DNA from: Candidatus Kapaibacterium sp.
GTDB lineage: Bacteria > Bacteroidota > Ignavibacteria > Kapaibacteriales > JAEUSM01
DNA length: 64,000 bases
NCBI GenBank assembly: GCA_016788785.1
Contig: JAEUSM010000007.1
Span: 124,001 to 188,000, forward strand
Direction: 5' to 3'
Below are positions 1 through 64,000 of the stretch, one piece after another. Below the pieces are notes generated by a model, which was given only the letters and a program-made list of their open reading frames with translations, did no database searches and was not told where the DNA came from. The first letter of the stretch is position 1; the number at the start of each line of letters is the position of its first letter. The position numbers and the translations under genes were made by a program.

Positions 1-1298
1 TTTTGAATCTCACCGAACGACTCTTGAAGCACATCAAATTTTCCGGTTTCAAAAAGAATATCTACAAAGGTAATACTATTCAAAGGCGTAAATTTATTAA
101 AAACAGATTTATCATACATTCCATTATCGGTAAAGGTCGCATTGTTCATTTCAGGTAATTTCAACGACACATTGAGCGTATGAATACCTTCACATTCGGG
201 TGCTTTATAGGTGAGTTTGTAATAACCACGTAACCTGCGATAAATATCCCCAAAGACAAAAGGAAATTCTCTGGTAGTGTAAATTCTATACAATCTTCCG
301 GCAGTATAATCAGCCATAGATTGCAAAAAGCTTTCATCTGTTAATCCGTATGCAATGGGATAAATAGCAATGCCTTTTGATGATGCATAATTGATAATAC
401 TATCTAATTTGACTTTGGAAGAGTTATCATCACCGTCGCTAAATAGCACAATAGATTTTTGTAAAGTATCCTTTGCATTTAAATATGAAGTATTTATCCC
501 AAAAACTGTTGAGCCTTTTTTCTGATCTAAATGATTAATTGCCATGTGGACAGCATCAAATAAAGCAGTTCCACCCCCATGATTATCTAAACCATTTACT
601 TGAAATTTTGAGCTATAAAACGTTCTGTCATTTGAAAGAGGAACTTCTAACTCAATATTCGTATCAAATTTAATGACACCGATATAATCGGACTTTTTGA
701 TATATTTAAAATTTGCTTGGAGAGCTTCTTGTAGTTTAGTAGCACGTTTTGTACCCATTGAACCTGAATGATCCAACACAAACATAATCGCATGTGAATT
801 GGCAGCGTCTTCACGAATCTCTTCGATTTTATAGTTCTCTACTTTTGTTGAAACACCATTACACGAATCAATTACAGAAAACCAATAATTTTTATAATCT
901 CCAATTCCAGTAAATTTTGGAGGTGCTAATCCACTAATATATTTGCCATCTGCATCATAGAGAAATAATTTTGCTGTTACTTCCTTAGGATAATTATGTG
1001 CATCAACTGACAATACTTCAAAGCGAATTTGTTGGGAAAGAAGTTCTAATTCTTTTTTAACGGATTCTGGAAGATTGAGTCTTTCTGCGGGAGTAAGCTT
1101 CTTGTAGGCTTCAATTCGTTCTAACAACGAAGTATACTGTTGAGCCGATTTCAAATAGACAGGCTTATACCCTTTTGGAGGAAGCATTTTCTCCATTTGG
1201 TCAACCAATGTATGTGGGCAACCAAAGAGGAAAAACACTGGTAAAACCATCAACAATTGTATAACTACTTTACGAAATGAATTCTGTTGTTTTTTCAT
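1..1298 (-). CDS. VWA-domain lipoprotein with the start of an OmpA-like C-terminal domain (3' end outside window)
   Basis: At least 432 residues are encoded before the window edge cuts the gene, so no stop is visible. The N-terminus has a short basic stretch, a hydrophobic run and a lipobox ending at Cys27 (LFGC), which predicts an exported lipoprotein. A von Willebrand A domain follows, with the MIDAS motif DHSGS near residue 173 and a later FSDGDDNSS segment. The last visible residues (VDILFETGKFDV) look like the first strand of an OmpA peptidoglycan-binding domain. From family knowledge, such proteins tether an adhesion or scaffold module to the cell wall. Its ATG overlaps the TGA of the DUF58 gene in an ATGA junction, which suggests translational coupling. 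The VWA call is firm; the OmpA call rests on about 20 residues. Confidence 0.8.
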   Translation of the reverse strand, partial: MKKQQNSFRKVVIQLLMVLPVFFLFGCPHTLVDQMEKMLPPKGYKPVYLKSAQQYTSLLERIEAYKKLTPAERLNLPESVKKELELLSQQIRFEVLSVDAHNYPKEVTAKLFLYDADGKYISGLAPPKFTGIGDYKNYWFSVIDSCNGVSTKVENYKIEEIREDAANSHAIMFVLDHSGSMGTKRATKLQEALQANFKYIKKSDYIGVIKFDTNIELEVPLSNDRTFYSSKFQVNGLDNHGGGTALFDAVHMAINHLDQKKGSTVFGINTSYLNAKDTLQKSIVLFSDGDDNSSKVKLDSIINYASSKGIAIYPIAYGLTDESFLQSMADYTAGRLYRIYTTREFPFVFGDIYRRLRGYYKLTYKAPECEGIHTLNVSLKLPEMNNATFTDNGMYDKSVFNKFTPLNSITFVDILFETGKFDVLQESFGEIQ

Positions 1299-2188
1299 AA
1301 AGAATTCCGTTTCACCATATATTCTCTCAATGCTTTGTCGAATGGTTGATCAGTTGTTATCAGGTGATAGTCCACTTTTTGCTGTCGACAAATATTTCGA
1401 ATCGTATTGCAATGTTGCTCAATTGCATTTTTGTAGGAATGTTGAATTTGATTGGGAACTGTTGACATTTCCTCAGCAGTTTCCATATCTTTGAAGGCAG
1501 TAGCAAAACCAAATTTGAAATCAACTTCACGAGGATCTAACAGTTGTAATACAATCATTTCGTGATGATTGTGTCGAAAATGTCTGATTGATTGTTTGAT
1601 TTTATCTACATCGTCAAAAAAATCGCTAATAAGGATAACGATTCCACGTCGAGATATGCGTTCTACAAGCGAATGCAATGCAGAGGCAGTGTTTGTAGTG
1701 TTTGTAGGTTTAATAGCGTCTAAACGTTGCAAAAGTTCTTGTATATACGATATTTTTGCTCGAGATGGCAAATAGTCAACAACTTCATTGTGATATATTG
1801 CCAATCCACATGCATCTTTTTGTTTGATGATCAAATAACTCATTGATGCTGCCAAATACGTTGCATATTCTAATTTTGAGATATTTCCTTTTGATGCATA
1901 CCCCATAGAACCACTAACATCAACTGCTATTAATGCACGAAGATTGGTTTCTTCTTCAAATTGTTTCACGAAGTATTTATTCGTTCTCGCAAACACTTTC
2001 CAATCAATATACCGTAATTCATCTCCTTGTTGGTATTGCCTATGTTCAGCAAATTCAACACTAAATCCATGATACGGTGAGCGATGCATACCAGTTATAA
2101 AACCTTCTACAACCAATCGAGCTTTTAACTCTAATGATTCTAATTGTGATACATATTTTGGCTGAAGATACTTTTTATACTCTTGCAT
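1295..2188 (-). CDS. DUF58 domain protein (VWA-like fold)
   Basis: This 297-residue protein carries the DUF58 signature RYIDWKVFARTN at residues 59-70, followed by the MIDAS-like DVSGSMG at 90-96 at the start of a VWA fold. DUF58 proteins usually work with MoxR-type AAA ATPases and membrane VWA (Bat) proteins; their biochemical role is poorly defined, with envelope stress and complex assembly proposed. Here the partner downstream is a VWA lipoprotein, coupled by an ATGA overlap, while the only MoxR gene in the window lies 45 kb away. The length is normal. The ATG at 2188 starts just before the first conserved residues, 6 bases after the L,D-transpeptidase stop. Confidence 0.88.
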   Translation of the reverse strand: MQEYKKYLQPKYVSQLESLELKARLVVEGFITGMHRSPYHGFSVEFAEHRQYQQGDELRYIDWKVFARTNKYFVKQFEEETNLRALIAVDVSGSMGYASKGNISKLEYATYLAASMSYLIIKQKDACGLAIYHNEVVDYLPSRAKISYIQELLQRLDAIKPTNTTNTASALHSLVERISRRGIVILISDFFDDVDKIKQSIRHFRHNHHEMIVLQLLDPREVDFKFGFATAFKDMETAEEMSTVPNQIQHSYKNAIEQHCNTIRNICRQQKVDYHLITTDQPFDKALREYMVKRNSL

Positions 2189-2194
2189 TCAGAA

Positions 2195-3094
2195 TTATTT
2201 ATTGGATGTTAATTGTTTACGCCATTCAGTATGTTCAAAAACTTCCGCTTTCGATTTTTCAAAAAATGCCATAATTTCTGCTTCAGAAACTTCCGTTACT
2301 TGTGGATTTGAAGGCAATTGTTTCCACGGTTGAGGTTTTGAATAATCGTAATCACCAAAAATAATGACCGGTGTACCGTAAACCATTTTTTTCATACCAG
2401 CTGTACCTGTTTTAGAACCTTCTGCCCATGCAAAAAACCATTTTGCATCATCAAGCATTAACCGTACACACCCGTGTGATGCAGGTCTACCTGGCATATC
2501 ATAGAGATGCATGGAAATTCCACCACCTTTTGGGTCTATATTCCAACTCCACTGTAAAATCCAATTTGAATCTACCGTACTACGATGCCAACGAGATTTC
2601 CAATAGGCATAGTATTGACCTTCTGGGGTTTTCGTTGCTTTTTTTCCGGTGCTAACTGGTCCCCATCGTGTTAGTTTACCATTTTCGTAGGCTCCAAAAG
2701 CTTGAACTTTGCGAGAAACTACAACAAATTTGGGGATAGATGCTATGGAGTCTAATTGTAGTGGATAAGGAGAATAGTCCAATGGATTTAATGAACCAGA
2801 AGGAATAATAAATTCTTCCCCATTTCTTGTGCCTCCACGACGATTAATTTTGAGTGTCATCATATACAATGAATCACCCAATTCTTTTCGAAGTTCTTTA
2901 CCGTTACTTACTTTCTTACTTGTGTAGGAAACTGGAGCTTTTTGTGGGATGACCTTTTTTGGTAGCACCTTTTGTTCTACTACAGATGCTTGAGCATCCT
3001 TTGTCGAACAACTATCAACAACACATAGTAATCCACACAACAAAAAAACCGTTGTAATTTTCGATAAAACTGACGTAGAATAAAATGTTCGCAT
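2195..3094 (-). CDS. L,D-transpeptidase (YkuD domain) lipoprotein
   Basis: The 299-residue product has a hydrophobic N-terminus and a plausible lipobox at Cys29 (VDSC), so it is probably anchored on the periplasmic side of a membrane. The YkuD catalytic core covers about residues 122-230 and holds the active-site motif SHGCVR, with Cys209 as nucleophile, preceded by His196 in MHLYDM. Family members form 3-3 peptidoglycan cross-links or attach lipoproteins to peptidoglycan; which applies here is not visible. It sits 20 bases downstream of yebC and 6 bases upstream of the DUF58 gene on the same strand, so it is likely co-transcribed. The enzyme class is secure. Confidence 0.9.
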   Translation of the reverse strand: MRTFYSTSVLSKITTVFLLCGLLCVVDSCSTKDAQASVVEQKVLPKKVIPQKAPVSYTSKKVSNGKELRKELGDSLYMMTLKINRRGGTRNGEEFIIPSGSLNPLDYSPYPLQLDSIASIPKFVVVSRKVQAFGAYENGKLTRWGPVSTGKKATKTPEGQYYAYWKSRWHRSTVDSNWILQWSWNIDPKGGGISMHLYDMPGRPASHGCVRLMLDDAKWFFAWAEGSKTGTAGMKKMVYGTPVIIFGDYDYSKPQPWKQLPSNPQVTEVSEAEIMAFFEKSKAEVFEHTEWRKQLTSNK

Positions 3095-3114
3095 AGGCTT
3101 TGCTAATTTAGTAC

Positions 3115-3843
3115 TTAATCAGTAAATTCATAGTTGGTATATAATTCCTGTACATCGTCATGTTCTTCGAAAACATCTATCAATTTTTCAATTGGTTTTC
3201 TATCTTCTTCGGAGATAATTTTGACGGTGTTTTTAGGAAAATACTGAAATTTTGTTGAATCAACAACATACCCAAGAGAAATTAACGCTTGTTCACACTG
3301 TGCTAATTGGTCTGGTGAACATAGAATAAGAGAAACATCATCATCTACCAAACAATCGTCAGCACCAATTTCTATGGTCGTCTCTAAAAGTTGTTCTTCT
3401 GAAACTCCATTTGTTTGAATGGTAATAACGCCCAAATAGTCAAAATTCCATGAAACTGCATTTGTTTCTCCAAGATTTCCACCATATTTGGCAAAAGCAG
3501 CTCGTATTTCTGCAATCGTCCGCTTTCTATTATCCGTTGCAGTCTCAATGATGAACATCACTCCTGAAGAACCATAACCCTCAAAGGTGATTTCTTCGTA
3601 GGACGATCCTTCAATTTCTCCAGTTCCACGTTGAATTCCTTTTTTGATGGTATCTGAGGACATATTCACGCTCCGTCCAGCTTGGATAGCCATTCGAAGT
3701 CGAGGATTTGCATTCGGATCACCTCCACCAATTTTTGCTGCGATGATGATTTCTTTGGCAATTCGTGTAAAGACCTTACCACGCTTTTTATCTGTTGCAG
3801 CTTTTCGGTGCTTTATATTCGCCCATTTACTATGACCTGCCAT
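3115..3843 (-). CDS. yebC: YebC/PmpR family regulator (TACO1 family)
   Basis: This 242-residue protein starts with the family hallmark MAGHSKWANIKHRK and keeps the conserved GGGDPNANPRL and GYGSSGVMF segments. Family members are described as DNA-binding regulators (PmpR) and, more recently, as ribosome-associated factors that help translation of proline stretches (TACO1 and YebC work). Which role dominates here cannot be read from sequence. It starts 6 bases after the stop of the subtilase gene and is followed closely by the L,D-transpeptidase gene. Length and start agree with the family. Confidence 0.96.
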   Translation of the reverse strand: MAGHSKWANIKHRKAATDKKRGKVFTRIAKEIIIAAKIGGGDPNANPRLRMAIQAGRSVNMSSDTIKKGIQRGTGEIEGSSYEEITFEGYGSSGVMFIIETATDNRKRTIAEIRAAFAKYGGNLGETNAVSWNFDYLGVITIQTNGVSEEQLLETTIEIGADDCLVDDDVSLILCSPDQLAQCEQALISLGYVVDSTKFQYFPKNTVKIISEEDRKPIEKLIDVFEEHDDVQELYTNYEFTD

Positions 3844-3849
3844 GAATCC

Positions 3850-6636
3850 TTATCGAGTTATAGTGACTAATGATGTTTGGGAAAGTGCATTTTCACCAAT
3901 ATGTTCAAACAGATACACTCCAATTGGCAAAGAATTAGTCGTAAAACTTGTTCTATTTTCAATCGGCATTGACAAAATCTCTTTTCCAGATAAATTTCTT
4001 ACAACTAATTGACCTTTTCTCGGCACTACAATGTTCACAACATTACTTGTTGGATTTGGAAACACCTCAAAAGTAGTTCTGTCTGCATGTTCTTGTACTG
4101 ATACATACGTTGCATTCATACACTCTTTGAGTTTTGCTTCTAATGTTATTGCATTATGTGAAAATCCCATACATACAAAACATTCTTTTTCTTCCCCTGG
4201 AGCTAATCCCTCTTCAAAAGTAATAGAAAGTGATGCAGCTATATCTGTATCTAAATTATTATTAAATTCATTTTGTCCACGTAGTTTTGAATAAATTGAA
4301 GACCCTCTTAAAATATCACGATTTTCACCAATTGCTTTAAACGTGAGGTCAGATTCTTTCGAACTAATGGACATTCCTATTGTATTCTCTGTTTTAGGCC
4401 TAGTAACTTTAAGTGCTGAGTTTTGGAATGGAACTCCCATCGTTGCTTCTGGAAATAGTGTTACAGAATTTTTGGATCCTCCAGGTCCTAAATCCCAATC
4501 CATATAATAACCTATTGAAGGCATATCAATTTTTGATTGATTTGTATTTTTCAGTTTAATTGTATGTCTTGTTACTGTTGTTGTCGATGAATGCGGAATT
4601 GCTTTTACTTCAATTTCAACACCATTTTTATTAAAAACACTTAGATTATTATTGTCACTATAAATAGGTTTAGTAATATCAAATTTGAATTCGTTTTCTG
4701 TCTCTGATGCCATTGAATACGCAGTAGATGCCGTAAATTCATTATTTCCTGCAGTGTACATCAATATAGCATTTTCTAAAAATGATGAAATCGGTCTTAC
4801 TCCAAACCCTTCTCCAATTTTTTCACCTGCAAAATACTCATACCCAACTGTTCCATTTGCGAATAATGAATAAATCAAAGAATCATTTTGAATAATTGAA
4901 TATGGTTTTTGATTGACAAACAATGTGTGAGCAAAGTTTGAATAACCTTTGCCATCATTGAAATCAATTCTAAAAATCAGAATGTCATTTGGTAAACTAT
5001 TCACAACAAATTGAAATGGGCCTATTACTTGTTCTTCATTTCGTGCAATGTTAGCAATAGTTACCGTTGGATTTATAAGTGATACACTTCCTGAAAAATC
5101 ACTCGGTGCTGTTAATGTACAATTGATACCAGAACTAGCACCCAAAAAGTTTTTCACTGGAAGATACATATTAACAGTGTCGCCAATTTTATAAGAATAT
5201 AAAACTTGACCATTGTTGTATTTATACAGTGGATCTCGTAAAGGACGAATTCCAGGTTTATCCAAAGGAAGGTTAGAAACTGCTTTCAACGCATTGATGC
5301 TACCACCAATGTATGGTGCATCGAATTGATTTTGTGCTGAAATGTCATCGACGCTATTGCGAGCATGCTCTAAGGCTTCCATAGCGGTTAACTCAGGATA
5401 TTTGCCAAGTATCAAGGCAACAACTCCAGCTACCATAGGAGAAGCATACGATGTTCCAATGAGTGATCCAGCATAACCTGAAGCACCGGAAATACTATAG
5501 GAGTTATTTCCCGGAGCCATGACTCCCAAATTTGCTCCTAAGGATGAAGTAGGGGTAACCCTTCCTGATAAATCTGTTTCTCCAACACCCAACACACCGA
5601 AATAACTTGCAGGGTAAACAGCTTCAGAGAACGTACTTTCATTTCCAGCAGCAACAACAATTGCCATATCTCGTGCTACGCAAAAATCAATAATTGATTG
5701 GAAAATTGGCGATTTGTTTCCTCCAACTCCCCACGAACAATTCGCAACCTTAAATCCTCGTAAAGCTGCATACACTAATGCTTGATATCCAAAAAAATCT
5801 TTGACGGATTGATTTTCTCTGGTAAAAACTTTAAGAGGAAACACCCTGCATTTATTCCCAACACCAGCTATTCCAATACCATTATTTGCAGTTGCACCTA
5901 CGATACCTGTTACGCCGTTTCCATGGTCATTTGGATTGAAAGTATTTCCCCATTGACCACCATCTTCATATTCTTTTGCAAAATTCAACCCATTGTAATC
6001 ATCTATATAGCCATTGCCATCATCATCAATATTATTATTCGGAATTTCATTGGTATTAACAGCAATATTATCTTTCAAATCCGGATGGTCTTGTGCAGCA
6101 CCATCATCAATAACTGCAACAACAATTGATGGTGAACCATCGTAAACATTCCACGCTTCTTTGGCTTTGATAACATCTAAATAATCTTGTTGGGATATCA
6201 ACGGATCATTGGGAGTTGAAGTTGTAGATTGAAGTTTTGGGAGATAATCATAGGCAATGAATTCAACTTGCTTTGTTCCGAACAATGAACGTACAACTTC
6301 CTCATTTGTTCGTTCGTCTTTCCACTCAATGATAAATGTACGCAACAGTGGTTCTTCAGCACGAATGATTGAAGCTCTTTTTGTCGTAAAATCCTTCGTT
6401 ATTAAGTAATTATATTGATCGTATGTCAATGATTGATGTGGTTTTAAAATTCTATCAGCGACTGTGAAGCCATGAAACACTTCATTTACATTTGCCTCAG
6501 GAAGCAATCGTACCCACAATCTACCTTTTTTATAGTCGACTGTTGATTTTTTTGGTACATTTGTAAAAGAAAAACTATTCGTAACTCCGAAGTTGAAGAG
6601 AAATAAAACAATGGCAATACGTACGATGATTTTCAT
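3850..6636 (-). CDS. Secreted subtilisin-like (S8) serine protease with T9SS sorting domain
   Basis: A 928-residue exported protease. After a signal peptide (about 1-24) and an N-terminal prodomain-like region comes the S8 domain, about residues 160-450, with a complete triad: Asp177 in AVIDDG, His238 in NDHGNGV, Ser396 in GTSYASP, plus the oxyanion Asn332 in AAGNES. Beta-rich segments follow, and the last 80 or so residues form a type A T9SS sorting domain (FEVFPNPTSNVVNI at its start). From family knowledge it would cross the outer membrane by the T9SS and be released or attached at the surface. Substrate unknown. It is first in the minus-strand run that continues with yebC. The 57-base gap to divergent dnaX must hold both promoters. 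Confidence 0.93.
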   Translation of the reverse strand: MKIIVRIAIVLFLFNFGVTNSFSFTNVPKKSTVDYKKGRLWVRLLPEANVNEVFHGFTVADRILKPHQSLTYDQYNYLITKDFTTKRASIIRAEEPLLRTFIIEWKDERTNEEVVRSLFGTKQVEFIAYDYLPKLQSTTSTPNDPLISQQDYLDVIKAKEAWNVYDGSPSIVVAVIDDGAAQDHPDLKDNIAVNTNEIPNNNIDDDGNGYIDDYNGLNFAKEYEDGGQWGNTFNPNDHGNGVTGIVGATANNGIGIAGVGNKCRVFPLKVFTRENQSVKDFFGYQALVYAALRGFKVANCSWGVGGNKSPIFQSIIDFCVARDMAIVVAAGNESTFSEAVYPASYFGVLGVGETDLSGRVTPTSSLGANLGVMAPGNNSYSISGASGYAGSLIGTSYASPMVAGVVALILGKYPELTAMEALEHARNSVDDISAQNQFDAPYIGGSINALKAVSNLPLDKPGIRPLRDPLYKYNNGQVLYSYKIGDTVNMYLPVKNFLGASSGINCTLTAPSDFSGSVSLINPTVTIANIARNEEQVIGPFQFVVNSLPNDILIFRIDFNDGKGYSNFAHTLFVNQKPYSIIQNDSLIYSLFANGTVGYEYFAGEKIGEGFGVRPISSFLENAILMYTAGNNEFTASTAYSMASETENEFKFDITKPIYSDNNNLSVFNKNGVEIEVKAIPHSSTTTVTRHTIKLKNTNQSKIDMPSIGYYMDWDLGPGGSKNSVTLFPEATMGVPFQNSALKVTRPKTENTIGMSISSKESDLTFKAIGENRDILRGSSIYSKLRGQNEFNNNLDTDIAASLSITFEEGLAPGEEKECFVCMGFSHNAITLEAKLKECMNATYVSVQEHADRTTFEVFPNPTSNVVNIVVPRKGQLVVRNLSGKEILSMPIENRTSFTTNSLPIGVYLFEHIGENALSQTSLVTITR

Positions 6637-6693
6637 TGTGAATGGTAATTTCGTTAATAATTTCGTTTTTTTACACTAATAGTCATTAATTTT

Positions 6694-8400
6694 ATGGAAA
6701 GCAATTATGTAGTAACAGCCAGAAAGTGGAGACCTCTACGATTTGATGCAATAGTGGGTCAAGATCACATATCCACTACCTTAAAAAATGCTATAGAATT
6801 AAAACGAGTTCATCACGCGTATATTTTCACAGGACCTCGTGGAGTAGGGAAAACAACTTCTGCACGTGTACTTGCAAAAGCATTAAATTGCATGAATCTT
6901 CAAAATGATTTGGAGCCTTGTGGCGAATGTGTTTCATGTAATTCCATCACTCAAGGAAACTCTATCGATGTTATCGAGATAGATGGAGCATCCAATAATG
7001 GAGTTGACGACGTTCGAAAACTTCGCGAAAACTCAAAATATCCTCCAGTAAATGGCAAGTATAAAGTCTATATTATCGATGAGGTTCACATGCTTTCAAC
7101 ATCAGCATTTAATGCATTGTTGAAAACATTAGAAGAACCACCTCCTCATTTACTGTTTATTTTTGCAACGACGGAAATTCATAAAGTACCTGCAACGATT
7201 GTAAGTAGATGCCAGCGATTTGATTTTCGAAGAATGGATATCAAAAATATCGTTTCTCAATTGCAGTTCATTGCTCTACAAGAACACATCACCATTGATG
7301 AACCGACGCTGTTACTTATCGCAAAACAAGCAGATGGTTCTATGCGTGATTCGCAAAGTATTTTCGACAAAGTCATAGCATTTTGTGGGAAAGATATCAC
7401 GATTTCTGCAGCTCGAAATGCACTCAGTGTCATTGATGATGATTTGTTTTTTGATATTACAACGGCAATTTATCATCGTGATGCGAAAAAGATGTTTGAA
7501 ATAGTTTCTGTAGTAACAAGTGGTGGATTTAGCGTTCATGAGTGTTTTAATGGACTAATCGAACATTTTCGAAACATACTTTTAGTTCAATCTACCGGCA
7601 AAACAGATTTGTTAGAAGTTGCGGAACAGTATAAAGTTCGATATTCTGAAGAAGCAACGAAATTTTCTAATGCAGATATTTTACGCTTTGTTGGAGTTGT
7701 TCAAAGTGCCGAACAACAATTGAAAACCAGCACACAACATACTATTCGTTTGGAATTGGCATTAGTAGAAATGTCACAAATGGGAAGGGTTTATGAGATT
7801 ACAGAACTTATATCCATTGTAAAAAATCAACTCCAAGGTATCGTAGAGGATGATGTACCAGCTACAATGCAAGAAAGTACTCCAGTATATTCTCCTTCTG
7901 CAGAAAAAAGAGTTATGACAACAACTGAGTTAGTTACACCAACAGTTACAAAAGAACCAGCAACACTTAGCGAAGTAAACAATCAACCAATAACACATGC
8001 TGAACTATACAAAGGTTGGGAACAAATGATTGCAACGAATCAGAATATGTTTTTGATTTTGCAAACATTGTTGATGAATACTGTCCCATCGTTTGATATT
8101 GATGATTCAGTAGTGACGTGTTTTTGTGAAAATGACACTGTTTTCAATGAAATGAATTCGCTGAAAAAAGAAATTCAGCAACAGTTGAGAAAAATCACTT
8201 CAAATCAAGTTTTACAATTTGAGTGTATTTTGAAAGAACAGAATCATATTTCTAGAACTATACCTGCAGAAATTGAACCTATTGAGTCAACTGGTGGTTC
8301 TTTGGAAATACTTGAGAAGTTAAGTGAATCAAAACAAGCAATATTAACAGAAATTGAATCAACCTTGTCAAAACTTTTTGGTGCCAGAATTATTCTCTAA
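6694..8400 (+). CDS. dnaX: DNA polymerase III subunit gamma/tau
   Basis: This 568-residue AAA+ protein is the clamp-loader ATPase of the replisome. It has Walker A GPRGVGKTT (47-55), the zinc-binding cysteines 66, 76, 79 and 82, the Walker B/DEAH-like IIDEVHML (127-134), and the sensor/arginine-finger segment ATIVSRCQRFDF. The conserved N-terminal start (YVVTARKWRP) fixes the ATG at 6694. The region after about residue 370 is less conserved, as expected for the tau-specific part. I saw no obvious A-run frameshift site for a shorter gamma product, but did not examine this exhaustively. It is followed 15 bases later by a small lipoprotein gene. Confidence 0.97.
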   Translation: MESNYVVTARKWRPLRFDAIVGQDHISTTLKNAIELKRVHHAYIFTGPRGVGKTTSARVLAKALNCMNLQNDLEPCGECVSCNSITQGNSIDVIEIDGASNNGVDDVRKLRENSKYPPVNGKYKVYIIDEVHMLSTSAFNALLKTLEEPPPHLLFIFATTEIHKVPATIVSRCQRFDFRRMDIKNIVSQLQFIALQEHITIDEPTLLLIAKQADGSMRDSQSIFDKVIAFCGKDITISAARNALSVIDDDLFFDITTAIYHRDAKKMFEIVSVVTSGGFSVHECFNGLIEHFRNILLVQSTGKTDLLEVAEQYKVRYSEEATKFSNADILRFVGVVQSAEQQLKTSTQHTIRLELALVEMSQMGRVYEITELISIVKNQLQGIVEDDVPATMQESTPVYSPSAEKRVMTTTELVTPTVTKEPATLSEVNNQPITHAELYKGWEQMIATNQNMFLILQTLLMNTVPSFDIDDSVVTCFCENDTVFNEMNSLKKEIQQQLRKITSNQVLQFECILKEQNHISRTIPAEIEPIESTGGSLEILEKLSESKQAILTEIESTLSKLFGARIIL

Positions 8401-8415
8401 ATCATTGAAGCAATT

Positions 8416-8934
8416 ATGAACTATAGTATTTTCATTCTAGTAATCAGTCTCGGAATCATCATTACTTCCTGTGGTGGATTGGACCCAACAAAAGAACCGA
8501 TTATTCCTGCAACACAAAAACCACTTGTTGAAGGTACTATTCACTTTGCTGGTGGTAAAACTGCATGGCCTCCCAAAGATTCGGCATTAGAAATTAGGGT
8601 AGTATTTTTTCAGAAATATCCACCAGATTCAAATTTGGTTTTAGCTATTTCGACAGGTGAAGCATTTTTTACGGATACGATTCAACGATTTAGTGATTCT
8701 TCGTCGTTTCGGTTGAGACGTGATGAAGTGAATAAAGCACTGCCCTTGGAATTTCCGTATGTCGTAGTAGCATTGCGTTTTGGTGGCAATTTCTTCACAG
8801 ATTGGAGAGCTGTTGGTGTATATTCCGTTGAAAACGATCAATCACAACCCTTAAAAATCACCGTAGACACCATTAATACAGTGAAATTACAAATACCCGT
8901 AGACTTTACGAACCCACCCCCACAACCATTTTAG
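8416..8934 (+). CDS. Hypothetical lipoprotein
   Basis: A 172-residue protein with a hydrophobic N-terminus and a lipobox ending at Cys19 (IITSC followed by GG). The mature part is predicted to be beta-rich and has no family I recognise. It follows dnaX by 15 bases on the same strand, so co-transcription is likely. Its last 29 bases overlap the 3' end of the convergent hydrolase gene, so the two stops lie inside each other's coding sequence. The lipobox and closeness to dnaX support a real gene; the function is unknown. Confidence 0.75.
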   Translation: MNYSIFILVISLGIIITSCGGLDPTKEPIIPATQKPLVEGTIHFAGGKTAWPPKDSALEIRVVFFQKYPPDSNLVLAISTGEAFFTDTIQRFSDSSSFRLRRDEVNKALPLEFPYVVVALRFGGNFFTDWRAVGVYSVENDQSQPLKITVDTINTVKLQIPVDFTNPPPQPF

Positions 8935-9724
8935 TGGACGAATTGCCAGATACTTTTTCCGAATAGGCAATAGTTGCCAAAACTGATGCTATAAAAACTT
9001 GTGGAGGAACTGTTTTCAGAGAATGTTTAGCAAATGGTATGACTTGCAAGGTTCCTTTTGGTAATGCTGTTGCCAATTCTATTGCTTCAGAAACTGGTAT
9101 AAATTCATCGAATGCACCAACACTCACAACAACAGGACATTCGACAGAAAGTATGTCCTCTATGTGTAAGCCATTCTTATAAACTTCTGTAAGTACTGAT
9201 TGCCCAGCTTTTAACACTTCTTGCCATTTTTCACCATGGTCTTGCAACATAAATTGAGCTGCTTTAGGATTTTTTTCCAAAATGAGATTAGGTGAAACCA
9301 ACATATTCATTGTTGAATATATATTCTCATTCCAAAAAAACTTCGTAGCATGCATTGTTACGCTTTTCACAATATCTGGTCTTTTTCTCGCAAGATTTAA
9401 TCCGATATATCCACCCAAACTATAACCCACGAAATGTACTGATGTTGCATTACATTGTTGCAACACATCGACAACATCATTAGTCATTTGTTCTATGGTT
9501 AGTGGTGAGACACTCAATTCATTTTTACCGTGAGAACGCAATTCTATGGAAATAACACCAAAATTTGCTGGTACCAAAGACAAAAATGCATTCCATTGTT
9601 CTTTTGAAGATGCTAAACCTGGTAAAAACACAATAATAGGCAACGATGCAGAAGATTCTACAAGTTCAATCGAAACATTTAGTGAATAAAGATCCGTTGT
9701 TGAGGCTATTTGAATTTCTTTCAT
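8906..9724 (-). CDS. Alpha/beta-fold hydrolase
   Basis: The 272-residue product is a typical alpha/beta hydrolase: an oxyanion-side HG-like motif LPGLASS (34-40), nucleophile Ser102 in GYSLGG, acid Asp206 in GAFDEFIP and base His234 in FAKHSL. There is no signal peptide, so it should be cytoplasmic. The superfamily covers esterases, lactonases, haloperoxidases and BioH-like enzymes; nothing visible here picks one. Its ATG overlaps the TGA of the CBS-domain gene (ATGA), indicating coupling, and its 3' end overlaps the opposing lipoprotein gene by 29 bases. Confidence 0.87.
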   Translation of the reverse strand: MKEIQIASTTDLYSLNVSIELVESSASLPIIVFLPGLASSKEQWNAFLSLVPANFGVISIELRSHGKNELSVSPLTIEQMTNDVVDVLQQCNATSVHFVGYSLGGYIGLNLARKRPDIVKSVTMHATKFFWNENIYSTMNMLVSPNLILEKNPKAAQFMLQDHGEKWQEVLKAGQSVLTEVYKNGLHIEDILSVECPVVVSVGAFDEFIPVSEAIELATALPKGTLQVIPFAKHSLKTVPPQVFIASVLATIAYSEKVSGNSSTKMVVGVGS

Positions 9725-10770
9725 TCTTCTGTAGTTTCCTTAAAAATTGAATGTGAGGCAACCCTTTTATCACGACGTTGTTTTGCTAAATCACGTAAAT
9801 CAACAACGTTATCATCTTCATCGACAATTTCGACACCTAACATTGTTTCCATTACATCTTCTAACGTAATAAGCCCTTCAATCCCACCATATTCATCTAC
9901 GACGATGAATTGATGTTGCTGTCGTTCAATAAATTGCTCTAATGCTTTATCAAGCTCTGCCTTATCGGGAATGAAATACACATCTCGAGAAAATTCTTTC
10001 AACGTAGCGGATTTATTTCCACGTAAAGCAGCCCACATTATATCTTTGGTCATTACATATCCTGTAACGCTTTCGATGGAACTTCCTTCCCAAATTGGAA
10101 ACCGTGAATATTGTCGCGATTCTAAACTTTGGAGAGCTTTTTCAACTGTTTCATCTTGATGCATACTAAAGACAACTGTTCTTGGGGTCATAACATCAGC
10201 TACTTCCACTGAACTAAATCGCATAAGTGATTTCATCAGTCTATATTCTTCGGGGTCAAGACTACCTTCGACGTGAGCATTTTCTACAAGAGCATCTAAT
10301 TCTTTTCTTGAAGTATCTTCTGGTTCTTCACCGCCAAAAAATTGAACCGTTTGTGTAGTTACCCATGCAAACGGTTTAATACAAAACAAAAGTATTTGAA
10401 GACTAACCACCGTAATAGCCGCCATTGACAATGGTTTGCGACTACCGATAATCCGTGCAAGGTATTTGATGATAACAATAGAGAAAAATGCTATCAGCTC
10501 CGCATATATCAAATTCAAAGGATTGTTGTAGGTTGCAATTGCTGTCCAAGCAAATGCAGTCGCAACAATGAATGTAGACAAAATATCGGCAATATGCAAG
10601 GAGAGGATTGTAAATGAGTATTGCTCTTTTGCAGATGTAAGAGCAGCTATAATCTTTTCTGGTACTGGAATATCATTTGTTCGAAACTCCAAATTAGAGT
10701 GAACAAATGCTCTCATCAAAGAAACAGCACCACTCAAAAACAAGCCAATGACAGCAATCAAAATATCCAT
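9721..10770 (-). CDS. CNNM/CBS-domain membrane protein (CorC/HlyC-related, short form)
   Basis: This 349-residue protein has an N-terminal hydrophobic region (about residues 1-150, several membrane segments) matching a CNNM/DUF21 domain, then a CBS pair (about 195-315, with VADVMTPRTVVFSM at the first CBS and IVVDEYGGIEGLITLEDVMETMLG at the second). The C-terminal CorC/HlyC domain of full-length members (usually 420-450 residues) is absent. Relatives are linked to magnesium or cobalt efflux; in Bacteroidota, GldE of the gliding machinery has the same architecture. A transport role is inferred from the family only. It lies 5 bases after the LEA2-like gene and is coupled to the hydrolase gene. 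Confidence 0.88.
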   Translation of the reverse strand: MDILIAVIGLFLSGAVSLMRAFVHSNLEFRTNDIPVPEKIIAALTSAKEQYSFTILSLHIADILSTFIVATAFAWTAIATYNNPLNLIYAELIAFFSIVIIKYLARIIGSRKPLSMAAITVVSLQILLFCIKPFAWVTTQTVQFFGGEEPEDTSRKELDALVENAHVEGSLDPEEYRLMKSLMRFSSVEVADVMTPRTVVFSMHQDETVEKALQSLESRQYSRFPIWEGSSIESVTGYVMTKDIMWAALRGNKSATLKEFSRDVYFIPDKAELDKALEQFIERQQHQFIVVDEYGGIEGLITLEDVMETMLGVEIVDEDDNVVDLRDLAKQRRDKRVASHSIFKETTEE

Positions 10771-10775
10771 ACTTT

Positions 10776-11408
10776 TTAACGAAACTCTTTATCAACAATC
10801 GTAATTCTCGACGGATACGTGATAGCACCTAATGGAGAAGTAACAGTTGGTTGTGCATCTAAACTTACGCGTGAAGAACCACCAACACCTGCTAATGCTA
10901 ATGCCAAATTGATAAGTTTGTCATATCCACCATTTCCAAAAAACTGGTACATATCTAAACTAAATTTCACAGGTACAATAACTGTTTGATTTGATGCAGG
11001 TATTTGAACAGGGGAAAGTATATCAGCGTTCACTGTCGGTGTTCCATCTATCAATAAGCGAGAAGCCAATCCAGTAAGCGTTACAGCTGATTTCGTCGGC
11101 GAAGTAACTCCATCATTTGGATTTTTTACAGATACATTAATCACCATATCTGTCGGAAAGTTTTTGTTTTTAAATGTGTTTGCTAACGAAAGTCCATCGG
11201 AAATAGAAAAATCTGTTAAGGATTTTTTCCCTGCAAAATTAACTCCAGCTGCGGAAAATGAATTTACATTATCAACTTTAAACTGTAATTTTGACAAAGA
11301 GTTCATTGCTGAAGAGAGTCCTTTCAAGAAAGAACAGCTGTTAAAGCTTAGCAATGATACCAATAAAAACATGCTAAACAGTACGTTAGCCATAGAGAGT
11401 TTTTTCAT
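10776..11408 (-). CDS. LEA type 2 family-like lipoprotein
   Basis: A 210-residue protein with a lipobox ending at Cys25 (SFNSC). The mature part has the spacing of a WHy/LEA14-type beta-sandwich domain: a strand with KFKVDNVNSFSAAGVNF-like alternation, then MVINVSVKNPNDG near the centre, and a C-terminal strand with IPVKFSLDMY-like character. Such domains are common in bacterial envelope lipoproteins of unknown role. It is the first gene of a three-gene run with the CBS protein and hydrolase; a TATCTTTG promoter box lies about 30 bases upstream. The family call is from pattern recognition and is moderately secure. Confidence 0.7.
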   Translation of the reverse strand: MKKLSMANVLFSMFLLVSLLSFNSCSFLKGLSSAMNSLSKLQFKVDNVNSFSAAGVNFAGKKSLTDFSISDGLSLANTFKNKNFPTDMVINVSVKNPNDGVTSPTKSAVTLTGLASRLLIDGTPTVNADILSPVQIPASNQTVIVPVKFSLDMYQFFGNGGYDKLINLALALAGVGGSSRVSLDAQPTVTSPLGAITYPSRITIVDKEFR

Positions 11409-11437
11409 TTTTACTAGAAATTATGTGGTAGAATGAG

Positions 11438-11445
11438 CAAAGATA
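11438..11445 (-). promoter_or_regulatory. Bacteroidota-type -7 box (TATCTTTG) upstream of the LEA2-like gene
   Basis: Read on the minus strand, these bases are TATCTTTG, an exact match to the TAnnTTTG -7 element known from Bacteroidota, 30 bases before the ATG at 11408. The same octamer precedes the GT2 and MoxR genes. The -33 element is weak (TTTAG at a 16-base gap). Confidence 0.45.
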
Positions 11446-11495
11446 CTAAATATCATTCATTCTAAAGGTAGAAATTTTGGTAATAGAAGTAGTAA

Positions 11496-12980
11496 TTACG
11501 TAGAATAGTGAGATGAAATCATGTTTGAAACTATCATTGACGATAAAACAACCAAGGGAATTCCTCCACCAGGATGCGTACTTCCACCAACATAGTATAG
11601 GTTTTTCAATAGTTTGTCTTGATTTTTTGGACGTAAAAACGCTGAAAACATTGAATTTGAAGATGAACCATACAAGGCTCCAAAGGTTGCCCCACTTTCT
11701 TGTTGAAATGTCGATTGATCTCTAATTTCTATGTTTAAAACATCTTCTTTTCTGAGTATTCCACGGTCTTCCAATTTTTTCAAGATTAACTTAGCGTAGT
11801 TATTTTGCAATGATTTGTCTTTCACTTCAATTGCAGGTGCATTGACTAATATAAACCAATTTTCTGTTCCCTCACCAGCTTGTGATTTATCAGTAAATGA
11901 TGTATTAGAAATGTAAATGGTCATATCATTTGGCAAAATCTTATTTTCAAAAATATCATCAAATTCTTGTTTATAATCGGAAGAAAAGACAATAGTATGA
12001 TGAAGTAACTTACCTGATGGTTGTTTTTTCATTCGCAACAGCAAAGAAAAGCCAGAGCAAGATAAATCTTTTGGTAAAGCAACATCTCTTTTCAGTATGT
12101 ATTTTTGCGTATGATGAAAATCAACATTTGAAACAACGATATCAGCCGGATACAATGTACCTTTCTCAGAAACTACGCCACGTACTTTCCCATTTTTGTA
12201 CACAATTTCACTCACAGCTTCATTGGTGTGCAAAGGAATAGAGTAAGAATTAACTAACGTTGTGAGAGTCTCAGCCAAAGAATACATTCCACCTTTAGGG
12301 TACCAACCACCATAATGAAATTCAATGAATGGAATTACCATCAATGTTGCAGGAGCCAAATATGGCGAAGAACCGTTGTATGTGGCAAATCTGTCAAAGA
12401 GTTGAACTAATCGTTTATCGTTAAAATACGAGGCATTAAAATCATGAAATTTTTGAGAAAATTTTAATGAAGGTAATTGTGGGAGCAAAGAGAAATTTTT
12501 TGGTTTAAAAAACTCCAAAAATCCATCAAATTTGTTGAAAAGAAATACATCTTTTGTTGCGGTATATACTTTCTCAGAATGTTGAAGATATGCAAAAAAC
12601 GGCTTATTTGATTGCGGTGAAAATCGCTGTAATTCTTCTCGAAGAGCATCTCGGTTGGTAAAAGCATCAAAAGAACTTTCATCATCGAAAAAGTACCGAC
12701 AAATTGGGTCAATGGGAAGTAAATTGAGAAATTCTGAAAGAGGTTTGTTCTCAATAGTTTGGAAAAGTTGCTCTAATAAAAAGGGCATTGTAAGAAGTGA
12801 GGGACCAGTATCGAAAGTACAATCTTGGATACTTCTTCGATTCATCTTACCCCCAGTGAAAGAGTTTTTTTCAAGGATTAAAGGATGAAACCCTTTTTTA
12901 AAAAGTTGGAGGGCTGTAGCGAGCCCTCCAATTCCTGATCCAATAATAACGACATTTTTCTGACTTCGAGAACGATTCAT
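11496..12980 (-). CDS. Phytoene desaturase-family FAD-dependent oxidoreductase (CrtI/CrtN-like)
   Basis: With the ATG at 12980 the protein has 494 residues and opens with the dinucleotide-binding motif VVIIGSGIGGLA (10-21), then the family motif EKNSFTGGKMNRR and DTGPSLLTMP. Near the C-terminus, GGSTHPGGGIPLVVLSS matches the conserved end of CrtI-type desaturases. The family desaturates or isomerises carotenoids; members acting on other polyenes or retinoids also exist, and no carotenoid genes (crtB, crtY) are in this window. An upstream in-frame TTG at 13001 would add seven residues and overlap the response-regulator gene; the ATG leaves a 13-base gap and is preferred. Confidence 0.85.
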   Translation of the reverse strand: MNRSRSQKNVVIIGSGIGGLATALQLFKKGFHPLILEKNSFTGGKMNRRSIQDCTFDTGPSLLTMPFLLEQLFQTIENKPLSEFLNLLPIDPICRYFFDDESSFDAFTNRDALREELQRFSPQSNKPFFAYLQHSEKVYTATKDVFLFNKFDGFLEFFKPKNFSLLPQLPSLKFSQKFHDFNASYFNDKRLVQLFDRFATYNGSSPYLAPATLMVIPFIEFHYGGWYPKGGMYSLAETLTTLVNSYSIPLHTNEAVSEIVYKNGKVRGVVSEKGTLYPADIVVSNVDFHHTQKYILKRDVALPKDLSCSGFSLLLRMKKQPSGKLLHHTIVFSSDYKQEFDDIFENKILPNDMTIYISNTSFTDKSQAGEGTENWFILVNAPAIEVKDKSLQNNYAKLILKKLEDRGILRKEDVLNIEIRDQSTFQQESGATFGALYGSSSNSMFSAFLRPKNQDKLLKNLYYVGGSTHPGGGIPLVVLSSMIVSNMISSHYST

Positions 12981-12993
12981 AGATGAACTGTTC

Positions 12994-13449
12994 TTATTCA
13001 AATCCTAATTGATTTAAAGCAGAATCCAATGGTTTGCCCAAAGCACCAGCTAAGGCGTCCATTTTACGTTGTTGGATGCTGATTGTTGTTAACATCTTCA
13101 CTTTTGCAATCAACAATTTGTCTTCAATTGGTTTTGAAAGAAAATCATCACTGCCAGATTCAATAGCCTTCAATTGATTTGCAACATCATTTAATGCTGT
13201 AACAATTACAATTGGAATATTTGCAAATTTAGGATTTGCTTTTAATCGCTTAGCAGTTTCATAGCCATCCAAACGTGGCATCATCACATCCAAAACGATT
13301 GCATCTGGAATTCGTTCTTCTACTTTTTCTAAACATTCAATACCGTCGTATGCTTCTTGACCATCATAACCATTGGCATCTAAATATCTACGTAATAATT
13401 TGGTAGTAATTCGATTGTCGTCTACGACTAACACAAAAGGTTTACTCAT
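12994..13449 (-). CDS. Single-domain response regulator
   Basis: A 151-residue CheY-like receiver. The acidic pocket is Asp10/Asp11, the phosphorylation site Asp54 in IVLDVMMP, with Thr84 and Lys106 at the switch positions, so it should be phosphorylatable. There is no DNA-binding output domain; about 35 extra residues at the C-terminus (after 115) are predicted helical. No histidine kinase is nearby, so it is an orphan that probably acts through protein contacts. It lies 13 bases upstream of the desaturase-like gene on the same strand. A perfect 7-bp-arm palindrome sits in its upstream region. Confidence 0.92.
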   Translation of the reverse strand: MSKPFVLVVDDNRITTKLLRRYLDANGYDGQEAYDGIECLEKVEERIPDAIVLDVMMPRLDGYETAKRLKANPKFANIPIVIVTALNDVANQLKAIESGSDDFLSKPIEDKLLIAKVKMLTTISIQQRKMDALAGALGKPLDSALNQLGFE

Positions 13450-13520
13450 TAATGTATCTCACTATATCGTTATTAAATTCTCTTTATTCGCGTTTCTTGA
13501 CAATTATTTTGGTACTATAC

Positions 13521-13538
13521 TTACGTATAATTACGTAA
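13521..13538. promoter_or_regulatory. Palindrome TTACGTA-N4-TACGTAA upstream of the response regulator
   Basis: The 18 bases have perfect 7-bp inverted arms around TAAT, 72 bases before the response-regulator ATG and inside the 121-base gap after bshC. The size and symmetry suit a dimeric regulator. No bound factor is known from the sequence, and in such AT-rich DNA a chance palindrome cannot be excluded. Confidence 0.35.
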
Positions 13539-13570
13539 ATATATAAAATTTTTCTAACATACAATCAAAA

Positions 13571-15214
13571 TTATTTTGGTGATAATGAAGTCAGTATGAA
13601 TAAACGTTCATTTTTTCCTTCAAATTCATCTACTAATATCTTACCAATATCCTTAATTCCGTATATTATATGATAGTAAGCACTACATATCAATCGTTCT
13701 TGTTGACGGCTTTTTGGATGTATTAATTTAGATACAAAACGAATTTTATCCATTCTTAAGGTATTCTTGCTCTTAACTGAAGCAAAAACTTTTTTTTCAG
13801 ATTTTGTCAACAAACTTTGTAGCTTACTTTGAATACTGTCATAGTGTCCGATCATGGAAGGATCATGTTGAACAAATTCTTCATAAAATTCTTTCAATTC
13901 TTGTGCCAACTGTTTTTTCTTGGTAGAAAATTTTTCAAAAACACCATTCTCTTTTTCTAATTCTGTAAGTAATTCTTTTTCTTTTTGTTGCATACTTGTA
14001 AACAACCATTCTACTGGTTTATGTTCTTTTTGTAGTATTCGTTCTATATTTGATTCAAACAATGCCACACAATGATTACGAAAAACAAATTTTGGTTGTG
14101 TTATTGAATACAAATCATACAAGCCTTTTGTTTGAGCTGCATATGCCAGTTCCCCTGGACCCATAATAACTTCTATTGATGGCAGAAGAATATCTTGCGA
14201 AACTAAACGCAACAATGCAGATGGTGAAAAGTTTGTTGATTCTTGACGGAAGAATTCTTGAAAATCATTCTTACTTATTGTTCGAGAGTGAAATGAAAAA
14301 GAAGTATCTGAATTATGAGAGACTTTGTATCGTTTTGAACCTTTGTGATAAAACAACTGACCTTTTTGGGTTTGTACTTGTTGTTCGTAACCTATAGAAA
14401 TAACTTTTTCGGTTGCTTTTTGTACTGCATTATAACTTGCTAATGGATGTTCAATTTCTTGAGAAAGAATTTTGGTATATCCTCCTGAGGTTCTCACATC
14501 CGATGAACGGAGTATCAACAATCCACTATCTTTAAATGAAGCTTGTACTAATTGATGAAAAGAATGTGCAACAGATTGTCCGCTTCTATGAAATTCAAGT
14601 AATGATTGCACTTGTTGATGCGTAAAAGGATACTTCTTTTCGAGCATCAATTCCTGTAAAAAATTCTCTATAGAATCATCGTACATCATTTCTGAAATGA
14701 CTGTATTTGATTCCCTTTTTGATGAGAAATACAGTTCTTGAACATCGTAGTTATCATCAAACCAATGAGCAGCACCTGCTTCTTTAGCGTCATGGTCATT
14801 ATCTTCCAACCAAAAAACTGGAACGACATGATGGCGTAGTTTTTTAGTTAAATACTTTGCTCTTGCAATTGCATGAGCTATTTTTGACCAAGTATAAAAC
14901 GGCCCTCCCAAAACTGCGGCTTGTTGACCAGTTACAATGACTGCCGCATTTTTATTCGAGAATAACTCTAAAGATTTTTTTTGTGCTTCTGAATGTGGAA
15001 TCGTATCTGTGTGTTGACTAAATATCTTCGTAAGCAATGAACGATATTGTTGGGTTTGTTGTATTCTTGAAGGTAGTAGTTCTTCTAATGGAGTATCAAA
15101 GCTTTCATAACATTCTGTCAATGATTGTTTTGATAATAGATAGTCATTCACCAAAGGAGATAATGGTAATGTTGTAATAGGAAGAGAGAGAATTGGCGTT
15201 GATTCATTTATCAA
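13571..15214 (-). CDS. bshC: Bacillithiol biosynthesis cysteine-adding enzyme BshC
   Basis: The protein (about 547 residues) matches BshC, which adds cysteine to glucosaminyl-malate in the last step of bacillithiol synthesis. Recognisable segments are TGQQAAVLGGPFYTWSKI, VPVFWLEDNDHDAKEAG and IMGPGELAYAAQTKGLY, with the coiled-coil region near residues 390-450. There is no early in-frame ATG. The frame opens with two TTG codons at 15220 and 15214; an AAAGGAG sequence lies 6 bases before the TTG at 15214, so I place the start there. The start lies inside the end of the upstream repeat-protein gene (overlap about 11 bases), so translation is probably coupled. bshA and bshB are not in this window. 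Confidence 0.92.
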   Translation of the reverse strand: MINESTPILSLPITTLPLSPLVNDYLLSKQSLTECYESFDTPLEELLPSRIQQTQQYRSLLTKIFSQHTDTIPHSEAQKKSLELFSNKNAAVIVTGQQAAVLGGPFYTWSKIAHAIARAKYLTKKLRHHVVPVFWLEDNDHDAKEAGAAHWFDDNYDVQELYFSSKRESNTVISEMMYDDSIENFLQELMLEKKYPFTHQQVQSLLEFHRSGQSVAHSFHQLVQASFKDSGLLILRSSDVRTSGGYTKILSQEIEHPLASYNAVQKATEKVISIGYEQQVQTQKGQLFYHKGSKRYKVSHNSDTSFSFHSRTISKNDFQEFFRQESTNFSPSALLRLVSQDILLPSIEVIMGPGELAYAAQTKGLYDLYSITQPKFVFRNHCVALFESNIERILQKEHKPVEWLFTSMQQKEKELLTELEKENGVFEKFSTKKKQLAQELKEFYEEFVQHDPSMIGHYDSIQSKLQSLLTKSEKKVFASVKSKNTLRMDKIRFVSKLIHPKSRQQERLICSAYYHIIYGIKDIGKILVDEFEGKNERLFILTSLSPK

Positions 15215-17351
15215 TTCCAACTCCTTTAGAAATTGATGAACGAATTTGTTTCCAAATCGAACGATTTTTGGTTCTTATCTCAGACTGGCTATGACGAGAA
15301 TTATAGGTGTCTTCACCTTTTTCATCCAAAAAAATCCCAATTGTTATTAGTTCATCACGAAAAGTATGAAAAAGAGGATAAAGGGACGTTGAACCTAATG
15401 GAGGTGTATCTGACCATCCACTGCCGTCTTTTGGGTCTTCAAAATCAATTGTATATTCATCATCGCCATCTTTATCCCAAAAGAACCCAATAGAACCCAA
15501 ATCTGCAGCACCACCAGAAAGAGTTTTCAATAAGTATTTATCGTTTCCTGCACCATCGGTTGCGATACCGATAGACCCATCTCTTGCATGACCATGATAT
15601 TGATTTTTTGCAGTTTCATTTCCAAGATTATATTCATCATCACCAGTGAGATCAGTAAAAACACCAACCGCAAAATGAGCTCCTGCACCTGCAGAATATT
15701 TGCCGTTACGATATTTGTCATTTCCTCCAAAGTCTTCTAAAATTCCAAGTCCCCACCAATAACCAGCGCCTTGTGCCCACACTTGAGCGGAGTAAATATC
15801 ATCCCCATTCCCATCAACTAAGATTCCAACTCCACCTGCCAATGAATGTCCGTCTCCCAAATCAGCACGACGACCATATCCAACACCTTGTGACATTGCA
15901 ACGGATTGGTTCAAATATAACGCAGAAACATTTCCATCATCTCGAGCTATATACGAATCATTGCCTTCAATATCCAAAAGTATCCCTGCACCAAGCGTAG
16001 AGCCCATTGCTTGAGACTGTTCAGCACAAGAATATATATCATTCCCTTTGTAATCAACAACAGCACCTACACCAATGTGAGCTGCACCTTGCGTCCATAC
16101 ATTGCCAGTATAAATGTCATCACCATCAAAATCTGCAACAACTCCTACTCCATAGAGTGCATTTCCAATAGCCGAATGTTTCGATAAGTAACTGTCATTG
16201 CCTTTTAGGTCTATTAAACATCCAATACCGAACAATCCACTACCCATAGTATGAATAGTATCACTTCCATCAAAAACATCATTTCCGTCAAGATCTATCA
16301 CAACAGATATTGGTTGATCAATTGGTACGGATGATGCAAATCTTCCGCGATAACGGTCATTTCCACCCAAATCAATACACAAAAGATCTTGTGAAGTTAT
16401 CATATCATTTTCACTACCGGTTACTCGAACTGTTCCTAAAGGTGTATAAAGAACAACGCCCTCAAATTTCTTCGTAGTTAATGAATCTAAGGCATATAAA
16501 GAATCAGCAATTTTAAATTCTTTTATTGCTCTGTCAATATGTGTGAAAAGTATAGAGGATGCAAATGCTAAGGATTTTCTGTCAAAAGCATGTAAAAGCT
16601 CAAAACTATTCATTTGTGTTGTTGCAAGTTGCCCTAAGCGTGTTTCATTCCATGGAGCTGCAGCTAATGTATAACAACTGTTTTGTAGATGATTTCGACG
16701 TTCTGAAACATTCTTCCCGGCATTTCGACCAATTGTCGCAGTTAAAATTGGTTCAACTGATGCCAACGCAGGTTGCAACCATTTATGAGCTTCTTCGATA
16801 CCAACATACATTCTAAGAACAAATTTCCGAATGTGTTCGGGATATTGTTGTTCCCACGTTTTGCGGTAAGCCTCGCTCATTGGTGTTGTTAGAATTGAAC
16901 GAATAGCAACAATAGTTGAAGAATTACTATCTGCCCATGATGTACCCCACAAAGAATCTGGTTCCAAAGGAAGCATTCTGCCAGCAGACACATCTGTGAA
17001 TCCAAATCCAATCCGTACAATTGATGCTAACGAATGTGCATTTTGTAGTAATGTTGTTGATTGAGAACCTGCATATCTATGTGTAAACCGAATGTCATTG
17101 AATGCATTCATCACAGTTCGTAATACAAACACATCTGGATTGTAATACTTCATTTCTGCTTCGGTATATCCAATTGCTTTATGAATTGGTATTTGAAGTT
17201 CTGATTGAATTCTAGTATAAAGAGAGTCGTGAAGTCGAAATTGTAATCGTTTTTGAATAGTCTCTTGCTGTGAAAAACACGTTTGTTGAGAAAGAAGAAG
17301 AACAAAAATTGATAAAAAACAAACACATCGAACAAAACAAGAAACAATCAT
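15204..17351 (-). CDS. Secreted protein with twelve DxxG(N/D)DxY repeats
   Basis: With the ATG at 17351 it has 715 residues, starting with a signal peptide (about 1-28). Residues 30-290 have no family I recognise. From about residue 325 to the end there are twelve copies of a motif D-x-x-G-[NDE]-D-x-[YF] (for example DLGGNDRY, DLKGNDSY, DFDGDDIY, DKDGDDEY), mostly 25-45 residues apart and separated by glycine-rich strands such as GVGAVVDY. The regular acidic turns suggest a repeated beta structure, possibly binding calcium; that is inference. It lacks a T9SS tail. It lies between fbp and bshC on one strand and overlaps bshC, so it may be co-expressed with bacillithiol synthesis by arrangement rather than function. 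Confidence 0.8.
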   Translation of the reverse strand: MIVSCFVRCVCFLSIFVLLLSQQTCFSQQETIQKRLQFRLHDSLYTRIQSELQIPIHKAIGYTEAEMKYYNPDVFVLRTVMNAFNDIRFTHRYAGSQSTTLLQNAHSLASIVRIGFGFTDVSAGRMLPLEPDSLWGTSWADSNSSTIVAIRSILTTPMSEAYRKTWEQQYPEHIRKFVLRMYVGIEEAHKWLQPALASVEPILTATIGRNAGKNVSERRNHLQNSCYTLAAAPWNETRLGQLATTQMNSFELLHAFDRKSLAFASSILFTHIDRAIKEFKIADSLYALDSLTTKKFEGVVLYTPLGTVRVTGSENDMITSQDLLCIDLGGNDRYRGRFASSVPIDQPISVVIDLDGNDVFDGSDTIHTMGSGLFGIGCLIDLKGNDSYLSKHSAIGNALYGVGVVADFDGDDIYTGNVWTQGAAHIGVGAVVDYKGNDIYSCAEQSQAMGSTLGAGILLDIEGNDSYIARDDGNVSALYLNQSVAMSQGVGYGRRADLGDGHSLAGGVGILVDGNGDDIYSAQVWAQGAGYWWGLGILEDFGGNDKYRNGKYSAGAGAHFAVGVFTDLTGDDEYNLGNETAKNQYHGHARDGSIGIATDGAGNDKYLLKTLSGGAADLGSIGFFWDKDGDDEYTIDFEDPKDGSGWSDTPPLGSTSLYPLFHTFRDELITIGIFLDEKGEDTYNSRHSQSEIRTKNRSIWKQIRSSISKGVGIDK

Positions 17352-17384
17352 ATTTTGTGAAAAAAGATAATAAAACAAGTAATT

Positions 17385-18410
17385 CTATGAGTACAATTCT
17401 TTGAATGATACTAATTCTTCAATGTCGCCAGGACTACCGACAAAAAATGATGTTCTTTGATGGATAGAAGTTGGAATTTTATCTAAAATTCTTGCACCTT
17501 GTTCATCAATTGCCATACCTCCAGCTTGTTCCATAATAAATGAAAACGGATTTGCTTCATAAAGCAATCGCAATTTTCCATTTGGTGCATCAAATGAAGA
17601 TGGATACATAAATATTCCCCCATATCGTAATGTACGATGAAAATCAGCTACTGCAGAACCTACATAGCGAGATGAATATGGGCGAACTCCATCAGAAGAT
17701 GGTAATTTTAGGTATTCAATGTATGCTTTAATTGATCGTGACATTTTATGAAAATTACCCTCATTCACAGAATAGTATTTCCCTTTGTAGGGTATTTTTA
17801 CTTTTTCAAACGTCAAGAAAAATTCACCAATTGAAGGGTCGAAGGTAAAAACGTCTACTCCATGTCCACTCGTATACACTAATGTAGTAGATGAGCCATA
17901 GCAGGTATACCCAGCAGCGATTTGTTTGTAACCTGGCTGAAGTACATCTTGCATCGTTCCATCAGTTTTCAATGTTGGGTCAAGTCGCTGGTAAATAGCA
18001 AAAATTGTCCCAATAGTAACGTTTACATCGATATTCGATGAGCCATCTAAAGGATCAAAAACCAGAATATATTTACCTTTAGTATATGGATCAGGAATTG
18101 CAATCAGTTCTTCATTTTCTTCAGAGGCCATCACACATAAATGACCGCCATGATCCATAGCACGAAAGATAATATCATTCGAAATTAAATCTAATCGTTT
18201 AACTGTTTCACCATGCACATTGGTATTCGTGGTCATACCCAAAATATCATTCAACCCAGCTCTGCGTACATCACGAGCGATGATTTTCAACGCTAATGTT
18301 AGGTCTCTAAGCATAGCAGTAAACTCCCCAGTAGCAGAAGGGTAAATTGACTGTTCTTCCGAGATATGTCGTTCTATCGTTACTAATTTTGTCGTATTGA
18401 TTGTAAGCAT
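17385..18410 (-). CDS. fbp: Class I fructose-1,6-bisphosphatase
   Basis: The 341-residue enzyme hydrolyses fructose-1,6-bisphosphate to fructose-6-phosphate in gluconeogenesis. The metal and substrate site is plain: FDPLDGSSNIDVNVTIGT near residues 117-134, the acidic ASEENEE upstream, and the C-terminal GGIFMYP and LRLLYEANPFSFIMEQAGG segments. Length is standard for class I enzymes. It follows the universal-stress gene by 10 bases on the same strand and probably shares the promoter found upstream of uspA. Confidence 0.97.
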   Translation of the reverse strand: MLTINTTKLVTIERHISEEQSIYPSATGEFTAMLRDLTLALKIIARDVRRAGLNDILGMTTNTNVHGETVKRLDLISNDIIFRAMDHGGHLCVMASEENEELIAIPDPYTKGKYILVFDPLDGSSNIDVNVTIGTIFAIYQRLDPTLKTDGTMQDVLQPGYKQIAAGYTCYGSSTTLVYTSGHGVDVFTFDPSIGEFFLTFEKVKIPYKGKYYSVNEGNFHKMSRSIKAYIEYLKLPSSDGVRPYSSRYVGSAVADFHRTLRYGGIFMYPSSFDAPNGKLRLLYEANPFSFIMEQAGGMAIDEQGARILDKIPTSIHQRTSFFVGSPGDIEELVSFKELYS

Positions 18411-18420
18411 TAACTCTGTG

Positions 18421-18867
18421 TTATTCTTTGATACGAACTACTAACACAGGACAATCTGCTTGACGTAAGACTTTTTCTGTTGTAGAACCAAATAAAAAAT
18501 GTTCGAAACCTTTTCTTCCGTGTGTTGAAATACAAATCAAATCAATATTCTTAGATTTTGCATACGATAAGATTACTTCTGATCCCCTACCTGTTGTAAC
18601 TTCAGGAGTAATTGTATAGCCCTCAGCACGTAATTTTGAGGCAATATTTTCAATTTCTTTTGTGCTTGATTCCAGTAATTCAGCTTCTAATTGAGCAAAA
18701 TTTACACGAGAATATGACCAATCTGCGGGGTATACTGCAGGTTCGACAGAATGCAAAAGATGAATAACAACAGATGATTTGTCACAAACTTTTTTTGCAT
18801 ACTCCAATGCTTTTTCAGAACCTTCTGAAAAATCGATTGGGACTAATATATTTGTAAATGATGTCAT
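18421..18867 (-). CDS. Universal stress protein (UspA family)
   Basis: A 148-residue single Usp domain. It begins with NILVPIDFSEGSEKALEYA and ends with the nucleotide-binding type motif GRKGFEHFLFGSTTEKVLRQADCPVLVVR, where the G-x2-G-x9-G(S/T) spacing points to the ATP-binding subclass. An in-frame start at 18903 (MVQITL) would coincide with the inferred transcription start, so I use the ATG at 18867. It precedes fbp by 10 bases. Function beyond stress association is not visible. Confidence 0.9.
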   Translation of the reverse strand: MTSFTNILVPIDFSEGSEKALEYAKKVCDKSSVVIHLLHSVEPAVYPADWSYSRVNFAQLEAELLESSTKEIENIASKLRAEGYTITPEVTTGRGSEVILSYAKSKNIDLICISTHGRKGFEHFLFGSTTEKVLRQADCPVLVVRIKE

Positions 18868-18909
18868 AGAACTATTCCTTTCGCTTAAAGTGATTTGAAC
18901 CAATTAGTA

Positions 18910-18941
18910 CGAATATAGGAATAAATATACTTGTTTCAAAA
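18910..18941 (-). promoter_or_regulatory. Bacteroidota-type promoter of uspA-fbp
   Basis: On the minus strand, TTTTG (18937-18941) and TATATTCG (18910-18917) are separated by exactly 19 bases, close to the TTTG-N19-TAnnTTTG consensus of Bacteroidota. Transcription would start near 18904, leaving a leader of about 37 bases before the uspA ATG at 18867. Confidence 0.5.
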
Positions 18942-18946
18942 GAAAA

Positions 18947-19519
18947 CTATTGAAAGGAAAATTCTTTTTCAATTATTTCTTTGACTTTGGATAAAGTTTG
19001 TTCTAATGAATCATTGACAACAACATAATCAAACTGATTTTGGAAGGTAAGTTCCATTTTCGCTCGTGAAAGTCTTTTTTGGATTTGTTCTTCAGTTTCT
19101 GTAGATCGTAAACGAAGTCGTTGTTCCAACACTTCTAAACTTGGGGGTGCAATATATAAAAGTACCGCTGAGGTTAAAAAGATTTTCGAAAGATTTAAGG
19201 CTCCCAAAACATCAATATCAAATAAAATAATGATATTATTTTGTTCAAGCCTTTGTAATTCATCTTTCATGGTTCCGTAGTAGTTTCCATAAATTTCTTC
19301 ATATTCAACTACTTCTTGTTTTTCAATTTTTTCTAAAAACTGTTCTCTTGTAAGGAAATAATAGTCCTTACCATCAACTTCATTTTGTCGGATTGAACGA
19401 GTTGTCGATGATATTGAAAACTGGACTTGGGGATAATTTTGAAGAATATATTTTGCAACAGTTGTTTTTCCTGAACCACTTGGTGCAGCAAGAATAATAT
19501 ATCTTCTTTGGTGGTTCAT
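18947..19519 (-). CDS. gmk: Guanylate kinase
   Basis: The 190-residue enzyme phosphorylates GMP to GDP. It has the P-loop APSGSGKTT (12-20), the GMP-binding STTRSIRQNEVDGKDYYFL segment, YGNYYGT and the lid region with RLRLRSTETEEQIQKRL. The ATG at 19519 starts one base after the yicC stop; an alternative in-frame TTG at 19528 would overlap yicC. The yicC-gmk order is a common bacterial pairing. Confidence 0.96.
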   Translation of the reverse strand: MNHQRRYIILAAPSGSGKTTVAKYILQNYPQVQFSISSTTRSIRQNEVDGKDYYFLTREQFLEKIEKQEVVEYEEIYGNYYGTMKDELQRLEQNNIIILFDIDVLGALNLSKIFLTSAVLLYIAPPSLEVLEQRLRLRSTETEEQIQKRLSRAKMELTFQNQFDYVVVNDSLEQTLSKVKEIIEKEFSFQ

Positions 19520-19520
19520 A

Positions 19521-20411
19521 TTACTCAATGTTCTGCACTTGTTCTCGTATGCGTTCCAATTCTTCTTTCATTCCAACTACAGAATGTGAAATAGTAATAT
19601 CGTTAGATTTTGAACCTATCGTATTGATTTCTCTATGCATTTCTTGTAGAAGAAAATTCATTTTTCTTCCAGATGGCTCAGCCGCTTTTAAAATATCATT
19701 GAAAAATTTGATGTGACTTCTCATACGCACAATTTCTTCAGTAATATCAATTTTATCCGCTAAAATGAGAATTTCCATTTGGATTCTTTGCTCATCAATT
19801 TCCTCATTTTCGAACATTTGCGCTACTTTTTGACGCATTTTTTCGCGTTCTTCTGGTATTTTTTGCGAAGCTATTGGTTCAATCAAATCAATTTGTTGCT
19901 CTAAAAACTTAATTCTATTGCGGATATCTTTTGCAATTTCTTTGCCTTCATTCAATCGCATTTTTTCTAATTGCAATAACGCTTGTTGGAGACCTTTGGA
20001 AACAACAGCCCAAATTTGTGTGCTGTAATCTTCTTCTACAACTTTTTTCTCAAATGAAGATGAAAAACGTAACAAATGATCCAACGTAATTGCATCTTTT
20101 ATTTTCAACGATTTTTTCAGCTTATCCAAGGATTTGTAATAATGTGAAGCAATTGTTTCATCAAAAAGAGTCGGCAATTCAATTGTTTCTTCGACTAATA
20201 GCTTTTCCACAGTAATGTACACTGAAACAGTACCGCGTTGAAGAACTTTTTTTACTTGCTCACGTAACTCATATTCTTTAGTGTTCAATTGACGAGGCAT
20301 TTTAGCATTGACTTCTAAATATCGACCATTAACAGAACGAATTTCGATATTACAACGGAAATCAGATTCTGAAAATTCTACTTTCGAAAAACCGGTCATA
20401 CTTTTAATCAT
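19521..20411 (-). CDS. YicC/YloC family endoribonuclease
   Basis: A 296-residue protein starting with the family hallmark MIKSMTGFSKVE and containing NIEIRSVNGRYLEV, with the C-terminal DUF1732 signature GRKMNFLLQEMHREINTIGSKSND. YicC was recently described as an RNA endonuclease and earlier as a stationary-phase factor; the exact target here is unknown. It is first of the pair with gmk, with a 192-base divergent gap to def upstream. Confidence 0.94.
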   Translation of the reverse strand: MIKSMTGFSKVEFSESDFRCNIEIRSVNGRYLEVNAKMPRQLNTKEYELREQVKKVLQRGTVSVYITVEKLLVEETIELPTLFDETIASHYYKSLDKLKKSLKIKDAITLDHLLRFSSSFEKKVVEEDYSTQIWAVVSKGLQQALLQLEKMRLNEGKEIAKDIRNRIKFLEQQIDLIEPIASQKIPEEREKMRQKVAQMFENEEIDEQRIQMEILILADKIDITEEIVRMRSHIKFFNDILKAAEPSGRKMNFLLQEMHREINTIGSKSNDITISHSVVGMKEELERIREQVQNIE

Positions 20412-20603
20412 AGAAGTCCTTTATACAAATACAAATTGAAACAATAGATATTTCAAAACGTCAGATGAATTAGAATATTGTTGCAGAAATCTTCGTAGAA
20501 TTTCTATAAAGAATTTTGAGTAATTTTATAAATATTTTCTGCATTTTGCATTCTTTAGTAGTATACCTTTTTTTGATTACATTTCTCATTTCGGATAGTA
20601 TCT

Positions 20604-21149
20604 ATGGCAATTCTTCCTGTTTACGTTTACAATCATTCTGTTTTAAAACAAAAAGCAACACCAATCTCGGAAATCACCCCAGAAACCAAACAATTTATTG
20701 AAGATATGTTTGAAACGATGTATCATGCAAATGGTATTGGGTTAGCTGCAAACCAAGTAGGTTCTTCATTGCCAATTTTTGTTGTTGATATTACTGGTGC
20801 TGAAGATGACACCAAACACGAAAGACAAGTTTTTATTAATCCTGAAATTATTTCTTTCTCGGAAGAAAAAGGGGAATATGAGGAGGGTTGTCTTAGTGTG
20901 CCTGATTTACGTGATTATGTAGATCGTCCCTTAAAAATAACAGTAAAATATCGTGATGGAAATTTTGTAGAACAAATTGAAGAATATGACGGATTAATGG
21001 CGAGAGTTATCCAACATGAAACCGATCATTTGAATGGGATATATTTCTTTGAACGACTTTCTTCAATTCGTAGAACCTTACTTTCTTCTAAATTAAAGAA
21101 AATCCAAAAAGGCAATTTTAAAGCGTCTTATCAAACTGTACTTCCTTAA
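20604..21149 (+). CDS. def: Peptide deformylase
   Basis: The 181-residue metalloenzyme removes the N-formyl group from new proteins. All three family motifs are present: GIGLAANQVG (44-53), EGCLSVP (94-100, metal ligand Cys96) and QHETDHLNG (137-145, ligands His138 and His142, catalytic Glu139). The ATG at 20604 gives the normal N-terminus. It heads a plus-strand run with two envelope genes and DedA; the gap to the next ATG is 17 bases. Confidence 0.97.
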   Translation: MAILPVYVYNHSVLKQKATPISEITPETKQFIEDMFETMYHANGIGLAANQVGSSLPIFVVDITGAEDDTKHERQVFINPEIISFSEEKGEYEEGCLSVPDLRDYVDRPLKITVKYRDGNFVEQIEEYDGLMARVIQHETDHLNGIYFFERLSSIRRTLLSSKLKKIQKGNFKASYQTVLP

Positions 21150-21166
21150 AACTAACATTTCCTATT

Positions 21167-23293
21167 ATGAGTAAATTTGTACCCATGATTGTAACAATGC
21201 TCTTTGCAAGTATAGTCATACTTGTAACTGCATGTAATTTACCAACAGACCCAAAACTCCCTGTTTTAAATACAGGAGCAGGAATTCCATTAAGTAACAA
21301 AATTTACTCACTGAATGACCTTTTGCAAGACAGCTCTACCTTTCAAAAGGACGGAAGCAACAATCTTATTTTTGTTGTTAACGATACTATCCCTTCTCAG
21401 GGTTTGAGTGACTCATTACGAATTAAAGATGTAACCTTTACCTATGAAAACAGATTAAATGACGCAAATGGATTTGTAAATGCACAAACAAATTTGGGTT
21501 CATTTAATTTTCCAATAAATCTGATATTTCCTGAGTTACCTCCAGCTCCTAATACTCAAGTCATCAATCCAACACCTGCAGGTGGAAATTTGGTTTCTGC
21601 AACACCTATATTGAATGATGATATACAAGAAGCTCGGTTACGCCGTGCTAGATTTCGCATTGAAATTGTGAATAATTTACCCATTGATGCAGAAGTAGGA
21701 ATTCCTGATGGTCAATCGCAACCAGGTATAGTAATTGAAACTCCCGGCGAACCAACAGTTTTTTTACCCTTCAACAATGACCAAAAAGTCATTCCGGCAG
21801 GTCAAACACGTGGACTTTCTGTTTCTCCAGGTGGCTTGATTCAGACAATCATTACAAATCAACGTTTAACCCAAGAGTCTCGTGGAATTGCTAAAATCAT
21901 TTCAGCTGGAAGTAATGGACAACCTATTGCTTACACAGGAAATTCTGTTATTCGTGTTAATGCATTTTTAGATAGTTTACAGTTTATTGATGCTACTTTA
22001 TCAGTACCATCTAGAACATTACTGTATACATTCGAAACCCCTTTTGAGGCCGGAATGGATATAACTCAAGCAACTTTGGATTCGTTTTTCTTTCGATTAG
22101 ACATACAAAACACTTTAGCAGTTTCCGGGCAAGCAACGCTCACTGCACCACAATTGACAAATACAAGAACTAATGATATTTTGACTTCTAATTTCCCTAT
22201 TAATGCGAAATCAAATAGGACTGTCAATATCAATAGTAGTGGAGACAAATGGACTCTCAAACCAGATCCATCGGATATTGCTGGAGGGTTTACCTCCATT
22301 AATAAAATCAAATTTTTGCTTTCTGTTGTAACAAATGAAATTCCCAAAAATGACAAAAAAGAATTCAAAGAAACCGAAGGTTTTGTCATTAATGGTACTG
22401 CTCGTCAGTTGAAAATATCCTTTGCTCGAGGACTTTCTTTACCTCAACAAACAATTCAAGTTAATACAGTTTCAGATATACCATCTATTTCAAATACTGA
22501 AAATTTCAATTTCAAAGAAATTGCTACCGAAAAAGTACTCTTAGATTTGAATATAGCAAATGGTTTAGGTGTAGATGCAGAAATTGACGGTAGTGCTGAA
22601 TTGCTGAATGAATCTGGAGGAGTAATATCTACCATTATAATTCCAAAAAGCACTATCAACGCTGCTTTATTTTCTAATAATCGCTTTATTACAACGCAAA
22701 CAACGTTGCCGTTATCTACTAATGGAATTTCTGTTTCTACTTTCCCGAAAAAAATTCGTTCAAGAATAAATATTTCTACAGTAAGTTCGAAGCCTTTTAC
22801 CATTGCAGACACGAATAAAATTTCGGCAATTTTTTCTATCAAAATTCCATTGGCTGTAAGAATTATAGAAGGTGTTTTTGCGAAAGAATCAGATTTTTCC
22901 ATTGGCTCAGAACTATCTTCTGTCTCAGAATCCATTCAATCAGCAAGTTTACTCTTTGAAGCAATTAATACTATTCCTTCAACGGTTGAATTTACTTCTG
23001 AATTTAAAGATTCACTTGGCAACATTATTCTTTCACTCCCAAAAAGTGGTAAATTTTCTTTGCAAGGATCTGCCACAAATGCAGAAGGATACTCTACAAA
23101 TTCAACAAAATCATTCCAACGTATCGACCTAACAAATGAAGAATTTCAAATTCTTCAACGGTCAAAAAATCTACGGATTCGGTTGAATTTTGATGCTCAA
23201 AATTCTCAAGGTGGGGAATATGTTCGGTTTAGAACAACTGACCAGACACATGTTCGAATATTTTTAGATGTAAAAATTTCTACGAAAGAATAA
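21167..23293 (+). CDS. Large lipoprotein of unknown function
   Basis: This 708-residue protein starts with a hydrophobic segment and a lipobox at Cys23 (LVTAC, followed by NLPTDP). The mature part appears as several beta-sandwich-like units rich in Asn, Ser and Thr, with repeated phrases of the type GLGVDAEIDGSAELL and TVNINSSG; I recognise no named domain. The lack of a Lys/Arg-rich or catalytic region suggests a structural envelope role. It ends one base before the barrel gene, so the two are almost certainly co-translated and may form an outer-membrane pair. Confidence 0.75.
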   Translation: MSKFVPMIVTMLFASIVILVTACNLPTDPKLPVLNTGAGIPLSNKIYSLNDLLQDSSTFQKDGSNNLIFVVNDTIPSQGLSDSLRIKDVTFTYENRLNDANGFVNAQTNLGSFNFPINLIFPELPPAPNTQVINPTPAGGNLVSATPILNDDIQEARLRRARFRIEIVNNLPIDAEVGIPDGQSQPGIVIETPGEPTVFLPFNNDQKVIPAGQTRGLSVSPGGLIQTIITNQRLTQESRGIAKIISAGSNGQPIAYTGNSVIRVNAFLDSLQFIDATLSVPSRTLLYTFETPFEAGMDITQATLDSFFFRLDIQNTLAVSGQATLTAPQLTNTRTNDILTSNFPINAKSNRTVNINSSGDKWTLKPDPSDIAGGFTSINKIKFLLSVVTNEIPKNDKKEFKETEGFVINGTARQLKISFARGLSLPQQTIQVNTVSDIPSISNTENFNFKEIATEKVLLDLNIANGLGVDAEIDGSAELLNESGGVISTIIIPKSTINAALFSNNRFITTQTTLPLSTNGISVSTFPKKIRSRINISTVSSKPFTIADTNKISAIFSIKIPLAVRIIEGVFAKESDFSIGSELSSVSESIQSASLLFEAINTIPSTVEFTSEFKDSLGNIILSLPKSGKFSLQGSATNAEGYSTNSTKSFQRIDLTNEEFQILQRSKNLRIRLNFDAQNSQGGEYVRFRTTDQTHVRIFLDVKISTKE

Positions 23294-23294
23294 G

Positions 23295-24737
23295 ATGAAC
23301 TACTCAAAACCATTACAAGCATTAACAATTGTAGTAGTTCTGCTTGTTTCGTTAACTACTCAAATTAAACTCACAGCACAGTCAAGGACAGATGTCATTG
23401 GAACTGCTAATGGTAGAACAACCGTTTCTACTGCCACTGGTGTTGATGCTTTCACTATTAATCCAGCAGGTATTGGATTAGGAAAAAATAATCTAAGTTT
23501 TGCCGTTGCACCATTTGGTATCACCTTTGGTACTACATTCTTTTCAATTGATGATTTCAATTACTATTTTGGAGGAGATGGGAATGGAAATGGCAGAGTA
23601 CTTACTGCTGAAGAACAAAATACATTCTTAAAAGCTTTAGAAACTGGTAATGCTTCTACACAAATTGACATAATGCCAGTCGGTGGAGTAATGAAATTAC
23701 CCGGAATTGGAACTGTCGGTGTAGGCATTGTCTCTTCATTAGGTGCATTTGCCGAATCGCCAGGAGGTTTAGTTGATTTACTGGGTGGAAATTTGGGTTT
23801 TAACCCTGTGAAAGTTCGTAATGGTGCTGTACGTTTACAAGCTACAACTTCTTTTCAAGTTTCCTATTCTAAAGAATTAATTTCTTCGTTTGATACTGTT
23901 ATTTCTCCTTTGACTGATTTACCTGCATTAGGTTCAGGTGGATTCTCATTGTCAGTTGGAGGATCAGCACGATTGATTCGCGGATTAGGATACTTAGATG
24001 CTCAAATTCGCAAAATTGATATCACACCATTTGTTCCTGAAGGATTTGATTCTACGTATGATTGGGCAGTTGATTTGGACTATTCAACGAAATCTGCAGG
24101 TTTTGATCAATCATTTTTGACTCCAGGAGCCTTGTTTGGTGGCAATTCTACGGGTATGGGATTTGGTTTTGATATTGGAACAATAGGAATGTATCAATTG
24201 AATGAAAATCCTTTAAGTACTATTACATTTGGAGTTACCATAGTCGATATTGGAATGATTAATTGGTCAAACGATGTTGTAACCCGAAATGCTCTTTTAC
24301 AAGACACAATTCGTGGGATAAAAGAATTAACAGATCAAACTTTACGCAAATATGAAGGAAATGCAAATACTACAGAGGAATTTTCAACGATGTTACCTAC
24401 TCGCATACGAGTTGGAGGCTCAATTCCTTTGCAAGCTTTCGCACCATTTTTAGATATTCCATTGGTAGCAAGTGTTGATTATACACAAGGTATCAATGAA
24501 ATTGGAAGCAATTCGACATCACCAATCGTAGGATTTGGTTTGCAATACCTTTCAACAGGAGTAATTCCATCCGTGAGAGCAGGTTTGAGAACCGGTGGAA
24601 ATGGTGAAATGCAAACTTCCGTTGGATTAGGGTGGAATTTTTCTCAAATGACAATGGTAGATATTGCGTTTGGAAGTTTAGATTTTCAACGAATGGTTGA
24701 TGTGGGAATCCGTGCAAGATTTGACCTAGCTTTATAA
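23295..24737 (+). CDS. Predicted outer-membrane beta-barrel protein (DUF5723/FadL-like)
   Basis: A 480-residue exported protein with a signal peptide (cleavage about residue 30, after TAQS). The segment GVDAFTINPAGIGLGKNNLSF near the start of the mature part resembles the SNPAGL motif of FadL/PorV/DUF5723 barrels, and the rest alternates short polar turns with amphipathic strands, ending in VGIRARFDLAL as expected for a final strand. Whether it is closer to PorV or to DUF5723 cannot be decided by eye. It directly follows the large lipoprotein gene. Confidence 0.68.
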   Translation: MNYSKPLQALTIVVVLLVSLTTQIKLTAQSRTDVIGTANGRTTVSTATGVDAFTINPAGIGLGKNNLSFAVAPFGITFGTTFFSIDDFNYYFGGDGNGNGRVLTAEEQNTFLKALETGNASTQIDIMPVGGVMKLPGIGTVGVGIVSSLGAFAESPGGLVDLLGGNLGFNPVKVRNGAVRLQATTSFQVSYSKELISSFDTVISPLTDLPALGSGGFSLSVGGSARLIRGLGYLDAQIRKIDITPFVPEGFDSTYDWAVDLDYSTKSAGFDQSFLTPGALFGGNSTGMGFGFDIGTIGMYQLNENPLSTITFGVTIVDIGMINWSNDVVTRNALLQDTIRGIKELTDQTLRKYEGNANTTEEFSTMLPTRIRVGGSIPLQAFAPFLDIPLVASVDYTQGINEIGSNSTSPIVGFGLQYLSTGVIPSVRAGLRTGGNGEMQTSVGLGWNFSQMTMVDIAFGSLDFQRMVDVGIRARFDLAL

Positions 24738-24749
24738 TTATTTGCTTTT

Positions 24750-25394
24750 ATGCTCGAACAATTAGTGCTTCTTTTACAAGGGCTACCTCCTTTAGGAATA
24801 TTGGTGGTAGCTTTTCTTATATGTTACATTGAAAACATCTTTCCTCCATCACCAAGTGATGTAGTATTAGTATTCATTGGAACATTCGTAGGTTTAGGTG
24901 TTATTTCCTTCCCAGTATTAGCTATTATTGCCACTATAGGCTCGACAACAGGTTTTTTGACGATGTATTGGCTCGGAAATAGATTTGGTTTAACCTTGGT
25001 CAATTCTGGCAAATTTCCCTTTTTAACCAAAGGTGCTATTGAAAAGGCAGAAAAAGTATTTGCCAAATTAGGAAATTTTGCGATTGTTATCAATCGATTT
25101 TTGCCTGGAACAAGAGCTGTGATTTCATTTGCCGCCGGTGTTGTTCATTTACCTATTGTTATTACTACCGTTTTATGTTCCATTAGCGCATTATTATGGA
25201 ATTGTATCCTAATTTATTGTGGGACATTGCTTGGTGATAATTGGCAATCAATCTCTAAATATCTTTCATTCTATTCTCAAATTACAACTATAATCGTTGT
25301 AACTGGTATTGTTGGATATCTAATCTACTTTTTTCTCAAACGAAGAAAAACCTCTCAATCAACTACAGAAGTATCTTCAAGTAACGAAGAGTAG
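24750..25394 (+). CDS. DedA family membrane protein
   Basis: This 214-residue polytopic protein has the family segments ENIFPPSPSDVVLVFIGTFVG (about 29-49) and the functional arginine motif NRFLPGTRAVISFAAGV near residues 113-129. DedA/VTT proteins are inner-membrane, lipid-related transporters; some flip undecaprenyl phosphate or phosphatidylethanolamine carriers. Membrane segments sit around 15-35, 50-70, 135-160 and 175-195. It is the last gene of the def run, followed by a convergent GH18 gene. Confidence 0.92.
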   Translation: MLEQLVLLLQGLPPLGILVVAFLICYIENIFPPSPSDVVLVFIGTFVGLGVISFPVLAIIATIGSTTGFLTMYWLGNRFGLTLVNSGKFPFLTKGAIEKAEKVFAKLGNFAIVINRFLPGTRAVISFAAGVVHLPIVITTVLCSISALLWNCILIYCGTLLGDNWQSISKYLSFYSQITTIIVVTGIVGYLIYFFLKRRKTSQSTTEVSSSNEE

Positions 25395-25397
25395 TTC

Positions 25398-25429
25398 TTA
25401 CGAAATCGTGAAATTACTTTTTTTCGTAA
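25398..25429. terminator. Inverted repeat between convergent dedA and GH18 genes
   Basis: TTACGAAA at 25398-25405 pairs with TTTCGTAA at 25422-25429, an 8-bp stem with a 16-base loop, filling almost the whole 35-base gap between the two stops. It has an internal T-run but no clean T-tail outside the stem, so a bidirectional terminator role is only suggested. Confidence 0.35.
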
Positions 25430-27181
25430 TTATCGAACAATTCTCATTGGTAACGTGAATTGATTTCTACCACTTGTTGCAACAATAGTATACGCTCCAG
25501 AAGCCAAATTCTCAACAGAAAATGGAATTGTTGTTGTTCCATTTCCCATTGGAATTGTCCCAAAATTGTAGACATTTGCTCCTGATGCATCAATAATTGT
25601 TATACGAAGTTCACTATTGACATTTGTTCCAACTGTTATTTCTAAGGCAGATTCCGAAGAAATGGGTTGTTGACCTTGAAGTTTCATAGCAATATTGCCG
25701 TTTGATGTAACTCCACGAATTGAAGTTAATGGTTGACCCTCACCAGAAACAGGTATCATCAAATTGTTAGAGGCATTTGATACAATCACTATTGAAGCAT
25801 TATTGTATGTTTTTACCTCTATTGGAGCAAATTGCACAGTGAAGGAGGTTGAATCATTGGGAGCAACGACAATAGGAGATACATTGGGTTTTCCAGCTGT
25901 AACTGCATAAGCACCAGCATCTGAACCAGTAATGGTAATTTCAGAAATTTGTAATTCAGAATTACCCGAATTAGAAAGGGTAATTGATTGAGATGAAGTT
26001 GATTGAATTTGAACACCTTTAAATTCAATGGTTTGTTTATCTGATGAAATCGTTGTAGAGGTTTTTTCAAATTCAGTTCGTATTTCTTTCCATACATACC
26101 CCAGACCATTTGCATAATTCAATGCCCATATTCCAACTCCTGCTAAGTCGTTGATTCTAATTTCAGCGTATTTTTTTGACAAAGAAATTGAATCTTCGTA
26201 CCAAATTTGACGTTGAATTTGTGCATTTGTATAGTTCAACCAAGGTACCTGTGTCGCAATATCAAAGCTCGGAGTATTTTGTGAAGTATAATTTACCATC
26301 TCAGCCAAGGTTCTTGCTGTTCCACTTCCAGTTGTTGTTGCTTTTCGTTGAGTAGAATTCACAGGCCAATCATATCCATACCAAGGAAAAGCGATAATAA
26401 GTTGTTCTTTTGGAACATGCTGAAGATACGTGAAAATAGTATTTTGCACATTCTTATTCTCACCTTTTAATGGAGAAACAGGTCCTGCTATTGGACTATT
26501 TTTCCAATAATAGTCATAAGCCATGACAATCAATTTATCAAAATCTAAAGAATAATGTTCTAAATTAATGTTGTTATTCCAATCTACAGCTGGCATAGCT
26601 ATAGAAATTGAAATCAATTCTACTGAAGGAACAACAAACAGCGCAAATTTCATATCCAGTGCGAAATCACGAATTTTTTCTTGCGGAAATGTACTGAGAG
26701 GTTCAAAATCAAAAATGACTTCGTCTACTTCCAAACGCTCTACGAGTTCAACAACTTCATTTTGGAATAATGTATATTTATCTTCATCATCCATTACATT
26801 GGTAAAAATGGAAGCATCAAAACAAATAATTGTTACTGAAGTTCTACAGCCTTGTTCTTTTGCGAACGCTATTACAGCAGAATCGCTAACTGTACTTTGA
26901 TATTTTTTCAAACTACCGTCAGATTCTAATTCATAGCCAAAATACGAAAGGTGATTGAGAACAGTATAATCATAACTTGTATGTGCATTTATCCCAGCCC
27001 AATAAGGATGCCACCCCATCACCTCTTTTTTCAACGCTTCATTATTTGGAATTTGAGAAGTAGTAGGAAGAACATTTACAGTATTTGTTACAATACATCT
27101 ATCAGGGAAATGGGTTGGTATTGTAACTTGGGAAAATAATGAAGCGACACTTGCAAGAAAAACTATAATGACTGTTTTCAT
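25430..27181 (-). CDS. Secreted GH18-family glycosidase-like protein with Ig-like and sorting-like C-terminus
   Basis: With the ATG at 27181 (a GTG three codons upstream is the alternative) the protein has 583 residues: a signal peptide (1-18), a glycoside hydrolase 18 domain (about 50-375) with the catalytic signature VIFDFE ending in Glu160 and Asp158, an ASPM/Hydin-like Ig domain (about 385-485, SQSITLSNSGNSELQI) and a C-terminal strand-rich tail ending in RIVR that resembles a T9SS domain. The GH18 motif has Ile instead of Asp at the position four before the glutamate, which is tolerated in spore-coat-type members. Targets may be chitin or peptidoglycan; no substrate is implied by neighbours. 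Confidence 0.85.
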   Translation of the reverse strand: MKTVIIVFLASVASLFSQVTIPTHFPDRCIVTNTVNVLPTTSQIPNNEALKKEVMGWHPYWAGINAHTSYDYTVLNHLSYFGYELESDGSLKKYQSTVSDSAVIAFAKEQGCRTSVTIICFDASIFTNVMDDEDKYTLFQNEVVELVERLEVDEVIFDFEPLSTFPQEKIRDFALDMKFALFVVPSVELISISIAMPAVDWNNNINLEHYSLDFDKLIVMAYDYYWKNSPIAGPVSPLKGENKNVQNTIFTYLQHVPKEQLIIAFPWYGYDWPVNSTQRKATTTGSGTARTLAEMVNYTSQNTPSFDIATQVPWLNYTNAQIQRQIWYEDSISLSKKYAEIRINDLAGVGIWALNYANGLGYVWKEIRTEFEKTSTTISSDKQTIEFKGVQIQSTSSQSITLSNSGNSELQISEITITGSDAGAYAVTAGKPNVSPIVVAPNDSTSFTVQFAPIEVKTYNNASIVIVSNASNNLMIPVSGEGQPLTSIRGVTSNGNIAMKLQGQQPISSESALEITVGTNVNSELRITIIDASGANVYNFGTIPMGNGTTTIPFSVENLASGAYTIVATSGRNQFTLPMRIVR

Positions 27182-27186
27182 TGTAT

Positions 27187-27717
27187 TCACTTTGTTTCTG
27201 AAGCATTTTTATACGAAATATAACACCCAAAAGCTTTAGTCGATACAATTTGTGGTTTTTTCCCCTCAAACAGTTCTTCTAAAGCGTTTGAAAGATACGG
27301 GACTATGGAATGTTTTTTGCTTTTCCCAAAATCAACAAATCTATCGTCAATTGCTCCAGAATAGACAATTTCATTGTTATCATTTTCTACCACAACTTCA
27401 GGTGTGACAGTAAATCCAAATCGTTTACTGATGGTTTTGTATGTATCAAAAACCAATTTTGGCTTAACTGGAAACTCTTTTAATAATTTATTTAATTTTT
27501 GCTTATTTACGTTTGAATTAGTAAGAATAAAGGTAAATTCACACCACCGTTCGTTTTTTTGAATCAATGATTTCAATGTTGGAACCATTTCTATACAAAG
27601 TGGACATACTTCTGAAAAGGAAATGTTGACATATACTGATTTTTGAGAGTCTGCTTGTTGAGCTGTTATAACTGTAGATAGTACAAAGAACAAAAACCCA
27701 ACAAGCAAACCTTTCAT
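27187..27717 (-). CDS. Exported redoxin (thioredoxin fold, CPLC)
   Basis: The ATG at 27717 gives a 176-residue protein with a signal peptide (1-20); the frame is open further upstream but that part lies inside the neighbouring gene. A thioredoxin fold follows, with the redox pair Cys38-Pro-Leu-Cys41 in VCPLCIEM, the cis-Pro region TVTPEVVV, and the C-terminal segments GAIDDRF and AFGCYISY. This tail, including the lone cysteine in FGC, matches redoxins that accompany cytochrome/copper-monooxygenase proteins, which is what the gene 4 bases upstream encodes. It probably works in the periplasm, perhaps on metal-site thiols; that role is inferred. Confidence 0.82.
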   Translation of the reverse strand: MKGLLVGFLFFVLSTVITAQQADSQKSVYVNISFSEVCPLCIEMVPTLKSLIQKNERWCEFTFILTNSNVNKQKLNKLLKEFPVKPKLVFDTYKTISKRFGFTVTPEVVVENDNNEIVYSGAIDDRFVDFGKSKKHSIVPYLSNALEELFEGKKPQIVSTKAFGCYISYKNASETK

Positions 27718-27721
27718 TTTC

Positions 27722-29299
27722 TTAGCGGACAATAGTAACTGGAACGGTGTGAACGCCATTTGGAGAACGCAACTGTAAAAAATATTTTCCAGAGATATAT
27801 TGATCGAATGGTAACGAGATAGAATGATACCCTTCAGAAAACCATTGCGATTCAATCAATGTAGCAACATTTTTCCCTTCCAAACTCGTCAGGTTCACTG
27901 TAATTGCTGCATTGTAAGGAATGTACATTCGAAGCGAGCTGTTAGTTTGAATAGGTGAAGGATATAACTCCGTTATCATGGCTTTAGGCATTCCAATTAT
28001 CTCAGGATATTGATTGGTAGATGAGACTGTGTCCTTTTTTGGTCCCAATTCAATTAATTCATCACCATCTTCATATTGCATAAAGTGAAAATAACAAAGA
28101 AACATTTCATCGATTGTTCGTTCACCCCAAGTAACTACTTTCGGAGGAGTATTGGGGTTAAAGGGATTATCTGAAGTATTATCGTATTCAGCTTCATAAT
28201 ACAATGTTGAGAAGGCAGGTATTTTCACCAATTTTTGAAACGTAAATGCACCCTGCCAATTAAAATCCCATTTTGGAACATTCACCAAAGGTATAGTATC
28301 ACCTTTAAATGTAACAGCATATGCTTTTGCTGCTGTACCCAGCAAGTGTTGGTGAGGTGCCAAAGCATAAACCGATACATCTATGGGGATTAAGTAACTT
28401 GCGACAAATTGTCTTTTTTGATTTGCAGGAATGATGAAAGCTTGCTTTAATTCTCTTGGAGACATAGTTGTTTCAAAAATTTGACGAATCGCAGGTTCGT
28501 TCTTTTTGAAAAATATATTGATTGTCGATTGATCAAACTCTTCAGTAACACTTGCCGCATAATGAATTTGTACCAAAAATTTACCATTTTTAAACATTTT
28601 ATTCCCAATTCCCGGAGGATAGAATCTCGAAGTAGCTCCGGGAACCCAACCTCCATAACTGAGTGTAGGTGAAAATCCAGGTCCACCAAAACCATCATAT
28701 CCTTCTTCTGGTGATTCATCATCACGTAGTTTGGCTTCACCAGTCGTGTCTAACCACATTAGTGCATGATGGACAACCTTTGTATTTCCTGGACGAAACT
28801 CAACTGCAGCAATATCAACATCTTCAGAAATGGGTAAATCTAAGACAAAATTTCTATAACTATCTTTAGAATTACCTTCAATTTTCCATGGATTTTTTAA
28901 CTTTAGCACCAAATCAGGCACCCCTAATTGCGACCCTTTGGGGAAATTGGGCAAAGTAGGCAAATCCGATGGATTTCCTTCTGCCAAACCTTCATCTATC
29001 CATTTACTGATAGCATCTTTTTCTTGTTGAGTCAATATTCGTTCATCTAAGAAATATCCAAAACCCTTTTCCGCTTTCCAAGGTGGCATCGAACCAGATT
29101 GTGTGACTGCACGAATAGTATATGCCATTTGTGAAACTTCCTCGTAATTGGTCAATGGAAATGGTGCAATTTCCCCATCTCGATGACAACTTACACAATG
29201 CTTAAAAATTATAGGGGCAATGTGTTTGTTAAATGTTGTTTGACTAAAAACGTTGGCTGTATAAAGCAAGACGAACAAAATTGTAAAGAATATTTTCAT
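27722..29299 (-). CDS. Cytochrome c-type protein related to copper ascorbate-dependent monooxygenases, with T9SS tail
   Basis: A 525-residue exported protein. After a signal peptide (1-20) there is a heme c site Cys35-x-x-Cys38-His39 (CVSCH) and a GSMPPWKAE segment typical of this family, then a two-domain region related to copper type II monooxygenases containing a VVHHALMWLD motif (histidines near 176-177). The last 80 residues (from ITELYPSPIQTNSS) look like a T9SS sorting domain. The substrate is unknown. The following gene encodes a redoxin seen with this family elsewhere, supporting a functional pair. Confidence 0.83.
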   Translation of the reverse strand: MKIFFTILFVLLYTANVFSQTTFNKHIAPIIFKHCVSCHRDGEIAPFPLTNYEEVSQMAYTIRAVTQSGSMPPWKAEKGFGYFLDERILTQQEKDAISKWIDEGLAEGNPSDLPTLPNFPKGSQLGVPDLVLKLKNPWKIEGNSKDSYRNFVLDLPISEDVDIAAVEFRPGNTKVVHHALMWLDTTGEAKLRDDESPEEGYDGFGGPGFSPTLSYGGWVPGATSRFYPPGIGNKMFKNGKFLVQIHYAASVTEEFDQSTINIFFKKNEPAIRQIFETTMSPRELKQAFIIPANQKRQFVASYLIPIDVSVYALAPHQHLLGTAAKAYAVTFKGDTIPLVNVPKWDFNWQGAFTFQKLVKIPAFSTLYYEAEYDNTSDNPFNPNTPPKVVTWGERTIDEMFLCYFHFMQYEDGDELIELGPKKDTVSSTNQYPEIIGMPKAMITELYPSPIQTNSSLRMYIPYNAAITVNLTSLEGKNVATLIESQWFSEGYHSISLPFDQYISGKYFLQLRSPNGVHTVPVTIVR

Positions 29300-29332
29300 A
29301 TTTATATAATTAGATATGAATAAAAAAAGACA

Positions 29333-29722
29333 CTACTGCAAAGATTTGATGACATTTTGTAATTTAGATTGGACAGTTTTGGCGACCAAACCTAATTCAG
29401 AATTTTGAATGGAGATCATTGATGCCATTGGATCGATTGCAGCAACCTCTGTTTCACTATCAGTTATTTTACGAACAACAACATTACATGGCAACATCAA
29501 TCCAACAAGTTGTTCTTTTTCTATTGCCTCAAATGCTGAAGTTGGATGGCATGCACCTAAAATTATATACGGTGAAATTTCTTTATCAAGTTTATTTTTG
29601 AAAGTTGCAGCCATATCAATTTCAGTTAAAACTCCGAAACCTTCTTGCTGTAAGGCTTCTTTTGTTTTCATAATTGCATCTTCGAAATTTTTTGATATTA
29701 TTGTTTTGAAATAATAAGACAT
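29333..29722 (-). CDS. DUF302 family protein
   Basis: This 129-residue protein matches DUF302: it starts with the alternating strand and helix YFKTIISKNFEDAIMKTKEAL, followed by GFGVLTEIDM and YIILGACHP, and the central MLPCNVVVR. DUF302 is a small cytoplasmic domain of unknown biochemistry, often near thiol or metal genes; its single conserved cysteines here are Cys58 and Cys79. It has its own promoter, which overlaps the terminator of the upstream T9SS gene. Family call secure; function unknown. Confidence 0.9.
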   Translation of the reverse strand: MSYYFKTIISKNFEDAIMKTKEALQQEGFGVLTEIDMAATFKNKLDKEISPYIILGACHPTSAFEAIEKEQLVGLMLPCNVVVRKITDSETEVAAIDPMASMISIQNSELGLVAKTVQSKLQNVIKSLQ

Positions 29723-29753
29723 AGTATCTATTCAGAAAGTTTAACTAATTAAA

Positions 29754-29784
29754 CAAATATACAAAAAAAGGTGTGTCCACAAAA
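29754..29784 (-). promoter_or_regulatory. Promoter of the DUF302 gene, overlapping the preceding terminator
   Basis: On the minus strand, TTTTG (29780-29784) and TATATTTG (29754-29761) are 18 bases apart, close to the TTTG-N19-TAnnTTTG consensus. The -33 box lies in the loop of the terminator hairpin at 29768-29796. The leader before the ATG at 29722 would be about 27 bases. Confidence 0.5.
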
Positions 29785-29796
29785 TGAACACACCTT
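29768..29796 (-). terminator. Rho-independent terminator of the T9SS duplicated-domain gene
   Basis: AAGGTGTGT and ACACACCTT form a perfect 9-bp stem around an 11-base loop, followed on the minus strand by an uninterrupted T-run (the A-run at 29763-29769 on the plus strand). It starts 27 bases after the stop at 29823. Confidence 0.85.
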
Positions 29797-29822
29797 AATT
29801 AGAAAAGTTTGTTTACTTTTAC

Positions 29823-32800
29823 TTATTTGATTACCGAGAATTTCTCAGTTACAAAACCATTTGCTCTTGTAGAAATTTGTACAAAATACACACCAGTTGG
29901 TAACATTGAAGTATTCAATGAAAACTCATAGTATGAGTTATTTTGTTGTACATTTTCAGCAATTGTCGCAACTTCATTACCGAATGAATTTACGATTCTG
30001 ATAGTAACAACATCTTCTTTTGTTAAGTTATAAATGAATCTTGCAACAGAAGTAGCAGGATTTGGAGTAACTTTCACAGAAACTGTAGGAGCCGTATAAC
30101 CAGATTCTACAACACTGGTAGCAGTATCTGCAACATAAACAGCTGTAATAGGCTCATATTCTGACCAAGGTAAATCCCAACGCTCAGTAATACCACCAGT
30201 ATTGAAAGCACCACGATAAGCAACTTGTGTAAAGAAGTTATCATTGATTGCTACAACTGAAGCATTTGTTGCTGAGAAAGATGCAGAAGTTAAAAATGGA
30301 GCATTTGCCGTTGGAGCTGGATTGAAATCATTATCAAACTCATAAGGATTAGATAATGAAGCTACAGCTGGAGATGAAGCATCTACAACGTTATTGAAAC
30401 CTTGAGTTGACAACCAATCAGCTGACAATGCCATAGCACCATCACGACGGAATGGTTCGTTTTTGATACCATACCAACTATTATTTTTGATTTGAATTGA
30501 ATCATTAACAGCTGCTAATTGAGTTTGATTTGACAACAACTCAATACCTCTTGTCCAACCAGTAAAGACGGAATTGAAGATAGATGCACGAGCATTACGA
30601 CGAATCTGAGCACCAGCTCCAAAGCGAGTTGAGAACTGATTGTTTCCGCTACCTGGAGTCCAAGAAATATCTTGAACAGGACCAATTGCAGTTACGTTAG
30701 AAAAGACTGGTCTAGTCATTGGTTGATTATATGATGAGTTTGCATCATTATCAATTTCAAAGGCTTGAGAAGTTGAAACGTCAGCTCTTTTTGGATCACG
30801 TTGAACCAATGCAAATTGAACTTTTCCACTAAAACCATTATCACAATCTAAATCATCGTCTAACGTACTTGTAGCAATAAGATATTTCGCATTCACAGTT
30901 CCACCAAACCACTCGAAAGCATCATCATTACCAAAGCTACATTGGATATATTTCAAGACAGTACGACGACCAACACCACCCATTGTTAAAGAGTTTAACT
31001 CTTGGTTTGGAGCAGCTGCGATACCTGCAAATTCGATACGAACATATTCTAAATGTCCACTTGAGTCATTATCATCTGGAGTAGCTTTACCACCAAACCA
31101 GCCACGAATACGAGTATTCGCATCATCCGCAATTCCACCTTCAAGAGCAGACTCACCACCTGGATGATTAGTTGATGCTTTTCCGCAAATTAACAATCCA
31201 CCCCAATCACCAGAACGACGTTGACCCGGAGGTGCTGATGAAGTCATAATAATTGGTTTATCAGGAGTACCTTTTGCATAAATTTTACCACCGCGGTTCA
31301 CACAAATTGCACTGTTTGTACCAACTTGATCACCAACGATGATTGTTCCCGGAGGAATTACCAACGTAGATCCATCAGCAACAAACACATATCCTTTTAG
31401 ACCATAGATTTTTTTAGCATCTAATGTCTTAACTCCAGTAATTGTTCCTTCCAAAAATTCATCAACAACAATTGCATCTGGACGTTCTACAGTAATTGGG
31501 AAATCACACACATCTGAAACTGCTTCATTTAAAGTACCAGTAGTGTCAACCATGATGATTCTCACCCAGATTTGTTGATTATTTTGAGGTACATTCGGTA
31601 CTCTAAATCCACCAGCAAATACTCCAGAAGCTCTATCAGGACCTGCAGAGTCTTTTCTATTTGATGCACCAGTTAGGTTAGTCCAAGGTCCTGTAGGAGA
31701 CGTTGACCATTGGAAAGTAAAGCGTTGATTATAGGTTCTAATACCATTAACATCAGTTGTATCCCAACGTAAATCTTGAGATGAACCAGCACGGAAAGTC
31801 AACCCATCGGTATTTGGAGCAGTAAGTTTTAAAGCCCCAGTTGGTATAGTAGGTTTTACTACTTGTTTTTCATAAACAGCAGTAATTGGCTCATACTCAG
31901 CCCATGGGAGATCCCAACGCTCAGCAATTGCTGAAGAGAATGCACCTCTAAAACCAACTCGTTCGAAGAATTGGTCATTAATTTTCACAACATTTGGATT
32001 TGTTGCAGTAAATGAAGCACCAGAATTAATTGGCGATGTTACAGAAGGAATTGGATTAAAATCTCTATCTTGTTCGTATGGAGTAGATAGAGCCGCTACA
32101 GAAGGAGATGAAGCATCAATAACGTTATTAAACCCTGAAGTAGTTAACCAATTCAAAGGTAAGGCTTGCGTACCATCGCGACGTAACACTTCATTCTTGA
32201 TTCCATACCAACTATTGTTTTTGATTTGAATTGAATCTCTTACAGCAGCACCTTGAGCTTGATTCGATAACAAATCAATACCACGAGGCCAACCTGTAAA
32301 AACAGAATTGAAGATTGATGCACGTGCATTTCTACGAATTTGAGCAGCTGCACCAAAACGAGTTGAAAATTGATTTGCACCAGCACCAGGAGTCCAAGAA
32401 GTATCTTGAAGTGGGCCAATAGCAGTCACATTTGAAAAAACTGGCGAAGTGAATGGTTCATTGTAAGTAGAATTTGCATCATTATCAATTTCAAACGCTT
32501 GAGATGTTGAAACATCCGCACGTTGAGCATTACGTTGAACTAATGCGAATTGCACCTTACCATTGAAACCATTATCGCAATCCAAATCATCATCTAATGT
32601 ACTTGTAGCAATAAGATATTTTGCATTCACAGTTCCACCGAACCATTCGAATGCATCATCATTACCGAAGCTACATTGAATATTTTTTAAAACTGTACGA
32701 CGACCAACACCACCCATTGTCAAAGAGTTTAACTCTTGGTTGGGAGCAGCAGCAATACCAGCAAATTCAATACGAACATACTCTAAATGACCACTTGAAT

Positions 32801-33641
32801 CGTTATCGTCAGGTGTAATTTTACCACCAAACCAACCACGAATACGAGTATTTGCATCATCAGCAATACCACCCTCTAAAGCTGATTCACCACCTGGATG
32901 ATTTGTAGATGCTTTACCGCAAATCAACAATCCACCCCAGTCACCAGAACGACGTTGACCTGGAGGTGCAGATGAAGTCATGATAATTGGTTTGTCTTTC
33001 GTTCCTTTGGCGTAAATTTTACCGCCACGGTTCACACAAATTGCACTGTTTGTACCAACTTGATCACCAACGATGATTGTTCCCGGAGGAACTACTAATG
33101 TTGCACCATCTGTGACAAAAACATATCCTTTAAGACCATAAATTTTTGTAGCTTCTAAGGTTTTAACTCCAGTTATGTTACCTTCTAAAAACTCATCTAC
33201 GACTATTGCATCTGGACGTTCTACTGTGATTGGGAAATCACAAACATCAGATACTGTCTCATTTAATGAGTTATCTGCATTAACTAAAATAATTCTCACA
33301 TAGATTTGTTGGTTGTTTTGAGGTACATTTGGCACTCTAAAACCACCTGCAAATACACCAGAAGCTCTATTAGGACCAGCAGAGTCAATTCTATTTGACG
33401 CACCAGTCAAATTTGTCCATGGTCCATTTTGTGAGATTGACCATTGAAAAGTAAACCTAGATCTATAGGTTCTGTTTCCTTGAACGTCCGTTGTATCCCA
33501 ACGTAAATCTTGTGACGTTCCAGCTCGGAACGTTACAGCTGTATTTGGAGCAGTAAGCTTCAAAGCGGCAGTAGGTTGTGCGAATGCACTTACACTACAA
33601 ATAACTGTTATGAACAGTGCAGATAGAATTTTACCTATCAT
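29823..33641 (-). CDS. T9SS-exported protein made of two near-identical beta-helix-like halves
   Basis: A 1272-residue secreted protein with a signal peptide (1-22). Residues about 23-590 and 600-1170 are a tandem duplication: each unit has an Ig/fibronectin-like part (ALKLTAPNT to FPITVERP) and a longer part with GTIIVGDQVGTNSAICVNRGG, DWGGLLICGKAS, and NDDAFEWFGGTVNAKY, which has the look of a right-handed parallel beta-helix. The tail from about 1190 is a T9SS sorting domain (VKVTPNPATSVARFIY). Similar proteins in Bacteroidota sit beside TonB receptors; here the receptor gene lies 28 bases upstream on the same strand, so the two are probably co-expressed. Ligand unknown. A strong terminator follows. 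Confidence 0.85.
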   Translation of the reverse strand: MIGKILSALFITVICSVSAFAQPTAALKLTAPNTAVTFRAGTSQDLRWDTTDVQGNRTYRSRFTFQWSISQNGPWTNLTGASNRIDSAGPNRASGVFAGGFRVPNVPQNNQQIYVRIILVNADNSLNETVSDVCDFPITVERPDAIVVDEFLEGNITGVKTLEATKIYGLKGYVFVTDGATLVVPPGTIIVGDQVGTNSAICVNRGGKIYAKGTKDKPIIMTSSAPPGQRRSGDWGGLLICGKASTNHPGGESALEGGIADDANTRIRGWFGGKITPDDNDSSGHLEYVRIEFAGIAAAPNQELNSLTMGGVGRRTVLKNIQCSFGNDDAFEWFGGTVNAKYLIATSTLDDDLDCDNGFNGKVQFALVQRNAQRADVSTSQAFEIDNDANSTYNEPFTSPVFSNVTAIGPLQDTSWTPGAGANQFSTRFGAAAQIRRNARASIFNSVFTGWPRGIDLLSNQAQGAAVRDSIQIKNNSWYGIKNEVLRRDGTQALPLNWLTTSGFNNVIDASSPSVAALSTPYEQDRDFNPIPSVTSPINSGASFTATNPNVVKINDQFFERVGFRGAFSSAIAERWDLPWAEYEPITAVYEKQVVKPTIPTGALKLTAPNTDGLTFRAGSSQDLRWDTTDVNGIRTYNQRFTFQWSTSPTGPWTNLTGASNRKDSAGPDRASGVFAGGFRVPNVPQNNQQIWVRIIMVDTTGTLNEAVSDVCDFPITVERPDAIVVDEFLEGTITGVKTLDAKKIYGLKGYVFVADGSTLVIPPGTIIVGDQVGTNSAICVNRGGKIYAKGTPDKPIIMTSSAPPGQRRSGDWGGLLICGKASTNHPGGESALEGGIADDANTRIRGWFGGKATPDDNDSSGHLEYVRIEFAGIAAAPNQELNSLTMGGVGRRTVLKYIQCSFGNDDAFEWFGGTVNAKYLIATSTLDDDLDCDNGFSGKVQFALVQRDPKRADVSTSQAFEIDNDANSSYNQPMTRPVFSNVTAIGPVQDISWTPGSGNNQFSTRFGAGAQIRRNARASIFNSVFTGWTRGIELLSNQTQLAAVNDSIQIKNNSWYGIKNEPFRRDGAMALSADWLSTQGFNNVVDASSPAVASLSNPYEFDNDFNPAPTANAPFLTSASFSATNASVVAINDNFFTQVAYRGAFNTGGITERWDLPWSEYEPITAVYVADTATSVVESGYTAPTVSVKVTPNPATSVARFIYNLTKEDVVTIRIVNSFGNEVATIAENVQQNNSYYEFSLNTSMLPTGVYFVQISTRANGFVTEKFSVIK
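30134..31844 (-). repeat. Copy 2 of the 1.7-kb intragenic tandem duplication
   Basis: Encodes residues from about 600 to 1169. The two copies are joined by a short linker of about nine residues. Protein-level similarity is very high in the beta-helix-like part and lower toward the end of each unit. Confidence 0.85.
31872..33575 (-). repeat. Copy 1 of a 1.7-kb intragenic tandem duplication
   Basis: Encodes residues 23 to about 590 of the T9SS protein. It aligns with copy 2 along its length, with no large gap seen by eye. A stretch of 64 bases (33028-33091) is identical to 31294-31357 in copy 2, while many other third positions differ. Confidence 0.85.
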
Positions 33642-33669
33642 AAATCACCTTATATAAATTGAATGAATA

Positions 33670-36528
33670 TTATCTAACTCTATAACTCATGGAAAGCGAA
33701 TAATTCGTTCCACGAAGGTTTGTTGCTATCGTTTCTCCACCTTGCAACCATACTAACTGTTGGTTTAAAAGATCACGAAGTGCAAATTTGATTTCATAGC
33801 TATTATCGAACAATGGCTGAGAGATGCTAATATCGATTACATCTCTTGGCATTTCATAGACATGTGGGTCTTCAAAGGTATATATACCTTGTTGAGCAAC
33901 TTGAACAATTCTTCTTCCGAAGCGATTGTATGCGACATTGAAATTTGTTAACCATTCTGGTTGAACATAGGATAAACCAACATTCAATGAATAGGGAGAT
34001 TGTCCCCACATTGCACGTTTATCTGTTACTGAACCTTGCAAAACTTCAATTTGTGATTGAATCCAAGAATAGTTCATTGAGAACAAAACTGGCTCAAACG
34101 AGGAAGAAATAAATCCTAAACCTTTACGAAGTTCGAATTCTAACCCGTAGTTTTGTGCATCGTTTTGTGCATTTGAAAACGTTCTTGTTAATTCAGATTG
34201 AGCAGGGAAAATGGTTTCTTCAATTGCATTTTGGAAATTTTTATAGAATGCTGAAACAGAGATTACTTCTCCCGGATTTGGAAAATACTCGTAACGTAGA
34301 TCGTAGTTTTGAATTAAGGTTCTCACTAAGTTTGGATTACCAGTTTGCAATGCCTGCATTTGGAAGTCATAGAAAGCAAAAGGAGCAAATTCACGAAGTG
34401 AAGGTCTAGTGAGCGTTTGTGAAGCTGAAGCACGAATATTTGTGTTATTATCAACTTTCCAAACGAAATTTATTGAAGGAAGTACATCTAATAAATCTCG
34501 AACAACTTCAATTGAGTCTCCATTGAGTGTAAAAGAATTTAATTTTTGTGTGTTATTTTCAACTCTCACACCGAAAATTGATCGTAATTCTAATCCAAAA
34601 AGAGTAAACGGTAAATCCGCCATTGCATAAGCAGCCGTCAAAACTTCACTCGCATTATACGAATCAGATTTTTTGGAATCTTCAGACATTAAAAATCCAT
34701 CATCATAACGGAAATTACTTTCGTCAAAAATACTATCAGGATGAGCTAAATTCGACTTTCTATTGTAAATATCTTCGGCTAAACCATTTTGTGCTTCAAT
34801 GATTGTAAGTGAACGAGCTTGAAAAGTTCTTCGACGATCTTCATGCAATGCACCAACCTTGATTTTCGAATCAGCATTTAAAGGAATCGTAAGATTAAAT
34901 CCACCAGTCCAAGCATTGTCTAATAGATTCGAGAAGAAACGTCCAGCTTTTGTACCATCACCTTGTTGAGTAGGGAATACATCGGCAGACAAAGGAATTG
35001 TTGAATCGATAGTTTGGCGAGAAAAACGTAATCTTCTAAAATCAGGTTCATCACGTTCTGAAGTTGAATATCCTAATCTCCAATCTAAATTCATATCAGC
35101 TATTGGAAGTGAGTGTTCACCTCCTAATGTACCTGAATACATTGTCTTTTGTACAAACTGAGAAGATACTTGCACTAAATCCAAAAACTGATATCCAACA
35201 TCTTGACCTTCTAAAATAACATATTCATCATCCGATGAAATGTTGTACACATTTTTAAAAGAAATAACATTTGAACCACCAAATTTGAATGCAGTATTGA
35301 ATAAACCAGAAATATTCACTGATCTATTTGATTGTGAACCACTTGTGAAAAAGAATGGTTGTCTATCAGCAAAAATACCGTTTCTATCAATATTGTTAAT
35401 GGAAAATGTATTTCCATAGTTAACTGCAGCAATGAGTCCAATAGCCTCTGTTTCACCAACATTGAACACATCGGAATAGGAAATACCAAAACTTCTATTA
35501 TCTAAAGCTCCAATTGTTTGTCTATTTTGTTGCCAGTTTTCAGATTTAAAAGCTTGTGAAGCGGCAACATATTGTTGTTTAGCACCAGTGGTATCAAAAG
35601 GGTTATTTGCTCTTCTACGTAAATCGTTCAATTCCTCACGGTCTTTTGGAAATAAATTTGGTAATGCTCTCATTCCATCATCTCTTCCCAACCAATCAGT
35701 TGAACTTCTGTTAGAATGTAAAAATGCATTATCCTTAAAGTTTACATTTGAGTTTACAGATGAACCTACTGATACTTTTAATTGGAATGCTTCTGGAAAA
35801 TCAATTGTGCTTAATTGCACTAATCCACCAACGAAATTACCCGGCAAATCAGGAGTGAATGATTTGATTACATTTGCATTCTGTAAAAATTCCGACGGGA
35901 ACATATCAAATGAAAACGACTTTTTATCAGGTTCGGTACTCGTTAGTCCTGCACCATTTAATGTTGTGTTGTTATAGCGTTCGCTGACACCACGTACATA
36001 TAAGAATTTACCACCAACTAACGTAACACCAGATACACGTTTTAATGCTTGACCTGCATCTGAGTCAGGAAGTTTACCAATATCCTCCTGAGAAACTCCA
36101 TCAGAAACTTGAGAAGCATTTTTTCTTCTATTCAAATTTGCAGCAGCATTGTCGTAACTTCGTTGGGCAGTTACAACAACTTCTTCAGTTGATTTTTTCT
36201 CTAAAGGAAGAGAAACATCTAACTTTGTAGTTTTATCAGCTGTGACAATTACATTTTCTATTTTTTTTGTTTGATAACCAATATAGGTAACACGCACAGA
36301 GTATTTTCCTGCAGGAACTTTTGTGATTCTAAATGTTCCTTTTACATCTGAATATGCTCCAAATTTAGTACCTTCTATTAGGATTGAAGCACGAGATAGT
36401 GCCTCACCACTTTCTTGATCAACAACCTTACCTTGAATCACTCCAGTTTGAGCTAAAAGGTTTGTAGTTCCAGAAATAAGTAGCATTGCGAATACAATCG
36501 AAGGCAAAAAGTATAGTTTTTTCAACAT
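33670..36528 (-). CDS. TonB-dependent outer-membrane receptor with carboxypeptidase-like N-terminal domain
   Basis: With the ATG at 36528 it has 952 residues: signal peptide (1-27), a CarboxypepD_reg-like domain (about 28-115, IQGKVVDQESGEALSRASILIEG), a plug domain (about 130-270, with LKRVSGVTLVGGKFLYVRGV) and a 22-strand-type barrel to the end. A TTG further upstream (36564) would start inside the promoter box and lengthen the signal peptide unnaturally. No SusD gene is adjacent; instead the partner is the duplicated T9SS protein. The substrate (iron complex, peptide, glycan or other) cannot be assigned. Confidence 0.93.
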   Translation of the reverse strand: MLKKLYFLPSIVFAMLLISGTTNLLAQTGVIQGKVVDQESGEALSRASILIEGTKFGAYSDVKGTFRITKVPAGKYSVRVTYIGYQTKKIENVIVTADKTTKLDVSLPLEKKSTEEVVVTAQRSYDNAAANLNRRKNASQVSDGVSQEDIGKLPDSDAGQALKRVSGVTLVGGKFLYVRGVSERYNNTTLNGAGLTSTEPDKKSFSFDMFPSEFLQNANVIKSFTPDLPGNFVGGLVQLSTIDFPEAFQLKVSVGSSVNSNVNFKDNAFLHSNRSSTDWLGRDDGMRALPNLFPKDREELNDLRRRANNPFDTTGAKQQYVAASQAFKSENWQQNRQTIGALDNRSFGISYSDVFNVGETEAIGLIAAVNYGNTFSINNIDRNGIFADRQPFFFTSGSQSNRSVNISGLFNTAFKFGGSNVISFKNVYNISSDDEYVILEGQDVGYQFLDLVQVSSQFVQKTMYSGTLGGEHSLPIADMNLDWRLGYSTSERDEPDFRRLRFSRQTIDSTIPLSADVFPTQQGDGTKAGRFFSNLLDNAWTGGFNLTIPLNADSKIKVGALHEDRRRTFQARSLTIIEAQNGLAEDIYNRKSNLAHPDSIFDESNFRYDDGFLMSEDSKKSDSYNASEVLTAAYAMADLPFTLFGLELRSIFGVRVENNTQKLNSFTLNGDSIEVVRDLLDVLPSINFVWKVDNNTNIRASASQTLTRPSLREFAPFAFYDFQMQALQTGNPNLVRTLIQNYDLRYEYFPNPGEVISVSAFYKNFQNAIEETIFPAQSELTRTFSNAQNDAQNYGLEFELRKGLGFISSSFEPVLFSMNYSWIQSQIEVLQGSVTDKRAMWGQSPYSLNVGLSYVQPEWLTNFNVAYNRFGRRIVQVAQQGIYTFEDPHVYEMPRDVIDISISQPLFDNSYEIKFALRDLLNQQLVWLQGGETIATNLRGTNYSLSMSYRVR

Positions 36529-36561
36529 TAGTAGACCGATAGGTTTTTCAAAAAAGTTGTA

Positions 36562-36569
36562 CAAAACTA
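36562..36569 (-). promoter_or_regulatory. -7 box (TAGTTTTG) for the TonB receptor gene
   Basis: Matches TAnnTTTG on the minus strand, 34 bases before the ATG at 36528. The nearest TTTG upstream is only 16 bases away, and part of the tandem repeat, so spacing is not ideal. Confidence 0.4.
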
Positions 36570-36583
36570 CTTATTGCAATATT

Positions 36584-36605
36584 ACCAAATTGTAACCAAA
36601 TTGTA
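36584..36605. repeat. Two tandem copies of ACCAAATTGTA
   Basis: 36584-36594 and 36595-36605 are identical 11-mers, one helical turn apart, directly upstream of the receptor -7 box. This layout would suit a regulator bound on one DNA face; the bound factor is unknown. Confidence 0.45.
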
Positions 36606-36842
36606 AACTATTGGTATCATAGTATTTCTAAACATTCTTTTAGAAGAGTTATAACTTTGTGAAAACATGAATATATGGGAGGTTTTTTTATAAATTACTC
36701 TTGTAAGCTATTTTACTTTTTAGGTAAAGGGCTAAAGGTATTGAAGTTGCTATTCCTCTTTGTTCAAGGGGTCAAGAGTCAATGAAACTTTCTACAGTTC
36801 TTTTCGTCATATAGTTTCAATTGTTTCTACATTAAAAAGTGT

Positions 36843-37880
36843 ATGCTTAAATTTCTTAGTATCTTTTTTTGTTTTATTCTAATATTCTGTTCTAATGTTC
36901 TTTTGGCGGATGAGGTTGATACCATCCAAAAGAAAGTGTTTTTGACCGAAGTATCATTAGGAGAAAATATATCATCTGTTTCTGCACGTAAAATTGAAAT
37001 TGCTTTTGCAACTGCATGTCTGCTTTCAAAAAAATATGAGGCAGTTTTTCCAAAAGAAGTCATCAAAGAGTTACAAGAAAAGCAATTACCCCATTCAAAT
37101 ATTACAGAGATAAAACAAGGTTTGGCGGGAATTCAAATCGATTATGCAGCACAATTGAAAATTTTGCGATTGGGTAATGTTTTACGAATAACGTTATTAG
37201 TGGATAATTTAACAGATACATTGCCCGTTCAAAGTGGTATAGGATATTCACTGTTAACATATAGAATCGCTAATTCCATAGATTCTATACTCTATGATGT
37301 AGCATTATTAGAAGGGATTCAACGTGCATTAGCAGTCACAACAAAAGAGCCTAAACTATTTGCGGGGTTAGAAGGCAAGTTTCAAGTTATACCTACTTCA
37401 ACATTGATTGTTGGTGGTATCGCATTTATTGGTAATGACTCATTTCCAAAATGGGATATTTTCAAAGAAAAAACTGCAGTATCATTTGATGCCGTACATA
37501 GTATGTTTTTAGAACTAAAAGACAACAAAAACTTTACAACATACGACATAGATTCTCGAGATTCTTTATTTGCTATGTTTCATTTGTATGGATTAGAAAA
37601 CTATCAAGCACCTACGGTACAAGAAATCAAAGCAATGTACGCTAATGAAGTTACACATTACATAACTGGAACATTAGTCAGAACAACCGCAGGTGCAGAT
37701 TTGGATTTATACTTATGTTATGTTAATGGAAAAACTTCGAAGTTAAATGCTATGTTTAGATCTTCCTCAAAGATAAAAAATGATAGTAAGATAGAGTTTA
37801 AAGAGACTTTGTTAAATACTCTAAGGGATTTGATGAAACAATACCCTTCAATTTTAGAACCAATGAAAATGAAACAATAG
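36843..37880 (+). CDS. Exported protein of unknown function
   Basis: A 345-residue protein with a clear signal peptide (1-22, ending LLADE). The mature part is alpha/beta in character, with a segment KIEIAFATACLLSKKYEAVFPKEVI and later AQLKILRLGNVLRITLLVDNLT that resembles the strand-helix pattern of periplasmic CsgG/LpoB/TolB-N-like domains; this is a weak impression, not a family assignment. There is no lipobox although a cysteine occurs near position 16. It is followed 3 bases later by a small gene, so the two form a unit. Confidence 0.65.
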   Translation: MLKFLSIFFCFILIFCSNVLLADEVDTIQKKVFLTEVSLGENISSVSARKIEIAFATACLLSKKYEAVFPKEVIKELQEKQLPHSNITEIKQGLAGIQIDYAAQLKILRLGNVLRITLLVDNLTDTLPVQSGIGYSLLTYRIANSIDSILYDVALLEGIQRALAVTTKEPKLFAGLEGKFQVIPTSTLIVGGIAFIGNDSFPKWDIFKEKTAVSFDAVHSMFLELKDNKNFTTYDIDSRDSLFAMFHLYGLENYQAPTVQEIKAMYANEVTHYITGTLVRTTAGADLDLYLCYVNGKTSKLNAMFRSSSKIKNDSKIEFKETLLNTLRDLMKQYPSILEPMKMKQ

Positions 37881-37883
37881 ATT

Positions 37884-38138
37884 ATGGAAGTGTTTGTATG
37901 TAGAGGATATTCAGGAAATATCCATAGATTAACCGTAAATGAATATATGCCATTAGTAGAGTTATTGCCCGTTATGGCAAGGTCTATTGGTTATTACTCA
38001 AGTAATGAAGAAAATTTGGGGCTGTATAATATGTCAAAAGATTTTGAATATAGTGTTTCACTTTCTTTAAATGAAGCAAAGACAGAAAATGGTGATTTAC
38101 TCTTGTTAGCAGACGGTGCTGGTTGCTATAAGAAGTAA
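37884..38138 (+). CDS. Small protein, possibly ubiquitin-like (YukD/EsaB-type) fold
   Basis: This 84-residue protein has no signal peptide. Its layout, with two N-terminal strands around a turn (EVFVCRGYSGNIHRLTV), a helix with VELLPVMARSIG and a late strand with NGDLLLLADG, resembles the beta-grasp pattern of YukD/EsaB small ubiquitin-like proteins, in which the helix often contains ELLP and the end DGDxLxL. No type VII secretion genes are seen here, so the link is only structural guesswork. It is 3 bases after the exported-protein gene and its stop directly abuts the rodA stop on the other strand. Confidence 0.55.
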   Translation: MEVFVCRGYSGNIHRLTVNEYMPLVELLPVMARSIGYYSSNEENLGLYNMSKDFEYSVSLSLNEAKTENGDLLLLADGAGCYKK

Positions 38139-39446
38139 CTATTCTGTAGGCATGTATTCTTTAGAAGTACTTTTTCGAATTGTTGTTCTATAGATATTTA
38201 ATAGAACACCTACCATCATTAAGTTGATGACCAATGAGGTGCCACCTGCACTCATGAATGGTAAGGGAATACCCATAACTGGGAATAATCCGATAGCCAT
38301 ACCAATATTCACTACCATGTGATAGAAAAACATCATTGAGATTCCAGCTGCTACCAACGAAGCAAATCGATTCGATTCCACATTTTGAGCTTTTGTTGCT
38401 ATGGAAATTCCTCGAACTATCAACATCGTAAGTAAGCCAATAACAGTCATTCCACCTGCAAAACCAAATTCTTCAGCAGGAACACAAAAAATAAAGTCTG
38501 TCCATTGTTTAGGTATATATTTCAATTGCGTTTGTGAACCTTGCATATATCCTTTTCCTGTTAAACCTCCTGAACCAACTGCCATAATCGACTGAATGAC
38601 ATTATATCCTTTACCACGAGGGTCTTTGTCGGGATTTAAAAACGTATCTATTCTACTTTTTTGGTGAGGTTGTAAATATCCATAAATCGTATCTGATACT
38701 AAGTTAATGCTAAAAAAACTAACAACTAAAACAACAGTTAATACTATTCTTCTTCTGAACAAAAACATTCCAATAGTAGCAACGATAGCAAAAGAATAAT
38801 AAATTGTATCATCAAAAAAGGATAGTATTCCCAAAATTGGCAAACAGGCTACATAGAAAAGAATATATAAATCAAATCCACTCCAAAGTAAAATTCCAAA
38901 GTATACAACCAAGAACACCGATGCAGTTCCAAAGTCCTCAAGAAGAATCAGAGCAGTTGGCAATGCAACAATCAATGATACAATTGAAAAATCTCGAAAT
39001 GTCGTAATCCGTATCCCCCGTTGTGCAAGATACATTGCAACTGCCATTATCGTTGAAAGCTTAGCAAATTCTGACGGCTGAAATGTAATAGGTCCTAAAA
39101 CTAACCAGTTTTTCTGACCGTTTACTTCTTTACCCATTACTATTACCCCAACCAAAAGAAGTATTGAAATAGCATAAAAAAGATAACTACTGGATTGAAT
39201 GATTCTTTGTGGTAGATATGCTACTAGAATCATAGTAGCTATACCAATGACTGCAAAAATAATTTGTCTATCAAAATACACCTTCATCCCAGGAGCTACC
39301 GTTGCACTGTAAATAGAAATAGCTCCAAATACAACCAATAAAATTGTAATTAATGTAGTAGGAATATCAAAAGAAAGCATAGATTTTCTTTCAATAGATA
39401 TTCCTTTAAACTGATTGTATTGAATTGGTGATGAAGAATTAGCCAT
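38139..39446 (-). CDS. rodA: Rod shape-determining protein RodA (SEDS glycosyltransferase)
   Basis: The 435-residue SEDS family protein polymerises peptidoglycan glycan strands during cell elongation. It has about ten membrane segments, the conserved SEFAKLSTIMAVAMYLAQ motif, KGYMQGSQTQLKYIPKQWTDFIFCVPAEEFGF near the catalytic loop and the terminal GIPLPFMSAGGTSLVINL. The ATG at 39446 overlaps the purC end by 8 bases; an upstream ATG at 39470 would add eight residues and overlap more. RodA and FtsW are close relatives; the QTQLKYIPKQWTDFIF loop favours RodA. No class B PBP gene is adjacent. Confidence 0.9.
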   Translation of the reverse strand: MANSSSPIQYNQFKGISIERKSMLSFDIPTTLITILLVVFGAISIYSATVAPGMKVYFDRQIIFAVIGIATMILVAYLPQRIIQSSSYLFYAISILLLVGVIVMGKEVNGQKNWLVLGPITFQPSEFAKLSTIMAVAMYLAQRGIRITTFRDFSIVSLIVALPTALILLEDFGTASVFLVVYFGILLWSGFDLYILFYVACLPILGILSFFDDTIYYSFAIVATIGMFLFRRRIVLTVVLVVSFFSINLVSDTIYGYLQPHQKSRIDTFLNPDKDPRGKGYNVIQSIMAVGSGGLTGKGYMQGSQTQLKYIPKQWTDFIFCVPAEEFGFAGGMTVIGLLTMLIVRGISIATKAQNVESNRFASLVAAGISMMFFYHMVVNIGMAIGLFPVMGIPLPFMSAGGTSLVINLMMVGVLLNIYRTTIRKSTSKEYMPTE

Positions 39447-40344
39447 ATTGCTCCCAATGGAACATTTCACCAGTCACATAGGAAAAAGCTTCTTTGTATT
39501 TTTCTAATACTTTTTCTAATATTTCTTCTGGTAATGTTGGTGGTGGGTATTGTTTATTCCATGGAATAGATTCCAAATAATCTCGTAGAACTTGTTTATC
39601 AAAATTATACTGCGAAGTACCAACAGAATATTGACTTTGTAACCAATAACGAGACGAATCGGGGGTTAATGCCTCATCAATTAATAAAAGTACACCATTA
39701 TCAGTTATTCCAAATTCAAATTTAGTATCCGCTAGAATAATCCCCTGTTGTTCTAAATATGAACTTGCAAAGTTATACAATTCTAATGATATCTTTTTTA
39801 CACTATCGGCAATAGGTCCAACAATTTCTTTAGCTTGTTCGAAAGTAATATTCTCATCATGTCCTTCTTCAGCCTTAGTTGCTGGTGTAAAAATGGGAAA
39901 CGGTAACCGTGATGATTCCTGTAAACCAGCTGGTAATTCAACACCGCATACAGTTTGAGAACTCTGATATTCTTTCCATCCTGATCCTGCCAAATATCCT
40001 CTCACGACACATTCAATTGGCAGAGGATTCGTTTTTTGAACAAGCATAGACCTACCTCGAAGCTCCTGTGCATACTCATAAGTTTCAGGAGGGTAAACAG
40101 ACAAAGAATCAGAAATAAAATGATTTGGAACAATATGTTGTGTTTTATAAAACCAAAACTTTGATAATTGAGTTAACAACATACCTTTGGTTGGTATGCC
40201 TTCGTTCATAATCACATCAAATGCAGAAATTCTATCAGTAGCAACCATCAATAAAGAATTTTCAAATGAGTATACATCTCGTACTTTTCCCTTTCTCCAA
40301 AGGTTTAAATTGGGAAAATTTGTTTCTAAAAGTATTTTTGGCAT
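39439..40344 (-). CDS. purC: Phosphoribosylaminoimidazole-succinocarboxamide synthase
   Basis: A 301-residue enzyme that joins CAIR and aspartate in purine synthesis. It has the family segments RKGKVRDVYSF, VATDRISAFDVIM, CVVRGYLAGSGWKEY and the C-terminal ADTKFEFGI and DEALTPDSSRYW. Length fits the long form found in Bacteroidota. It starts 3 bases after the glycosyltransferase gene and its end overlaps rodA, so it lies within a minus-strand run whose members are otherwise envelope-related. Confidence 0.96.
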   Translation of the reverse strand: MPKILLETNFPNLNLWRKGKVRDVYSFENSLLMVATDRISAFDVIMNEGIPTKGMLLTQLSKFWFYKTQHIVPNHFISDSLSVYPPETYEYAQELRGRSMLVQKTNPLPIECVVRGYLAGSGWKEYQSSQTVCGVELPAGLQESSRLPFPIFTPATKAEEGHDENITFEQAKEIVGPIADSVKKISLELYNFASSYLEQQGIILADTKFEFGITDNGVLLLIDEALTPDSSRYWLQSQYSVGTSQYNFDKQVLRDYLESIPWNKQYPPPTLPEEILEKVLEKYKEAFSYVTGEMFHWEQYG

Positions 40345-40347
40345 ATG

Positions 40348-41775
40348 TTAATCTTGATTGATGGGTATTTTATAGACTATTTTTCTGTAGAGATAGTAAC
40401 CAAAACAACTAGTTGCAATTATCAAAGCAAACATGTGAGGAACTACATATCTATTTTCTAAATGGGTCGGCAAATGTACAATAAGTGGGTATTGCCATAG
40501 TAACAACAGAAAAAGTATTGGTTTCCAATCTTTTCTTCTATACCAAAGCAATAATAACGAACAGATTGGAAGTAATACAGCAATAAAGGCTTTTGCCACA
40601 AGCTCTATTGCCTCAAGAGGATATTGACGAATGAAATCACCAATTGATAAATTCATACGTGCAAAATGAATATTCGAACGTTCAGACACACCAAAAGGCG
40701 GTCTTGCAAAAAAGAAATAGCTATATCGTTTGATTATTACTTCTACTAAAAAAAAAGGATCGTTTACAACTATCTTCATTGCATCTTCCTTTAACAATCT
40801 ACTAAACTCAGGTGTATACAATGTACCATCCTTAGGATACCCCAATTGAACAGCTCTCGACATTGCAGAATCATCATTGCAAACAAAATGATACTTTTTG
40901 GAAAATTCTCCTAATCCAGTCCAAAACACTCCCCCATTTAATCCAGATGAGAAATTATATAAATTGTACTTATTATGAAATTGCAAAGAAAAAGGAAGAA
41001 CAAAGAACACAAATTCTAAAGAAAAAATTAATATACAAATAAATAAAGAAGTTTTCAATGTTATTTTTGTAAGTTTTTCTGTCATTAAGTAGTAAGTAAC
41101 CCATAATAATGGAATAAACATTATAGTTGATCTCATCCATAATGTAATACACAGAATTAAACCCGCAATAATAATACGCCATTTACTTTGTCCGTTTCTT
41201 TCAATCCAACTTAAAAAGAAATACGTACTCCATAAAATTCCCCAAGTTGCATAAATATCACGATTTAAAGTTGTTGATAAAAACAATAAAGGTGGGAATA
41301 TTGAATAGAAAATCGATGCAACATATCCAATCTTTTGATTTTTAAATAGAAATTTTACAATTGAAAACAGGGCATAAATAGAAAATGAATCTATAATTAT
41401 TTGAAAAATCTGAATAGGTATATACGATCTTGAGTTGGTTATCCACCAAAAAAAAGCAGTTATATAAGCCATTCCCCACGTATCAGTAATATCTGGAGAA
41501 TAATTTAACGTACCCGATGAAAATTTTTGTTGTAATACATTAAATTCTACTGTTCTATTCTGTTTATTTATGAATCTACCTGCATTTAAGACAAATTTAT
41601 CATCAATAGCAATAATTTTTTTTGAAACGATATTATTTGCAATCGACATATGTGTTAGTAATCTTGCAGTGTTATAGAACGAATCTGGGAATACACACAA
41701 CACTAACATTCTAATTACGAATGCTACAAGTAAAATAATAAAAAGTGGATTTTTGACAAACTTAATCTTCTTCAT
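40348..41775 (-). CDS. Membrane glycosyltransferase-like protein (GT39/ArnT/PMT superfamily)
   Basis: A 475-residue protein with around ten hydrophobic segments and a soluble C-terminal loop region. The N-terminal part places an acidic loop (SPDITDTWGMAYITAFF) between the first membrane segments, as in GT-C polyprenyl-phosphate-dependent transferases, and several aromatic-rich membrane helices follow. Such enzymes add sugars to lipids or proteins from lipid-linked donors on the outer face of the inner membrane. The substrate is unknown. It is 3 bases upstream of purC and 10 bases downstream of a methyltransferase relic. Confidence 0.75.
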   Translation of the reverse strand: MKKIKFVKNPLFIILLVAFVIRMLVLCVFPDSFYNTARLLTHMSIANNIVSKKIIAIDDKFVLNAGRFINKQNRTVEFNVLQQKFSSGTLNYSPDITDTWGMAYITAFFWWITNSRSYIPIQIFQIIIDSFSIYALFSIVKFLFKNQKIGYVASIFYSIFPPLLFLSTTLNRDIYATWGILWSTYFFLSWIERNGQSKWRIIIAGLILCITLWMRSTIMFIPLLWVTYYLMTEKLTKITLKTSLFICILIFSLEFVFFVLPFSLQFHNKYNLYNFSSGLNGGVFWTGLGEFSKKYHFVCNDDSAMSRAVQLGYPKDGTLYTPEFSRLLKEDAMKIVVNDPFFLVEVIIKRYSYFFFARPPFGVSERSNIHFARMNLSIGDFIRQYPLEAIELVAKAFIAVLLPICSLLLLWYRRKDWKPILFLLLLWQYPLIVHLPTHLENRYVVPHMFALIIATSCFGYYLYRKIVYKIPINQD

Positions 41776-41785
41776 TAATTTTTAA

Positions 41786-41923
41786 CTAAACAAACAAATA
41801 TCTTACCATCTCAACTATCTTGTATTCATCAAAAAACGAGGGTTCGTATCCAGACGCAGCTATACTTTTACGATGCATCTGGTCATACTCTGTGGCATAT
41901 TTATCAAATTCTGCGTTACTCAT
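41786..41923 (-). pseudogene. 5' fragment of a class I SAM-dependent methyltransferase gene
   Basis: An ATG at 41923 opens 45 codons ending in TAG at 41786. The peptide begins MSNAEFDKYATEYDQMHRKS and continues with SGYEPSFFDEYKIVEM; this is the recognisable start of class I methyltransferases of sugar-modification clusters (EFDxYA-x2-Y-x2-h, then sGx3-YFxEYKv). The SAM-binding motif I and everything after it are missing, and the next gene begins 10 bases later. It therefore looks like a deleted gene remnant in the glycosylation cluster. A functional 45-residue peptide is less likely. Confidence 0.7.
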
Positions 41924-41935
41924 TTTGTAAAATAT

Positions 41936-42946
41936 TTAGAAATAATACTGATAATATTGTTGATAATACTCAATAGTTTGCTTTATACCATCGTGCAAAT
42001 CAGTTTTTGGAGCCCAAGGAATTGTAGAGGTAATTTTTGAAATATTAGAAATGTAATCCCCAGTTTCAACATTAAGATAGTTTTCTGGCCATTCGACAAA
42101 TTCTACTGATCCTTTTCCAACTATTTCAACAATTGTTTTCGCCATTTCGGAAAACTTTGTTCCGATTCCACTACCTAAATTAAATACTTGACCATAAGAC
42201 GAAGGAGTAGCAGCTGCTATTAGAAACGCATCCGTCATATCTTCATTGAAAATATAATCACGTTTTTGTTCACCATCACCAAAAATTGTAATAGTATTTC
42301 CTTTCATCGCTTGACCAATGAAGAAATTGATTATTGAATATTTAGCGTGTTTCATCTGACACCGAAGTCCATACGGATTAGCTATTCGAAATAATACACA
42401 TTGAATGTTATGGATGTTATGATAATATTTATACATATTTTCCGCAACTACCTTGTTGAATGCATAGGGAGTTTTGGGGTCTAATGGATGAGATTCATCA
42501 ACTGGATTATAGAGAATTGGACCATATTGTAATCGAGAGCCAGAGTTTACAACAATTGCATTTGGAGATTCAAGACGAATACATTCCAAGACATTCAAAT
42601 GACCAATATAGTTTATGTCTGCATCAAGAAATGGGTCAGCAATACTATCATTATGGCTTACTTGTGCTGCAAAGTTAAAGACAATATCTTTCTTCTTAAC
42701 TGCCTCTTTCATTGCTTGTTTATCTCGAATATCTGCAATGACAATAGCGATTTGTTCTTTGATTGAATCAACATTAAAATAATTTGCTCCATACGGTTCT
42801 TTTACAGCATCAACTATTGTCACCTCCGCACCCATTGCAACTGCTTTATGTGCAACTGAAGATCCAATCATTCCCAATCCACCAGTAATGAGTATCTTTT
42901 TTCCTTTATAGAAATGTTCAACATTATCTAACATCTTGCTACTCAT
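41936..42946 (-). CDS. NAD-dependent epimerase/dehydratase (extended SDR, nucleotide-sugar type)
   Basis: A 336-residue extended short-chain dehydrogenase. It has the nucleotide-binding motif ITGGLGMIGSS (19-29), NFAAQVSH, and the catalytic YAFNK (Tyr-x3-Lys) at about 147-151, then RIANPYG and a sugar-binding FGDGEQKRDYIFNEDM. This places it among NDP-sugar epimerases/dehydratases such as UDP-glucuronate or UDP-glucose types; the precise reaction is not determined. Its ATG overlaps the TGA of the GT2 gene. It belongs to the cell-surface sugar cluster. Confidence 0.88.
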   Translation of the reverse strand: MSSKMLDNVEHFYKGKKILITGGLGMIGSSVAHKAVAMGAEVTIVDAVKEPYGANYFNVDSIKEQIAIVIADIRDKQAMKEAVKKKDIVFNFAAQVSHNDSIADPFLDADINYIGHLNVLECIRLESPNAIVVNSGSRLQYGPILYNPVDESHPLDPKTPYAFNKVVAENMYKYYHNIHNIQCVLFRIANPYGLRCQMKHAKYSIINFFIGQAMKGNTITIFGDGEQKRDYIFNEDMTDAFLIAAATPSSYGQVFNLGSGIGTKFSEMAKTIVEIVGKGSVEFVEWPENYLNVETGDYISNISKITSTIPWAPKTDLHDGIKQTIEYYQQYYQYYF

Positions 42947-43902
42947 GGATTGAATGGAGAAAACCCACTTGTTTGTTTGATGACATATTGAGGACGAGAT
43001 TTCACTTCCTCATAAATTCGTGCAATATATGCTCCCAATATTCCAACTGCCATGAGTTGAACACCACCAAAAAAAAGTATTGCTAACATCAACGAAGACC
43101 AACCTGGTACGTTGGAACCAAACCCATAAAATCTTGCAATAAAAAAGCTAATCCCTGTTATGAAAGTTATCAGTGAAAAGAAAAAACCAATAAGTGTAAT
43201 AAAATGCAATGGTTTGTAGGAAAACGAAAGAATTCCGTCAAAAGCTAATCGAAAATATTGTTTCAGTGAGTACCCAGATTCCCCGTGTAGTCTTTTACCA
43301 CGTTCGTATTCAATCCCTGTTTGTCGAAAACCAACCCAAGATCGCAAACCTCGAATATATCTATTTTTTTCTGGTAAATTATTTATCTGATCAACCACTT
43401 CAGATCGCATCAAACAGAAATCACCAGTATCATACGGTAGTTCAATTTCTGAAACTGCATTCACAAATCTATAGAAGATTGGATAGGCCATTTTTTTCCA
43501 CCAAACAACCTTTCTCTTTTTACGAATTGCATAAACAACATCAAATCCTTCATGCGCTTTTGCAAGTAATACTGGTATTACTGATGGGGGGTCTTCTAAA
43601 TCATCATCCATTATTACAATGTAGTTTCCTGAAACTACCTGTAATCCCGCTGTAACAGCTGCTTGATGACCAAAATTTCGTGCAAATTCTATAATTCTGA
43701 TGCGGTTATCATTCTTTTGAAATGATTCAATTACCAAAAGTGAATTATCCTTATTTCCATCAATAACAGTAATTATCTCAAAACTTCCATTCGTCAACGG
43801 CTCCAACACCTCACATAATTGAGAATAAAGTACTGGAAAAATTGTTGCTGAGTTATAGATAGGAATGACTATTGAAATGTCAAAACTTGCTTTTTTGTGC
43901 AT
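42943..43902 (-). CDS. Family 2 glycosyltransferase (DPM1/GtrB-like, membrane anchored)
   Basis: With the ATG at 43902 the protein has 319 residues: a GT-A domain (about 1-220) with SIVIPIYNSATIF, the metal-binding IVIMDDDLEDPP, and DTGDFCLMRSEVV, then two C-terminal membrane segments (about 230-255 and 265-290) and the tail GAYIARIYEEVKSRPQYVI typical of bactoprenol-phosphate glucosyltransferases. It would charge a polyprenyl phosphate with a sugar on the inner face, matching the GT-C enzyme in the same cluster. A TTG upstream at 43935 falls within the promoter box and is rejected as a start. Confidence 0.92.
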   Translation of the reverse strand: MHKKASFDISIVIPIYNSATIFPVLYSQLCEVLEPLTNGSFEIITVIDGNKDNSLLVIESFQKNDNRIRIIEFARNFGHQAAVTAGLQVVSGNYIVIMDDDLEDPPSVIPVLLAKAHEGFDVVYAIRKKRKVVWWKKMAYPIFYRFVNAVSEIELPYDTGDFCLMRSEVVDQINNLPEKNRYIRGLRSWVGFRQTGIEYERGKRLHGESGYSLKQYFRLAFDGILSFSYKPLHFITLIGFFFSLITFITGISFFIARFYGFGSNVPGWSSLMLAILFFGGVQLMAVGILGAYIARIYEEVKSRPQYVIKQTSGFSPFNP

Positions 43903-43932
43903 AAGGAGTTTTATGTAGGTATACTTTCGCCA

Positions 43933-43940
43933 CAAAGATA
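43933..43940 (-). promoter_or_regulatory. -7 box (TATCTTTG) of the glycosyltransferase cluster
   Basis: An exact TAnnTTTG match on the minus strand, 31 bases upstream of the GT2 ATG at 43902. No clear TTTG is found at the expected distance. Confidence 0.45.
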
Positions 43941-44023
43941 CAATAAATTATCGAAATTACCTTCCCTGAGTTTGTATTTGTCGTCGATTTTACTTCAAAT
44001 ATTCACTTTTATTCAATCCCAAA

Positions 44024-45664
44024 ATGAAATTTTTTCAATCTTCTTTAACCATAGTTCTTCTAATTACCTTAGGATTAGTATTAGGAAGTTCTAATGACTC
44101 GTACTATTCTAAAGTTAATGAATCTATTGATAGATTTACAACCATTTTCAAAGAAATTTCATTGAATTATGTAGACGAAATTGAACCTGATCGATTTGTT
44201 CAAAATGGTATTGATGCTATGTTGAAATCCTTAGATCCATATACAGTCTATTTTGACGAAGAGGAAAACCAAGATTTTTCCCTATTACAATCCAATTCTT
44301 ATGTTGGTTTGGGGTTGAGTTTAGCTACAAGAGATTCAATGTTAACTATCATTGGTGTTTACGAAGGTGGGGTTTCTGAACGAAAGGGATTATTGGTCGG
44401 TGATAAAATTTACAAAATTGATACTGTTGTTACTTTATTCAAAAACTCGGACGATGTTCGCTCTCTTACTCGAGGTCCAGTCAATTCTGTAGTTGACCTA
44501 ACAGTAATTCGAAATGCAAATAGAGATACCATCACTATTACTTTACAACGTGAATCTATTGTTATAAAAAGTGTTCCTTTCTATACTATTTTAGATAATT
44601 CTATAGGCTATATCCAACTCACAAGGTTTTCCAGTTCATCTTACAAAGAAGTTAAAGATGCACTCGTTGAATTAAAAAAAGAAAAGACATTATCTGGGAT
44701 AATCTTAGACCTTCGAGGGAATCCAGGAGGACTTTTAGAATCGTCTATCAGCATTTTAGAACTGTTTGTTCCAAAAGGTTCTACTGTAGTTTCAACAAAA
44801 GGCAGATTTGCAAATTCTGCAAGAACCTACACTTCCACTATAGATCCAATTGATGGAGAAACTCCTATGACAGTTCTCATTAACAATGAGAGTGCATCTG
44901 CATCCGAGATTGTCGCTGGAGCTATTCAAGATTTAGATCGTGGAATTGTTTTAGGTCAAACATCATTTGGAAAAGGATTAGTGCAAACAGTTGTTCCAAT
45001 TTCTCGAAAAGGTGCTTTGAAACTCACAACCTCGAAATATTTCACTCCATCGGGCAGATCTTTACAAAAAATCAATTATTTTGTTCATGAGAATGACCTC
45101 AAGGATGATAAAACTATTCCTGCAAAAGAATTTAGAACAATCAATAATCGTGTAGTCAAAGAGGAAAATGGCATTACACCAGATTCTATCATCAAACAGA
45201 ACGAATATTCACCCTATGTACTTTCTTTGTTGAATAGTAACCTCATTTTTACGTTTATTTCTGATGAGTATCCACTACTGTTAGAAAAATTCAACAAAAA
45301 TTTTTCATCAGCAGAATTATTCTCAAGTTTTGAAAAATATCTTATCAAAAAAGGCTACAAGTACAAATCTTCAATGGCAGATTTATTAGAAGTGATATCT
45401 TTTAAAGCAAAACATGAAAAACATTCTAAAACAATTGTAAATACGATTAATGACTTAGAAAAAATGATTCAAAAAGAATCTACTTCTCTTATCAAAGCTC
45501 ATCAAAGTGATGTTCAATATCTTTTAGAACGGGAAATCGCATCCAGAAAAATGAATAAAAAAGACTATTACATTTACTCATTTCAGAAGGATAATGACAT
45601 TGAAACAGCAATCAAGTTGTTACTATCCAAAAAGCAATATAAACAGTTTCTGAGTAGCAAGTAA
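44024..45664 (+). CDS. C-terminal processing peptidase (S41 family, PDZ domain)
   Basis: A 546-residue periplasmic serine protease. An N-terminal hydrophobic segment (4-22) serves as signal or anchor; a PDZ domain spans about 90-170 (YVGLGLSLATRDSMLTII to DLTVIRNA), and the tail-specific protease domain holds the catalytic Ser in NESASASEIVAGA (about 294) and Lys in TSFGKGLVQT (about 319). Family members cleave proteins from their C-terminus and help with envelope quality control. About 150 residues follow the catalytic domain and are of unknown role. It is divergent from the GT2 gene. Confidence 0.95.
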   Translation: MKFFQSSLTIVLLITLGLVLGSSNDSYYSKVNESIDRFTTIFKEISLNYVDEIEPDRFVQNGIDAMLKSLDPYTVYFDEEENQDFSLLQSNSYVGLGLSLATRDSMLTIIGVYEGGVSERKGLLVGDKIYKIDTVVTLFKNSDDVRSLTRGPVNSVVDLTVIRNANRDTITITLQRESIVIKSVPFYTILDNSIGYIQLTRFSSSSYKEVKDALVELKKEKTLSGIILDLRGNPGGLLESSISILELFVPKGSTVVSTKGRFANSARTYTSTIDPIDGETPMTVLINNESASASEIVAGAIQDLDRGIVLGQTSFGKGLVQTVVPISRKGALKLTTSKYFTPSGRSLQKINYFVHENDLKDDKTIPAKEFRTINNRVVKEENGITPDSIIKQNEYSPYVLSLLNSNLIFTFISDEYPLLLEKFNKNFSSAELFSSFEKYLIKKGYKYKSSMADLLEVISFKAKHEKHSKTIVNTINDLEKMIQKESTSLIKAHQSDVQYLLEREIASRKMNKKDYYIYSFQKDNDIETAIKLLLSKKQYKQFLSSK

Positions 45665-45712
45665 GGCTTGAATTAACAATGTTTTGAGTTTTTAAACGTA
45701 GTATAGTTTTTA

Positions 45713-45756
45713 TTGGTCTAACGTCTGTAAAACTTCTTTTATGACCAACGTTTTTT
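45713..45756 (+). terminator. Stem-loop with T-run between ctp and rpoD
   Basis: TTGGTC (45713-45718) pairs with GACCAA (45743-45748) across a 24-base loop, followed by CG and six T residues. It may end ctp transcripts; the long loop makes this uncertain, and it could equally be a leader hairpin of the rpoD transcript. Confidence 0.35.
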
Positions 45757-45776
45757 GTCTATTTTTTTGAGTACTA

Positions 45777-46637
45777 ATGAGAATTACTAAACAATATACT
45801 AACCGCGAAAGTCAATCTTTAGATAAGTATCTACAAGAGATCGGGCGGGTAGAATTATTAACTACAGAAGATGAAATTAATCTAGCAAAACTCATTAAAA
45901 AAGGTACTCACGAAGGTGCGATAGCTTTAGAACGTCTTGTCAAAGCAAACCTTCGTTTCGTTGTCTCTGTAGCAAAACAATATCAAAACCAAGGTCTTTC
46001 CTTAGGTGATTTGATTAACGAGGGAAATCTCGGACTTATCAAAGCAGCAAAGCGTTTTGATGAGACTCGTGGTTTCAAATTCATCTCTTATGCTGTATGG
46101 TGGATTCGTCAATCCATTCTTCAAGCTCTTGCAGAACAATCTCGTATTGTTCGTTTACCGTTAAATCGTGTAGGTGCATTAAATAAAATTGGTCGAAAAT
46201 TCTCTGAATTGGAACAAGCATTTGAGCGAGAGCCAACTGCTGCTGAATTGGCAGAACAACTAGATATGTCCATTGCAGAAATTGCTGAAACCATCAAAAT
46301 TTCGGGTCGACATTTATCAGTTGATGCTCCTTTTGCCAATGGGGAAGATAGCCGACTTTTGGATGTTTTGCCGAATGACCAACAACCTCCCCCTGATGCT
46401 GAATTGATGCGTGAATCACTTCGATTAGAAGTTCAACAAGTTTTGACAACATTGTCAAAACGCGAAGCTGAAGTTATCAGTTTTTACTTTGGATTGGATG
46501 GCAATACACTTACATTAGAAGAAATTGGCGAAAAATTCAACCTAACACGTGAACGAGTTCGTCAAATTAAAGAAAAAGCTATTCGAAGGTTGCGTCATGC
46601 CTCTCGTTCGAAAGCACTTCGTGCGTATTTAGGTTAA
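45777..46637 (+). CDS. rpoD: Primary sigma factor RpoD/SigA (short Bacteroidota form)
   Basis: This 286-residue sigma-70 factor begins [23 protein letters not shown], the usual start of Bacteroidota primary sigma factors, and lacks region 1.1 and the non-conserved insert. Region 2 includes [20 protein letters not shown] and the promoter-melting [14 protein letters not shown]; region 4.2 includes [30 protein letters not shown]. The Bacteroidota form explains the TAnnTTTG promoter elements in this window. A good terminator follows 11 bases after the stop. Confidence 0.96.
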
Positions 46638-46647
46638 TTCAAATTTT

Positions 46648-46676
46648 GCCTTGCTGAAAATGCAGGGCTTTTTTTT
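46648..46676 (+). terminator. Rho-independent terminator of rpoD
   Basis: GCCTTGC and GCAGGGC make a 7-bp stem with one G-U pair around a 7-base loop, followed directly by eight T residues. It lies just upstream of the ribE ATG, whose promoter must therefore be within or just before it. Confidence 0.82.
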
Positions 46677-46684
46677 ATAAAAGT

Positions 46685-47281
46685 ATGTTTACTGGTTTAG
46701 TTGAAGAAATCGGAACTATCCGTTCTATAGAGCCTATTGGCAATGGAAAAATGATTCAAGTTAACGCTTCTAAAGTTTTGACCGATGTCTCAATTGATGC
46801 TTCAATTTCAGTTGAAGGTGTTTGTTTAACTGTTGTAAATTTTACTTCTGAATTTTTTGAAGTCATTGCTGTTGAAGAAACACTCAAAAAAACAACACTT
46901 GGGCTATTCACTGTTGGAATGGAAGTCAATCTCGAGCGTGCGGTTTTAGTTACCGATCGATTAGGTGGTCATATTGTGCAAGGTCATGTAGATTGTACAG
47001 CAACAGTTGTATCAAGTGTCGAACTTACCACGAGTTGGGAATTTTCATTTGTTTTGGAAGAACAATATTTGAAATACATCATTCCAGTTGGTTCAATTTG
47101 CATTAATGGTACAAGCCTTACCGTTGCAAACATTTCGGAAAACGTATTTTCTGTTGCTATTATTCCACACACGTATTCTGCAACAACAATACACAACTTA
47201 GTTATAGGAAAAACCGTTAATATCGAATTTGATGTTATTGGTAAATACGTCGAAAGAATGGTTCAATTTACGAACAAATAA
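46685..47281 (+). CDS. ribE: Riboflavin synthase subunit alpha
   Basis: A 198-residue enzyme that converts two lumazines to riboflavin. It opens with MFTGLVEEIGTI and contains two lumazine-binding repeats; the first has VEGVCLTVVNF and ALER-like NLERAVLVTDRLGGHIVQGHVD, the second has INGTSLTVANI and the terminal NIEFDVIGKYVERM. The length is standard. No other riboflavin genes are adjacent and there is no room for an FMN riboswitch in the 47-base leader. Confidence 0.96.
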   Translation: MFTGLVEEIGTIRSIEPIGNGKMIQVNASKVLTDVSIDASISVEGVCLTVVNFTSEFFEVIAVEETLKKTTLGLFTVGMEVNLERAVLVTDRLGGHIVQGHVDCTATVVSSVELTTSWEFSFVLEEQYLKYIIPVGSICINGTSLTVANISENVFSVAIIPHTYSATTIHNLVIGKTVNIEFDVIGKYVERMVQFTNK

Positions 47282-47341
47282 GCAACATTCTTTCATCATT
47301 ATTCAAAAATACAACCTCACAATTGCCAAAAATAATGTATA

Positions 47342-48652
47342 TTAGTGTTGTATTTTAGAAAGAATTACCTGCAACTGATGATCTAAGGTATTTCGTAATT
47401 CTCTAATTTCATCTGTAGCTGGTACAAAGTTTTTGATAAAGCCTTCTAAAATTCGGCGATTATTTTGTACAGTTTCGTCCAAATTAGTGAATTTCTCCTT
47501 GAACCACTCTACCAATGTGCGTGTCAATGGAGTATCGAGAAACGTTGAAATTGGTTGATGTAACATAGATGGATTCTCTGCAATTGACTGAAGCAAGGTG
47601 TCAAATTCTAACAATGCTTCAATCTGTTTAAATCCAGACCCAGTTGATAAAGATGCGTACATTGTATTGTACGATTTATAAAATAACGCGACTTCTTCTG
47701 GAAGTCCAACAGTACTAAAAATAAAATATAACTTGAATACATCTTCGAAAACGACAGATGTACGACCATGAAGCAAAGCAATTGCTCGAAGCAAATCGAT
47801 AGATTTGGCTTGGGTTCTCGGTGAGATATAATACTCATCTATTTCGTGAGAATTCTTTCCTCTATTAGCTTCTCGTATTGTTTTGTTTTTCAGAAACTCG
47901 TAATGGCGAATGACAAGGTTCGCGAAATAGAGAATTTTTGGTTCTATTGAAATTGTTCTTTCATTATTGTTTCCACGAACAATATTACTCATATACTTCA
48001 ACTCGTTGAAATGTATTTTCTGTACATTTTCAATGGTATTTCCTGAGTGAATGAGATATTGTTGTGAAATTTTATACTGTAAATACGGTTCTTTATCTGG
48101 CAATACAATTGCTTTGTACAAGAATCTATCCAAAATTGCTTCAGTTACTTCTGATATTCGTAAGTAATTTGTTGCAGCGATAACAGTATGAATTTTAGCT
48201 TGAACATGCTGAACACCTCGAATTAATCGTCGTTCATTCAGCAATGAAAGCAATGCACGTAGTGTGAAATCATTTGCATCAAAGATTTCGTCAATAAATC
48301 CAAATTCACTCTCGACCAATGAACCTTCTGTATTGTGAAAAATCTTTCCAGTTTTTAACAACTCAATGTCTAACCCGCCAAAATACGTATCCGGTTGTTG
48401 TTCTTTACTTGCTTGTACTCGGAAAATATTTGCTCCTTCGAACACTGTAAATAGTTGTTCAGTTAGCAATGATTTCCCAACCCCTGTTCTACTTTGTAGC
48501 AGTAAATGTTCCGAAGTTAATAGCGCACAAACAGCTTGTTCAACAACTTCCGATCGATTAATAACTCTCGAGCAGATAAATGTTACTGCTTGTTCTAATT
48601 TTGCGATAAATTGGTCAACGGAATATTCTTTCTTGTTAGATTCTTGATTCAT
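47342..48652 (-). CDS. MoxR-family AAA ATPase (RavA-like)
   Basis: A 436-residue AAA+ protein with Walker A SRTGVGKS (54-61), Walker B-like EFGFIDEIFDAND, a sensor-1 ATNYLR and arginine finger in EAILDRFLY. The GANIFRVQASKEQQPDTYFGG segment is characteristic of the RavA branch of MoxR ATPases, which act with VWA proteins (ViaA) as chaperones for metal-cofactor or membrane complexes. No VWA gene adjoins it. It is convergent with ribE and divergent from the RNase gene. Confidence 0.88.
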   Translation of the reverse strand: MNQESNKKEYSVDQFIAKLEQAVTFICSRVINRSEVVEQAVCALLTSEHLLLQSRTGVGKSLLTEQLFTVFEGANIFRVQASKEQQPDTYFGGLDIELLKTGKIFHNTEGSLVESEFGFIDEIFDANDFTLRALLSLLNERRLIRGVQHVQAKIHTVIAATNYLRISEVTEAILDRFLYKAIVLPDKEPYLQYKISQQYLIHSGNTIENVQKIHFNELKYMSNIVRGNNNERTISIEPKILYFANLVIRHYEFLKNKTIREANRGKNSHEIDEYYISPRTQAKSIDLLRAIALLHGRTSVVFEDVFKLYFIFSTVGLPEEVALFYKSYNTMYASLSTGSGFKQIEALLEFDTLLQSIAENPSMLHQPISTFLDTPLTRTLVEWFKEKFTNLDETVQNNRRILEGFIKNFVPATDEIRELRNTLDHQLQVILSKIQH

Positions 48653-48703
48653 TTGCTTCTACCTTGATTCGTTTATTTTGTTGTCAACATATTCTCTACC
48701 ACA

Positions 48704-48711
48704 CAAAGATA
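48704..48711 (-). promoter_or_regulatory. -7 box (TATCTTTG) of the MoxR ATPase gene
   Basis: Exact TAnnTTTG match on the minus strand, 52 bases before the ATG at 48652. No clear -33 TTTG was seen at the expected distance. Confidence 0.4.
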
Positions 48712-48732
48712 GTGGTTTTTGTATAAAAATTG

Positions 48733-51447
48733 ATGAAAAAAGAAATTCTTATTAACGCAACGGTAAACGAAGTTCGCGTTGGTATCACAGAAGATGCGAA
48801 ACTTGTTGAGTTTTTTGTAGAACATCCCGACAACGAAAGAATCATCGGGAACATTTATTATGGCAAGGTTCAAAAGATTGTCCAGGGTATGAACGCTGCC
48901 TTTATTGATATAGGTTTGGCTCAAGATGCATTTCTCCATTTTTCCGATGTCGAAGATTCATTAGAAAGTTCGATGTATACTGAGGAAGATGATGATGACG
49001 ATGATGAAACTCCTACAAATGACGAACAAAAAAACTCCTTAGAAGAAAACAAGATTCTTCCAAAGAATAATCGTCAGCAACAGAAGAAAAACAATCGTCA
49101 GAAGTCAAAGAATAATCGAGGCACTTCAACCGATACTCTAAAAGAAGCCGACTTTGTAGAAGTCGAAACTTCTATTGCTGAAACTCCATCTATTGAACAA
49201 ATTGAGGAGATTCCTATTCAAGTTGAACCTACTCAACCAACTGTTGTTCAGGTTCAAACAAATCAAACACCCCAAAAAGGTACAACAAAGAAAAAACCAA
49301 ATAGAAATAAAAAGAATCCTATAGATTCCAATCCAACTGTTGATGTAGTTTCAAATGAACCTACTGATGAAACCATTGTCAACGATGTAAAAGACGCTGA
49401 AGAGACTGTAGCTGCTGTAAAGGAAGTAATTCCTCCAGAAGTTAGAAATCCAGCAATGCTATTACCCAACAGAAGGAAAATCACCATTGTTGGCTCTAAA
49501 ATCACGGAAGATAATCAGTTTGATGTTGTTGAATCGAAAGAAGAACCTGCTCATCAGGAAGCTGACATAACAACTCCTCAAAAAAAATCTAAACGAGTAT
49601 CAAAGAAAAAACCAACTTCTGTTGAACAAACTGAGTTAGGTATAACTCCAGAACCAATATCAGTTGAAGAACAAACAACTTCTCCAATTGTTATTAAAAA
49701 ACGTGGTAAAAAACCATCAACGACTGCAGTTACTACACAAGAACCGTCTATACCATCAATTGAGCCTGTGGAGAATTCTTCACAAGTTACTCCAAAACGC
49801 ACAGTAAAAAAGGCAGCAAAACCTCAAGTTGTTGCTATTCCTGTGGTTGCAGAAATCAATTCAGAACCAAATGAATCAACGTCAACAAAGGTAAACCGAA
49901 GAAAAGCTACAACAGCGAAAACAATTGTTGAAACAACACCAATAGAAGAACCTACTTTGTTCGCAATTGAGAAAAAACCAAAAAGAAATTCTGTAAAATC
50001 TGCATTCAAAAATGAAGATATCGAGTTAACTACCGAAGAAACTTCAAAAAAGCCACATACTCGAAAGAAAAAAACAACTACTATTCCGTTTGCAGCAGAA
50101 GTTTCGGATGATGTTGTTTTGGAAATTCCTTTGCACGAAGATGGTTCTGAAGTAAAACTACCAAAAAAGAATGGTAAACAAAAACATCCGCAACAAAAAA
50201 CACCACCAACACTTCCAACTTTCAATACAAAACGTTCTGGACAGGTAACAATCAATTTGACACCAAAACAAATGATTCCTGTGCAAGTTGTTCGAGACGC
50301 CTACAGTTCGAAAGGAGTTAGAGTAACGACTAGAATTACAATCCCTGGAAGAAATGTTGTATTTCTGCCGTTTGACAATGTGATTGGTGTTTCGAAAAAA
50401 ATCAATTCTTCGAAAGAACGCCGTCGTTTGCGAAGATTGGCTCAAGAAATTTTACCAAAAGGGTCTGGATGCATCATTCGAACTGCTGCTCAAGGACAAA
50501 CTGAAGATGATTTGAGAAGAGATTGGGAAGAATTGTTAGTCAAATGGGATGCAATTGAGAAAAAATTAGCATCTGCTGAAAAACCTACTATTCTTTATAA
50601 CGATGTGAATACTTCTACAAAGGTTATTCGAGATTTATTTACTGAAAATGTAGATGCTGTTGTCATTGATTCCTATAAAATTTATAAGGAAATTCACTCC
50701 TATGTTCAATGGGCTTCCCCTCAATTGTTGGATAAAATAGTCTATTACACTGAAAAACGTCCACTTTTTGATACTTATGGTATTGAAAAAGACATAATGA
50801 TGCTACCAAATCGCAAGATTTATTTACCAAGTGGTGGCTCGATTGTCATTGACCCTACAGAGGCATTGGTGGCAATTGATGTGAATACTGGTCGAGCAAC
50901 AAAGGATAAACTACAAGAACAAAATGCTTTCAAAACGAATATGGAAGCTCTCTATGAAGTAGCACGACAGCTTCGATTGCGCGATATAGGTGGTATGGTT
51001 ATAGTTGATTTTATTGATATGATGTATGATGAAAACAGACGTAAACTCTACCATGAAATGACTCGAGAATTAGGTAAAGATAGTGCAAAAACCGTTGTAT
51101 ATCCATTGACTCAATTAGGACTTATGCAGATTACTCGTCAACGTATTCGACAGAATATTATGGCAGTAATTACAGAGGATTGTACCCATTGTCGTGGAAC
51201 TGGCAAAGTCTATTCACGTTCGGTTGTGTTAAACTCTTTAGAACGTTGGTTACGAAATTATAAAACAACTTCTTCTGCATTTTCTATACATTTGTTAGTG
51301 CATCCAGATTTGGGTGCGATTCTAACTGCAGGTGATTTTAGTTTATTACAAAAACTTATGCTGAAATATTTCATTCGAATTAAATTGCATTATTCTACCG
51401 ATTTGCCGTTCAATGAATTTCAGTTTGTACCCATAGATCAAGAATAA
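48733..51447 (+). CDS. rng: Ribonuclease E/G with a 425-residue insertion inside the S1 region
   Basis: A 904-residue RNase E/G-family endonuclease (ATG at 48733; the preceding TTG is not needed). The N-terminal S1 part is normal up to DAFLHFSD (about 65-72). Then residues about 75-500 are a low-complexity insertion, and the S1 fold resumes at QVTINLTPKQMIPVQVVRD. The catalytic core follows, with Mg-ligand segments VAIDVNTGR and VIVDFIDM and the Zn-link-like CTHCRGTG near residue 818. The insertion starts with an acidic run (EEDDDDDD) and contains about eight basic patches such as KKKPNRNKK and KKRGKKPS, separated by Thr/Pro/Glu-rich spacers. It may bind RNA or partner proteins. Without it the core would be about 480 residues, as in RNase G. 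Confidence 0.93.
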   Translation: MKKEILINATVNEVRVGITEDAKLVEFFVEHPDNERIIGNIYYGKVQKIVQGMNAAFIDIGLAQDAFLHFSDVEDSLESSMYTEEDDDDDDETPTNDEQKNSLEENKILPKNNRQQQKKNNRQKSKNNRGTSTDTLKEADFVEVETSIAETPSIEQIEEIPIQVEPTQPTVVQVQTNQTPQKGTTKKKPNRNKKNPIDSNPTVDVVSNEPTDETIVNDVKDAEETVAAVKEVIPPEVRNPAMLLPNRRKITIVGSKITEDNQFDVVESKEEPAHQEADITTPQKKSKRVSKKKPTSVEQTELGITPEPISVEEQTTSPIVIKKRGKKPSTTAVTTQEPSIPSIEPVENSSQVTPKRTVKKAAKPQVVAIPVVAEINSEPNESTSTKVNRRKATTAKTIVETTPIEEPTLFAIEKKPKRNSVKSAFKNEDIELTTEETSKKPHTRKKKTTTIPFAAEVSDDVVLEIPLHEDGSEVKLPKKNGKQKHPQQKTPPTLPTFNTKRSGQVTINLTPKQMIPVQVVRDAYSSKGVRVTTRITIPGRNVVFLPFDNVIGVSKKINSSKERRRLRRLAQEILPKGSGCIIRTAAQGQTEDDLRRDWEELLVKWDAIEKKLASAEKPTILYNDVNTSTKVIRDLFTENVDAVVIDSYKIYKEIHSYVQWASPQLLDKIVYYTEKRPLFDTYGIEKDIMMLPNRKIYLPSGGSIVIDPTEALVAIDVNTGRATKDKLQEQNAFKTNMEALYEVARQLRLRDIGGMVIVDFIDMMYDENRRKLYHEMTRELGKDSAKTVVYPLTQLGLMQITRQRIRQNIMAVITEDCTHCRGTGKVYSRSVVLNSLERWLRNYKTTSSAFSIHLLVHPDLGAILTAGDFSLLQKLMLKYFIRIKLHYSTDLPFNEFQFVPIDQE

Positions 51448-51460
51448 TTGTCGTTAGCAA

Positions 51461-52615
51461 ATGCAAAAAACTATTTCAATTTTAGGTTCAACAGGTTCAA
51501 TTGGAGAGCAAACTCTTTCTGTCATTGACCAGACTGTTGGATATTCTGTTGGGTATTTGACCGCTCAAACTAATATACAGAAATTAGAACAACAAGCACT
51601 AACCTATAATCCAATCGGCGTTGTCATTACCAGTGAACCACATTATATCGAGTTTAAAAAAAATACCTCCTATAAAGGCAATATTTTTTTTGGTGTAGAT
51701 GGACTTTGTGAAGCTGCTTGTTCGGATGATACTGACATTTTAATGAGTGCTTTGGTGGGCTTTTCCGGTGTTATTCCTACCTTAGAAGCGATTAAAAAAG
51801 GTAAAACCGTAGCTTTGGCAAATAAAGAAACACTCATAAGTGCTGGTGAAATCATTATGAATGCTGTGAAAACGCATTCTGCGAAACTCATAGCTGTTGA
51901 TTCAGAACATAATGCTTTGTTGCAATGTTTAGTTGGAGAGGATATTAGCTCCATCAATACTATTACACTCACTGCATCTGGTGGACCATTTTTTTCACTT
52001 CCAATCGAAGAATTTTCTACAATTACACTCGAAAAAGCTCTCAAACATCCAAAATGGAAAATGGGGAGTAAAATTACTATTGATTCTTCAACCTTGATGA
52101 ATAAAGGATTTGAGGTCATTGAAGCTAAGTGGCTTTTTGATTTGCAACCAAATCAAATTAAAGTCTTAGTTCATCCTCAAAGTATCGTACATTCATTAGT
52201 AGAGTTTTCTGATGGTTCGATGAAAGCACAACTTGGTATGCCAGATATGCGAATTCCTATTTCGTATGCTCTCAGCTATCCAAAACGATTTTCCTACAAT
52301 TTCCCCCGCTTAGCATTAGAGGAAATTCAAACGTTACAATTCTATCCCCCAGACTTTCAAAAATTCCCCTGCTTACAAGTGGCTTTTGATTGTTTAGAAA
52401 AAGGTGGAAATTCTACAGCGATTCTCAATGCAGCAAACGAAGTAGCCGTTGCATGGTTTTTAGAACAAAAAATCGGCTATACCGATATCATTCGTTCCAT
52501 CGAATTTGCATTGAATAAAATGCCGTTTGTTGCTCATCCGTCTTTAGCAGACATTATCGAAATAGACACACAAACTCGTTCATTACTCGAACAACATCTT
52601 TCAACGAAATTATAA
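51461..52615 (+). CDS. dxr: 1-deoxy-D-xylulose 5-phosphate reductoisomerase
   Basis: A 384-residue NADPH-dependent enzyme of the MEP isoprenoid pathway. It has the GSTGSIGEQTL nucleotide motif (8-18), ALANKETLISAG, the metal-site segment SEHNALLQCL, and TASGGPFF, KMGSKITIDSSTLMNKGFEVIEA and HPQSIVHSLVEFSDGS in order. It starts 13 bases after the RNase gene and is 9 bases from rseP, an arrangement common in bacteria. Confidence 0.97.
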   Translation: MQKTISILGSTGSIGEQTLSVIDQTVGYSVGYLTAQTNIQKLEQQALTYNPIGVVITSEPHYIEFKKNTSYKGNIFFGVDGLCEAACSDDTDILMSALVGFSGVIPTLEAIKKGKTVALANKETLISAGEIIMNAVKTHSAKLIAVDSEHNALLQCLVGEDISSINTITLTASGGPFFSLPIEEFSTITLEKALKHPKWKMGSKITIDSSTLMNKGFEVIEAKWLFDLQPNQIKVLVHPQSIVHSLVEFSDGSMKAQLGMPDMRIPISYALSYPKRFSYNFPRLALEEIQTLQFYPPDFQKFPCLQVAFDCLEKGGNSTAILNAANEVAVAWFLEQKIGYTDIIRSIEFALNKMPFVAHPSLADIIEIDTQTRSLLEQHLSTKL

Positions 52616-52624
52616 CCTATCATT

Positions 52625-53992
52625 ATGTTTGACCCAAGTTATATCCTCTATTTTATCTTAGTTATTGGCATTTTAGTCACTATTCACGAATTTGGGCATT
52701 TCATTGCTGCCAAATTATCTGGTATGCGTGCTGATATTTTTTGTATTGGTATGGGACCACGTTTATTTGGATATAACAAAATCACCGGCTTTACCTTTGG
52801 AAAATTACCCGAAGATTGGGATGGTGAAGGCGGTATTTATACTGACTACCGAATTTCACTCCTTCCGATTGGTGGATATGTGAAAATTCTTGGTATGGTC
52901 GACGAAAGTTTGGATGCAAAAAATTTGGCTTCTGAGCCACAACCGTGGGAATTTCGTTCGAAGAATGCACTGTTGAAAACCTTTGTAATTACTGCTGGTG
53001 TGATAATGAATATCATTCTTGCAATTGGTATTTTTGCATCAATTGCATTTATTCAAGGCGATGTACAAACGAGAACTACGAGTATCGGTTTTGTTGAAAA
53101 AGGCTCGTTAGGAGAAAGAATTGGTTTCAAACCGGGTGATAAAATTCTCGAAGTTGATGGAAAACAAGCTTATTCTTGGGACAATGCACTTACTCAATTG
53201 GCTCTCAAAGACTTCTCGCAACAACGGACTGTCGCTATTGACCGTATGGGAACAAAACACTCGTTGAAGGTTTCTGGTGATGCAATTCTATCAACACTTT
53301 CTGCGAAAAAAGATTTTGGACTTACTCCTGCTGGAATTAAAACGACCGTTGCTTCTGTCATTACCTTAGGTCCTGCTGGTTCAGCTGGTTTACAAGCGGG
53401 TGATACCATCACTGCAATTGCTGGAAATCTCATTGCATCTGCTCAACATTTAGTACAAGTAGTAAAAGAACACAAAGATAGCGCCTTTGTTGTGGAGTGG
53501 GTGCGTAATGGCAAACCATTTTCAGCAACGGTTAAACCAGATGCAAAAGGTTTAATTGGCATATATCCAACGAACATATTGGGAGATAAACTTCATATCC
53601 AATATTCGTTTGTAGAGTCTGTTGGGCAAGGTTTCCAAAAAACTGGAAATTCTTTGATGATGTTCGTTAGTACCGTTCAACAAATTTTCTCTGGAACTAT
53701 TCAAGCAAAACAAGCACTTGGCGGACCTATCAAAATTGCGGAAATGTCAAAACAATCTGCAGATTTGGGTATCATTCCATTCCTTACCTTAGTAGCAATG
53801 CTGTCGATTACTCTTGCTGTGATGAATATATTACCAATTCCTGCCCTCGATGGCGGACATTTGCTCTTTATTATCATTGAAGCAATCATTCGTCGAGAAG
53901 TACCACTGAAAGTGAAAGTGATATTCCAACAAGTTGGAATGGTGATTTTGTTGGCATTGATGGCATTTGTTCTGTATAACGATATATTTTAA
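52625..53992 (+). CDS. rseP: RIP site-2 metalloprotease RseP
   Basis: A 455-residue intramembrane zinc protease. The zinc motif HEFGH (His21, Glu22, His25) lies in the first membrane segment and the third ligand Asp in NILPIPALDGGH near residue 400. Two PDZ-like segments (about 150-210 and 235-300) with SLGERIGFKPGDKILEVDG and SAGLQAGDTITAI lie between them, and further membrane segments near 115-140 and at the C-terminus. It likely cleaves anti-sigma factors or signal peptide remnants; substrates are not visible. It ends one base before surE. Confidence 0.95.
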   Translation: MFDPSYILYFILVIGILVTIHEFGHFIAAKLSGMRADIFCIGMGPRLFGYNKITGFTFGKLPEDWDGEGGIYTDYRISLLPIGGYVKILGMVDESLDAKNLASEPQPWEFRSKNALLKTFVITAGVIMNIILAIGIFASIAFIQGDVQTRTTSIGFVEKGSLGERIGFKPGDKILEVDGKQAYSWDNALTQLALKDFSQQRTVAIDRMGTKHSLKVSGDAILSTLSAKKDFGLTPAGIKTTVASVITLGPAGSAGLQAGDTITAIAGNLIASAQHLVQVVKEHKDSAFVVEWVRNGKPFSATVKPDAKGLIGIYPTNILGDKLHIQYSFVESVGQGFQKTGNSLMMFVSTVQQIFSGTIQAKQALGGPIKIAEMSKQSADLGIIPFLTLVAMLSITLAVMNILPIPALDGGHLLFIIIEAIIRREVPLKVKVIFQQVGMVILLALMAFVLYNDIF

Positions 53993-53993
53993 G

Positions 53994-54761
53994 ATGAAAC
54001 GAATTTTAGTTACCAATGATGACGGAATAAATTCTCCCGGCATCTTAGCCTTAGTTCGTGCCTTAAAATCAATTCCTAACGTGCATATTGACGTTGTAGC
54101 ACCCGATAGACAGCAATCGGCAGTTGGACACGCACTTACTGTTTCAAGTCCACTCCGTGCAACGAAATTTCATCGTGATGGTGATTATTTCGGTTGGGCA
54201 ATCAATGGCACACCAGCTGATTGTGTGAAGCTCGGAATATCCTCACTATTGGAACACACTCCAGATTTGGTGGTTTCTGGTATTAATCACGGTTCGAACA
54301 CTGCAGTAAATATACTCTATTCAGGTACTGTTTCTGCTGCTACCGAAGGAATGTTGATGGGAGTAAATTCCATTGCCGTTTCTCTGCAATCATTCAGCCT
54401 TGAGTCCGATTGCGAACCATCAGCACACTATGCAAAAAAAATCGCTGAATACACGCTTGCAAACCCACTTCCAGCCGACACCATTCTCAACGTTAACGTA
54501 CCGCATTTGCCACAAAACGAAATAAAAGGCATTCGCATCACCCATCAAGGCAAATCCTTGTGGAACGACCGATACGACAAACGTGAAGACCCAATGGGAA
54601 CACCCTATTACTGGCTACACGGTGAATACAAACTCCAATACGGTGATGAATATTGCGATGATATCGCTATTCGTCAAGGATACGTATCCGTATCACCAAT
54701 CAAATTCGAACTCACCAACACCGATTACCTTTCCGCAATCAAAAACATCGAAAATCTGTAA
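53994..54761 (+). CDS. surE: 5'/3'-nucleotidase SurE
   Basis: The ATG at 53994 (one base after the rseP stop) gives a 255-residue enzyme beginning MKRILVTNDDGINSPG, with the metal-binding Asp9 and Asp10. GHALTVSSPLRA, NGTPADCVKLG, SGINHGSNTAVNILYSGTVSAATEG complete the active site. It is a survival-linked nucleotide phosphatase. An open frame continues nine codons upstream inside rseP but lacks family similarity. Confidence 0.95.
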   Translation: MKRILVTNDDGINSPGILALVRALKSIPNVHIDVVAPDRQQSAVGHALTVSSPLRATKFHRDGDYFGWAINGTPADCVKLGISSLLEHTPDLVVSGINHGSNTAVNILYSGTVSAATEGMLMGVNSIAVSLQSFSLESDCEPSAHYAKKIAEYTLANPLPADTILNVNVPHLPQNEIKGIRITHQGKSLWNDRYDKREDPMGTPYYWLHGEYKLQYGDEYCDDIAIRQGYVSVSPIKFELTNTDYLSAIKNIENL

Positions 54762-54769
54762 ATCCGCAC

Positions 54770-54815
54770 CGATAGGTTAAAACCCATCGCTGATATAGGC
54801 AGCCCCTTCAGGGCT
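54770..54815. repeat. REP-like double hairpin between surE and the ACMSD gene
   Basis: Two adjacent inverted repeats: CGAT-A-GGTT-AA-AACC-C-ATCG (54770-54789) and AGCCC-CTTCA-GGGCT (54801-54815), in the 68-base gap between convergent stops. The paired hairpins and the GCCC-TTCA-GGGC core resemble repetitive extragenic palindromes in other Bacteroidota. A single copy is visible here. It may also act as a terminator. Confidence 0.5.
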
Positions 54816-54829
54816 AAGAAAATTTGGAA

Positions 54830-55843
54830 TTACAAATACTTCTTCGGGTCTATGCCGAGGAAGTCGAAGGCGGATTGGTGGGTGAGGTAGCGTAATTGTT
54901 CGTCTGTGAGGTCAGGCATTTCTGTGAGGAATTTGCCGTGTTGTAAATCGCCAAGTGGGAAGGGATAGTCCGTTCCGAAGGCGATTTTTTTATGTCCAAT
55001 GATTTTGAGGAGGTAACGGAGTGCGTCTGGGTCGTGTGTGATGCCGTCTACCCAAAATTTGCCAAAATAGTCCGTTGGTTTTGCGACGTTATTAACGTTG
55101 CAAAGGTCAGGTCGAGCGTAATAACCGTGTTCGATGCGTCCGACGGTGAAGGGGAATGCTCCTCCTGCGTGTGCGAACATCACCTTGAGTGCTGGGAATT
55201 TGTCGAATACACCACCGAAAATGAACGAACAGATTGCAAGTGTGGTTTCAGCTGGCATGGACACTAACCATTGCAAAAAGTATTTTTCAGTGCGGTCTTT
55301 GCCCATCACATCCCACGGATGGATAAAGAGCGATACACCCATTTCTTCGGCTGCCTCGTAGAAGGCATAAAATTCGGGGTCATCAAGGTTTTTTCCGTTG
55401 ACGTTTGAGCCAATTTGCAATCCCGGAAATCCTAATTCTTCTTTGCAGCGTTTCATTTCCTTGATGGACAATGCACTGTCTTGCATTGGTGCTGTTCCCA
55501 ATCCGATGAAACGTTTAGGATTGTCGGCAACAACACCTGCCAAATGGTCGTTCAAAAACCGTGACCAATCGTACCCATCATTGGGTTTTGCCCAATAATT
55601 GAAGAGAACTGGAACGGTACATAACGCCATAACGTCAGTTTTATGTTCATCCATATCACGTAAAATGGCTTGAGGATTCCAACAGTTTTCTTGAATTTCA
55701 CGGAAGAATTTACCGTCATCACGCATCATTCTGGCACTTCCTGGGCGGAAATGGTCTAATCGAATGAAGCCTCCGTACCCATATTTTTGTTGCAAATCTT
55801 CCCACGTTTCGGGTAAAATATGAGCATGGATGTCGAATTTCAT
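54830..55843 (-). CDS. 2-amino-3-carboxymuconate-6-semialdehyde decarboxylase (ACMSD)
   Basis: With the ATG at 55843 the protein has 337 residues, the usual ACMSD length. It is unusually close to the known family: MKFDIHAHILPETW carries the metal-binding His-x-His, followed by KYGYGGFIRLDHF, FREIQENCWNP, TVPVLFNYWAKP, RFIGLGTAPMQ, LGFPGLQIGSNVN, FIHPWDV, HAGGAFPFTVGRI and FGTDYPFPLG. ACMSD decarboxylates the ring-opened product of 3-hydroxyanthranilate in the kynurenine or nitrobenzoate pathways. No other pathway gene is in the window. The gene is relatively GC-rich (50-53% in two sampled lines) against about 30-35% around it. It follows the next gene by one base. Confidence 0.93.
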   Translation of the reverse strand: MKFDIHAHILPETWEDLQQKYGYGGFIRLDHFRPGSARMMRDDGKFFREIQENCWNPQAILRDMDEHKTDVMALCTVPVLFNYWAKPNDGYDWSRFLNDHLAGVVADNPKRFIGLGTAPMQDSALSIKEMKRCKEELGFPGLQIGSNVNGKNLDDPEFYAFYEAAEEMGVSLFIHPWDVMGKDRTEKYFLQWLVSMPAETTLAICSFIFGGVFDKFPALKVMFAHAGGAFPFTVGRIEHGYYARPDLCNVNNVAKPTDYFGKFWVDGITHDPDALRYLLKIIGHKKIAFGTDYPFPLGDLQHGKFLTEMPDLTDEQLRYLTHQSAFDFLGIDPKKYL

Positions 55844-55844
55844 G

Positions 55845-56291
55845 TTACTTCTTCTTTGATGACTTAGGTGCAAATTCTGCAAAAGAATGGGATCCTGCTG
55901 AAGGCGCATAGGTACCATTATCGACTTTGCGTAAATAGGCGATATGAAGAGTGTTTTTTTCTAAAACAGGAATTTGTGAAGGACCTACCCAACCAGATTT
56001 GGGGTCATGATTGCGTACTTCGTATGTAATGGTTATTGTATTCCCTTTTCGTCTTTTCGAAGATGTTTTTTTGACAGATTGAATCTTTGATTTGATAGTG
56101 ACATTTTGAATGAGAATGTCATTTCCAGATCTGTCTTTTTCGGTAGTAGAATCGATGGAAACATCAACAACTTTGATAACAAGATTTTCACGCGATTTTT
56201 TCTTCATATCCTCGTATGCATGAGGAGGCAACTCTGCAAAGCTTGATGCTAAAGTACAGAGGAAGAAAACAATAATAAAGAAGATTTTCAT
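55845..56291 (-). CDS. Exported protein of unknown function
   Basis: A 148-residue protein with a signal peptide (1-19, ending SSFA). The mature part is beta-rich with a lysine-rich centre and ends in KSSKKK; a segment NTITITYEVRNHD followed by GWVGPSQIPVLEKNTLHIAYL is compatible with a small immunoglobulin- or netrin-like domain that limits protein interactions, but I recognise no family with confidence. One base separates it from ACMSD, and the two are likely co-transcribed. Confidence 0.7.
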   Translation of the reverse strand: MKIFFIIVFFLCTLASSFAELPPHAYEDMKKKSRENLVIKVVDVSIDSTTEKDRSGNDILIQNVTIKSKIQSVKKTSSKRRKGNTITITYEVRNHDPKSGWVGPSQIPVLEKNTLHIAYLRKVDNGTYAPSAGSHSFAEFAPKSSKKK

Positions 56292-56299
56292 TGGTGTAA

Positions 56300-56578
56300 T
56301 TATTCAGTTGCAGCAGTAGGTTCTTCTTTTTTCGAACGATAGAGCAATGCGTAAGGAATTAGAACGCAATACCCAATCACCAAAACAACTGGTGCTACAG
56401 ACACAGAAATTGGGTTGTCCCAAGTCGTAGAATTACCAAGAGAAAGAAGGAAGTATCCAATAATAATAGTGAGTATTCCAGCACCAAAAAGAATATAATT
56501 CATTTTTTCAAATGGAAGAGCCCATTTGACCGAACCTGAGGATTTTTTAGACTTAACGGTTGTTTTTGTTTTCGCCAT
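56300..56578 (-). CDS. DUF3098-like small membrane protein
   Basis: A 92-residue protein with a lysine-rich N-terminus, PFEKMNYILFGAGILTIIIGYFLLSLGN forming membrane segment 1 (about 22-50), and VAPVVLVIGYCVLIPYALLYR forming segment 2 (about 60-82). This matches DUF3098, a family almost confined to Bacteroidota, of unknown function. It lies 8 bases upstream of the exported-protein gene. Confidence 0.8.
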   Translation of the reverse strand: MAKTKTTVKSKKSSGSVKWALPFEKMNYILFGAGILTIIIGYFLLSLGNSTTWDNPISVSVAPVVLVIGYCVLIPYALLYRSKKEEPTAATE

Positions 56579-56643
56579 TGTATGTATACCTATTTAAAAT
56601 ATTACTGTAAAAATACCAACTTTTTTGCTAATAGACAAATTCT

Positions 56644-56669
56644 CACCCATTTTATCGTAAAAATGGGTG
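56644..56669 (-). terminator. Perfect 10-bp stem-loop after the COG2958 gene
   Basis: CACCCATTTT (56644-56653) pairs with AAAATGGGTG (56660-56669) across a 6-base loop, 25 bases after the stop at 56694. There is no T-run downstream on the minus strand, so it would be an atypical terminator, or a hairpin marking the edge of the defence-like group. Confidence 0.45.
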
Positions 56670-56693
56670 GTGGGATAGTAAGTGTTAGATAAT

Positions 56694-57755
56694 TTAGTCG
56701 ATTAATGCCTCATCAAAATCGTCCTTTTCAAATGGAATATTATATAGTTTGCAATGTTCAATAACTTCTTTATCTTCTTTAAACTGAGGGTCAAGACATT
56801 TTTTAAAATTTTCCATAAATATGTCTATATTTTCTGGTTTTGCACTTAACACTTTTAATAATGATGTTAAAATTGCATTTACATCATTATTTCCCATCAA
56901 CTTATCTATTGTGATTAAATCTAAATCCTTATATTTTGCTTCAAGCATGACAACACTTTCAAATGTATTTGGCTTTAGTTTAATAAAGCCAATTCCAAAA
57001 GATTGATTTAGTCTACTCATTTCGTTTAATAGTTTATTAGGAAAATCTAGCGCAACTAAATATCCATAATTTGCCCAACTTGAATTAGAAACTGCTTGAA
57101 AATATGCTTCTTTTAGTTCAACATCACTTCTAATTTCTTTTTTAATTTCAAAAGAATATAATTCAAAAAGGTGATCTTTGTAAAATGTTCGAATGAAATC
57201 ATTTGTTAACTGCTCTTTGTTTGCAAATTTAACTCCTATAATATCTGGATTTGTCCAAACTGATTTGTTATCTGAGGGATTTTTTCTGTGGTTTATAGTT
57301 TTTGTTTCAATATCTCTAGACTTTTTTAGAAATGCACTTAATAATTTATGCAAATGCTCTTCTAGATAAGAAGCTTCTGAAGAGGTTGAACTTTTATTAG
57401 ATTTTAAATAATTTTCAGATTGAAAATTATCTCTATTTAAAAATATCTCTTCCGAATTTTCAATTCCTGAATTTTGAATATTACTTTCTATTTGATTTGA
57501 TTGAGAACTAGTATCTGGTTGTATTAGATTTTCATGTTTTGTTAGATAGTATAGATATCTATTTCTTCGTATCCTACTTACTCTTACATCTCCGACTCTT
57601 ATAAAAGTACCTAATACTGAATTAATTGAAATTTCATTTACTCTATAACTTCCATCTAACAATTTATTACTTACGATATAATTGAAAACTTCTACATAAT
57701 CACTTGGTATCTTCAATTCATCCAAACTTTTCAATACTGCTTCTTTTAAACTCAT
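56694..57755 (-). CDS. COG2958-family protein: HARE-HTH-like winged helix plus PD-(D/E)XK-like domain
   Basis: The ATG at 57755 gives 353 residues and matches the COG2958 start MSLKEAVLKSLDEL; an in-frame GTG three codons upstream is less likely. Residues about 1-80 form a winged-helix domain like HARE-HTH (EVFNYIVSNKLLDG to VRVSRIRRNRYLYYLTK). A Ser/Asn-rich linker follows. Residues about 130-260 carry NPDIIGVKF and LYSFEIKKEI, the Pro-Asp and Glu-x-Lys of a PD-(D/E)XK-like nuclease core, then AYFQAVSNSSWANYGYLVA, the strongest family signature. COG2958 has no established function. The HARE-HTH fold was proposed to read modified DNA. It sits downstream of two DUF262 genes on the same strand. 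Confidence 0.82.
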   Translation of the reverse strand: MSLKEAVLKSLDELKIPSDYVEVFNYIVSNKLLDGSYRVNEISINSVLGTFIRVGDVRVSRIRRNRYLYYLTKHENLIQPDTSSQSNQIESNIQNSGIENSEEIFLNRDNFQSENYLKSNKSSTSSEASYLEEHLHKLLSAFLKKSRDIETKTINHRKNPSDNKSVWTNPDIIGVKFANKEQLTNDFIRTFYKDHLFELYSFEIKKEIRSDVELKEAYFQAVSNSSWANYGYLVALDFPNKLLNEMSRLNQSFGIGFIKLKPNTFESVVMLEAKYKDLDLITIDKLMGNNDVNAILTSLLKVLSAKPENIDIFMENFKKCLDPQFKEDKEVIEHCKLYNIPFEKDDFDEALID

Positions 57756-57760
57756 GTAGT

Positions 57761-57837
57761 ACACTTTAATAAAATATAGATTTTAAATATTCATTTTTTA
57801 TAACTAATATAATGTTTAGCCACAAAAACACTTTAAT
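57761..57837. repeat. Two identical 10-mers (ACACTTTAAT) upstream of the COG2958 gene
   Basis: 57761-57770 and 57828-57837 are perfect direct repeats, 57 bases apart, at both ends of the 84-base gap between the DUF262-HNH gene and the COG2958 gene. They could be regulator sites, but AT-rich DNA makes chance repeats common. Confidence 0.3.
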
Positions 57838-57839
57838 TT

Positions 57840-60437
57840 TCAATAACTAGAACCTTTTTCACGATTTTCGCTTTTATGAAGAATTTGCATATTTGAAATG
57901 TCGTCTTTCCCGCCTATTGATATTGGAATGATGTGATCTACTTCTATTTCATCACCTTTAAAAATAGTAGATCCTGTCATTGGACTCAAACTATTTTGTG
58001 ATTTTAGAAGTTCAAATTTTTGTTGATCTGTTAAAGTAGTTTGACGTTGAGTTAATTTGTATTTGAGTAAGAACTCATCTCTTAAAAGATTATACTTCTC
58101 TAGACCCAAATTATTACTCTGATCATCTAACGGAATATTCTTCAAATATTTAAAAATAGATTTTACATCTTGTTTTATCTCAAGTCTATGATACCTAACC
58201 ATTTCTAAGTTAAGTTTTGTAATTAAATGCCACAAGAAATAAAAATCCTGCATAGTTCTTCTAACATATTTAACTTCCTTACCTCCACTAAAAACTGAAT
58301 CTAATTCACTTTTCAGGTATTCCTTTAACTCATTTTCTTCTTTATCACAATCTAATAAAATCAATTTTAACTTACCAATGAAAGCTTTTATATTCTTTAC
58401 AGCAGTTTCATAATTATCAAATACTTCATTTTGTTTTTCAGTAAGATTGTTCAATAAATTGGTTATGTTTACCTTATCACTAATTCTAGAATTTAATCTA
58501 TCAGATTTCTGATGAATGTCAAATATCTTTCTATCGTTTTTTGACAAAGCATTATATTCAAGAAATATTAAAGAAGTAACTAGCTCTTCATTTTCCATTC
58601 TATCAATATCATGTTTACTGCTAATTCTCTTTACAAAAAACCATGATTCATAATTAGATTTTATTTTTCTTATCTGATTAATTATATCTACATCTACCCA
58701 AGAATTCCACATTTCAAATGTATTTTCTCTTATTGGAAAGGGTTTATCGTTAAGTCTAATAAATAAGTCAATAGGATTAAATTTTTCATTACTTAATTCA
58801 TCAATTTCTACTAAATAAAGCTGGAAATCAAAAATTTTGTCTTGTTGTTCGTTTTCTAATTGTTTAAATGATTTACCTTCTAATTCTTTAAGTATTTTCA
58901 TCCTCTTTAACTTAAATATGTGATTATTCGATGTTCTAAGTGTACCTCTCTCGTCTACATAGCTTTCACCAATAAAGCCTAAAATGGTAAGAAGTCTCTG
59001 TTGACCGTCAATTACTTCAAAAACACCATCTTTGCGCTTAAAGACAAAAATTGCAGGAAGTGTAATTCCTAACAAGATACTTTCAATGATTAAAGATGCT
59101 TTTGTTGGATTAATTACTTCTTTTCTTTGATATGATGGTCTAACTAAAAACTTTCTTCTATTCATAGATCTTACAACATCATCAATTGAAATTCTTGATG
59201 GTTCAGGTTTGTTTAATCTTAATGACTCAAGTTCACCTAATTTGGTTGAAGTGTCTTGCGGTTTTGTAATTTCTTTGATTTCTGATTTTTTATCATCATC
59301 GGGGGAAATATAAAGTGAAAAATCTGTTTGGTACTTTTGCTGAAAAAATTCTGCAGTTTTTAGAAATCTAGTCTTAACAATTTTGTTAAAACTGTAATCT
59401 ACTTCTGAATAATATTCTATATTTTTGTCTATAAAATGTGTAATATTAAATCTTAAATCTTCATCAAATGTATAGGGAATCTCCTCTAGCTCTAATAAAC
59501 CAAATCCCCAAAGAAAACATTCTAATGCAAGTCTATTACATGATAAACCAGTTCTTTCAGCATCTTGTTTTACTAAATATAAAAAATCAACTTTCCTGTA
59601 AAAGTTTTCAATAACAGATTGTGTTGTATTTTCATTTTCGTTTGAAATTTTTTCATACAATTTAGTAATAATATCTGTTCTACTTGCTCCACTTGCATAG
59701 TATGAAATAGGTGTCATTGGTAACACCAAACTTTTCCTGACAAAATTCATTACTTTATCTATAGGTTTATCATTACTTAACGTTGCTTTATAAATAAAAA
59801 ACGTTTGATAAAGTCTATCTAGTTTTTCATTGTTTTTTTGAAAATAGTCCTTAAATGCACTTGTTAAGTTGTCTTTGTCATAAATTGCATTTTCAATTTC
59901 AACATTTTTCAGAGGGGTTATTCCAGAATTATATCTAGAAAAAATTTCTTTCTTGATTCTATCTTCTAAATTTCTATCTAATGGTGGTTGGTTAACTAGT
60001 TTAAATTCAATAATTCTTAGTTTTGCTTCTAAAAATTTTGTTATGATTTCATTGTCTTTTTTATTTAAGTCTTCATAACTTAAGTTTTTCAATAGTCTTA
60101 ATACTTGAAGTCCTTTTTGTTTCAACTGAAATTCATTTTCCATAAATCTTTTTATGGTTTCAAATCGTTGTCTACCATCAATTATTTCAACACCTGAATT
60201 ATTATCAAAGAAAATAAGAGGAGGTATTTCTGTTCCAAGCAAAATACTTTCAATGAAGTAAGTTGCTTTACTATAATCCCAAACATAATTCCTTTGATAA
60301 TATGGCTTATAATCAATCCTACTTTTAGACCTTGGACTAAAAAGGCTATCTATAGATTTTGAATATGTTTCTACTTTTAAGTGTTCTTTAAACACCTTTT
60401 CAAACATTTCTTGAGTTGATTGATTTGAACTTATCAT
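57840..60437 (-). CDS. Tandem DUF262-DUF262 protein with C-terminal HNH nuclease domain
   Basis: An 865-residue protein with two DUF262 (ParB/Srx-like, GmrS-type) domains. The first (about 30-150) has YYQRNYVW and IIDGRQRFETI (86-96); the second (about 420-540) has SYQRKEV and VIDGQQRLLTI near residue 476. The spacing between the two motifs is nearly the same in both copies. The last 50 residues are an HNH nuclease (VDHIIPISIGG, then MQILHKSENREKG), lacking the usual zinc-binding cysteines. Related DUF262 proteins belong to type IV, modification-dependent restriction (GmrSD, BrxU). A tandem copy with HNH would bring two specificity domains into one chain. The function is inferred; the architecture is seen directly. 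Confidence 0.85.
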   Translation of the reverse strand: MISSNQSTQEMFEKVFKEHLKVETYSKSIDSLFSPRSKSRIDYKPYYQRNYVWDYSKATYFIESILLGTEIPPLIFFDNNSGVEIIDGRQRFETIKRFMENEFQLKQKGLQVLRLLKNLSYEDLNKKDNEIITKFLEAKLRIIEFKLVNQPPLDRNLEDRIKKEIFSRYNSGITPLKNVEIENAIYDKDNLTSAFKDYFQKNNEKLDRLYQTFFIYKATLSNDKPIDKVMNFVRKSLVLPMTPISYYASGASRTDIITKLYEKISNENENTTQSVIENFYRKVDFLYLVKQDAERTGLSCNRLALECFLWGFGLLELEEIPYTFDEDLRFNITHFIDKNIEYYSEVDYSFNKIVKTRFLKTAEFFQQKYQTDFSLYISPDDDKKSEIKEITKPQDTSTKLGELESLRLNKPEPSRISIDDVVRSMNRRKFLVRPSYQRKEVINPTKASLIIESILLGITLPAIFVFKRKDGVFEVIDGQQRLLTILGFIGESYVDERGTLRTSNNHIFKLKRMKILKELEGKSFKQLENEQQDKIFDFQLYLVEIDELSNEKFNPIDLFIRLNDKPFPIRENTFEMWNSWVDVDIINQIRKIKSNYESWFFVKRISSKHDIDRMENEELVTSLIFLEYNALSKNDRKIFDIHQKSDRLNSRISDKVNITNLLNNLTEKQNEVFDNYETAVKNIKAFIGKLKLILLDCDKEENELKEYLKSELDSVFSGGKEVKYVRRTMQDFYFLWHLITKLNLEMVRYHRLEIKQDVKSIFKYLKNIPLDDQSNNLGLEKYNLLRDEFLLKYKLTQRQTTLTDQQKFELLKSQNSLSPMTGSTIFKGDEIEVDHIIPISIGGKDDISNMQILHKSENREKGSSY

Positions 60438-60506
60438 AATTTACTAACATAAATGAAAACCATTGTTAGCAATTTACGGAATTTTTGTGAAATTCAATAG
60501 TGAATA

Positions 60507-61553
60507 TTAACTTTTTTGTTTGATATGAAAAAGTTTAAGTGTTGAAAGTTCTTCTTTCATAGGTTGAGAACCTTGCCAAAACTCATCATTTGGGTCTTGC
60601 AATGCCAAATATAAATCTGCAGTATCAAGTAAATCTCGTAAAAGTTGAAAAGTTTGTTCCTTGGAAGTAATTTCAAATCTAATCACCTTGAAAAGATTTC
60701 TTTTGGATACACTTTTGTGCGAACTATTCCAATAACAACGTAAAAAGTCTTCAAACTTTTTTTCACGCAATTTGTCAACAATTTTACCCCATAAATTTTC
60801 TAATTCATCTATTTCATTTTGGTGAGGAGAGGTATTGTCAACAATAGAGAAGAGGTAATTTTTTAATAAGTCTGAAGAAGATAATTGCACTCCACGTGCA
60901 TTTAAGGTTTCAAAAACTTTAAATGCATTAATTTGATTGCTGACTTTAATCACAGAGAAATACAATTTATCAACAATTTCGTCGATAAATCCTGCAAGGC
61001 TTTCGCCATTGGTAAATGTGTTTTCAACTTTCTTTAAATAAAATAGAAACGCCTCACGTAATTGCTTTTCAGAGTTGTTTCTATTTCGAGAAGGTTGTAC
61101 ATTTAAAAGAACTAAATATTGTCGGTAATAGAAATCACTGTTGCGATTAAGTTTTAGCTTGTTCTCAGAAATGAGCGTGACTGGATTGATGTAACCGATA
61201 TAACTATTAATCAGTGCTTGTTTTCTTTTTTGATTATTATCTGGGTCTATACCTTTTTCGCAAAGATTTTCTAATGACTTAATAACTGCTAAAATGATGA
61301 TGCTAATAGTAGTGAGTCTTTGTTGACCGTCAATTACTTGAAACACTTTGTTATCAGCTGTCTGCATTACCAAATACCCAAGATAATGCTCCTGTTCTTC
61401 ATTTCGAAGTAATACTAAAATATCTTCCCACAAATCCGACCATTGTTCTGAGTCCCAAGAATAATCTCTTTGAAACTTTGGAATCTCATAACGGATTCCA
61501 TTTCCCATTATCTGTCTAAAGGTAGAACTTGAAGTGTCAATTATTCCAGTCAT
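60507..61553 (-). CDS. GmrS-like DUF262 protein, C-terminally truncated
   Basis: A 348-residue protein with the DUF262 motifs PKFQRDYSW (25-33) and VIDGQQRLTTI (73-83) and the GmrS signature FETLNARGVQLSSSDLLKNYLF. Full-length members usually have 550-700 residues and end in a DUF1524 HNH domain. Here the frame ends in HIKQKS just after the conserved LxLFxxxQ segment, and nothing homologous follows in the 69 bases before the next gene. It therefore looks like a degraded or split GmrSD gene that keeps the nucleotide-binding half. It could still act with the HNH of the neighbouring gene. It starts 12 bases after the rhodanese-thioredoxin stop. Confidence 0.82.
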   Translation of the reverse strand: MTGIIDTSSSTFRQIMGNGIRYEIPKFQRDYSWDSEQWSDLWEDILVLLRNEEQEHYLGYLVMQTADNKVFQVIDGQQRLTTISIIILAVIKSLENLCEKGIDPDNNQKRKQALINSYIGYINPVTLISENKLKLNRNSDFYYRQYLVLLNVQPSRNRNNSEKQLREAFLFYLKKVENTFTNGESLAGFIDEIVDKLYFSVIKVSNQINAFKVFETLNARGVQLSSSDLLKNYLFSIVDNTSPHQNEIDELENLWGKIVDKLREKKFEDFLRCYWNSSHKSVSKRNLFKVIRFEITSKEQTFQLLRDLLDTADLYLALQDPNDEFWQGSQPMKEELSTLKLFHIKQKS

Positions 61554-61565
61554 AGAATTTTTTCG

Positions 61566-62312
61566 TTACGAATTTTTCAAACCGAGGTTCATTAGATTGC
61601 GAATTTCTTCTTCGGAAATAAGACCCAAAGAACGCTTGACTTCTTTACCATTTTTGAAAAGCACTAATAAAGGAATGGAAGAAATTTGCATTTGAGAAGA
61701 AAGCTCTGGAGAATCGTCAACATTAATTCTTGCAATTTGTACTTTGCCTTCAAATTCTTTTGTGAGTACTTTAAGCGATGGTTCCATTGCACGACATGGT
61801 CCACACCATGGAGCATAAAAATCTACTAAAATCACCGAATTTTTAGATAATAGTGCTGCAAAATCATTTGGCGAAAATCCTGTTTTTTCTTTGGTAATTC
61901 CAGTCGTCATAGGGTATCCTTTATTCTTCCATGCCAATATTCCACCTTCCATACTGTAGACATTGGTAAATCCTCGAGTAACCATTTTATTCATAGCACC
62001 AGCAGATCTGGCACCACTCAGACAATACAAATACACAGGTTTTGATTTGTCTAATTTTTCGATTTGCTTCAAAAAGTCTAAAGAACCTGAGTTGATATTG
62101 GTAGCATTAAATAATGCACCTGATTGAAATTCTTCTGCAGTCCGAACATCTATTATCTGGGGTGAAGGATCCTTTTCGATAAGGGTTTTAAACTCTTCAG
62201 CTGACACTTTTGTACCATAGGTGATATTCTTTTCTTTTGATTGACATGAGCAAAGCAACATAGTAACTATGACCATAAATGATAACGATGATGTCAAAAT
62301 CGATTTTTTCAT
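61566..62312 (-). CDS. Rhodanese-thioredoxin fusion lipoprotein
   Basis: With the ATG at 62312 it has 248 residues: a lipobox at Cys23, a rhodanese domain (about 35-135) with active Cys97 in YCLSGARS, and a thioredoxin domain (about 145-245) with WCGPC (169-173) and cis-Pro SSIPLLVLF. The rhodanese would carry a persulfide and the thioredoxin could reduce or transfer it, on the outer face of the inner membrane or in the periplasm. A longer frame upstream lacks a signal and is not used. It closes the sulfur cassette. Confidence 0.9.
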   Translation of the reverse strand: MKKSILTSSLSFMVIVTMLLCSCQSKEKNITYGTKVSAEEFKTLIEKDPSPQIIDVRTAEEFQSGALFNATNINSGSLDFLKQIEKLDKSKPVYLYCLSGARSAGAMNKMVTRGFTNVYSMEGGILAWKNKGYPMTTGITKEKTGFSPNDFAALLSKNSVILVDFYAPWCGPCRAMEPSLKVLTKEFEGKVQIARINVDDSPELSSQMQISSIPLLVLFKNGKEVKRSLGLISEEEIRNLMNLGLKNS

Positions 62313-62407
62313 TGTTTTTAGAATAAATTTGTGATAACGATTGATGTATACAACGTTTAGAGAGATAAATTCGTATGTTTTGATAGTTAATGTAATGAAT
62401 TTACAAT

Positions 62408-62623
62408 CTAATCTTTTGAACGTTGATAGATTGGAATTTTTTTTGGGGGAATTTGGCATTGTTTACATGGAAACAATAATTGTGCTACAAAAAAGAAAAC
62501 CAAAAACAATACAAATGGGTTTTGCCATATCCACCAAATGGTAGCAAAACCCATTATTATAAGCATTCTAATAAGTGTTGAAGAATTTAGTGTTACTTTG
62601 CTAAAAAATGGCAGTTGTTTCAT
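62408..62623 (-). CDS. Small membrane protein of the rhodanese cassette
   Basis: A 71-residue protein whose ATG overlaps the TAA of the rhodanese gene (TAATG). One long or two short hydrophobic segments (about residues 18-55, LIRMLIIMGFATIWW, FVLFLVFFFVAQLLF) precede a Cys-x-x-Cys (FPCKQCQ) and a basic tail. It resembles in size and place the DUF2892-type membrane proteins seen beside rhodaneses, but lacks their FCPLY motif. The overlap and cysteine pair support a real gene. Confidence 0.65.
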   Translation of the reverse strand: MKQLPFFSKVTLNSSTLIRMLIIMGFATIWWIWQNPFVLFLVFFFVAQLLFPCKQCQIPPKKIPIYQRSKD

Positions 62624-62937
62624 TATTGAATTTTTTGTTGTAAAGAATACCAACCACCCCCATTATGCACCTTCTCAAAGCCTTTTTTTCGTAAAAGAGA
62701 CTTTGCAGCAGAACTTCTCATACCAGAAGCACAACAAGTAATTATCATCTTGTTTTTGGATAATTTTTTGCTTCGAGAATCTAATTCATCTAAAGGTATA
62801 TTGATTGAGCCGCTGATATGACCACCAGAATATTCACCCTTTGTTCTTACATCAACGATTACAGCACCATTGTTTATTTCTTGTTTGATGTCAATGGAAG
62901 GTCCAATGCCAAAAATTGATTTAAGTAAACTAATCAT
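62623..62937 (-). CDS. Rhodanese-like sulfurtransferase
   Basis: A 104-residue single rhodanese domain with a 20-residue N-terminal extension. It has AVIVDVRTKGEYSGGHISGSINIPL and the active-site loop TCCASGMRS (Cys69 as persulfide carrier, with Cys68 next to it). It would transfer sulfane sulfur in the cytoplasm. It overlaps the genes on both sides, by 4 bases upstream and 1 base downstream. Confidence 0.92.
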   Translation of the reverse strand: MISLLKSIFGIGPSIDIKQEINNGAVIVDVRTKGEYSGGHISGSINIPLDELDSRSKKLSKNKMIITCCASGMRSSAAKSLLRKKGFEKVHNGGGWYSLQQKIQ

Positions 62938-63188
62938 TCTATTTCCTTTTTAGTTAATGCGTTTGCTTGCATCCAACTACCAACATTTTTGCAATCGATA
63001 CCTTTCGACATCAAAAATTCTGTAGCAATCCCACTACGTCCACCACTTGCACAACACAAGTATAACGGCTGTTTAAATGTTTCAATTTCATTGATTCTAT
63101 TTTCAATTTCTGCAATTGGAATATTAATACTTCCAACTACATTCCCACCCATAAATTCTTCCGGTGTTCTTACATCTACTATTGTCAT
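62934..63188 (-). CDS. Small rhodanese-like sulfurtransferase
   Basis: An 84-residue rhodanese with TIVDVRTPEEFMGGNVVGSINIP and the loop LCCASGGRS (Cys46 with Cys45 adjacent). It lacks any extension and is similar to its downstream neighbour, suggesting an old duplication with separate partners. It overlaps its neighbours by ATGA at both ends. Confidence 0.92.
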   Translation of the reverse strand: MTIVDVRTPEEFMGGNVVGSINIPIAEIENRINEIETFKQPLYLCCASGGRSGIATEFLMSKGIDCKNVGSWMQANALTKKEIE

Positions 63189-63370
63189 TTTTGTTTATCC
63201 TTTTTAAATGAAAGTCCTAACAATACCCCAATCAGTCCGCCATAAAGTGTAGAATTAAGTGGATTCGATGAAATCGTACAGTTTGATGTACAACCAAAAA
63301 AATGGTAATATCCATATCCAGTCAATAATCCTAAAAATGTAAGCATTAAGAGAATTGTTGTTGTTTTCAT
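63185..63370 (-). CDS. DUF6132-like small membrane protein
   Basis: The ATG at 63370 gives 61 residues: one membrane segment (about 3-22), a short loop with GCTSNCTISSNPLNS, and a second segment (about 40-55) ending in a basic tail. The GCTSxxCxIxSNPxxST motif is typical of DUF6132, often found beside rhodaneses and Crp regulators in Bacteroidota. It couples to the next gene by ATGA. Confidence 0.82.
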   Translation of the reverse strand: MKTTTILLMLTFLGLLTGYGYYHFFGCTSNCTISSNPLNSTLYGGLIGVLLGLSFKKDKQK

Positions 63371-63377
63371 CTTTATA

Positions 63378-63818
63378 TTAATTGTTCGTAAATATTTGAG
63401 TTCCATTGAGATTGATAGTCCAAGTTACTGGCATAGCCTTTTGCATCATAGCAGAAACACCGCAGTATTGTTCCTGAGACAGTCGTACAGCACGAATAAT
63501 TGCTTCAGAGTGGTCATCTTCGGCTTGAAAATCATAGATAATATGAACTTTTTCATATTGTTTAGGATGTGTTTCTGTAACTTCGCCTTCGACAGAAATG
63601 GAAAGACTTTTTGGTTCTTTGCGACCTTTTTGTAACATTGAAATCACATCCATTCCAGTGCATCCAGATAATGCCGTTAGAACAAATGGTTTTGGACTTG
63701 GAGCAGAATTATCACCACCACCTTTTTCGGTTGTATCCATTGTGACAGGAAATCCATTTACATTTGCTGTAAATTTCATTTTTCCATTCCATTCGGTTTT
63801 GATGTTGTGAGTAGACAT
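63378..63818 (-). CDS. OsmC family protein
   Basis: With the ATG at 63818 it has 146 residues. The OsmC/Ohr fold is shown by PSPKPFVLTALSGCTGMDVI (Cys53) and QEQYCGVSAMMQKAMPV (Cys119), the two redox cysteines that handle organic hydroperoxides or persulfides. It is the first gene of the sulfur cassette, behind a promoter with a Crp-type operator. Confidence 0.93.
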   Translation of the reverse strand: MSTHNIKTEWNGKMKFTANVNGFPVTMDTTEKGGGDNSAPSPKPFVLTALSGCTGMDVISMLQKGRKEPKSLSISVEGEVTETHPKQYEKVHIIYDFQAEDDHSEAIIRAVRLSQEQYCGVSAMMQKAMPVTWTINLNGTQIFTNN

Positions 63819-63859
63819 TTTTGTGCCTTTCAATTACATTGAGAAATAAATTATTGTTA

Positions 63860-63867
63860 CAAAAATA
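63860..63867 (-). promoter_or_regulatory. -7 box (TATTTTTG) of the OsmC-rhodanese operon
   Basis: Exact TAnnTTTG match on the minus strand, 42 bases before the OsmC ATG. No TTTG lies at the expected -33 position, where the Crp-type palindrome comes close, as expected for an activator-dependent promoter. Confidence 0.45.
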
Positions 63868-63887
63868 CGTAATACCAAAATACTGGT

Positions 63888-63905
63888 TTGTGACAAATAT
63901 CACAA
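63888..63905. promoter_or_regulatory. Crp/Fnr-type operator TTGTGA-N6-TCACAA
   Basis: Perfect 6-bp arms (7 bp if the flanking T-A pair at 63887/63906 is counted) around a 6-base spacer match the TGTGA-N6-TCACA Crp-type consensus. It overlaps the stop codon of the Crp/Fnr gene and its centre lies about 30 bases upstream of the edge of the -7 box of the OsmC operon. Confidence 0.7.
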
Positions 63906-64000
63906 AATGAAATGGTCAGAATTAATGGTAATTTGATTTCGAGATAGTGAAATCATACCCTTTTTTTGTAGTTGATGTAACAAACGTGAAATAACTTCAC
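63900..64000 (-). CDS. Crp/Fnr family regulator, C-terminal fragment (5' end outside window)
   Basis: The last 32 residues before a TGA at 63900 read EVISRLLHQLQKKGMISLSR and end with an isoleucine-rich strand. This is the recognition helix and wing of a Crp/Fnr winged-helix DNA-binding domain (sExxSRxLxxLxxxGxI). The rest lies beyond the window edge. Together with the palindrome just downstream it suggests that this regulator controls the OsmC-rhodanese cassette. Confidence 0.75.
   Translation of the reverse strand, partial: EVISRLLHQLQKKGMISLSRNQITINSDHFIL

Follow-up and report, generated by a model that had tools for sequence, protein, structure and literature searches.

A single-chain tandem-DUF262–HNH protein beside an HrgA-like gene and a truncated GmrSD-family relic in Candidatus Kapaibacterium sp.

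The window is the whole 64,000-nt stretch of a Candidatus Kapaibacterium sp. contig that was analysed. Towards its end it carries three genes, and all three open reading frames were recovered on the minus strand, as the initial annotation had described, with intergenic gaps of 75 bp and 69 bp. The features of the locus were as follows.

56694-57764, minus strand: gene 1 (HrgA/COG2958 family), an open reading frame of 356 aa from GTG
56694..57755, minus strand: gene 1 from its likely start, the in-frame ATG at 57755 used by homologs, 353 aa
57840-60437, minus strand: gene 2 (tandem-DUF262-HNH), 865 aa, Pfam PF03235 twice and PF01844
Gene 2 residues, minus strand: DUF262-1, with motifs QR48-49, DGRQR 87-91 and FxxxN 166-170 (48 homologs)
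Gene 2 residues, minus strand: DUF262-2, with motifs QR437-438, DGQQR 477-481 and FxxxN 559-563 (48 homologs)
57840..58012, minus strand: HNH end of gene 2, about residues 808-865, PF01844 and a structural match to the Cas9 HNH
60507-61553, minus strand: gene 3 (truncated GmrSD family), 348 aa, Pfam PF03235 once
56619-60508, no strand: low-GC block with genes 1 and 2, a probable inserted segment, 26.6% GC
56618-56627 and 60509-60518, no strand: 10-bp direct repeat AACTTTTTTG, one copy at each edge of the block

Pfam searches of the flanks found ordinary genes (rhodanese/thioredoxin, DUF3098 and amidohydrolase), and the earlier impression of an inserted block among them was upheld for genes 1 and 2. 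The GC content of 26.6% in 56619-60508 compares with a 1-kb mean of 35.2% (sd 2.5) elsewhere in the window and is consistent with an insertion of these two genes, and gene 3, at 32%, was nearer to the surroundings than genes 1 and 2. The direct repeat AACTTTTTTG is suggestive only as a sign of insertion and may be due to chance, the probability of a shared word of this length between such edges being about 1.5%. For a comparison of the insertion site, the nearest searchable relatives were ones that share only the order with the genome of the window.

Gene 3 contained one full GmrSD_N domain (PF03235, E 3e-39) and no nuclease domain in Pfam. Its intact relatives, up to 66% identical, are 559-573 aa long and carry the GmrSD_C/DUF1524 nuclease (PF07510) at 415-549, a domain missing from gene 3, where the alignment to the relatives stops at residue 346 (position 60516 of the window) and the reading frame ends at 348. 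Gene 3 is a relic, the 5′ part of an older GmrSD-family gene, and its truncation had been called correctly from the start. Because the third of the protein that bears PF07510 is missing, no GmrSD activity is expected of it. No remnant of the lost C-terminus was found in the whole window, which points to a replacement, or to an insertion accompanied by a deletion; a clean insertion was rejected on the same ground. The genome also holds another, intact GmrSD-type gene (G000:C11, L110:9340-11406), which encodes 688 aa with DUF262 and GmrSD_C.

Gene 1 matched no family in Pfam, PADLOC or NCBIfam. A single-sequence scan of the genome contigs also gave no match, so homologs were drawn from genomes of the phylum, viral contigs and plasmids; annotated phage genomes gave no match to gene 1. 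Plasmid proteins annotated as HrgA were found by tblastn (E 3e-18), their nuclease cores being 36-40% identical to that of gene 1. The AlphaFold model (mean pLDDT 82.7) consisted of a winged helix at residues 1-77 and a restriction-enzyme-like core. The winged helix matched Fur and Z-alpha (Z 8-10, with Fur at 10.2), and the core matched the type IIS enzyme PaqCI with a Z of 9.4 over 138 residues. A HARE-HTH match in Pfam was absent even at E 1, and the Fur-like modelled helix is compatible with a HARE-HTH. Five residues, E132, P170, D171, E203 and K205, were invariant in 33 homologs and correspond to a PD-(D/E)XK arrangement with E203-x-K205. By sequence similarity and predicted fold, gene 1 belongs to the HrgA family, with the same plan of a winged helix and a PD-(D/E)XK nuclease-like core. 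The view that COG2958 has no assigned role needs a qualification: the family does have some history, since in Helicobacter pylori HrgA received its name as a 'restriction endonuclease-replacing gene' (Ando 2002, in the citing statement of PMC4615327).

The recurrent neighbours of HrgA were type I restriction genes, and in plasmids and prophages HrgA often lay in a type I restriction-modification (RM) operon. On Proteus and Vibrio plasmids (L314:7650-8579 and L315:6644-7579) it was found between hsdS and hsdR, in the order hsdM-hsdS-hrgA-hsdR. In viral contigs, hsdR-, hsdS- and hsdM-like clusters lay upstream of HrgA in 18, 13 and 7 loci, respectively, their identity being assigned by size and sequence reading rather than by profile. 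The TgvAB system of V. cholerae sits in this same slot between hsdS and hsdR of a type I RM operon (PMC11411939, PMC12409362), which hints that the poorly understood HrgA is itself a complementary restriction factor. Plasmid and prophage HrgA often lies between hsdS and hsdR, whereas gene 1 adjoins a DUF262 gene. In two viral contigs an HrgA-family gene had a DUF262-DUF1524 gene of the GmrSD type immediately upstream (L191:7691-10972 and L221:7751-10597).

In gene 2, Pfam recognised two stretches of GmrSD_N/DUF262 (PF03235, E 7e-30) and a C-terminal HNH domain (PF01844, E 1e-8). Together with the PF03235 domain of gene 3 and the restriction-enzyme-like core of gene 1, this agreed with the domain content first read from the locus and with the defence-type identity given to the genes. 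Both sets of motifs (QR, DG(Q/R)QR and FxxxN) were conserved across 48 homologs, and all aligned members of the family kept DGRQR in DUF262-1 and DGQQR in DUF262-2. The NTPase activity of DUF262-1 is uncertain because DGRQR replaces DGQQR there. The HNH residues D834, H835, N849, H854 and N858 were kept, so that intact catalytic residues were found in gene 2 as well as in gene 1. The zinc-binding cysteines of the HNH domain were lost in a Bacteroidota clade that includes gene 2, with the catalytic D/H/N residues staying in place, and were kept by the Bacillota, archaeal and Chloroflexota relatives. GmrSD_N, defined as a DUF262 domain with QR, DGQQR and FxxxN, was represented by PF03235 in genes 2 and 3, with the motifs present twice in gene 2. 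Pfam did not find PF07510 in gene 2, which carries a PF01844 HNH domain instead; its membership of GmrSD proper is therefore incomplete, the effector being of the PF01844 kind and not DUF1524.

The AlphaFold model of gene 2 had a mean pLDDT of 84.4 and a pTM of 0.47, so confidence in the predicted arrangement of the domains was modest. A Foldseek search with this model matched BrxU (E 3.6e-4), and a second structural alignment matched SspE (Z 8.3) and BrxU (Z 8.2) over DUF262-2 and beyond. ParB CTPase domains matched over DUF262-1, and Cas9 HNH domains matched residues 801-865 with Z up to 8.0 and an rmsd of 1.8. When the PDB was searched with sequence profiles of gene 1 and gene 2, no match was obtained.

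A profile scan of genome contigs showed gene 2 to belong to a coherent family, with 79 loci in several archaea and in bacteria of many phyla, among them Bacteroidota, Ignavibacteriota, Cyanobacteriota, Bacillota, Chloroflexota and Pseudomonadota. Long forms of about 855-865 aa, some of them longer, ended in an HNH domain. Short forms of about 760-790 aa lacked the HNH and instead had an effector gene directly adjacent. The census of effectors gave a fused HNH in 38 loci, a downstream PIN_8 nuclease gene in 10, an upstream putAbiC/AbiP-like gene in 16 and an upstream protein of about 500 aa, here called U506, in 7. Short forms with sufficient context numbered 35, of which 33 adjoined a PIN_8, putAbiC or U506 gene, most within 50 bp, and two (L133 and L167) had no identified effector; six further loci of the family were cut off by contig ends and fall outside these 35. 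None of the 38 HNH forms had a separate PIN_8, putAbiC or U506 gene nearby. The 38 comprise 33 from a motif search and five that were reassigned, four of them (L115, L118, L120 and L182) by reading of the C-terminus or by profile coverage and L128, with a C-terminus that appears frameshifted, by its clade. Almost all members whose context could be read thus had exactly one effector, and the effector types excluded one another. The type of effector followed a tree built from the core only, with 4 changes compared to a shuffled mean of 28.8, in a tree of a quick kind that includes two long branches. Gene 2 was placed among the HNH forms, beside Chryseobacterium and another Bacteroidota member.

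Apart from a few cyanobacterial genomes that are close relatives of one another, no neighbour was conserved around the HNH forms. Defence models in PADLOC were matched only here and there around 20 HNH-form loci, and the signal of a defence island consisted of scattered matches and was not strong. Some tandem-DUF262-HNH proteins carried extra domains (L102, L135, L148 and L182), either three N-terminal DUF4379 domains, which are treble-clef zinc fingers, or a C-terminal AlbA_2, a Schlafen domain. The N-terminal extension of L102 was considered as a fusion to HrgA, and this was rejected as it consists of three DUF4379 zinc fingers. U506 is a conserved Bacillota protein encoded directly upstream of short tandem-DUF262 genes (L151, L172, L176, L177, L179, L180 and L181). 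No relatives of it were found in Pfam, PADLOC, NCBIfam or the PDB, and its segments VCYLSGPEPxND and FDIVYIDACG resemble a Rossmann methyltransferase by eye only.

The initial annotation had proposed a single modification-dependent restriction system made up of all three genes: the HrgA-type protein would recognise or cut the DNA, and gene 2 would supply an NTP-linked nuclease. The shared strand, the short gaps, the common low-GC block of genes 1 and 2 and their intact catalytic residues are all in line with such a system, as are the GmrSD genes directly upstream of HrgA at 2/77 HrgA loci (L191 and L221), which are distant GmrSD genes and not the proposed trio. A survey of gene neighbourhoods had been set beforehand as the test, and no recurrent pairing of COG2958 with tandem DUF262-HNH was found. 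An HrgA-family gene occurred at none of the 79 gene 2-family loci in fetched flanks of up to 10 kb per side, and a gene 2-family member occurred at none of 81 HrgA-family loci (20 from Bacteroidota and 61 from viral contigs). The three-gene system is therefore not supported, as no neighbourhood was conserved across genomes, the outcome that the initial annotation had itself named as speaking against its proposal. The recurrent partners of HrgA were type I RM genes, the nuclease of gene 3 is lost, and the tandem protein, solitary elsewhere, has an HNH effector of its own and so requires no partner. A joint system of the three genes has thus been largely refuted and is very improbable.

The block could also be the wreck of several defence genes, of which remnants only are left and none functions as a system. 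This would fit the truncation of gene 3 and the fragmentation of several gene 2 relatives in other genomes (L125, L137 and L186), but neither gene 1 nor gene 2 is shortened and all of their catalytic motifs are intact, and we regard such decay as unlikely. Somewhat more room, though still on the doubtful side, is left for the view that gene 2 does not sense modified DNA but serves as a nuclease in housekeeping or regulation, or acts like a toxin in abortive infection. PIN_8 domains often have an RNase-type fold, and the PIN_8 and putAbiC effectors of the relatives are more readily reconciled with abortive infection than with direct restriction. However, the form with a fused HNH is structurally closest to the type IV enzymes BrxU and SspE. 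The patchy distribution across phyla, with 4 full-length or near-full-length relatives in 394 other genomes of the phylum, also argues against a housekeeping role.

The best explanation, with a probability of roughly 0.7, is that the locus combines one complete and self-contained defence-type nuclease, gene 2, with a DUF262 switch and an HNH effector; an independent HrgA-type nuclease gene, acquired together with gene 2 or next to it; and the 5′ fragment left over from an older GmrSD gene. Gene 1 is, in this explanation, a stand-alone gene next to gene 2. The two DUF262 domains would form a nucleotide-dependent core for sensing and switching, and the single effector would do the damage. The pair would be an NTP-binding and NTP-hydrolysing sensor of foreign DNA, probably DNA with modified bases, and the firing of both domains would be needed, as in TgvAB and GrwAB, before the HNH domain is released and nicks or cuts DNA. 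This working was proposed because one chain holds the same kinds of parts as TgvAB and GrwAB. By this analogy gene 2 most likely works as a TgvAB/GrwAB-like type IV restriction enzyme in a single polypeptide; we infer the defence role, the NTP hydrolysis, the kind of modification sensed and the cleavage of DNA.

For the family as a whole, the distribution of effectors suggests a portable sensor made of the two DUF262 domains, with DNA cleavage, a PIN nuclease or a membrane protein of the abortive-infection type as its possible outputs. We lean, with some reserve, towards reading the tandem-DUF262 core as a general phage-sensing switch of a modular immune family with CBASS-like logic and at least four effectors (a fused HNH, a PIN_8 nuclease, a putAbiC membrane protein and a methyltransferase-like protein). 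The family is widespread and apparently undescribed. It is unnamed in PADLOC (2023), Pfam and NCBIfam, and an incomplete literature search for DUF262 domains in tandem or in pairs yielded only TgvAB, GrwAB, BrxU and reviews, so a description elsewhere is possible.

Among known systems, NsnA, a component of the Menshen system, gave the highest-scoring PADLOC match to the core of gene 2 (198 bits), and PD-T4-2_A matched as well. NsnA and PD-T4-2_A resemble the gene 2 family in having DUF262 without DUF1524 and a separate effector (PMC10952713), whereas these profiles describe single-DUF262 proteins of about 360-385 aa. The Menshen partners NsnB and NsnC were not found by Pfam or PADLOC in the two neighbours of gene 2, which are HrgA-like and GmrSD-like; gene 2 shows NsnA-like similarity only, and its assignment to Menshen is not supported. 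GmrSD, BrxU and SspE, which include the best structural matches, share with gene 2 the DUF262 NTP-binding domain, a helical linker and a His-Me-finger nuclease. They differ in having one DUF262 and a DUF1524, whereas gene 2 has two DUF262 domains and no DUF1524. The architectures given in the text of PMC4619093, as far as that text covers them, name no tandem DUF262.

The closest parallel lies in TgvAB and GrwAB, the GmrSD-like type IV systems of Vibrio cholerae. In TgvAB, protection depends on the DUF262 motifs in each of the two proteins and on the His-Me nuclease that one of them carries (PMC11411939). Likewise, in GrwAB a mutation in the NTP motif of either DUF262 protein abolishes protection and one His-Me nuclease cuts (PMC12137116). 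The number of domains and the motifs (two DUF262 with QR, DG(Q/R)QR and FxxxN, and one His-Me/HNH nuclease) are all found in the single chain of gene 2, but the nuclease belongs to a different family. TgvAB and GrwAB consist of two proteins and use DUF1524, whereas gene 2 unites its domains in a single chain and has an HNH of the PF01844 type, and among its relatives, unlike in those systems, the effector is swapped. The two-protein systems raise the question of why two DUF262 domains are needed, and a single chain that holds both, as gene 2 does, makes that need directly testable by point mutation.
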